Under the pieces are notes generated by a model. The model was not told where the DNA came from and did no database searches. It saw only the letters and a program-made list of their open reading frames with translations. A DNA stretch of 36,863 nucleotides from Gammaproteobacteria bacterium (GTDB taxonomy: Bacteria; Pseudomonadota; Gammaproteobacteria; Steroidobacterales; Steroidobacteraceae): the NCBI GenBank assembly GCA_030040575.1, contig JASHTK010000243.1, positions 1 to 36,863 on the forward strand, given 5' to 3'. Of this stretch, positions 1 through 36,863 are shown one piece after another. The translations under genes were made by a program, and so were the position numbers. Numbering within the stretch: the first letter of the stretch is position 1; each line of letters opens with the position of its first letter.

Positions 1-46
1 GAGCGCTCGGATCGGCCCGCCCGCAGCGAGGCTCGACCGCCCGTGA
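1..46 (+). CDS. 3' end of an upstream ORF (probably the membrane-fusion subunit of the RND operon), truncated by the window edge
   Basis: Frame 2 reads ...[14 protein letters not shown] with TGA at 44-46 overlapping the GTG start at 43 (GTGA overlap); operon logic suggests an MFP. Confidence 0.35.
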
Positions 47-3000
47 GTCCATCGCGCCCCTTCATTCTGCGGCCCGTCGCGACCTCGCTCTGCATGGCCG
101 CGATCGTGCTCGCGGGGTGGGTCGGCTTCCACTTCCTGCCGCTCTCCGCGCTGCCCGAGGTGGACTACCCGACCATTCAGGTGGAGACGCAGTATCCGGG
201 CGCGAGCCCGGAGGTGATGAGCCAGACCGTCACCGCGCCGCTCGAGCGCCAGTTCGGGGAGATGCCGGGTCTCGACCGGATGTCCTCCATCAGCTCCGCG
301 GGCGCCTCGGTGATCACGCTGCAGTTCTCGCTGCAAATCCCCCTCGATGAGGCCGAGCAGGAGGTGCAGGCCGCGATCAACGCGAGCTACGCGCTGCTGC
401 CGACGGATCTGCCGGCACCCCCGGTCTACGCGAAGGTCAATCCGGCCGATGCGCCCATCCTCAGCTTCGCGGTCACCTCCTCGACGATGCCGATCATCGA
501 CGCCGAGAACCTCGTCGAGACGCGGCTCGCGCAGAAGGTCTCCCAGCTCCCGGGCGTCGGGCTCGTGACCGTGAACGGCGCCTCCCGGCCCGCCGTGCGC
601 ATCCAGGTGGACACGCAGCTTCTCGCCTCGATCGGGCTCACCCTCGATCAGCTGCGCACGGTGATCAGCAATCAGAACTCCAACGAGGCGAAGGGCAGCT
701 TCGACGGCCCGACCCGCGCGTACACGATCAACGCGAACGACCAGCTGTTCACGGCGAACGACTACGCCGATCTGATCATCGCCTATCACAACGGGGACCC
801 CGTGCGCTTGAAGGACGTGGGCACCATCGTCCAGGGTCCCGAGAACGACAAGCTCGCGGCGTGGGAGAACACGACGCCCGCCATCGTCGTCAACGTGCAG
901 CGCCAGCCGGGCGCCAACGTCATCGAGACGGTGGACGCCATCAAGGCTCACCTGCCGGAGATCCTGACGAGCCTGCCCCTCGGGCTGCACGTCGATATCC
1001 TCACGGACCGCACCATCGGGATCCGCGCGTCCGTTCGCGATGTGGAGCTCGAGCTGCTGCTCGCGATCTTCCTCGTGGTGCTCGTCATCTTCCTGTTCCT
1101 GCACAGTCCGCAGGCGACGCTCATCGCGGGACTCGCGGTGCCGATCTCCCTCATCGGCACGTTCGGTGCGATGTACCTCATGGGCTACAGCATCAACAAC
1201 CTCACGCTGATGTCCCTCACCATCGCGAGCGGCTTCGTCGTGGACGATGCGATCGTGATGATCGAGAACATCTCCCGCTACCTCGAGGGAGGGCTGCCCC
1301 CGCTCAAGGCCGCCCTGAAGGGCGCCGAGCAGATCGGCTTCACCATCATCTCCCTCACCGTGTCGCTCGTCGCCGTGCTCATTCCGCTCCTCTTCATGGG
1401 CGACGTCGTCGGCAGGCTGTTCCGCGAGTTCGCCGTGACCCTCGCGACGACCATCGTCATCTCCGCGGTGGTCTCGCTCACCCTCACGGCCTCGCTGTCC
1501 GCGCGCTGGCTGAAGCGCGAGCCTCATGTGCCGCCCTCCGGGATCGGCCACTACTGGCAGATCGGCTTCGACAAGGTGGTCGCACGCTACGATCGCGGGC
1601 TGCGCTGGGTCTTCTCCCATCAGGGGGCGACGCTGCTTGCGGCCTTCCTCACCCTCGCCCTGACCGCGCTCCTTTATCTCGTCATGCCGAAGGGCTTGTT
1701 CCCGACGCAGGACACGGGCGAGCTGATGGCGGTCATCGAGGCACGCCAGTCGATCTCCTTCGACCGGATGAAGCAGCTGCAGCAGGAGGTGGCGGGCGCC
1801 ATCCTCCAGGACCCGGACGTGGACAGCTTGAGCTCGTTCATCGGCGTGGACGGCGTCAACTCGACCACGATGAACTCCGGGCGGATGTACATCAATCTGA
1901 AGCCCTTTCACCAGCGGCCCGGACAGGCCGTCGTGATGCAGCGGCTGTACCAGCTCGTCGGCAACGTTCCGGGCGTCACGCTTTATCTGCAGCCCGTGCA
2001 GGACTTGACGATCGACGCCGAGAGCGGCCCGACCCAGTACCAGTTCGCGCTGCAGGGCGCGGACCCCGACCAGGTGAGCCGCTGGACGAGCGCGCTCGTC
2101 GCGAAGCTGCAGCAGGCGCCTGCGCTGCGCAACGTCGTCTCCGACACCCTCGACCAGGGACTCGCCGTGCTGGTCGACATCGACCGCGACACGGCCGGCC
2201 GGCTCTCCGTGACGGCCGCGACCGTCGATGAGGCGCTCTACAGCGCCTTCGGGCAGCGGATCATCTCGACCATCTTCACCGACACGAACGAGTACCGGGT
2301 CATCCTCGAGGAGAAGCCCGGCATCGTCTCGAACCCGACCCAGCTCGACCTCGTGAACGTCGCGACCGGCTCCGGCACACCGACGCCCATCACGACGCTC
2401 GCCTCCGTCAAGGTGCAGAACGCACCGCTGCAGATCAGCCGGGCCCAGCAGTTTCCCGCCGCGAACATCGGCTTCGACACGGCGCCCGGGGTCTCGCTCG
2501 GACGCGCCGTCGATACGATCCGCGACGCCGAGCACGCGATCGGCGTCCCCCCGAGCATCACGACCGCCCTCCTCGGCGCGACGGGCGCCTACCAGGCATC
2601 CCTTGCCAACGAGCTGTGGCTGATCCTCGCCGCGATCGTCTGCGTCTACATCGTGCTCGGGGTGCTCTACGAGAGCTTCGTCCATCCGCTGACGATCCTC
2701 TCGACGCTGCCCTCGGCAGGCGTCGGGGCGCTCCTCGCGCTCATCATCACCGGTAGCGACCTCGATGTGATCGGCATCATCGGCATCGTGCTGCTGATCG
2801 GCATCGTCAAGAAGAATGCGATCATGATGATCGACTTTGCCATCGAGGCCGAGCGCGCGGGCGGCAAGAGCGCGCTCGAGGCGATCCATGAAGCCGCTCT
2901 CCTCAGGTTCCGACCGATCCTCATGACGACGATGGCGGCCCTGTTCGCCGCCGTTCCGCTCATGCTCGGCACCGGCGTCGGCCACGAGCTGCGCAGCCCG

Positions 3001-3144
3001 CTCGGGATCTCGATCTTCGGCGGACTCATCGTGAGCCAGCTGCTGACGCTCTTTACGACCCCGGTCATCTATCTCGCGTTCGACCGGCTCACTCGGCGGT
3101 ACCAGTACGGCGATGCGCCCTCCGCCGGCCCGCTCGCCACATGA
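43..3144 (+). CDS. mdtB: RND multidrug efflux permease, MdtB type
   Basis: 1033 aa; N-term [74 protein letters not shown] motifs typical of HAE1 RND pumps. Confidence 0.93.
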
Positions 3145-6100
3145 ACCTGTGTGAGCCGTTCGTCCGTCGCCCGGCCGGGACGACGCTCCTCACGGCAGGC
3201 TTGCTGCTCGCCGGGATCGCTGCGTTCTTCTTCCTGCCGGTCTCGCCGCTCCCGCAGGTGGACTTCCCGACCATCCAGGTGAGCGCGCAGCTCCCGGGGG
3301 CGAGCCCCGAGACGATGGGCGTCAGCGTCGCCGAGCCGCTCGAGAAGCATCTCGGCGTCATCTCCGATGTGACCGAGATGACCTCCCAGAGCCGCACCGG
3401 TCAGACCCAGATCACGCTGCAATTCGACCTCGATCGCGACATCGACGGCGCCGCGCGCGACGTGGAGGCGGCGATCAATGCCGCGCGCGTCGATCTGCCC
3501 TCGACGCTGCGCTCCAACCCGACGTACCACAAGGTGAACCCGGCCGAAGCGCCGATCATGATTCTCGCCCTCACCTCTCGGACCAAGACCCTGAGCGCGA
3601 TCTACGACGAGGTCTCGAACATCATCGAGCAGCGCCTGCTGCAGGTCTCGGGCGTGGGCAACGTCGAGCTCGGGGGCGCATCGCTCCCCGCCGTGCGCGT
3701 GGACATCGCGCCGTTCTCCCTCGCCGAGTACGGCGTGAGCCTCGACGATGTGCGCGCGGCGCTCAACGCCGCGAACCCCAACCGTCCGAAGGGCGTCATC
3801 GAGAACGACTCGATGCGCTGGCAGGTCTACACCAACGACACGGGCCGCTCGGCTGCCAATTACAGCAACCTCGTGATCGCCTACCGCAACAACGAGGCGG
3901 TGCGCCTGAAGGACGTGGCGCACGTGTACGACGGCGTCGAGGACATCCACAACATGGGGCTGTTCAACGGCGAGCCCGCCATCATCGTCATCGTCACCCG
4001 CCAGCCGAACGCCAACATCATCCAGACGGTGGACGGCATCAATGCCATCCTGCCGCAGCTGCGGGCGGATCTGCCGCGGGACGTTGAGCTCACCGTCGCC
4101 TCCGACCGCACCGTGAGCATTCGCGCCTCCCTGCGCGAGGTTGAGGCGACGCTGCTCATCGCCCTCCTACTCGTCATCCTGGTGACGAGCCTGTTCCTCT
4201 CGAGCGTGCGCGCAACCCTGATCCCCGCCGTCGCGGTCGTGAGCTCCCTCCTCGGCACCATCGGGGTCATGTACCTCGTCGGCTTCAGCCTGAACAATCT
4301 CTCGCTCATGGCGCTCACGGTCGCCACCGGTTTCGTGGTGGACGATGCCATCGTCGTGCTCGAGAACGTGTCGCGGCACCTCGAGGCGGGGATGGGCCGC
4401 CTCGAGGCCGCGCTCACCGGCACCCGCGAGGTGGGCTTCACGGTGCTCTCGATCAGCGTATCGCTCATCGCCGTGTTCATTCCGCTCATCTTCATGGGCG
4501 GCATCGTCGGGCGGCTGTTCCGGGAGTTTGCGGTCACGCTGTCCGCGGCGGTGCTCATCTCCCTCGTCATCTCCTTGACGACGACCGCCATGATGTGCGC
4601 GTACGTCCTGAAGCCGGACGCGGCTCGCGGCGCGCACGGCGCCTCCCCTGCCACACCGAACCGCCTGGCGCGCTGGGCGCGCACCGCCTTCGAGCGCGTG
4701 CTCGCCCTCTACGGGCGCGCGCTCGACTGGTCGCTCGATCACGCCCCGGTGATGCTCGTTCTCCTGATCGGCACCATCGCGCTCACGGTATACCTGTACG
4801 TCATCGCCCCGAAGGGCTTCTTCCCCCAGCAGGACACCGGCCAGCTCAACTGCGGCATCCGCGCCGACCAATCGATCTCCTTCCAGGCGACCGAGGAGAA
4901 GCTGCGGCAGGTGATCGGCATCATCGACCACGATCCGGCGGTCGCGCACGTCGTCGGCTTCACCGGCGGCACTCGGGCGGGCAGCGCCTTCATGTTCGCC
5001 GAGCTCAAGCCGCGCTCCGAGCGGCCGGGGCACGAGAACGGCCAGCAAGTCATCGCGCGGCTGCGCCCGCAGTTGAACCGCGTGGCGGGCCTCAGGGTCT
5101 TCTTGAACCCCGTCCAGGACATGCAGATCGGTGGCCGCCAGGCCAACGCCAACTATCAGTACACGCTGCAGAGCGACGATGAGAACGCGCTCAAGACCTG
5201 GGCGACACGGCTCGCCGATGAGATGAAGCTCGAGCCCGCGGTCACCGACGTCGACACCGACCAGGAAGAGCACGGGCTCGAGTCCTACGTGAACATCGAT
5301 CGGGATACCTCGGCGAGGCTCGGCATCGCGTCGGTCAACATCGACAACATTCTCTACGACGCCTTCGGGCAGGAGCTGGTCGCGACCATCTACGCGGTCC
5401 TCAATCAGTACCACGTCGTAATGGACGTCGACCCGAAATACACCGCGCAGCCCGCGGCTCTCAACGACATCTACGTCGAGTCCGGACAGGCCGCCGTTCC
5501 GGCGCAGGGGCTCGCGGCGACGGCCGCCGGAAATTCCTCCGGCGCGAACGCGTTCAGCGCGACGGGCGCCACCGCGACGCAGAGCGGCTCCGGAGGCGCA
5601 TCGACGACCGGCTCGAGCACCGTCAGCGCCACGGTGAACGCGCTCACGACGCCCGGTGCGCCGTCGCTCGCCGAGGCAGCAACGCCCGGCGCCCCCGGAT
5701 CCACTTTGGCGACCAGCGCGGCGAGCGGCTCCACGGCGGCGTCCGGCGAGGGCTCGATCCTGCCGACCACGACGCCAACGAGCGAAGCCTCCGGCACTCC
5801 GACGACCACCGAGTCGGCGCCCCCGGCCGTCGAGGTCCAAGCCGGAGGCGGCTCGACCGGCATGGCGGCATCGGGCGGCGCCGCGGCCGCGGCGGCCGCC
5901 ACAAATTGCAGCAACAGCCCGACGGCGATCGTTGCGAGCCTGACGAGCAAGGCGCCGCCGGCGACCACGAGCTCCGCGGCGCCCTCCCCCTCGTTTCCGA
6001 CCCTCTCCACCACGAGCGGCATCAACGCGCCGCCGCCGAACCCGAACAGCTCCTCTTGCGGCAGTCCGCCCGCGGCGCCGATCCTCGAGATGCGCAACGC

Positions 6101-6923
6101 CTCGACCGGCAACGCGGTGAGCACCTCGGCGAACACGATGGTGCCGCTCTCCGCGATCGCGACTTTCGGTACGGCATCGGCTCCCGTTTCGGTGAACCAC
6201 CAGAACACCTCGCTCGCGACCACCATCGCATTCAACCTCGCCCCGGGCTATGCCTTGAGTGACGCTGCGGCCGCGTTCACCGACGCGGAGAACCGGATCG
6301 ACATGCCGACGAGCATTCGAGGCGGCTTCCAGGGCACGGCGAGGACGTTCGAGACCTCGGTCGGCGACGAGCCGGTGCTCATCGGGGCGGCCCTGCTCGC
6401 CATCTACATCGTTCTCGGCATTCTCTACGAGAGCTACGTGCACCCCTTCACGGTGCTCTCGACGCTGCCCTCCGCCGGCGTCGGCGCGGTGCTCGCCCTG
6501 CTGCTCTTCCACATGGAGTTCTCGATCATCGCGCTGATCGGCGTGATCCTGCTCATCGGCATCGTCAAGAAGAACGCCATCCTCATCATCGACTTTGCGC
6601 TCGACGCGGAGCGCGCCCGCGGCTTGAGCTCCCGCGAGGCGATCCGCGAGGCGTGCATGCTCCGCTTCCGTCCCATCCTCATGACCACGCTCGCCGCGGC
6701 CCTCGGCGGGCTGCCGCTTGCGATCGGCTTCGGGGAGGGATCCGAGCTGCGCCAGCCGCTCGGCGTGTCGATCGTCGGAGGGCTGCTCCTGAGCCAGCTG
6801 CTGACGCTCTTCACCACCCCGGTCGTCTACCTCTATCTCGATAAGCTGCGCCGGCCGCGAGTGGACGAGCGCTACTTGAGCCGCGAGGCCGGTGGGGCCG
6901 AGCCGGCACCGGAGCCCACCTGA
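3141..6923 (+). CDS. mdtC: RND multidrug efflux permease, MdtC type, with a large Ala/Ser/Thr/Gly/Pro-rich insertion
   Basis: 1260 aa; ATGA overlap with upstream gene; RND motifs at both ends ([60 protein letters not shown]); insertion between LNDIYVESG and [11 protein letters not shown]. Confidence 0.93.
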
Positions 6924-6936
6924 TCGCAAGCCCGCC

Positions 6937-8505
6937 ATGCACGAGCCTGTCATGCCCGCCACGCAAGAGCCCCAGAGGCACGATCCCTCGATGACCGAGC
7001 GCCCGGAGGAACGGACGTCAAGGCGGGCCGTTGCGGCCCTGTCCCTGCTGGTCGCGGTTGCCGCTTGCAGCTGCGCCATCGGCCCCAACTACAAGCGCCC
7101 GGCGGTCGAGACGCCGCAGCACTACAAGAATGCGGTGGCCGCGACTCAGGCCACGACTCAGGCCACGAGCCCGGCCGCGAGCCCGGCCGTGGCCCCCGCC
7201 GCGGCGCCGTCCGAGCGCTGGTGGACGCTTTTCCACGACCCGATGCTCGACCAGCTCATCGAGGAGGTGGACGTTTCCAATCAGAATCTCGCGGAGGCCT
7301 CGGCCGCGTACGCCGAAGCGGTTGGCGCAGTGAGCGAGGCGCGCTCGTCCTTCTTCCCCTCGCTCGGCGTCAGCGCGAGCGCCGAGCGGGTGAAAAGCGG
7401 GGCAGGCGCCAGTGCCTTCTCCGGCGCCGGATCCGTCACGCCCGCGCCGGCCGCGGGCAGCAGTACCTACTCCACCTACCAGCTGAGCGGTACCGCGACC
7501 TGGGAGCTCGACGTGTGGGGCCAGTTGCGGCGCGAGCTCGAGAACGCCAAGGAGACCGCGAAAGCCGACCTCGCCGACATCGCCTATGCGCGGCTCTCCG
7601 CGCAGGACCAGCTCGCCGCGGCATATCTCGAGTTGCGGGGCGCCGACGCCGAGATCGCACTGCTTAACGACACCGTGACGGCGTACCAGAGGACGCTGCA
7701 GATCACGGTCAATCGCTACAAGGCGGGAACGGTCGCGAAGACCGACGTGCTCGAGGCGGAGACGTCGGTATTCGGCGCACAGCAGCAGGAAGCCGCCACC
7801 AAGCTTCAGCGCGCGCAGCTCGAGGATGCGATCGCGGCGCTCGTTGGCAAGCCCGCGAGCGACTTCCACATCGCCCCGAGCGACCACTGGAACACGACGA
7901 TTCCGGACATTCCGGCCGGCGTGCCGGCGACGCTCCTCGAGCGCCGTCCGGACATCATCGCCGCGGAGCATAACGTCGCGGCCGCGAATGCGGAGATCGG
8001 CGTCGAGGAAGCGAACTACTTCCCGCAGCTCACGCTCACCGGCTCGTACGGATTTCTCTCCGGGAGCCTCGGAACATTGTTCGAGGCCGTCAACCGGTCG
8101 CGCGAGGCCGCTCTCTCCGCGACCGACACGCTCTTTAACTTCGGCGGAACGCAGGCCAAGGTCACCGAGGCGCGCGCGGCGTACCGCGAGGCCGTCGCGA
8201 CCTACTTCGAGACCATCCTGACCGCCTTCCAGAACGTCGAGAACGATCTCGCCTCGGCCGACTGGGACCAGAAGCAGTACGCCATCCTCGAGCAGGACTC
8301 CGCCGCCGCGGATGAGAACGAGCGGCTCACCCTCAACGAGTACAAGGCAGGCACCGTAGACTTCACGACCGTCGTCGTCGCGCAGACCGCCGCGCTCAGC
8401 GCCCGACTCTCCCTCGCTCAAATCACGGTTACCGAGCAAACGGCGGCGGTGAGCCTCGTCACCGACCTCGGCGGCGGCTGGCAGACGGCGGCCGCGACGC
8501 ACTGA
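6937..8505 (+). CDS. RND outer-membrane efflux lipoprotein (NodT/OprM type)
   Basis: Lipobox-like LSLLVAVAAC, IGPNYKRP, WWTLFHDPMLDQLI, VPATLLERRPDIIAAEHNVAAANAEIGVEEANYFPQLTL; alternative start at 6991. Confidence 0.92.
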   Translation: MHEPVMPATQEPQRHDPSMTERPEERTSRRAVAALSLLVAVAACSCAIGPNYKRPAVETPQHYKNAVAATQATTQATSPAASPAVAPAAAPSERWWTLFHDPMLDQLIEEVDVSNQNLAEASAAYAEAVGAVSEARSSFFPSLGVSASAERVKSGAGASAFSGAGSVTPAPAAGSSTYSTYQLSGTATWELDVWGQLRRELENAKETAKADLADIAYARLSAQDQLAAAYLELRGADAEIALLNDTVTAYQRTLQITVNRYKAGTVAKTDVLEAETSVFGAQQQEAATKLQRAQLEDAIAALVGKPASDFHIAPSDHWNTTIPDIPAGVPATLLERRPDIIAAEHNVAAANAEIGVEEANYFPQLTLTGSYGFLSGSLGTLFEAVNRSREAALSATDTLFNFGGTQAKVTEARAAYREAVATYFETILTAFQNVENDLASADWDQKQYAILEQDSAAADENERLTLNEYKAGTVDFTTVVVAQTAALSARLSLAQITVTEQTAAVSLVTDLGGGWQTAAATH

Positions 8506-8614
8506 GGCGTCGCTGCACCGCGTGCCGCCGCGATGCGCTCGCCCGCGCCGTTCCGCACCCTCGCGGAAGCGTAAATTTTCATTCACTGGCTGTCGCTCAT
8601 CGCGCCGCTAGCAT

Positions 8615-8640
8615 GCACTCGAGGCACGAGCCTCGAGTGC
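8615..8640. terminator. Perfect inverted repeat between OMF gene and next gene, possible terminator
   Basis: gcactcgagg-cacgag-cctcgagtgc: 10-bp stem, 6-nt loop, followed by ttt. Confidence 0.5.
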
Positions 8641-8656
8641 TTTGCGGAGAACGCCG

Positions 8657-9346
8657 ATGAGGACTCAAACTGATTCCGACGCACTGCCAGCGGGCCGCGG
8701 TGAGCGCGGGCGGTGCCCCCGTGCCGCCGCGAGTTCCTCCACGCCCACCGTGCTGCGCCGCGCGTCCGCGATCATCGCGCCGTGCCTCGCGGCCTGCATG
8801 AGCATCGCGGCCTGCGCGTCGGCCGCGCCGTACGATCCGGATCGGCTCGGCGCCGGCCCGGTGAATCGGATCGGGGCGATCTGCGAGGACGTGATGGGCC
8901 TCGATCCCTCCGAGCCCCTCACCTTCGGCATGCACACCGGTGTCACGACTCTCGACACCTGGACGAGCCACTACCGCGGGTGCGTGTTGAGCCTGTCGGA
9001 CTCGCTTGCGAGCATCGATTCCGTGCAAGCCGCGAGCGAGGCGGCGCAAGCCTGCCGCGCGCAGGGCCTCGAGCCCGGGAGCCCCGACCTCGCCGTGTGC
9101 GTCCTGCGATCGACCGAGACGGCACGCAATCCTGCGGCAGCGCCCGTAGCGGCAGCCTCGGCGCCCCCCGACCGAGGGCTGCTGCGCGCCTCCGGATCCT
9201 TCTACAATGCGTCGAACCGGGAGCTCTCCCGCCGCGAGCGGCTTGCCTGCGCCGAGCTCGGCCTCGAGCCGGCCTCCGGCCCGTTCACGAGCTGCGTGAG
9301 GAGTTTGAAAGCGACGTTCTTTGCCATAGACAATCCGGTCAACTGA
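8657..9346 (+). CDS. Hypothetical exported protein with repeated C...GL-P...CV motifs
   Basis: Start ATG 8657 (TTG 8642 alternative); hydrophobic N-terminal segment then three Cys-pair motifs. Confidence 0.7.
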   Translation: MRTQTDSDALPAGRGERGRCPRAAASSSTPTVLRRASAIIAPCLAACMSIAACASAAPYDPDRLGAGPVNRIGAICEDVMGLDPSEPLTFGMHTGVTTLDTWTSHYRGCVLSLSDSLASIDSVQAASEAAQACRAQGLEPGSPDLAVCVLRSTETARNPAAAPVAAASAPPDRGLLRASGSFYNASNRELSRRERLACAELGLEPASGPFTSCVRSLKATFFAIDNPVN

Positions 9347-9405
9347 GCGGTCCGACGAGCGGCGTGGAGCTTGCTGCCGTCCGATGCCCGGAGCTATCCT
9401 TCGCG

Positions 9406-9432
9406 CGGGGCGCCGCCGGAAGCGGCGCCCCG
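9406..9432. terminator. GC-rich hairpin between hypothetical gene and response regulator
   Basis: cggggcgccgc-cggaa-gcggcgccccg: 11-bp perfect stem, 5-nt loop. Confidence 0.45.
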
Positions 9433-9483
9433 GGGTGCTTTCCGATCGGCCTGGCGGGCCAATCTCCACGCCGGGGCCCTGCG

Positions 9484-10164
9484 ATGGCTAGAGTTCTGGT
9501 GATCGAGGACGATGTCGAGACGGCCAGGGAAATCGTGGCCTGCCTCGTCGCCGGCGGGTTTCGCACCAAGCAATGCCTCGACGGCGAGCAGGGGCTGAAG
9601 CTCGCTCTGACCGACCGGTTCGACGCGATCACGCTCGATCGGATGCTACCGGGGTCCGACGGACTACAAATCATCAAGGCCATGCGCGCGGGCGGCGTCG
9701 CAACGCCCGTCCTGCTGCTGAGCGCGCTCGGTGACGTCGATGACCGCGTCGAGGGCCTGCGTGTCGGAGGGGACGATTACCTCGTCAAGCCGTTCGCCCC
9801 GAGCGAGCTCGTCATGCGGGTTCAGGTGCTGTTGCGCCGTCACGATCCCGCGCCGAAGACGGACCTGCTGCTGCGGGTGGGCGACCTGGAGCTCGATCTG
9901 GTGACGCGGGAGGCGCGGCGCAACGGCCGCAGCATCGAGCTGCTGCCGATGGAGTTCAGGCTGCTCGAGTTCATGATGCGCCACTCCGGCCAGCTGCTGA
10001 GCCGCCGAATCATCTTCGAGCGCGTCTGGGAATACTACTTCGACCCGGGTACGAACCTGATCGACGTGCACATCGGCAAGCTGCGCAAGAAGATCGACGA
10101 GCCCGGCGCCCCCTCGCTCATCAAGACCGAGCGCGGCGTCGGTTACGTGCTCAATGCAGTTTAG
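9484..10164 (+). CDS. OmpR/PhoB-family response regulator
   Basis: MARVLVIEDDVETAREIVACLVAGG, receiver plus winged-helix C-terminus (LIDVHIGKLRKKIDEPGAPSLIKTERGVGYVLNAV). Confidence 0.93.
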   Translation: MARVLVIEDDVETAREIVACLVAGGFRTKQCLDGEQGLKLALTDRFDAITLDRMLPGSDGLQIIKAMRAGGVATPVLLLSALGDVDDRVEGLRVGGDDYLVKPFAPSELVMRVQVLLRRHDPAPKTDLLLRVGDLELDLVTREARRNGRSIELLPMEFRLLEFMMRHSGQLLSRRIIFERVWEYYFDPGTNLIDVHIGKLRKKIDEPGAPSLIKTERGVGYVLNAV

Positions 10165-11497
10165 AGCCCTCTGGCGCACCACGACGTTCCGGCTCACGGT
10201 GCTCTACGGCCTGCTGTTCGCCCTCGGCACGCTCGCGCTGCTCGGCATGGTCTACGTGCAATCGGCCGTGTTCCTCACGCGCCGCGTAGATGGAATTCTG
10301 AAGACCGAGGCGGCCGGACTCGCGCGCTCGCCGCGTCCGGGGCTGCGCCAGCGGGTGAAGGAGGAGCTCCTCCTCAACGGCGACAGAACCAACATCTTCG
10401 CGCTGTTTGCGCCGGACGGCACTTGGATCGCCGGCAATCTCGGCGCCATGCCCTCCGGGCTGCGCGTGGACGGCGCGCCGCTCGAGATCCCGTCCACCCC
10501 GAGCTTTCCGGCGAGCGCACGCATCATCGCGCGGCGACTGCCCTCCGGGGAGGTGCTCGTCGTCGGGCGCGACGTGAGCCAGCTGCAGGAGATGCGCGCC
10601 ATCGTCGGCTCCGCGCTGATCCTGAGCGGCGTGTCGATCCTGCTCGTCGGGCTCGCGTGCGGCACGGCCCTCGGCATCGGACCGCTCAAGAGGCTACAGA
10701 GCCTGCAGGCGGCGGCACGGGATATCGCGCGCGGCGATCTCACGCGACGGATGCCCGCCGGACGTCGCGGCGATGAGCTCGACATGCTCGCGACCACGAT
10801 CAACCACATGATGGACGAGGTCGAGCGGCTCATGTCCGAGGTGAAGGGAGCGACCGAGACGATCGCGCACGACCTGTTGACGCCGCTGTCGCGCGCCGCG
10901 ATCCAGCTGCGCCGCCTCCAGCAAAGCCCGAGCGCCGACCCCGAGGAGCTGGCGCACGTCACGACCGGACTCAACGAGCTGCTCGATCGCTTCCACGCCA
11001 TCCTGCGCATCGCCGAGCTCGACGCACGCCAGCGCCGCGCGGGTTTCGCGCGCGTCGACCTCGCCCAAGTGATCGCGCCGATCGAGGACCTCTATCAGCC
11101 GCTTGCCGAGGCCGGAGGCGTGCGGCTGTTGACGGATCGAGGGCCGCCGGCCCTCGTCGAGGCCGATCCGAAGCTGCTGTTCGAGGCGGTCTGCAATCTG
11201 GTCGACAACGCGATCAAATTCGCGGGCGGCGGAAGCACGGTGCGAGTGCGGCTCGGACCCGATCCTGCGGCGCCGCGGATCATCGTCCAGGATGACGGCC
11301 CAGGGATCGCCGCCGACAAGCGCGCGGCTGTGCTGCAGCGTTTCTATCGCGCGGATCGCCATCGGCCGATTCCCGGCTCGGGGCTTGGATTGAGCGTCGT
11401 CGCGGCCATCGTGCGCCTGCACGGCTTCGAGCTCACGCTCGAGGACGCCGATCCGGGGCTGCGAGCGGTCATCGACTGCCGCGCACACTCCGCTTAG
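10154..11497 (+). CDS. Sensor histidine kinase (HAMP, HisKA, HATPase_c)
   Basis: Overlaps response regulator by 11 nt; IAHDLLTPLSR, NLVDNAIKFAGGG, VQDDGPGI, GSGLGLSVVAAIVRLHG. Confidence 0.93.
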   Translation: MQFRALWRTTTFRLTVLYGLLFALGTLALLGMVYVQSAVFLTRRVDGILKTEAAGLARSPRPGLRQRVKEELLLNGDRTNIFALFAPDGTWIAGNLGAMPSGLRVDGAPLEIPSTPSFPASARIIARRLPSGEVLVVGRDVSQLQEMRAIVGSALILSGVSILLVGLACGTALGIGPLKRLQSLQAAARDIARGDLTRRMPAGRRGDELDMLATTINHMMDEVERLMSEVKGATETIAHDLLTPLSRAAIQLRRLQQSPSADPEELAHVTTGLNELLDRFHAILRIAELDARQRRAGFARVDLAQVIAPIEDLYQPLAEAGGVRLLTDRGPPALVEADPKLLFEAVCNLVDNAIKFAGGGSTVRVRLGPDPAAPRIIVQDDGPGIAADKRAAVLQRFYRADRHRPIPGSGLGLSVVAAIVRLHGFELTLEDADPGLRAVIDCRAHSA

Positions 11498-11528
11498 CGC
11501 CGCCCGTCCAAAGAGATTCCACCGCATG

Positions 11529-11577
11529 GCTCGGGCGGCATTCGATGGCCGCCCGGGCGCGCCCGCGCGGGCGCGCC
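11529..11577. terminator. Adjoining hairpin and perfect palindrome after the histidine kinase
   Basis: Stem 11529-11539/11548-11558 (one G-U), overlapping 22-bp perfect palindrome ggcgcgcccgcgcgggcgcgcc at 11556-11577; no T tract. Confidence 0.4.
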
Positions 11578-11622
11578 GGCGCGGATTGGCGGGCATACAA
11601 CGGCTGATACCGCGGGACGCAA

Positions 11623-11666
11623 CTATAACCGCCTTGTCACCGAGTCTGTACCGACTTCATAACCCG
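11623..11666 (+). promoter_or_regulatory. Four tandem 11-bp direct repeats upstream of the porin
   Basis: CTATAACCGCC TTGTCACCGAG TCTGTACCGAC TTCATAACCCG. Confidence 0.65.
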
Positions 11667-11966
11667 CGATCCTTAGCATTTCTCCCCGATCGGACGGGTG
11701 CGCGGGGAATGAGCCCGCGTGTCCGGACCGTGCCGTCGGGCTGAAAACGAATCAACGAGTCTCGAACCTTTGCATGTCAACGAAACGTTGCGCAACTCGG
11801 CCGCAACACAGCGAATCGCATGGCCCTGCGCACGGCGCCACCTCGCGCCGCTCGCCACCGGAGGGCATGCGTTCGACTCCGTGAACAGGCGAAGAGCCTC
11901 GCTCGGTCGATAACGGCGCGCCGCGAATGGCGCGCCCTCACTCAAATCATTCTGGAGCACTTCACC

Positions 11967-13211
11967 ATGCGCAAACAGACCCTCAAGGCAGTCATGATCG
12001 GCGGTTGCGCCGCCGCGACAACTGCCTTCCTCGCACCGGTCGCATTCGCCGTGGAACTCGGAGACAACACCACGCTCGGAGGCCAGGTGTTCTCCGACCT
12101 CAGTTACATCAATCTGCAGAACGATAACTCGAAGGGGGTCCCGGTCGAGACGCAGCCGGATGGCACGGGCTTCGACGTGAAGCGCTTCTACCTCATCGTC
12201 AACCACACCTTCAACGACATCTGGTCCGCGGATCTCACGACGGACGCCCAGTACGCCACCGCGAGCACGAGCACGGTCGACACCTCGCCGACGGGCACGA
12301 CGAGCGCGCTGACGAGCCAGACGACGAGCGGCGGCGTCACGGAGGTGTTCATCAAGAAGCTCTACCTGCAGGGCGCTTTCAACAAGGCCTTCGTTCTCGA
12401 CGTGGGCTCGTACACCTCCTCCTGGGCGCCGTTCGTCGAAAATCAGTACGGCTACCGCTGGATCGACAAGACCGAGACGGACCGCCTCGGACTCGCCAAC
12501 ACAGCCGACTGGGGCGCGTTTGCGACCGGTGCATTCGGCCCGGACAACATTGTGAGCTACTCCGTCGGCGCCGTGGACGGCGGCGGATACAAGAACCCGA
12601 CGCGCACCAAGTTCGTCGATCTCGACAGCCGTCTCTCCGTGCAGCCCGTCAGCTGGCTGACGCTTGGAGTCGGATTCTATGACGGCCACCTCGGTCAGAT
12701 CACCGCGTCCAACTCGAACTACCCGAACAACACGGCCACGCGCCTCGACGGGCTGGTCGCCGTCAAGTTCGCGGGCCTGCGCGTCGGTGGCGAGTATTTC
12801 GAAGCCAAGAACTTCAAGACGGTCAACAGTGCGGCGGCGGCCGTCTACGGGACCTCATCGATCGTGACGAGCTCCGGCGCGTCCCCAATCAGCGACCAGG
12901 CGGCGGGTTATTCGACGTGGGCCTCCTACGATTTCACGTCCCAATGGTCGGTATTCGCGCGTTACGACCACGCTGCCTTGAGCGAGGACGTCGCGAAAGG
13001 ACTCGAGGACGTCTACTACAACTTCGGCGTCGCGTACGCGATCTTGAAGCAGCTCGACGTGGCGCTCGTTTACAAGAACGAGAGAGTGACCGGCGGCTCG
13101 ACCTCGATCTCCGGCGCGGACGCGAACGGCTCCTACACGATCGGCGGCGCCAATGACAAAGGCGCCGGCACGTTCCGGGAGTACGGTGTGTACCTACAGT
13201 ATGGGTTCTGA
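11967..13211 (+). CDS. Outer-membrane beta-barrel porin-like protein
   Basis: Signal peptide MRKQTLKAVMIGGCAAATTAFLAPVAFA; aromatic-terminated barrel ending YGVYLQYGF; ATG 11967 preceded by ggag. Confidence 0.8.
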   Translation: MRKQTLKAVMIGGCAAATTAFLAPVAFAVELGDNTTLGGQVFSDLSYINLQNDNSKGVPVETQPDGTGFDVKRFYLIVNHTFNDIWSADLTTDAQYATASTSTVDTSPTGTTSALTSQTTSGGVTEVFIKKLYLQGAFNKAFVLDVGSYTSSWAPFVENQYGYRWIDKTETDRLGLANTADWGAFATGAFGPDNIVSYSVGAVDGGGYKNPTRTKFVDLDSRLSVQPVSWLTLGVGFYDGHLGQITASNSNYPNNTATRLDGLVAVKFAGLRVGGEYFEAKNFKTVNSAAAAVYGTSSIVTSSGASPISDQAAGYSTWASYDFTSQWSVFARYDHAALSEDVAKGLEDVYYNFGVAYAILKQLDVALVYKNERVTGGSTSISGADANGSYTIGGANDKGAGTFREYGVYLQYGF

Positions 13212-13231
13212 CGGGCGGGCCTTACCGCCCG
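13212..13231. terminator. Hairpin immediately after the porin stop codon
   Basis: cgggcgg-gcctta-ccgcccg, 7-bp perfect stem. Confidence 0.45.
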
Positions 13232-13250
13232 GCATGGCGATATTCCAAAA

Positions 13251-13326
13251 ATGTCACCGCCCACGCTGAGTCGCCGGCCCGATTTCGCCCGGATTGTCAC
13301 CCGGCGGCGACTGGCTTGATATCGGC
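13251..13326 (+). promoter_or_regulatory. Repeat-box region upstream of the FAD/NAD(P)-binding gene
   Basis: ATGTCACCGCC at 13251; phased TTTCGCCCGGA TTGTCACCCGG CGGCGACTGGC TTGATATCGGC at 13283-13326 (weaker match). Confidence 0.5.
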
Positions 13327-13337
13327 GTTCCGCTAGG

Positions 13338-13374
13338 CTCCTTCCTCGCGCCGACCCTCGGCGCGAGGAAGGAG
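13338..13374 (+). promoter_or_regulatory. 17-bp hairpin whose 3' arm contains the Shine-Dalgarno of the downstream gene
   Basis: ctccttcctcgcgccga-ccc-tcggcgcgaggaaggag; AAGGAGG at 13369-13375, ATG at 13383. Confidence 0.6.
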
Positions 13375-13382
13375 GCTGCAGG

Positions 13383-14813
13383 ATGCCGCCCCACGCTGCG
13401 CGAACCATCGTCATTGTCGGCGCCGGCTTCAGCGGCACGACGGTCGCGATCAATCTGCTGCGGCTCGCCGGGAGCGAGCCGCTCACCCTGGTGCTCCTCG
13501 ACCGGGTGCGCGGAGCCCGCGGCCTCGCGTACGCCCGCCGCGAATACCCCTACCTGCTCAACGTCCCGGCCGGGCGGATGGCGGCGACCTCCGCGGAGCC
13601 CGCCGAGTTCCTGGCATTCGCTCAACGTCGCCGGCCCGGCACGACGGCCGAAGACTTCCTGCCCCGCGAGCTCTACGGGGATTACCTCGAGGACGTGGTG
13701 AGGGCCGCCGAGCTCGCCTCTCCGGCTCACGTGCGCGTCGAGCGTGTGCACGGGCAGGCGAGCTTCATCGAGTCGCAGCGCGGCGCCGCGCCGATCGCCG
13801 TACATCTTGCCGACGGGCGCAGGCTCCACGCGGATGAGGTCGTGCTCGCCCTCGGCAATCCGCCTCCGGCGCGGCTCGCGGGCGCGGAGGGGCTATGGGG
13901 CTGCCCTGGCTACGTCGACGACCCGTGGCGCGAGCCGCCCGCCTTCCGTCCGGGCGAGAAGGTGCTCGTGGTCGGCACGGGCCTCACGATGGCGGATGTC
14001 GTTCTCGCCGGATCCGCTTGCGCCCCGAGCGCCGTCACCCATGCGATCTCCCGCCACGGCCTGCTGCCGCTCGCCCAGACCGCCCTGCGCCACACGCCGA
14101 TCGAGGCGGATGCGCGGGCCGTGCTGCACGCGGCATCGCTCTCGATGCGCCGCCTGTGGCGCGCGGTCCGCGCGCTGGTCGAGCACCTGGAGCGCCGCGG
14201 CGCAGACTGGCGCGAGTCCGTGACGCTTGTGCGCAATCTCGCGCCCGCCCTGTGGCAGCGCATGCCTCTCCGCGAGCGGCGCCGCTTTCTCCGGCACGCG
14301 CGCGCCTACTGGGAAGTCCATCGACACCGGCTGCCGGATCGCACCGCGGCCGGGCTCGATGAGCTGAGGAGGCAGGAGCGGCTGCACGTGCACGCCGGTC
14401 GGATCGTCGCGCTCGAGCGCGCCCACGGGCGAATCCGCGTGGACTGGCGTGCGCGCGGCGCGGAGCGCCTCTCGACTTTATGGGTCGATCGAGTGATCAA
14501 CTGCACCGGACCGGATTACGACGCGCGTCGCTCGCGCGATCCGCTGCTGCGGTCGCTCCTCGCGCAAGGCCTCGCGGTGGCGGACGGCCTCGGGCTCGGA
14601 CTGCGCACCGGCGCGCATGGCGCGCTGATCGATGCGCGCGGCCAGGCGGCCGGCCATCTGTACTACGTCGGCCCGATGCTGCGCGCCGACCACTGGGAGA
14701 CGACGGCGGTCCAGGAGCTGCGCGGACACGCCGAGCGCCTGGCGCGCCATCTGACGGCGCCGAGCGCGGGGCGAAGACTCCCGATCGCCGAGGCCCTCAC
14801 TGCCCCGCCGTGA
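13383..14813 (+). CDS. FAD/NAD(P)-binding protein (NAD_binding_9-like)
   Basis: [23 protein letters not shown] Rossmann motif, [22 protein letters not shown], second dinucleotide motif [13 protein letters not shown]. Confidence 0.85.
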
Positions 14814-15831
14814 TCTGGTCGAAGATGCCGCCCTCGTCGAATTGCTCCCGCTGCACCTGCGCCCAGCCCCCGAAATCGGCGATCGTGACGAGGCGCACCT
14901 GCGGAAACTCCGCCGCATGCTCGGCTGCGACCTCCGGGTCCCGCGGCCGATAGAAGTGGCGCGCGATGATCTCCTGAGCCTCCTTGCTGTAGAGGTATTC
15001 GAGGTACGCCTGCGCGAGCTCGCGGGTGCCGTGACGCAAGACCACCTCGTCCACGACGGCGACGCACGGCTCCGCGAGGATGCTGATCGAGGGGACGACG
15101 ATCTGCAGGTCCTGCGTTCCCTCCTCCTCGATGGCAAGGTGCGCCTCGTTCTCCCACGCGAGCAGCACATCCCCGATACCGCGCTGGACGAACGTCCCGG
15201 TCGCGTCCCGCGCGCCCGTGTCCATCACCGGGACGTGCTGGTAGAGCTCGCGCACGAATTGCCTTGCGGTCGCTGCGTTGCCTCCGGGCTGGTGCAGCGC
15301 CCACGCCCAGGCGGCAAGATAATTCCAGCGCGCACCGCCCGAGGTCTTCGGGTTCGGCGTGATGACCTGCACGCCGGGCCTGATGAGATCGCCCCAGTCG
15401 TGAATGCCCTTCGGGTTGCCCCGCCTCACGAGGAACACGATCGTCGAGGTGTACGGTGCGCTGTCATCCGGCAACCGGCTCTGCCAGTTGAGCGGCAGCA
15501 GCTTGCCCCGCGTCGCGATGGCGTCGATGTCGCCCGCGAGCGCGAGCGTCACGACATCGGCCGGCAGGCCCGCGATGACCGACTGGGCCTGCTTGGCGGA
15601 GCCGCCGTGCGACATCTCGACCCGCAGGATCTGTCCGGTCTTCGCGCGCCAGTAGCGCGCGAACGCGGCGTTGTAGTCGCGGTACAGCTCCCGCGTCGGA
15701 TCGTAGGACACGTTGAGGAGGGTCACGGTGTCGGCCGCCCGTGCCACCGTCGGCGTCACGATCGCGGCTGAAGCCGCGGTCAGCAGCGCGCAGGCCGCGG
15801 CACCGTGGAGGAGGGAGCTAAATCTTCGCAT
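14797..15831 (-). CDS. sbp: Sulfate/thiosulfate ABC transporter periplasmic substrate-binding protein
   Basis: Signal peptide [70 protein letters not shown]; alternative start 15843. Confidence 0.92.
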
Positions 15832-15902
15832 GACAGGTTCCATCGCGAGTCGAGCGATCTGCGGCGGCGCGCCGTTGCGCCATCCGCGCAAGCTAGATCG
15901 GA

Positions 15903-15947
15903 TCCGGTGACAAAGTCAGTCTGCGCGCGGTGACAAACCGGTCGCGG
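15903..15947 (-). promoter_or_regulatory. 11-bp repeat array upstream of sbp
   Basis: Minus strand: CCGCGACCGGT TTGTCACCGCG CGCAGACTGAC (t) TTGTCACCGGA; last unit shifted 1 nt. Confidence 0.6.
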
Positions 15948-15950
15948 ACC

Positions 15951-15969
15951 GCGCGGCGGAGCGCCGCGC
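15951..15969. terminator. GC-rich hairpin downstream of the 15994-16482 gene
   Basis: gcgcggcg-gag-cgccgcgc, 8-bp perfect stem. Confidence 0.35.
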
Positions 15970-15993
15970 CGAGCGCTGCGCCTCGAGCGAGGC

Positions 15994-16482
15994 TCACTCC
16001 TCGGGCGCGTGCGGATCGATGATCCGGATCGGCAGGTCCCAGTGCGCCTCGACCAGCTTCCAGCGCTCGTTCTCCTCGCGACGCAGCGTCTTGCGGTCCG
16101 GAAAGAGCTGGCGCTCGATCACGCTCTCCTGCTCCGGAGCGAGGATGTTCTTGTACACGATCAAGACAGTGTAGTCCCAGCGCTCATCCTCGCTCGTGTG
16201 CAGGCGGGGCCGGTAAATCGTGTAGCTCAGCACATCCCCGAGCTGCTTCTCCCGATCGAGGATCCGCAGCTGGTACTTCTTGAACCGATCGAGGAACTCA
16301 TCGGCGTAGCCCCACTTGACCTTGTAGACCCATTCGACGATGTAGGGCTGCGTGAGGGCGGGCGAGTCCTGAGCCGCGGACGGCGGCGCCGCTGCGATCG
16401 CACCCATCGCGCCGAGCGATGCGACGCCCCAGAGCAAGCGGCGCACGACGCCGCGTAACCGAGACGAACCGTGCCTCATCAT
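15994..16482 (-). CDS. Hypothetical exported protein
   Basis: Signal-peptide-like N-terminus ...LLWGVASLGAMGAIAAAPPSAAQ then charged alpha/beta-like domain YIVEWVYKVKWGYADEFLDRFKKYQLRILDREKQLG. Confidence 0.8.
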   Translation of the reverse strand: MMRHGSSRLRGVVRRLLWGVASLGAMGAIAAAPPSAAQDSPALTQPYIVEWVYKVKWGYADEFLDRFKKYQLRILDREKQLGDVLSYTIYRPRLHTSEDERWDYTVLIVYKNILAPEQESVIERQLFPDRKTLRREENERWKLVEAHWDLPIRIIDPHAPEE

Positions 16483-16717
16483 CCGAGTGAACTCCCCTGC
16501 GGCGAGCGTGCGGCCGAGCGGCGCATCTTAGAACGCGCCCCGCCGCTCATCAATGGAGGGGACACGCCATCCATCGAGGTGATGCGCCGCGATCGATACG
16601 CGTCCGTTATAGCGACATGAACAAACGGCAGTTCCCGGACGCCGCCCGCTGTCCTACTCTCGGTCGGGACGCTCCCCCGGCGCTCCTTACAGGAATTCCC
16701 GCTGCTCGAGTCCGACC

Positions 16718-16921
16718 ATGCACGACTGCGCTCAGCCCTGCCGCGTCATTGACCTCGCGGAATATCGCGCGCGGCGCGTGGCGCGCGCCTCAACCGCGCC
16801 GCCCGCCCGCTACGTGCTGTGGTATCCCGGAGTCGGGTTTTTCGGGCCGCACCCGCCTCGCTCCGCGCAGCGCGACTCGGAGCGCGGATTCGCCGCCGAG
16901 CGCTTCGAGCGCCGGCCCTAG
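16718..16921 (+). CDS. Possible small protein (67 aa) upstream of XRE-cupin gene
   Basis: MHDCAQPCRVIDLAEYRARRVARAS...; plausible composition but no strong SD. Confidence 0.3.
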   Translation: MHDCAQPCRVIDLAEYRARRVARASTAPPARYVLWYPGVGFFGPHPPRSAQRDSERGFAAERFERRP

Positions 16922-16948
16922 CCTCACGGGGGTCGGCCCGGGGAGACG

Positions 16949-17602
16949 ATGAAGCAGGCCGCGCCGGTGCCGGGCACGAGGAAAGGCGAAGCGCCACCGC
17001 CGAAGGACCCAGGCCCACCCCATCGACCTCACGATGCGGGAATCGGCGCGGTCGTCGGCGGACGGCTGAAGCACCTGCGCGAGCAAGCCGATCTCTCGCT
17101 CGAGCAGCTCTCGCGGCTCTCGCACGTGAGCCGCGGAATGCTGAACCAGATCGAGCTCGGGCGCAGCGTGCCGACCGTCACCGTGCTCGCGCGGATCGCC
17201 GAGGCCTTTGAGCTCCCCGTCTCGGTCTTCTTGACGCGCGAGAGCGCCGACAGCCTTCAGGTCCTCAAGCTGAGCGAGGCAAACGTGCTGCGCTCGGCGG
17301 ACGGCCGGTTTACCTCACGCGCGCTCTTCCCTTTTCGCGGCGCGCGTAAGACGGAATTCTACGAGCTCAAGCTGCAACCCGGCTGCAACCATCGCAGTGC
17401 CGCGCACGGCAGCGGAACGACGGAGAACCTCGTGGTCGCAAGCGGCACGGTGGAGATCGAGGTCGCGTCGGCTACGTATGCGCTCGCCGCGGGCGATGCC
17501 ATCCACTTCGCCGCCGACGTGCCGCATGGCTACCGCAATCGCGGATCGGACGCCGCGGTCGCCTACCTCGTAATGGCCTATCCGCAGTCCGTGACGTACT
17601 GA
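16949..17602 (+). CDS. XRE-family HTH regulator with C-terminal cupin domain (SutR-like architecture)
   Basis: VGGRLKHLREQADLSLEQLSRLSHVSRGMLNQIELGRSVPTVTVLARIAEAFELPVSVFL; cupin LVVASGTVEIEVASATYALAAGDAIHFAADVPHGYRN. Confidence 0.9.
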   Translation: MKQAAPVPGTRKGEAPPPKDPGPPHRPHDAGIGAVVGGRLKHLREQADLSLEQLSRLSHVSRGMLNQIELGRSVPTVTVLARIAEAFELPVSVFLTRESADSLQVLKLSEANVLRSADGRFTSRALFPFRGARKTEFYELKLQPGCNHRSAAHGSGTTENLVVASGTVEIEVASATYALAAGDAIHFAADVPHGYRNRGSDAAVAYLVMAYPQSVTY

Positions 17603-17612
17603 GCCTGCCGGC

Positions 17613-18113
17613 TCAGTGAGTGCAGACCATCACCGGCACGGCACCGCACATCATCGTCATCGGCATGCCGCAGCTCATCATGCGGGTCATGGTCTCGCAG
17701 CACATCTTCAGCATGTCCATGCTCATCATGCCGGTCGGGGTCATCATGCAGGTCATGCCGTGAGCGCCCATCTCGCAGCTCATCGCCGGCATCATCGCCA
17801 TCCCGCAGCAGCTCATCATCGGCATCCCCGCGCAGGCGAGCGAGCACGGCGTGCCGCTCTTCATCATGCCCGCGAGCATGGCGCACATGTCCTTCATCAT
17901 CTCCAGGGTGCCGCCCTCCCCCGGCATCATCACGCACTTCATGCCCTTCTCGGTCATCGAGCAGGTCATGCGGCACGCCATCGGCACCATCATCGGCACC
18001 GGCATCGACATCGGCATGGGCATTGGCATGGCGGACATCATGCTCATCGGGGACATCGGGGTTTGCATGCGGGCGGCGGTCGTCATGGCGGCTCTCCAGT
18101 CATCGAGGCTCAT
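17613..18113 (-). CDS. Met/Cys-rich protein with two tandem 53-residue repeats
   Basis: 166 aa; about 50 Met and 15 Cys by hand count; repeats at residues 50-102 and 112-164 align without gaps. Confidence 0.7.
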   Translation of the reverse strand: MSLDDWRAAMTTAARMQTPMSPMSMMSAMPMPMPMSMPVPMMVPMACRMTCSMTEKGMKCVMMPGEGGTLEMMKDMCAMLAGMMKSGTPCSLACAGMPMMSCCGMAMMPAMSCEMGAHGMTCMMTPTGMMSMDMLKMCCETMTRMMSCGMPMTMMCGAVPVMVCTH

Positions 18114-18276
18114 AACTCAATCGACTAACATCATAACCATCGCCCGATATCCGTTCAATCCGCGGCCGCTTCACCGCGGTTTCATCCAATATAACGGATC
18201 CACGGATGTGATCGCGGACACGCCGCCCGGCGCGTGTTGACGTCTCAAACAGAGGCGCGCGCGACGCTGCGCGCAT

Positions 18277-18298
18277 TTGATACCGAATTGTCACCGCC
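18277..18298 (+). promoter_or_regulatory. Two tandem 11-bp boxes upstream of the YeiH-family exporter
   Basis: TTGATACCGAA TTGTCACCGCC. Confidence 0.55.
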
Positions 18299-18541
18299 GC
18301 GGCGCGGCTCCCTCCGCGAGCGGAAATTTGATTGAGCGCGCTGCGCGGAGCCGCAACATGACGTTTGGCTCTAAGCTCAGTCGAATCGATCATTCAAACA
18401 GCCTTGTCTTTCGAATGCGCGCCGCATACATTTTGAACACGCGAACGGTGATCGAAGAACCATGTGCCTGCCCCGAGCGCAAAGCGCGCCGCGGCGCGCC
18501 GAACCGCTGAGCCCAGCCACGACTACCGAGGGGAGCCACTT

Positions 18542-19936
18542 ATGTCCGCGACCACATCGCCCGCGACCGCCTCGATCCAGCAGGCGCCGAGCCGGCCCGA
18601 GCTGCTCGGCAAGGAGGATTGGTGGGCCATCTGGATCGGCCTCGGGCTCCTCGCCGCCGCCGTGATCCTCTTCTCCTCGGGCTCCAGCATCGGCTGGCTC
18701 GCCCTCGCGCCCGCGAAGTGGCACGCGCTCCCGCAGCTCGGCGCACAGCTCGCGGCCCATGCGGTTCAATACCTCGCGCTCTTCCTGCTCTGGGCGGTGA
18801 TTCTCGGCGTCGCGGTCGCCGCGCTCGGCATTCCGCTGAGCGAGTTTCTCCCCTCCTTTCTCTTCATCTACATCGGCTCCATCGCGATCTTCGCGCTCGG
18901 TCAGTGGGACAAGGCGGACCACTACAACCTCGAGCCGCCGCTCGTCGCGCTCGTGCTTGGGCTTGCGATCGCCAACACCACGCGGCTGCCGCGCTGGCTC
19001 GAGTCCGGCTTCCGCGTCGAGTTCTACATCAAGACCGGCATCGTGCTGCTCGGGGCCACCCTGCCGTTCACGCTGATCCTCTGGGCCGGTCCCGTTGCCG
19101 TCGTGCAGGCCGCGATCGTCTCGCTCGCGACGTTCGGTACGATCTTCTTCGTCGGCAAGCGGCTCGGCCTTGATCGCCGGCTCGCGGCGACCCTCGGCGC
19201 GGGCGGCGCCATTTGTGGAGTGTCCGGCTCGATCGCCATCGCCGGGGCGGTCGGGGCGAAGAAGGAGCACGCACCGATCGCGATCTCCCTCGTGATCCTC
19301 TGGGCGATCGTCTTCATCTTCGCGTTACCGCTCGCCTCCCGCGCGCTGCATCTGCCGACCGGGGTCGCGGGCGCCTGGATCGGAACGTCCGAGTTCGCCG
19401 ACGCCGCAGGCCTTGCCGCCGCGCAGACCTACAGCGACTACGCCGGCCATGTCGCCGGCATCCCCGGACACGCGGACGCCGCCATCAACGCTTACACGCT
19501 GATGAAGGTGATCGGCCGCGACATCTGGATCGGGATCTGGGCGCTCATCCTGTCGATCGTCGCGACGACGCGCTGGGAGTCGACCGGCATCGAAGGCCGC
19601 GCCGGCGCGGGCGAGGTCTGGCGGCGCTTCCCGAAATTCGTGATCGGCTTCCTCATCGCCTCGCTCGTCGTCACGGCGATCGCCCACGGCTATGACTACG
19701 CGAGTTACACGAAGAGCCTCGTGCCGAAGCTCGTCGGGCCGGTGAAGAACCTGCGCACCTGGGCGTTCATCTTCTGCTTCTTCAGCATTGGACTCACCAC
19801 CCGCTTCGCGGACTTCGCCAAGGCCGGCTCCAAGCCGTTCTATGCGTTCACGGCGGGCGTGGTCGTGAACGTCGTCTTGGGCTTTGTGCTCTCCACGCAG
19901 GTCTTCGCGAGCTTCTGGACGGCGCTCGGCCAATGA
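18542..19936 (+). CDS. YeiH/UPF0324-family putative sulfate exporter
   Basis: Multi-TM protein; NTTRLPRWLESGFRVEFYIKTGIVLLGATLPF, ATLGAGGAICGVSGSIAIAGAVGAKKEH, GTSEFADAAGLAAAQ, NAYTLMKVIGRDIWIGIWALIL. Confidence 0.88.
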   Translation: MSATTSPATASIQQAPSRPELLGKEDWWAIWIGLGLLAAAVILFSSGSSIGWLALAPAKWHALPQLGAQLAAHAVQYLALFLLWAVILGVAVAALGIPLSEFLPSFLFIYIGSIAIFALGQWDKADHYNLEPPLVALVLGLAIANTTRLPRWLESGFRVEFYIKTGIVLLGATLPFTLILWAGPVAVVQAAIVSLATFGTIFFVGKRLGLDRRLAATLGAGGAICGVSGSIAIAGAVGAKKEHAPIAISLVILWAIVFIFALPLASRALHLPTGVAGAWIGTSEFADAAGLAAAQTYSDYAGHVAGIPGHADAAINAYTLMKVIGRDIWIGIWALILSIVATTRWESTGIEGRAGAGEVWRRFPKFVIGFLIASLVVTAIAHGYDYASYTKSLVPKLVGPVKNLRTWAFIFCFFSIGLTTRFADFAKAGSKPFYAFTAGVVVNVVLGFVLSTQVFASFWTALGQ

Positions 19937-20151
19937 GCGTCCGCGTTTCTCCGGTGGCGGCGGCTCTGCGCTGCGCGGACTGCCGCCACTTTTTCAATGC
20001 ACCGCAGCTGCTGGAGGAAAAGATCGCAGGCCTCAAGGTGATGGGATCGGCGTACGGCGCCGTGCGGGTCGGGGACGGGCTGTGCCGGCTTCACGATCGC
20101 TATCTGTCCGCCGACTACCGCTGCGCGCGCTTTGCGCCCCGTGCGGCATAG
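19933..20151 (+). CDS. Small four-Cys protein (72 aa) translationally coupled to the exporter
   Basis: ATGA overlap with exporter stop; CADCRHFF...GLCRLHDRYLSADYRCARF. Confidence 0.65.
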   Translation: MSVRVSPVAAALRCADCRHFFNAPQLLEEKIAGLKVMGSAYGAVRVGDGLCRLHDRYLSADYRCARFAPRAA

Positions 20152-20321
20152 CGCTACCGGTAGGCGCCACCGTGCAGCATCCCCCGAGCCGGGGTCTCAA
20201 GCGACTCCTGCAGTTCATGAGGACCGCCATGGAGGTGTCCGACACGCTCGCGCGAATCGCCGCGGATGCGAACCGCTCGGCGCGCCGCCCTGCCGCCGAG
20301 CCCCCCTCTCCTTCACTCTCG

Positions 20322-20360
20322 CGGGGTGACAATCGGGTGAAATAGCCGATCGTCACCTGC
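20322..20360. promoter_or_regulatory. Box region upstream of sigma-54 activator: tandem minus-strand boxes plus one plus-strand box forming an inverted repeat
   Basis: Minus strand ATTTCACCCGA TTGTCACCCCG; inverted repeat GGTGACAATCGG-N9-CCGATCGTCACC (one mismatch) at 20325-20357. Confidence 0.55.
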
Positions 20361-20361
20361 C

Positions 20362-21567
20362 ATGAACAATCGCCATTCGACGGCGCCTGCTCCCTCGCCT
20401 AGCCTGTCGAGTATCGAGCGGCAGTCTCAGGTCGCAGAGAGTGGAGTCATGATGAGGGAGTCGGATTCGAGGCTACTGGCGTTTCCGGGCGCCGCGGAGC
20501 TCAGAGCAGCGTCCAAGGTGAAGCCACCGCTCTTCAGCGACCCGCGGTCGCTCGCGGTGCTGGCGTTGCTCGACCGAGTCGCGCCCACCGACGTGACGGT
20601 GCTCTTGAGCGGGGAGACCGGGACCGGCAAGGAGCTTGCGGCGCGCTACATCCACGAGCGCAGCCGGCCCCACGGGCCGTTCGTCGCGGTCAACTGCGGC
20701 GCCTTCAGCGAGAGCCTCGCGGAGGCGGAGCTGTTCGGCCACGAGGCCGCCGCCTTCACCGGTGCGCAGCACGCTCGCCCGGGCTGGTTCGAGGCCGCCG
20801 ACGGCGGCACCTTGTTCCTCGATGAGATCGGCGACATGCCCCTTTACCTGCAGGTGAAGCTGCTGCGCGTGCTGCAGGAGAAGCAGGTCGTGAGAATCGG
20901 CGCGCGCAGGCCGATCCGCGTCGATGTGCGCATCGTCGCGGCGACCAACGTCGACCTCGAGGCCGCCGTGCGGGCGCGGCAATTCCGCCGCGACCTGTAC
21001 TATCGACTGAACGTCGCGACGGTGCAGCTGCCCGCGCTGCGCGAGCGCCCGGGCGACATCGTGCCGCTCGCCCGGCACTTCATCGAGATGCAGGCCCGGC
21101 GGCTCGGGATCGAGGGTGCCGGGCTGTCGCCCGCCGCCGCGCAGACCCTGACGCGCTACTCATGGCCTGGAAACGTGCGGGAGCTCGAGAACGTCGTGAG
21201 CGTCGCCCTCATCATGAGCCGCGGCGGCCTCCTCGAGGCGGGCGATCTGCGCCTCGGCGCTTTCGCCGACGCCTCACCGCAGAGCGCGCAGGCCGATTGC
21301 CCCCCCGCCGATTGCGTTGCGGACAATGCCATCACGACGATCGAGCAGGGCCTACGCGACCTCCTCGATGTCGGCGAGCAGGCGATCTACGAGCGGGTGG
21401 AGCGGCTGCTCCTCAGCACCGCCTTTGGCCATTGCGGCGGCAATCAGGTCCATACCGCCCGGCGACTCGGCATCTCCCGCAACGTGGTGCGCGCGCAGCT
21501 CAAGCGCTTCGGCCTTCTCGGTCGTGAGGCCGCGGCGGCCGCGCTCGGCGACGTGGGCACGGCATGA
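20362..21567 (+). CDS. Stand-alone sigma-54-dependent transcriptional activator (AAA+ and Fis HTH, no obvious sensor domain)
   Basis: Walker [15 protein letters not shown] loop variant, Walker [26 protein letters not shown]-terminal HTH; start may be internal (about 20449-20452). Confidence 0.92.
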
Positions 21568-21570
21568 CCT

Positions 21571-22050
21571 CTAGACGAACCCGATTGCGCGGCCCGCAAT
21601 CCCCACCCCGAACCACAGCAGCAGCGAGACGGTTGCGGTCGCCCTCGCGAGGATCGGACTCGCATGCTCGGCGGCGGCGACCCGCCGGTAGAGCGTCGCC
21701 TGCACGGTGAGCGCTGCGAGCAGCAGCAGCATCTTCACGTCAAAGGCGCCGTTGTCGTAGTAGTGCTCCGGCCCGCTGAGGAAAATCAGCACCCCGCTCG
21801 TCACGGCCAACGTGAGGCCAGCGCGCATGAGCCGCGCGGGCTCGCGCACGACGCGCGGCACCGTGTGCTCGGTGAGCACGAGCCCGAGCAGCCGCAGGCT
21901 CATCAAGGTGAGCGATGCGAGCAGCAGCAGGAAGCCAAAGACGTGCAGGACCTGCAATCCGGCGATGACGAGGTGGTTCGACTCGCTCACCGCGTGCGAC
22001 AACGCGGTGTGCTGAATGCGGACGACGATGTCGCGGAGCGCGACGCCCAC
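21571..22050 (-). CDS. Four-TM-like membrane protein, DUF6644-like, paralogue of upstream gene
   Basis: HLVIAGLQVLHVFGFLLLLASLTLMSLRLLGLVL...; likely GTG start at 22050, ORF extends to 22140. Confidence 0.7.
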   Translation of the reverse strand: MGVALRDIVVRIQHTALSHAVSESNHLVIAGLQVLHVFGFLLLLASLTLMSLRLLGLVLTEHTVPRVVREPARLMRAGLTLAVTSGVLIFLSGPEHYYDNGAFDVKMLLLLAALTVQATLYRRVAAAEHASPILARATATVSLLLWFGVGIAGRAIGFV

Positions 22051-22054
22051 GGGC

Positions 22055-22561
22055 TCATCCGCCCCAGCGGGGAATGTAGGCGAGCAAGCGCCCGCAGATG
22101 ATGACGAGCATCCAGATCGACATCGATGCGAGCCCCGCACACTTGACGCTGCGCGGCAGCACCTCCGGATTGCCGTCCAGGTCCGCGCGCTTGGCGATCA
22201 CGAGCTCAAAGTAAAGCGCGTTCAGGCCGCCGAGTGCGACCAGCACCATCTTGATCGTCCACAGGGGGCTTGCCATGACGGTCGCGGCCTCCGACCAGAA
22301 CACGAGTCCTCCGGAGAGGAAGACCACCACGAAGCCTCCGAGGGCATAGGGACGCAGCTGGCGCAGGACTTCCGTGACCGGAACGTGGCGCAGAATCAGG
22401 CCCATCAGGCGCAAGTCGGTGAGGATGATCAATCCGACCGAGAACGACAAAGACAGCAGATGCGTGCCTTCGAAGATCGGAAAGAGGTAGCGGGACTCGG
22501 CGATCGCATCGCCGATCTGAGAGTCCTGCAGCCGCTCCGCGAGCTCGGTGAGCACCGACAT
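22055..22561 (-). CDS. DUF6644-like integral membrane protein
   Basis: SRYLFPIFEGTHLLSLSFSVGLIILTDLRLMGLILRHVPVTEVLRQLRPYALGGFVVVFLSGGLVFWSEA. Confidence 0.8.
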   Translation of the reverse strand: MSVLTELAERLQDSQIGDAIAESRYLFPIFEGTHLLSLSFSVGLIILTDLRLMGLILRHVPVTEVLRQLRPYALGGFVVVFLSGGLVFWSEAATVMASPLWTIKMVLVALGGLNALYFELVIAKRADLDGNPEVLPRSVKCAGLASMSIWMLVIICGRLLAYIPRWGG

Positions 22562-22597
22562 CTTCGCTCGAGCGCCCCGTGCCTCGGTGCCCGGGCC

Positions 22598-23629
22598 TCA
22601 GTGCTCGGCGCGGGATACTGCGACTTGACCGAAGCCGCCGTTGTTCTCGACGCACATCCGCTCGTAATGATCGGCGATCGGCGGCCCGCCGGGATCGTTC
22701 GCCGGCAGCACCTCGTAATCCCACCCATTCGGCTGATCGGCGACGGTGTAGCGGCGCATCGGCACGGTCGCGGTCCACGGACGCGTGTACACCGTCGGAT
22801 CGGTGAACGTCGCGACGTAGTTGAAGCGCTTGCCGTTCGGCGAGAAGATGTACCGCTCGACGACATGCACGTTCTCGCTCGCAAAGTCGCCGGTGCGCCC
22901 GAAGCGTGCCTTCGAGTTGAGATTGTCCACGTCCACGATCAGCGTGTTGCCCTCCCAGTGCCCGCGGGAGTCGCCCATCCAGAGCTTGATGTTCTTCGGT
23001 AGATGCGGCGTGTCGTCGAGCTGGACGATGCGGTGCCCGGAGTTGAAGAGGAACAGCACGTAGCCCGGATACTGGCGGATCTCGAAGCCGTGCCAGTAAA
23101 AGGACTTGGGGATTCCCCCGGGCGCGCAGCGAGCGAACGGCTCGATGTACTGCGGCTTGATCGGGTTGAAGAAGTACGCGAGGAACTCCTGCTGCAAGGC
23201 GCGGGCCCACGGCCGGTACGGGAGCTGCCCGTCGGGCGGATCGCTCACCCGGCTCGGGGCGCGCGTGCTGCGCGGTCCGAGGCGCCGGTTGCGGGCCTGC
23301 GGGTCGCCGGGGATTCCCCCCTGCGGGTCGGTGAAGTTGTCCTGGTTCGCGATGGTGTTCGACCAATCGCCCTCGATGTCCGGTTGTCCGTCGGCGAGGC
23401 GCTTCCCGGTCCACGGACCGGAGAGGATGACCCGCACGGTCTTCTCGCGCCGCGGACCCCGGACTGCCGCGGCCGGAGGATTCGCGGCCTCGGAGGACGC
23501 GGGCGGCGAGGCGGCGCCGGAGGGGGTCGCCGGCGCGGTCTGCGCTCGCCCGGCGACCGGCGCGAGTGCCGCGGCAAGGCCGAGCCCGAGGAGGATCGAG
23601 GTGAGGAGTGCACGCGATCGAGTAGTCAT
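22598..23629 (-). CDS. Exported hypothetical protein, paralogous to downstream-coordinate neighbour
   Basis: Signal peptide MTTRSRALLTSILLGLGLAAALAPVAGRAQ; LWMGDSRGHWEGNTLIVDVDNLNSKARFGRTGDFASENVHVVERY. Confidence 0.85.
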   Translation of the reverse strand: MTTRSRALLTSILLGLGLAAALAPVAGRAQTAPATPSGAASPPASSEAANPPAAAVRGPRREKTVRVILSGPWTGKRLADGQPDIEGDWSNTIANQDNFTDPQGGIPGDPQARNRRLGPRSTRAPSRVSDPPDGQLPYRPWARALQQEFLAYFFNPIKPQYIEPFARCAPGGIPKSFYWHGFEIRQYPGYVLFLFNSGHRIVQLDDTPHLPKNIKLWMGDSRGHWEGNTLIVDVDNLNSKARFGRTGDFASENVHVVERYIFSPNGKRFNYVATFTDPTVYTRPWTATVPMRRYTVADQPNGWDYEVLPANDPGGPPIADHYERMCVENNGGFGQVAVSRAEH

Positions 23630-23634
23630 GGTCG

Positions 23635-24411
23635 TCACCGGGCGGGGTAGGGGTAGTACTGGTCGTAATCGAGCGTGAAGCAGTAGTTCTCGATCAGGTG
23701 GAAGTTCTTCTCGCGACGGCGGTAGAGCAGCACCTCGAGAGTCCAAGGCCGGCTGAACACGTTCGGATCGCTCAAGGTCGCGCGGTAGTCGAGGGTGTTC
23801 GCATCGAGCAGCGTCCACCGCTCGATCACGTGCAGCGCCTCGGTGTGGAAGTCGCCGGCACGGTCGAGCCAGGTCTCGTCGTTGAAGTCCCTCACGTCCA
23901 CGACGAGCGTGTCCCCCTCCCAGTGGCCGCGCGAATCGCCGAGCCAGAACTCGTTGTCCGTGTCCACGGGGTGCAGCGTGCCGTCGGTGTGGATGTCGCG
24001 GACCGTGTTGCCGAACTCAAACACGAGGGTGAGGTCCTGCGGGCGCTCGAAGATCTGGAACGGCTCGGGGTAGTAGATGTCGCGCGGCGTGCCGAGGGTC
24101 CAGCACTTCAGGCGCGGATCGTCCGTCGCGCGCGCCGAAAAGTTGCGCGCTTTCTGCTCGAGGGCCTTCGGCAGATACGGGATGACGTTGCCCACCACGA
24201 CCCCGGCGCTCGGTGCCGCATCGTCGCGGGCCGAGTGCGGCTCGAGGTCCTCATCCGCGTTGCTGAGGGTCTCCCAGATCCCCGAGAAATCCGGCCTGCC
24301 GTTCGCCAGGCGCGGAATCGGTCCGGCGTCCGCGGCCAACGTGACGGCAGGAGCGATTGCCGCGGCGAGCAATCCGCTCACGAGGGCGGCAGCGAGGCTT
24401 GCGCGAGTCAT
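23635..24411 (-). CDS. Exported hypothetical protein of the same family
   Basis: Signal peptide MTRASLAAALVSGLLAAAIAPAVTLAADA; FWLGDSRGHWEGDTLVVDVRDFNDETWLDRAGDFHTEALHVIERW. Confidence 0.85.
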   Translation of the reverse strand: MTRASLAAALVSGLLAAAIAPAVTLAADAGPIPRLANGRPDFSGIWETLSNADEDLEPHSARDDAAPSAGVVVGNVIPYLPKALEQKARNFSARATDDPRLKCWTLGTPRDIYYPEPFQIFERPQDLTLVFEFGNTVRDIHTDGTLHPVDTDNEFWLGDSRGHWEGDTLVVDVRDFNDETWLDRAGDFHTEALHVIERWTLLDANTLDYRATLSDPNVFSRPWTLEVLLYRRREKNFHLIENYCFTLDYDQYYPYPAR

Positions 24412-24417
24412 GGGCGA

Positions 24418-24918
24418 CTACCCTTGCGCGGCGCCGGAGGTCCCGGCGGCCGCACCCGAGCCTGCCTTCGGCGGCGGCGGGCTATCTTGCGCTCCACCGG
24501 TCTGGAACGTACGGCCGTCCCCGAGCGTCAACGTGACCGAGTAGCCCCAGTGCCCGCCGTTCTTGGAGCGGTACCCGCGCACGTGCACGCGCGTGCCCGG
24601 CTGCAGGTCCGCCTTGGTGAGGCCCTTGCGCGCGAGCACATTGGGCGCTCCGAACTCAAAGCCCCACTGGGTCACGGTGCCGTCGGTCGCCGGGACGGCG
24701 ACATAGAGCCAGCTGTGCGGGTTGACCCACCGTGCCTTGATCACGACGCCGCTGAGGTCGAAGGGCTGCTCGGCATCGTACTCGGCGGCGAACGCATGAT
24801 GCGCCCGCGCGGGAGCGGATCCGCCGAGAAGCGCGGCGCCGATGAGCACCGGTGCGAGCCCTGCGGCCGCTCGAGCGAGGCCGCTCGGGGATCGTGGAAG
24901 ACGGTTGAGCCATGACAT
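24418..24918 (-). CDS. DUF6152-like exported protein
   Basis: Signal peptide then HHAFAAEYDAEQPFDLSGVVIKARWVNPHSWLYVAV. Confidence 0.82.
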   Translation of the reverse strand: MSWLNRLPRSPSGLARAAAGLAPVLIGAALLGGSAPARAHHAFAAEYDAEQPFDLSGVVIKARWVNPHSWLYVAVPATDGTVTQWGFEFGAPNVLARKGLTKADLQPGTRVHVRGYRSKNGGHWGYSVTLTLGDGRTFQTGGAQDSPPPPKAGSGAAAGTSGAAQG

Positions 24919-25366
24919 GGGTGAGCGCTCCGAGGGAATAAATGGGTCGAGCGCGGCGCCCTCGCTCAATCGCAAGCACCTGAGCGCCGTGCTCCCCCTT
25001 CGCATTGCAAGTGCGGGGCCAGAATCGGCCCTCGCGTGCGCCGTCGGCGCCGCACCGGCACCCCGCCCCGAAACGCTTCCTACGTCCCTGATCCATCGAG
25101 GCATTTCCGGCCTGCGCTCGCGCGCGGGGCGGCGCGGCGCGCACTCGGTGGTCGCGCAGCCCGCTCCCGGCTGCTGCCTTTCAAACAGTTAAAGGCGAGC
25201 GCTGCTGCATTCGCAGCAGCTCGACCGATCGTCGCGCCCGCCGCCGACGCGGCCGGGGGGTCACGCGCGGCGGCGCGGCCTGCACCGCGGCGCTCGGAAA
25301 ATCCTCGCTCCCTCCACGGCATCCGGCACCGCGGCTCCTCCCGGCCGCACGCCCGCATGCCCGCGC

Positions 25367-25382
25367 TGGTGCGGATCTTGCA
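25367..25382 (+). promoter_or_regulatory. Candidate sigma-54 (-24/-12) promoter upstream of TonB-dependent receptor
   Basis: TGGTGCG-GATC-TTGCA versus consensus TGGCACG-N4-TTGCA; GG-N10-GC spacing correct. Confidence 0.45.
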
Positions 25383-25436
25383 CCGTGGCGCTTCTGCCTT
25401 GGTATTTGAAGCCCGTGTGAGGGAGTGGCGCGATTC

Positions 25437-28301
25437 ATGATCAGTCTGAGTGATGCGGGGAGTCCGGTGCGGGCCGAGCGGCCGTTGCCGAGCGAGTTTC
25501 CATCGTTGAGCGCGCCCCGCCCTCGCGCTGCGTGCAGCTCGCGCAGTGCGCTCGCCACCGCGCTGTGCCTCGTGAGCGTGATGGGCGCGGCGGCCGGCCT
25601 TTCGCACGCAGCGGACGCCACATCGAGCGCTGCGGCGACTGCTGCAACCGACGCCGCATCCTCTGCTGCCGCGAGCGCCTCGCCATCTACTGCAACGGAT
25701 CCCGCGTCCTCAGACGCTGCTCCGTCGCAGGTGGCGGATGCGAGCGACCCCGATGGCGGCGGGACGGCACTACAGGAGGTCAAGGTCTCGGCATCCGCCA
25801 TCAAGAGCCAGCTCACCCAGACCGACATGGTGGCGTTGCACGACATCCCCACGTCGATCTCCGTCGTGAGCGGCGCCGAGCTCGAGCAGACGGGGGCGGT
25901 CGACATCACCGACGTGCTGCAGCGAATCGGCAATGCGTCGTTCGACTTCGGCAACCCGCGAACCGGATCCCTGACCATGCGCGGGATCACGACCGGCACG
26001 AGCGACATCATCGATCCGAGCGTCGGAGCGATGGTGGACGGGGTGAGCTACGCCTATAACCCGCTGATCACCGGCCTGCCCTTCTTCGACATCAACAACG
26101 TCAACGTGACGCGCGGACCGCAGGGCACCGAGGGCGGCAAGAACAGCAGCATCGGGGAGATCGAGGTCACGAGCAATTTGCCGAGCTTTACGCCCGAGGC
26201 GGACGCCTCGCTCGCGTTCGGCAATTACGACACGGTCCGGGCCGAGGCGGACGCCGCCGGCGGGCTCATCGACGATCTGCTCGCCTTTCGGGTGAGCTTC
26301 TTCCGCGACGAGGAGAACGGCGCCTATCTCAACGCGTTCGACGAGCTCGCCGGCCGCGCGAGCTACGACAGCATCGATGTGACCGCCGGCCGCGCGCAGC
26401 TGCTGTTCACTCCGTTCTCCGGATTCAGCGCCCGCATCATCGTCCAGATTCAGCCGAACGGCTCGGAGTACATCAACGGGCTCACCTTCAAGCTGCCCAC
26501 GCCGGACTTCTACGCGAACGGCGCTCCGGTCAACCAGGCCCTGCAGCCGGTCGGCCTGCTCTCGCGGAGCTGGTTCACCCAGGAGTCGAGCTACAGCTAC
26601 GCGGACTACCTCGCCTATCCCGTCGATGATGACAACAACGGGGCGATCATCACCGGATTGCAGGGCTACACGTCGTTGCTGCAGTGGAACCTCGGCAAGG
26701 CGACGCTCTCCTCGGTGACGGGCTACGTGGACTCGTACTTCAGCGCAGCGAACGACGAGGGCACACCCTTCGACATCACGGACGACGGCGGCTACATCAC
26801 CTACTACCACCAGGTGAGCGAGGAGGTGCGGCTCGCCTCGGAGATCGCGGACTTCGCCGATTACGTGACGGGGATCTATTACCTCGAGACCTCCGACAAT
26901 TCCCACTCGCGAACCCGCTACGGCTCCGATGCCGGCGCGTGGTACACGAGCGTCGCGCAGTACACGACCTTGGATTCGGATGCCGCGGGCGAGCTCCTGA
27001 TGCAGGACTCCCTCGACCGGCTCTACGAGGGCACCCTCACCCTCGCGACCGACCGGTCCGCCGCGTGGTACGGCCACGTCAACTGGCACTTGACCGATCC
27101 CCTGACGCTCACGACGGGCCTGCGCCTCACCCGCGAGGATCGGTACACGGTCCAGAGCGACGGGGCGGCCGACTACGGCTACGGTGCCGCGCTCAATCCC
27201 GTCTCGATCAACAACCTGCAGCTCGGCGGCTTTGCGAGCAACGCCACGACGGGCGCCCTCCTCGCCGGGAACACGACGGCGCAGCTCAATCTCGCCGATG
27301 CGGTCGCCTCCGAGTACTTCGGGGTCGCGCCGACCGGCGTTCCGGGCGCGGCCTACGAGAGCTTGACGGGCGCCGAGCAGGCGCAGGTCGCTGCGGCGAA
27401 GGCCGTGCGGCTCGCGCAGCTCGGCGTGCAGTACGCCGCGACAGCGGCTCAACCCTACAAGGGCACGCTGCCGACCGGCGATGTGAGCTTGAGCTACAAG
27501 GTCGATCCGAGCGAGACGGCCTACCTGACCTGGGAGCACGGCGCCAAGGCCGGGGTCTCGCAGATCACCGGCGCGACGGTGAACGGCGGCATCTCGATCC
27601 TGGTCCCGGCCGAGACCTCCAACTCCTACGAGCTCGGCTCCCGGTCGAGCCTCGCCGGGGGCACGGTGGTCGTCAATGGCGACCTGTTCCTCGACCGCAT
27701 CCACGACTTCCAGCAGACGGTGTACTTCTTCAACCCCGTCACGACGGCGCTGCTCAACAACGGCACGCTGCAGTACTCGGAGGGCGTCGGCAGCGTGCCG
27801 CGCGCGGAGACGAAGGGACTCGAGGTCGACGCCGCGTACAACGGCATCAAGAACTTCTCGTTCAAGCTCTCCGGTGCGTACACCGACGCGTACTACACCG
27901 ATTTCCCGAACGCGGCGCAGCCCGCCGAAGACGCCAATCAGAAGGTCGCATTCCGGAACGTGACCGGCTTCACCTTGCCGTTCGCCTCCAAGTTGAGCTT
28001 CGACCTCGCGGGGACCTATCAGGTGCCCGTGCTCGGGGACAAGGTGTTCCACGCGACCGCCAACTATCACTACACCGGAGGCTATAACTCCGACACGAAT
28101 CTCTCGGCGTACGCCTGGGTCCCGGGCTACGGGATCACCGATCTCACGGTCGGCATCGCCCGCAGCGACCAGCGGATCGACGTGAGCGTGCAGGTGAAGA
28201 ATCTGCTCAACACGGACTATGCCCCGCTCAGGACCTGGAACAGCGTAACGCCCGGCATTCCGCGCTGGTACGGCATCGTGATCAGCGGAAAGCTCGATTG
28301 A
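25437..28301 (+). CDS. TonB-dependent receptor
   Basis: Signal peptide, Ala/Ser linker, plug domain (DIPTSISVVSGAELEQTGAVDITDVLQRIGNASF...TRGPQGTEGGKNSSIGEIEV), C-terminal VKNLLNTDYAPLRTWNSVTPGIPRWYGIVISGKLD. Confidence 0.92.
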   Translation: MISLSDAGSPVRAERPLPSEFPSLSAPRPRAACSSRSALATALCLVSVMGAAAGLSHAADATSSAAATAATDAASSAAASASPSTATDPASSDAAPSQVADASDPDGGGTALQEVKVSASAIKSQLTQTDMVALHDIPTSISVVSGAELEQTGAVDITDVLQRIGNASFDFGNPRTGSLTMRGITTGTSDIIDPSVGAMVDGVSYAYNPLITGLPFFDINNVNVTRGPQGTEGGKNSSIGEIEVTSNLPSFTPEADASLAFGNYDTVRAEADAAGGLIDDLLAFRVSFFRDEENGAYLNAFDELAGRASYDSIDVTAGRAQLLFTPFSGFSARIIVQIQPNGSEYINGLTFKLPTPDFYANGAPVNQALQPVGLLSRSWFTQESSYSYADYLAYPVDDDNNGAIITGLQGYTSLLQWNLGKATLSSVTGYVDSYFSAANDEGTPFDITDDGGYITYYHQVSEEVRLASEIADFADYVTGIYYLETSDNSHSRTRYGSDAGAWYTSVAQYTTLDSDAAGELLMQDSLDRLYEGTLTLATDRSAAWYGHVNWHLTDPLTLTTGLRLTREDRYTVQSDGAADYGYGAALNPVSINNLQLGGFASNATTGALLAGNTTAQLNLADAVASEYFGVAPTGVPGAAYESLTGAEQAQVAAAKAVRLAQLGVQYAATAAQPYKGTLPTGDVSLSYKVDPSETAYLTWEHGAKAGVSQITGATVNGGISILVPAETSNSYELGSRSSLAGGTVVVNGDLFLDRIHDFQQTVYFFNPVTTALLNNGTLQYSEGVGSVPRAETKGLEVDAAYNGIKNFSFKLSGAYTDAYYTDFPNAAQPAEDANQKVAFRNVTGFTLPFASKLSFDLAGTYQVPVLGDKVFHATANYHYTGGYNSDTNLSAYAWVPGYGITDLTVGIARSDQRIDVSVQVKNLLNTDYAPLRTWNSVTPGIPRWYGIVISGKLD

Positions 28302-28357
28302 CGAATTTGATGACCGAGATTGAACCTCCTCCTCCTCGACAAGGGAAGACACCCACC

Positions 28358-28846
28358 ATGAAGATCCGCAAGAGCCTGGTGCTCGCGCTCGCCGCAACGA
28401 CTGCGTTCTCGCCCATCGTGTTCGCGCAATCCGCGGGCGGCGCGCCCCCGGTGCACGTCCGGCACGGCTCCGGCCCGCAGGCGCACGTGCTCACGCGCGC
28501 GGAGCTCGACCGGCTGCTCGCTCACCCCGACAAGGTGCTGCTCATCGACGTGCGCCGGCCCGATGAGATCAGCTCGATCGGCGGTTTCCCCGTGTACCTC
28601 AGCATCCAGCTCAAGGACCTCGGCAAGAGCCTGCGCTGGATCCCGAGGGACCGCGTCCTCGTCACGGTATCGAATCATGCCGGACGCGCCGGCCGGGCGG
28701 CGCAACTGCTCCTCAGCAAGGGCTTCCACGTCGCAGGCGCGGCCGGCGCCCAGCTCTACGAGAAGGAAGGCGGGGTGCTCACCAAGATCGCCGCGCCTGC
28801 GCCTGCGCCTGCGGCACACGCCGAGAACACGGCGCGCTCCGAATAG
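28358..28846 (+). CDS. Exported rhodanese-like domain protein lacking the catalytic Cys
   Basis: Signal peptide MKIRKSLVLALAATTAFSPIVFAQ; LTRAELDRLL..VLLIDVRRPDEI; active loop reads VTVSNHAGRAGRAA. Confidence 0.8.
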   Translation: MKIRKSLVLALAATTAFSPIVFAQSAGGAPPVHVRHGSGPQAHVLTRAELDRLLAHPDKVLLIDVRRPDEISSIGGFPVYLSIQLKDLGKSLRWIPRDRVLVTVSNHAGRAGRAAQLLLSKGFHVAGAAGAQLYEKEGGVLTKIAAPAPAPAAHAENTARSE

Positions 28847-29039
28847 CCTCGGCGCGGCAGCGGCGCGGGCGTACGTTCGGCAACCCTTTGCAAAGCTCGG
28901 TTACGCCGAGCCGCTCAGCGCCGCTCGCGATGGCGTCATCGCCAGATTTCATTTGCTCGCGCGACGGCGTTGCGTGACACTTTTCGCGCGAACCGAGGGC
29001 GGCGCCGGTCCGAGGGGCCGGGCACGGAGGATCCTCGCC

Positions 29040-29216
29040 ATGCAAAGCTGGACACAGTGGCAGCGCGAAGTCCTGGCGCTCCTGCGCCAGGATTTCCAGG
29101 AGATTCTGCGTCACATCGCGCTCGACGACATCGACTGGCCGTCGTGGCGCGATTTCTACCTCCAAGGCAGAACGCCGCGCGCGGCGATCGACCGCGCCCT
29201 GGAGCGCGATCTGTAG
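29040..29216 (+). CDS. Small protein, 58 aa
   Basis: MQSWTQWQREVLALLRQDFQEILRHIALDDIDWPSWRDFYLQGRTPRAAIDRALERDL; ggagg SD at 29026-29030. Confidence 0.6.
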   Translation: MQSWTQWQREVLALLRQDFQEILRHIALDDIDWPSWRDFYLQGRTPRAAIDRALERDL

Positions 29217-29264
29217 CGGAGCTGATCCGACCGCGCGGCGACCCTCTCGCCGCCACGATCTCGC

Positions 29265-30233
29265 TCAACTTGCCGCAAGCGTCGTCGGCAGCGTCCGCGC
29301 GCCGGGCAGGGCTTGCTTCGGCTCGCGCGCGCCGAGCGGTGCGCGGCGCTCGCTCGCAACGCTCCCGATCTCGCGCAGCAGCCAAGCCCGAAACACCGCG
29401 ATCTGCGGGCGAGCCGCCGCCTCGCGCTTGTGCAGGAGAAAGTAGCTCTCGGGGGTCTCGAGCGCGTGGTCGAACAGCTGCAGGAGGGATCGCGCGCGGA
29501 GCCGCTCGACCCCGAGCGGCATCGGAATCAAGCCCACCCCGATGCCCTGCTCCGCCGCGTGCGCAAGCTCGCTTAATGTATCGAAGCAGACGCGCTTGCG
29601 CGGGCGCGGCGCCTCGAAGCCCGCCGCGTGCGCCCAGCGCTCCCAGGCGTCCTCCCGCGCAGCGTGCACGAGCAGGGTGTGGCGGTTGAGCTCGTCCACC
29701 GCGCGGATCGGGCGGTGGACGACGAGCGCCGGCGCGCAGGCCGGAACGTAGCTCTCCCCGCACAGCCGCAGGGACTGCACGTCCGACCACGGTCCGCTGC
29801 CGAGCACGATCGAGGCGTCTGCCTCCCCTGAGCCGGCGGTGCGCGAGCCGTCGGTGTCGATCCGAAGATCGAGATCCGAATGATCGGCGCTGAGCCGGCC
29901 GAGTCGCGGCAGCAGGAACTCGCTCGCGAAGAACGGCGCCACGCGCACCCGCAGCGAGCGGCGCCCGTAGCGGGAGCGCAGCTCGCGGGTTGCCGTGTCG
30001 AGGTGCTTGAACAGCGCGTCGATCGCGCCGAAGTACGTGCACCCCGCCTCGGTCAGGGTCACCTCGCGCACGCCCCGCCGGAAGAGCTGCACGCCGACGG
30101 CCTCCTCGAGCGCCTTCACCCGATAGCTCACGGCCGAGGGCGTCAGGCACAGCTGATGCGCGGCGTGCTTGAAGCTTCCAGTCCGGGCGGCGAGCAGGAA
30201 GGCTCGGAGCGTTCTCGTCGAGGGCAGTCGCAT
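29265..30233 (-). CDS. LysR-family transcriptional regulator (GcvA-like)
   Basis: LRAFLLAARTGSFKHAAHQLCLTPSAVSYRVKALEEAVGVQLFRRGVREVTLTEAG. Confidence 0.9.
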   Translation of the reverse strand: MRLPSTRTLRAFLLAARTGSFKHAAHQLCLTPSAVSYRVKALEEAVGVQLFRRGVREVTLTEAGCTYFGAIDALFKHLDTATRELRSRYGRRSLRVRVAPFFASEFLLPRLGRLSADHSDLDLRIDTDGSRTAGSGEADASIVLGSGPWSDVQSLRLCGESYVPACAPALVVHRPIRAVDELNRHTLLVHAAREDAWERWAHAAGFEAPRPRKRVCFDTLSELAHAAEQGIGVGLIPMPLGVERLRARSLLQLFDHALETPESYFLLHKREAAARPQIAVFRAWLLREIGSVASERRAPLGAREPKQALPGARTLPTTLAAS

Positions 30234-30490
30234 GGCTCACCGGGTCCGTGGGCGCCGGGAGCCCATTCGCCCGCGGCGCGTGGTGGGTCGCCGGGACGCG
30301 AATGAGAGCAAAATCGAACGAGGGGGAAGTTCAATCAGCGCAGCTCATTCGCATCCCCGGCGCCCGCAACTACCATACCGTGCCGGCTGCGGAACACCAA
30401 CAACACTTCGTTCGGCCTGCATAGCCGACGGGCATTGAACGGCGCGCGCCGCGTTGCCGGTGCACCGCCCCGCGATGATAATGACCTGCC

Positions 30491-31192
30491 ATGACCCTCT
30501 CCGCCTATCGAACGGCGTTCATCGTCGGTGCCGGCAGCGGCTTGAGCGCCTCGCTCGCTCGGCTCCTGCATGCCGAGGGATTGCAGGTCGCGCTCGGCGC
30601 ACGCCGCGCGGAGCGGCTCGCCGCCCTCGCCGCCGAGACGGGCGCGCTCCCCGTCCCGACCGACGCGCAGGATCCCGCGAGCGTCGCTGCCGCGTTCGAG
30701 CGGGTGGAGAGCCGGCTCGGCGCCCCCGACGTCGTGGTCTACAACGCCAGCGCCCGCTTGCGGGGACCTTTCGTGGACCTCGAGGCGACGGCCGTGCGCT
30801 CCGTGCTCGAGGTGACCGCGTACGGAGGGTTTCTCGTCGCGCAGCAGGCGGCCCGGCGGATGCTGCCGAACGGCCGGGGCGCGATCCTCTTCACGGGCGC
30901 TTCCGCGAGCATCAAGGGCTATGCGCAATCAGCGCCGTTCGCGATGGGCAAATTCGCGCTGCGCGGCCTTGCGCAGAGCCTCGCCCGCGAGCTCGCCCCG
31001 CGCGGGATCCACGTCGCGCATTTCGTCATCGACGGCGGCATCCGCAGCGCCGCGCGGCCGGATCCGGCCGGCTCCCCCGACTCCCTGCTCGACCCCGATG
31101 CGATTGCGCGGACGTATCTGCACGTCCTGCGGCAGGACCGCAGCGCCTGGACCTCCGAGGTCGAGCTGCGGCCGTGGGTGGAGAGCTTCTGA
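30491..31192 (+). CDS. SDR-family oxidoreductase-like protein with Phe at the catalytic Tyr position
   Basis: AFIVGAGSGLSASLARLLHAEGLQVALGARR; NASA; APFAMGKFALRGLAQSLARELAPRGIHVAHFVIDGG. Confidence 0.88.
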   Translation: MTLSAYRTAFIVGAGSGLSASLARLLHAEGLQVALGARRAERLAALAAETGALPVPTDAQDPASVAAAFERVESRLGAPDVVVYNASARLRGPFVDLEATAVRSVLEVTAYGGFLVAQQAARRMLPNGRGAILFTGASASIKGYAQSAPFAMGKFALRGLAQSLARELAPRGIHVAHFVIDGGIRSAARPDPAGSPDSLLDPDAIARTYLHVLRQDRSAWTSEVELRPWVESF

Positions 31193-31212
31193 GCGGAAAG
31201 CCCCCCGGGCGA

Positions 31213-31256
31213 CTGTCACCGAGACATAACCGCCTTTCGACTGACATCCTACCGCC
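31213..31256 (+). promoter_or_regulatory. Four tandem 11-bp direct repeats upstream of Prx-like gene
   Basis: CTGTCACCGAG ACATAACCGCC TTTCGACTGAC ATCCTACCGCC. Confidence 0.65.
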
Positions 31257-31326
31257 GCCCGCCCACACTCGCTCCCCTGACGGGCTCGGCCGCGAGCCCG
31301 CTCCGGTCCAAGGAGGCTCGTTCGGC

Positions 31327-31923
31327 ATGGCGACCCTGGTGCTTACGGGACATCCGATCATCGGCGGCGACCTGATCGGCACGTCCTTGTCGCTGAGTGA
31401 GTGGCTGCAGGACGACTGGGCCATCCTCTTCTCACACCCCGACGACTTCATCCCCTCCGAACTCGAGCTCGATCGGTGGGTCGCGCTCGCACGGCCTGCC
31501 TTCGCAGGCGCGTGCGTCCGGCCGCTCGCGCTCGCCAGGCCGAGGCGGCCGCTCGATTGCGGCTGGATCACCCAGCTCACCGGCGATGCGCGCACGGTGC
31601 TGCTCCGGGATGGATCGGGCGGGTACTTCGATGCGCCGGACGATCTCGCGCGCCGCCTGCGGGATGCCATCGCCCAGATGGACCAGCGATTCGTCATGCT
31701 GATCGACGGCTCGCTCAAGCGCCGCAAGACCTATGCGTACCAGACACTCGAGCACCTGCCCTCCCCGCTCGATTTCGTGCGCTGGGCGAGCACGCTGCGG
31801 AATCTGCCCGAGCCGCAGGAGCCTCCGGTCGATACCCATCCGGGATACCTCGCCCAGAGGCCGCGCCGGGACTGGCGCGACGGGCGGTCGCCGGGAGCCT
31901 TTCGCAGTCAGAGCGGCGCCTGA
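31327..31923 (+). CDS. Peroxiredoxin-6/LsfA-like protein lacking the peroxidatic Cys
   Basis: WAILFSHPDDFIPSELEL versus Prx6 W-ILFSHP-DFTPVCTTEL; QRFVMLIDGSLKRRKTYAYQTLEHLPSPLDFVRWASTLR; SD aggagg at 31311. Confidence 0.72.
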   Translation: MATLVLTGHPIIGGDLIGTSLSLSEWLQDDWAILFSHPDDFIPSELELDRWVALARPAFAGACVRPLALARPRRPLDCGWITQLTGDARTVLLRDGSGGYFDAPDDLARRLRDAIAQMDQRFVMLIDGSLKRRKTYAYQTLEHLPSPLDFVRWASTLRNLPEPQEPPVDTHPGYLAQRPRRDWRDGRSPGAFRSQSGA

Positions 31924-31971
31924 GGCTTCGAGGCCTGAGGCGGCCTGAGAGAGGGCTCGATCTTCCGCCCG

Positions 31972-32946
31972 TTACCGCACGGGCAGCTCTATTCCGGTGA
32001 AGAGCGCATCGACCTCGGCCTGAGTCTCGCAGGCCGCCGCCCGGTCCACGATCCGACGCGTCAGGTGTGGCGCGAGCAGCTGCATGAAGTCGTACATGTA
32101 GCTGCGGAGCAGTCCCCCGCGCGTGAAGCCGACCCAGGTCGTGTGGATGGGGAACAGGTGCGAGGCCTCGAGGGAGACGAGGTCGGCATCGTCCTCCCCG
32201 TCCATCGCGACGCTCGCGACGATGCCGATGCCAAGGCCGAGGCGCACGTACGTCTTGATCACGTCGGCATCTCGCGCCGTGAGCGCCACGTTGGCGCGCA
32301 GGCCCCCCTTGGCGAACGCCTCGTGCAGCGATGAGGGGCCGGTGAAGCTGAACACGTAGGTCACGATCGGAAATTCGGCGAGCTGCCGCAGGGCGGGCCT
32401 CCGGACGGTCGCGAGCGGATGATTGCGCGGCACGATGATGCGCCGGTGCCACTGGTACCAGGGCAGGAGAGTGTGCTTGGCGAACAGCTCCTGCGATCCG
32501 GTCGCGATGGCAAACTCGATCCGATCGGTCTTCGCCATCTCGGCGATCTGCTCGGAGGTCCCCTGGTGCAGGTGGAACTGCACGCTCGGGTACTTCGAGC
32601 GGAACTGCTTGATCACGGGCGGCAGGGTGTAGCGCGCCTGGGTATGGGTCGTGCCGATCGCGAGGCTGCCGCGGCCCGCGTGCTTGAACTCGTCGGAGAC
32701 GCTCTTGATGTTCTGCGCCTCGCGCAGGATCTTGAGCGCGTGCGTCACGATCCGCTCCCCGGGCTGGGTGAGGCTCGTGAGAGTCCGCCCGGTGCGCACG
32801 AAGATGTTGAATCCGAGCTCTTCCTCGAGCAGTTTCAGCTGCTTGCTCACGGCCGGCTGCGTCGCGCACAGCTTGGCGGCGGCGGCCGTGATGTTGAGCT
32901 CGTTCTGGACGACCGCCGTGAGGAAGCGCAGCTGCTGGAGTTTCAC
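31972..32946 (-). CDS. cysB: CysB-like LysR-family regulator
   Basis: MKLQQLRFLTAVVQNELNITAAAAKLCATQPAVSKQLKLLEEELGFNIFVRTGRTLTSLTQPGERI; GTTHTQARYTLPPVIKQFRSKYP, LHQGTSEQIAEM. Confidence 0.92.
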   Translation of the reverse strand: MKLQQLRFLTAVVQNELNITAAAAKLCATQPAVSKQLKLLEEELGFNIFVRTGRTLTSLTQPGERIVTHALKILREAQNIKSVSDEFKHAGRGSLAIGTTHTQARYTLPPVIKQFRSKYPSVQFHLHQGTSEQIAEMAKTDRIEFAIATGSQELFAKHTLLPWYQWHRRIIVPRNHPLATVRRPALRQLAEFPIVTYVFSFTGPSSLHEAFAKGGLRANVALTARDADVIKTYVRLGLGIGIVASVAMDGEDDADLVSLEASHLFPIHTTWVGFTRGGLLRSYMYDFMQLLAPHLTRRIVDRAAACETQAEVDALFTGIELPVR

Positions 32947-32967
32947 ACGAGCCAGTCTAGGCTCGAG

Positions 32968-33011
32968 CTCGTTACGAAGTCGGTCGCCGGGCGGTCACGG
33001 AACGGTGACGC
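32968..33011 (-). promoter_or_regulatory. Four tandem 11-bp direct repeats immediately upstream of cysB
   Basis: Minus strand: GCGTCACCGTT CCGTGACCGCC CGGCGACCGAC TTCGTAACGAG. Confidence 0.65.
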
Positions 33012-33101
33012 CGGCGCATCGGCCGGCAGGCGCTGTCACCTCCCGCCGCCGCGGGGGGTCGAGGCCCGGTCACCCCTCCCCTCGGCCGTGCCACCGTGGA
33101 G

Positions 33102-34808
33102 CTAGGCCGGGCGCGGTCCGCGCCACCGCCGCTTGATGGCGCTCGTGAGCTCCCGCACCTCCTCGATCCTGAGCGCCGAGGCGCAGCCGAAGAAGGCGAG
33201 CGCCCCGCCGGCGATCACCGCGACGAGCCAGCCGAGCTTCGGCCAGAACCGCTGCGTCGCCCAGCCGGCGAGCAGGAAATGCGCGCCCGCCCAGCAGATC
33301 CCCGCGAGCACGGCGGAGGCCGCCGCGAGCCTCACGAGCAGGCTCAGCATGGCGCGGGACTCGAGCCGTCCGAGGTGCCCGCGCATGAGCGCGTACAGGA
33401 TGAGAAAGTTGGTCGTCGCGATGCAGGCCGTCGAGAAGGCGAGCCCGCGGTGGCCCCAGCCGAGCCGCAGCGTGAACAGCCAGTTGAGCAGCAGGTTGAG
33501 CGCGACGGCGATGAAGCTCACGACCATCGGCGTCTTGCGCTTGTCGATCGCGTAGAACGCATTGACGAGCACCTTGAGCGCCGCGTAGCCGCACAGGCCG
33601 AGCGCGTAGTACCGCAGGTCGCTCGCGGCCTGTGCGGCATCGAAGGCGTTGAACTTGCGATGCTGGTAGAGGACCGAGATGATCGGCTCGGCGAGCATCG
33701 CAAGGCCGACGCTCGAGGGAATCGTCAGGAGGAACGCGAGGCGCATGCCGCGCGCGAGCTCGGTGCGGAACGAGACCGTGTGACCCGCCGCCGCGAGGCG
33801 CGCGAGGAGGGGCTGCGAGACCGTCCCCAGGGCGACGCCGAAGAGGCCGAGCGGCAGCTGCATCAGGCGAAAGGCGGCTGCGAGCCAGAAGGTCGGCCCA
33901 TTACCGAGCTCGGAGGCGAAGATCGAGTTCACGAGCACGTTGATCTGGGTCGTGCTCGCCGCGATCACGGACGGGCCCATCAGGCGCAGGATCGCCTTGA
34001 CGCCCTCGTCGCGCCAGAGAAAGTCCGGGTGGAAGTGGAAGCCGACGCGCCGCACCGAGGGCAGCTGCACGGCGAGCTGCAGCCAGCCTCCGATCAGCGT
34101 CGCAATCGCAAATCCGACGAGCGCCCGCGGGCCGAAGGTCGGATCGAGCCACCACCCGAGCGCGCCTCCCGCAATGATGACCCCGAGGTTGAAGAAGCTC
34201 GAGGCCATGGCCGGCACGCCGAACACGTGCTTCGCGTTCAGCATCCCCATCGCGAGCGCCGCGAGCGAGACGAGCAGGATGAACGGAAACATGATCCGGG
34301 TGAGGGTCACGGTGAGCGCGGCCTTCGCCCCGACGAATCCCGGCGCGAGCAGGGCGACCAGCGCCGGGGCAAAGAGGACGCCGAGGAGCGAGATCGCGCT
34401 GAGGCCGATGAGCGCGAGGGTCGCGACCTTGTTCGCGAGCCGCCAGGCCGCCTCATCGCCCTCGAGCACGACCATCTTGCTGAAGGTCGTGACGAACGCC
34501 GTCGAGAGCGCGCCCTCGGCAAAGAGGTCGCGCAGCAGGTTCGGAATCCGAAAGGCGATGGTGAACGCGTCCATCAGGCGCCCGCCCCCGAAGAGCGCGG
34601 CGAACACCTGCTCGCGGAGCACCCCCAGGATGCGGCTGCAGAGTACGTAGAGCCCCACCGTCCCTGCGGCCCGCGTGCTGAGCCGGGTGGAGCGCTGTGC
34701 GGCCGCGGTCGCGGGGGCTGCGGCCGACCGGGGCGGGCTGCTCAACGGCCCCGGGGATCGAGGGTCAACGCCATGACTTGCATCGTCCTGCTTTCGATCC
34801 GACCTCAT
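33102..34808 (-). CDS. murJ: Lipid II flippase MurJ (MviN)
   Basis: SRILGVLREQVFAALFGGGRLMDAFTIAFRIPNLLRDLFAEGALSTAFVTTFSK; ORF extends to 34856, ATG at 34808 likely. Confidence 0.93.
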   Translation of the reverse strand: MRSDRKQDDASHGVDPRSPGPLSSPPRSAAAPATAAAQRSTRLSTRAAGTVGLYVLCSRILGVLREQVFAALFGGGRLMDAFTIAFRIPNLLRDLFAEGALSTAFVTTFSKMVVLEGDEAAWRLANKVATLALIGLSAISLLGVLFAPALVALLAPGFVGAKAALTVTLTRIMFPFILLVSLAALAMGMLNAKHVFGVPAMASSFFNLGVIIAGGALGWWLDPTFGPRALVGFAIATLIGGWLQLAVQLPSVRRVGFHFHPDFLWRDEGVKAILRLMGPSVIAASTTQINVLVNSIFASELGNGPTFWLAAAFRLMQLPLGLFGVALGTVSQPLLARLAAAGHTVSFRTELARGMRLAFLLTIPSSVGLAMLAEPIISVLYQHRKFNAFDAAQAASDLRYYALGLCGYAALKVLVNAFYAIDKRKTPMVVSFIAVALNLLLNWLFTLRLGWGHRGLAFSTACIATTNFLILYALMRGHLGRLESRAMLSLLVRLAAASAVLAGICWAGAHFLLAGWATQRFWPKLGWLVAVIAGGALAFFGCASALRIEEVRELTSAIKRRWRGPRPA

Positions 34809-34970
34809 GCGAAACCTAGCGCGGCGCGGGTCGCCGGACCCCGCCCTGCGTCGCATTACGTCGATGTAATCGCCGGAGGGTTAACTCGAGCGCCCGCGAG
34901 CCGTTAGCTTACCTTGTGGGAAGCATCGTCTCACGGCAGACCGGACATTAGAGGCGCACGCGCCGGTCGC

Positions 34971-36863
34971 TCATCCGCAGGACGATGTGGGCGGGGACGC
35001 GGTTTGCGTCCCCGCTCGACCCCGCCTCCCCCGCCCGGAGGAGCGGCCGAACGCCCCGATGCGGATCAGGGCCTCCCGGTCGGTCTCCTCGCGGCTCACC
35101 GCGGCGCGCACGCGCAGGATATCCCGCCGGGCGACCAAGCCGATCAGCGTGCAGTCCGAGCGGCGCAGGATCGGAATACGGCCCGCCCCGGTCTCGGCCA
35201 TCCGGTCCGCCAGCCGTCCGACGGGCTCGTCCTCATAGCCGACGAGGAGATCCCGCCCGCGCAGGTGCTCGCCGAGGGTCCCCGGGTCGGGGCGCCCTTC
35301 GACCAGCCAGCGGAGCGCATCGGCGCGCGAGACCATGCCGACCAGCCGTCCGCAGTCATCGACGACGGGATAGCTCTTGTGCCGCCGCGGACCGCTCGGC
35401 TCGGTGAAGAACCCGACGACCTCGGCGAGCGGCATCCGCGCCGGAAGCGTCTCGACGGGCCTCGCCATGATGTCCTGCACCCGCATCAGCTCGAACGGAT
35501 CGACGCTGTACTCGCGCGTCACGTGATGGCCGCGGCGGGCGATCTTCTCGGTGAGGATCGAGCGCTTGAGGAGCAGCACGGTCGTCGCGTACGCCGCCGT
35601 CGAGGCGATCGCGAGCGGCACCATCGCGTTGAAGTCGTGGGTGAGCTCGAGGGCAAAGACGAGCCCGGTGAGTGGCGCACGCATCGTGCCGGCCATGACC
35701 GCGGCCATGCCGAGCAGCGCCCAGAACGGCGTATCCCCCACGGGGAAGAGGCCGCCGAGGAGCCGCCCCACCACCCCGCCTAAGATGAGTAGCGGCGCAA
35801 GCACGCCGCCCGAGGTGCCGGAGCCGAGCGCGACCGCCCAGATGACCGCCTTGACGAGCAGCAGGCGCAGCGCCATCGAATCGCTCATCTCGCCCGTGAG
35901 CAGCGCCGCGATGTTGTCGTAGCCGACGCCGAGCGCGCGCGGCTCGATCAACCCGCCCACACCGATCACGAGGCCGCCCAGCATCGGCCACCACATCCAG
36001 TGGATCGGCAGGCGCTGGAACCCGTCCTCGCATCGATAGACCATCTGGGTGAGCGCGCCGGAGGCAAGGCCGCCGACGATGCCGAGCGCGGCGCCGAGGA
36101 GCAGCCCGAGGAGCCCCACCGAGGGGCTCGCGGCCATCGCAAAGAGCGGGCCGGGGCCGAGCAGCGCGGGCCGCCAGAGGGCCGCGACGAGGGAGGCGAC
36201 GGCGACGGGCACGAAGCTGCGAGGCTTCCACTCGAACAGCAGCAGCTCGACGGCGAGTAGGATCGCCGCGACCGGCGTGCCGAACGTCGCGCTCATGCCT
36301 GCCGCGGCGCCCGCGACGAGCAGCGTCTTGCGCTCCGCCGGCGACAGATCGAACAGCTGGCCGAAGAGCGAGCCGAGCGCGCCGCCCGTCATGATGATCG
36401 GGCCCTCCGCGCCGAACGGCCCGCCGGTGCCGATCGAGATGGCCGAGGAGAGCGGCTTCAGCACCGCGACCTTCGCATCGATGCGGCTGCGTCCGATGAG
36501 GATGGCCTCGAGCGCCTCCGGGATGCCGTGGCCGCGGATGCGCTCCGAGCCGTACCGGGCCATGAGCCCGATCGCCAAGCAGCCGGCGACCGGGACCAGC
36601 GCGGCGGCGAGGCCGAGCGGGCTGCCGCCCGGGTCCACATTCGCGCCGCTCAGCCGGCCGTGGTAGGCGAGATTGGTGACAAGATAAATGAGGTGCAGCA
36701 GGGTCCACGCCGCGGCCGCGCCCCCCGTACCAACGAGGAGGGCCATCGCGGAGAGCACGAGGAGCCGCCGGTCCGCCGTGAAATCCCTGAGCGGCCGTCC
36801 GACCGGTGGGGGCACGCGGTGCTCGGGTAGTGTCGACTCGGGGGACGTGAGGTCAGAAAACAG
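34971..36863 (-). CDS. ClC-family chloride channel with C-terminal CBS pair; frame open to window edge so 5' end may be truncated
   Basis: GHGIPEALEAILIG, GTGGPFGAEGPIIMTGGALGS, GSGTSGGVLAPLLILGGVVGRLLG; CBS pair; GTG candidate at 36815 but 16 open codons precede it. Confidence 0.9.
   Translation of the reverse strand: MFSDLTSPESTLPEHRVPPPVGRPLRDFTADRRLLVLSAMALLVGTGGAAAAWTLLHLIYLVTNLAYHGRLSGANVDPGGSPLGLAAALVPVAGCLAIGLMARYGSERIRGHGIPEALEAILIGRSRIDAKVAVLKPLSSAISIGTGGPFGAEGPIIMTGGALGSLFGQLFDLSPAERKTLLVAGAAAGMSATFGTPVAAILLAVELLLFEWKPRSFVPVAVASLVAALWRPALLGPGPLFAMAASPSVGLLGLLLGAALGIVGGLASGALTQMVYRCEDGFQRLPIHWMWWPMLGGLVIGVGGLIEPRALGVGYDNIAALLTGEMSDSMALRLLLVKAVIWAVALGSGTSGGVLAPLLILGGVVGRLLGGLFPVGDTPFWALLGMAAVMAGTMRAPLTGLVFALELTHDFNAMVPLAIASTAAYATTVLLLKRSILTEKIARRGHHVTREYSVDPFELMRVQDIMARPVETLPARMPLAEVVGFFTEPSGPRRHKSYPVVDDCGRLVGMVSRADALRWLVEGRPDPGTLGEHLRGRDLLVGYEDEPVGRLADRMAETGAGRIPILRRSDCTLIGLVARRDILRVRAAVSREETDREALIRIGAFGRSSGRGRRGRAGTQTASPPTSSCG

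Follow-up and report, generated by a model that had tools for sequence, protein, structure and literature searches.

The copper storage proteins Csp1 and Csp3 are small bacterial proteins with many sulfur ligands, built as all-helical four-helix bundles lined with Cys; in the cytosolic Csp3, 18-19 Cys face inward, and thiolates account for most of the Cu(I) binding (PMC5171941). MrpX and BcrX are small, Met-rich scavengers of hypochlorite/HOCl, located in the periplasm, with MXKDX repeats and genes found beside MsrPQ and an ECF sigma factor (PMC8315932). CopM, Ctr1 and the other Mets-motif proteins are also Met-rich and bind copper, mostly outside the cytosol, and plants have Met/Cys-rich stores of sulfur amino acids (delta-zein and 2S albumin) that belong to the secretory pathway. 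To our knowledge, no bacterial protein has been described as a store of sulfur amino acids, and a literature search on bacterial Met/Cys-rich storage proteins turned up none either, most of the papers being on plant seeds.

The locus analyzed here lies in a stretch of 36,863 nucleotides (the window; contig JASHTK010000243.1, assembly GCA_030040575.1) from a gammaproteobacterium of the family Steroidobacteraceae and codes for a Met/Cys-rich protein (MCR). MCR is small and rich in sulfur ligands like the Csp proteins, but it is mostly Met and its predicted fold is alpha/beta; since strand-strand-helix-strand repeats are predicted and the MCR profile matches no Csp chain in the PDB, membership in the Csp family was discarded. 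With MrpX and BcrX it shares small size and Met richness but neither the periplasmic location, the repeats nor the gene neighbors. A scavenger of this type was also rejected, as no signal peptide is evident and the neighbors are an XRE-cupin regulator, YeiH and a sulfate-binding protein (Sbp), not msrPQ or an ECF sigma factor. Unlike most Mets-motif copper proteins, MCR has no evident signal peptide, its Cys number 15-17 and cop genes are absent from its surroundings; its likeness to the plant proteins was judged by composition. The MCR family and its three-gene cassette (small basic protein, XRE-cupin regulator and MCR) are new, and no described family, fold or system that we compared matches them. 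The features of the window are as follows:

14797..15891, minus strand: sulfate ABC transporter substrate-binding protein, Sbp (NCBIfam 481.8 bits, cut-off 288)
16718..16921, plus strand: small basic partner, 67 aa (VIDLAEYRARR...RYVLWYPGVGFF), upstream of the regulator
16949..17602, plus strand: XRE-cupin regulator (HTH + Cupin_2, from Pfam), convergent with MCR
17599..17616, no strand: inverted repeat CTGAGCC-GGCA-GGCTCAG between the convergent MCR and regulator genes, read from the sequence
17613..18086, minus strand: MCR, 157 aa from the likely start (the ORF reaches 18113)
17622..17780, minus strand: MCR repeat unit 2, residues 112-164 of the 166-aa reading
17808..17966, minus strand: MCR repeat unit 1, residues 50-102 of the 166-aa reading
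18130..18158, minus strand: sigma-70-like MCR promoter, TTGAAC-17-TATGAT
18185..18198, minus strand: proximal operator-like site, TCCGTTATATTGGA
18205..18218, minus strand: distal operator-like half site, TCCGCGATCACATC, 20 bp upstream of the proximal site
18464..19936, plus strand: YeiH/PF03601 membrane protein (sulfite resistance/putative sulfate exporter family), divergent from MCR
20362..21567, plus strand: sigma-54-dependent activator, with homologues beside MCR in L007 and L029
31972..32946, minus strand: CysB-family LysR regulator (NCBIfam CysB 424 bits, cut-off 436), 14 kb from MCR

Translation of the minus-strand ORF (17613-18113) gives 166 aa with 50 Met and 15 Cys, a richness that the first-pass annotation of this DNA had reported and, if anything, understated. 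The two gapless 53-residue repeats it described were also recovered: the units are identical at 18 of 53 positions, including 5 Cys and 7 Met, and an alignment as good appeared in 4 of 20,000 shuffles (both units shuffled, best of 21 registers). Reading the sequence by eye, we likewise found no evident signal peptide. The frame that had been read from 18113 is real, but an alternative start within it had been overlooked: ATG 18086 (MTTAARMQTP..., 157 aa) is the likely one, since a GGAG motif precedes it and the predicted promoter lies 44-72 nt upstream, a placement that would leave ATG 18113 only ca. 10 nt past the predicted transcription start. The inverted repeat at the other end of the gene is a possible bidirectional terminator for MCR and the regulator.

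Contig scans and whole-genome searches recovered nine full-length MCR genes, one split over two contigs (G546) and one deletion scar. Apart from the window, the full-length versions come from G012, a Steroidobacter MAG (L006), a gammaproteobacterial MAG (L007, genome G863), Pseudoxanthomonas suwonensis (L008), Luteimonas panaciterrae (L009) and three more genomes of the P. suwonensis family (G650, G717 and G798). Among the genomes searched, MCR is confined to the Steroidobacteraceae and to the family of Pseudoxanthomonas and Luteimonas, and it is rare in both, with 4 of 217 and 7 of 299 genomes, respectively (one of the seven being the remnant in G668); samples of 369 genomes of the class and 399 of the phylum had none beyond the window's own genome. 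In the G668 scar (L026 9600-10250), the last ca. 12 codons of the regulator are fused to the last ca. 26 of MCR, next to a sigma-factor gene that also neighbors MCR in the relatives of G668, which indicates that the cassette can be lost. Neither Pfam nor NCBIfam gave a significant match to MCR, and the sole match of its profile among PDB sequences was a CO dehydrogenase (E=2). A mobile-element origin found no backing in plasmids, phages or viral contigs, which gave no MCR match, in searches where the BLAST low-complexity filter may hide Met-rich matches. Judged by its sequence, MCR is a rare, previously undescribed family of small proteins.

The composition of the nine full-length proteins is extreme: 32-41% Met and 10-11% Cys (42-51% together), or 48-62 Met and 15-17 Cys per ca. 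150 aa, with a sulfur content of ca. 13-15% by mass. Ile, Leu, Val, Phe, Trp and Tyr together make up just 2-9 of the 125 residues of the folded part. Thirteen Cys and 35 Met are invariant across the nine sequences. When the folded parts of the two bacterial families are compared, 0.86 of the Met and 0.91 of the Cys are retained versus 0.35 of the remaining residues (Pro and Gly not counted); Leu and Val, though possible core substitutes for Met, are poorly retained (0.39 and 0.55). In the disordered N-terminal tail, Met retention is 0.77 versus 0.18 for other residues, as would be expected if sulfur content itself were under selection. This pattern of retention shows strong selection for Met and Cys as sulfur residues. 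The first-pass annotation had made the gene depend on homologues with the same C/M pattern and on selection acting on this frame, and both were found: homologues preserve frame, length and Met/Cys columns, and pN/pS over all MCR pairs is 0.47 in the sense frame versus 0.86 in the antisense open frame. Close pairs have dN/dS values of ca. 0.13-0.34. We regard the MCR ORF as a real coding gene under selection. The opposite strand holds a His-rich ORF (17616-18128, plus strand) open for 170 aa, which was rejected as the true gene, its CAT codons being ATG codons read in reverse and pN/pS being lower in the sense frame.

The AlphaFold2 model of MCR has a mean pLDDT of 76; past the first 26 residues, which are disordered, most values are 80-89. 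Two runs, on the window and the Luteimonas proteins, agreed on how the predicted elements follow one another: a strand-strand-helix-strand unit that occurs twice, plus extras. The alignment used had a depth of only five sequences, and this shallowness makes the fold a hypothesis. Foldseek matched it to no PDB or viral (BFVD) structure at E<=0.001. Along the predicted strands Met and Cys alternate (for example, C-x-M-x-C-x-M), so that one face of the sheet would be almost entirely sulfur.

The regulator combines an N-terminal HTH (PF13560/PF01381) with a C-terminal cupin (PF07883), all above the cut-off. It adjoins MCR in 9 of the 10 intact or split loci (G012 has no regulator), in convergent orientation in the Steroidobacteraceae and divergent in the P. 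suwonensis family. Close regulators, taken as those at least ca. 55% identical to the query from the same family, were found in 3 of the 217 and 6 of the 299 genomes, every one of which carries MCR. The remaining matches at E<=1e-25 have 36-40% identity, and those examined adjoin kbl. What had first been noted as an adjacent XRE-cupin gene is, on these counts, a dedicated and conserved partner. SutR (YdcN) of E. coli has the same domain architecture and 32-35% identity, and this XRE-cupin has been linked to sulfur utilization in the work cited as reference 29 in PMC8464067. Orthology to SutR as a route to function was not supported, the kbl-adjacent XRE-cupins being about as similar (36-40% identity). 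The regulator gene has an in-frame TAG in G650 (L023 10542-11129) and a frameshift in G798 (L025 10480-11120), both next to an intact MCR, and in these two genomes it may be decaying or mis-sequenced. The small basic protein (ca. 60-70 aa), which the first-pass annotation had missed together with the tandem operator-like sites, is present in all 10 intact or split loci. It adjoins the regulator in nine, apparently forming one operon with it, and in G012 a relative adjoins MCR (E=1.9e-6 versus 0.3 for the next match, with a profile built without G012).

In all nine full-length loci, the sense strand carries a sigma-70-like promoter of good quality. Upstream of MCR, two TCCGTTATATTGGA-like sites (TCC-N8-GGA-like) are found exactly 20 bp apart in each of the nine regulator-bearing loci, where the pair was matched by at most 1 in 2000 Markov resamplings; G012, without the regulator, has no tandem sites upstream of MCR (0.31). 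This co-occurrence suggests that the operator-like sites are tied to the regulator, and their position directly upstream of the -35 box would point to activation. The proximal site of the window is the only one in its genome (83% complete) at up to 2 mismatches. A genome-wide regulon was rejected on this basis, and the regulator seems to be local.

The neighborhood of the cassette differs between the two families. In the window, YeiH scores 157.6 bits with PF03601 (cut-off 24.5) and 90.7 bits with TIGR00698 (cut-off 232.6); the gene is single copy in the window genome (G000) and in G863 and lies beside the cassette in both. In Salmonella, sulfite resistance depends mainly on YeiH (PMC12880088). 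One of the two Sbp (TIGR00971) copies of G000 is 1.7 kb from MCR, all three copies in the complete 4.65-Mb genome of G012 are within 12 kb of it, and the sole copy of G863 is on the same 30.8-kb contig. CysB-family genes are near MCR in these three genomes, in G012 next to the Sbp genes. The cassette of G863 is part of an organosulfur island, where SfnB-like and SfnG-like oxygenases, SsuA-like binding proteins, a flavin reductase and sigma-54 activators are encoded as well. Sulfur-assimilation genes thus surround the cassette in three of the four Steroidobacteraceae (the L006 contig is too short to judge), with several of the matches below NCBIfam equivalog cut-offs, and the three neighborhoods are not fully independent, as they may share a common ancestor. 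In the P. suwonensis family, the neighbors seen are housekeeping genes, e.g., a sigma factor, so the cassette stands alone there; the flanks scanned had no Sbp, the nearest being >0.5 Mb (G717) and >1 Mb (G650) away. No copper or Hg resistance genes were seen in any MCR flank examined, the lone metal-related neighbor noted being a CDF cation efflux gene ca. 4 kb from MCR in G012. As for redox functions, MCR has peroxiredoxin genes on its flanks in L006 and is followed by redoxin-fold and DsbD_N-like genes in G012.

Other genes recur around the cassette. A Cys protein of 72-74 aa (CxxCRHF...DGLC.LH...C..F.P) is encoded directly behind YeiH in the window (19933-20151, plus strand) and in L029 (11129-11353, minus strand) and might be a zinc-ribbon partner of YeiH. 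In the window (13383-15891) and in G012 (L053 452-3025), an Sbp gene forms a pair with a PF13454 FAD-NAD(P)-binding gene. Genes resembling 2OG-Fe(II)-oxygenases are near MCR in L006 (6009-6992, by Pfam) and L010 (5399-6424, similar by eye). Between Sbp and the cassette, the window also codes for a 162-aa protein (15994-16482, minus strand) with no significant Pfam or NCBIfam family.

The reading that we tentatively favor, at somewhat less than an even chance, is that MCR acts in the cytosol as a reserve of sulfur amino acids or a sink for them. It rests on the composition, the retention of Met in the tail, the absence of an evident signal peptide, the cupin regulator dedicated to MCR and the neighboring sulfur genes. 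When reduced sulfur is plentiful, the XRE-cupin regulator would sense a sulfur metabolite, bind the two operator-like sites and switch on the strong MCR promoter; the cell would then make MCR, whose later breakdown would return Met and Cys. Sequence analysis shows the family, the selection on Met and Cys, the three-gene cassette, the co-occurrence of operator-like sites and regulator and, for three of four Steroidobacteraceae, the sulfur neighborhood. We infer that MCR is cytosolic, which way it is regulated, what the regulator senses, that sulfur amino acids are stored and later released, and what the small partner does. Counting against a reserve, the positions of Met and Cys, and not their content alone, are conserved in the predicted fold, which metal ligands would fit too; there are no sulfur genes beside the cassette in the P. 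suwonensis family; and the regulator is not specifically close to SutR. The first-pass annotation had left the choice between a copper buffer and a sulfur reserve, of which the genomic context (CysB, Sbp, YeiH and SfnB/SfnG-like genes) supports the reserve and gives copper no support.

A buffer for soft metals, in which two alpha/beta units with a thiol- and thioether-lined interior hold many cytosolic Cu(I) (or Ag/Hg) ions under a dedicated regulator, appears unlikely, if still a serious competitor. The 13 Cys and 35 Met invariant in all nine proteins and the sulfur-lined sheet face predicted from their alternation would suit it, and Csp3 is a precedent for a cytosolic, Cys-lined Cu(I) protein (PMC5171941). 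However, a hydrophobic core made only of Met and Cys would alternate likewise, MCR lacks an export signal, so its thioether sites would have to function in the cytosol, no Cu or Hg resistance gene is found in the flanks examined, and the Steroidobacteraceae neighborhood concerns sulfur. In a cytosol rich in glutathione, Met thioethers bind Cu(I) weakly, and XRE-cupins are not among the Cu-sensor classes known to us. In favor of a metal buffer, the Met-rich tail resembles Mets motifs.

Some other function, such as a regulatory or structural complex with the small basic protein or an Fe-S or other cofactor protein, is improbable: that protein is the most constant partner of MCR (10 of 10 loci, including the regulator-less G012), but no known family, fold or motif backs a specific alternative. 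We give a slim chance to an oxidant sink, with Met and Cys sacrificially oxidized by peroxide or hypochlorous acid and re-reduced by Msr and thioredoxin. MrpX and BcrX are the precedent (PMC8315932), and the redox genes in L006 and G012 would agree with it, but these are not common to other members, the flanks scanned have no Msr gene, the window cassette has no ECF sigma regulator, MrpX is periplasmic while MCR has no evident signal peptide, and a sink would not need strict Cys positions. That the MCR frame is no gene but a product of ATG-rich DNA, the true coding sequence lying on the opposite strand or nowhere, is hardly credible in spite of the 170-aa open frame opposite, as homologues keep the frame, pN/pS is lower in sense than in antisense, and promoter, ribosome site and operator-like sites are conserved on the sense strand.

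Thioether copper sites usually lie outside the cytosol, and if MCR is a metal buffer, it would be Met-based and cytosolic, contrary to this rule. If it is the reserve that we favor, bacteria can bank reduced sulfur in protein, and MCR is possibly, although we hold this with similar caution, a bacterial store of sulfur amino acids with its own sensor-regulator and small helper protein, the sulfur counterpart of the nitrogen and carbon reserve polymers. The gene is present in named isolated strains, e.g., Pseudoxanthomonas suwonensis and Luteimonas panaciterrae.
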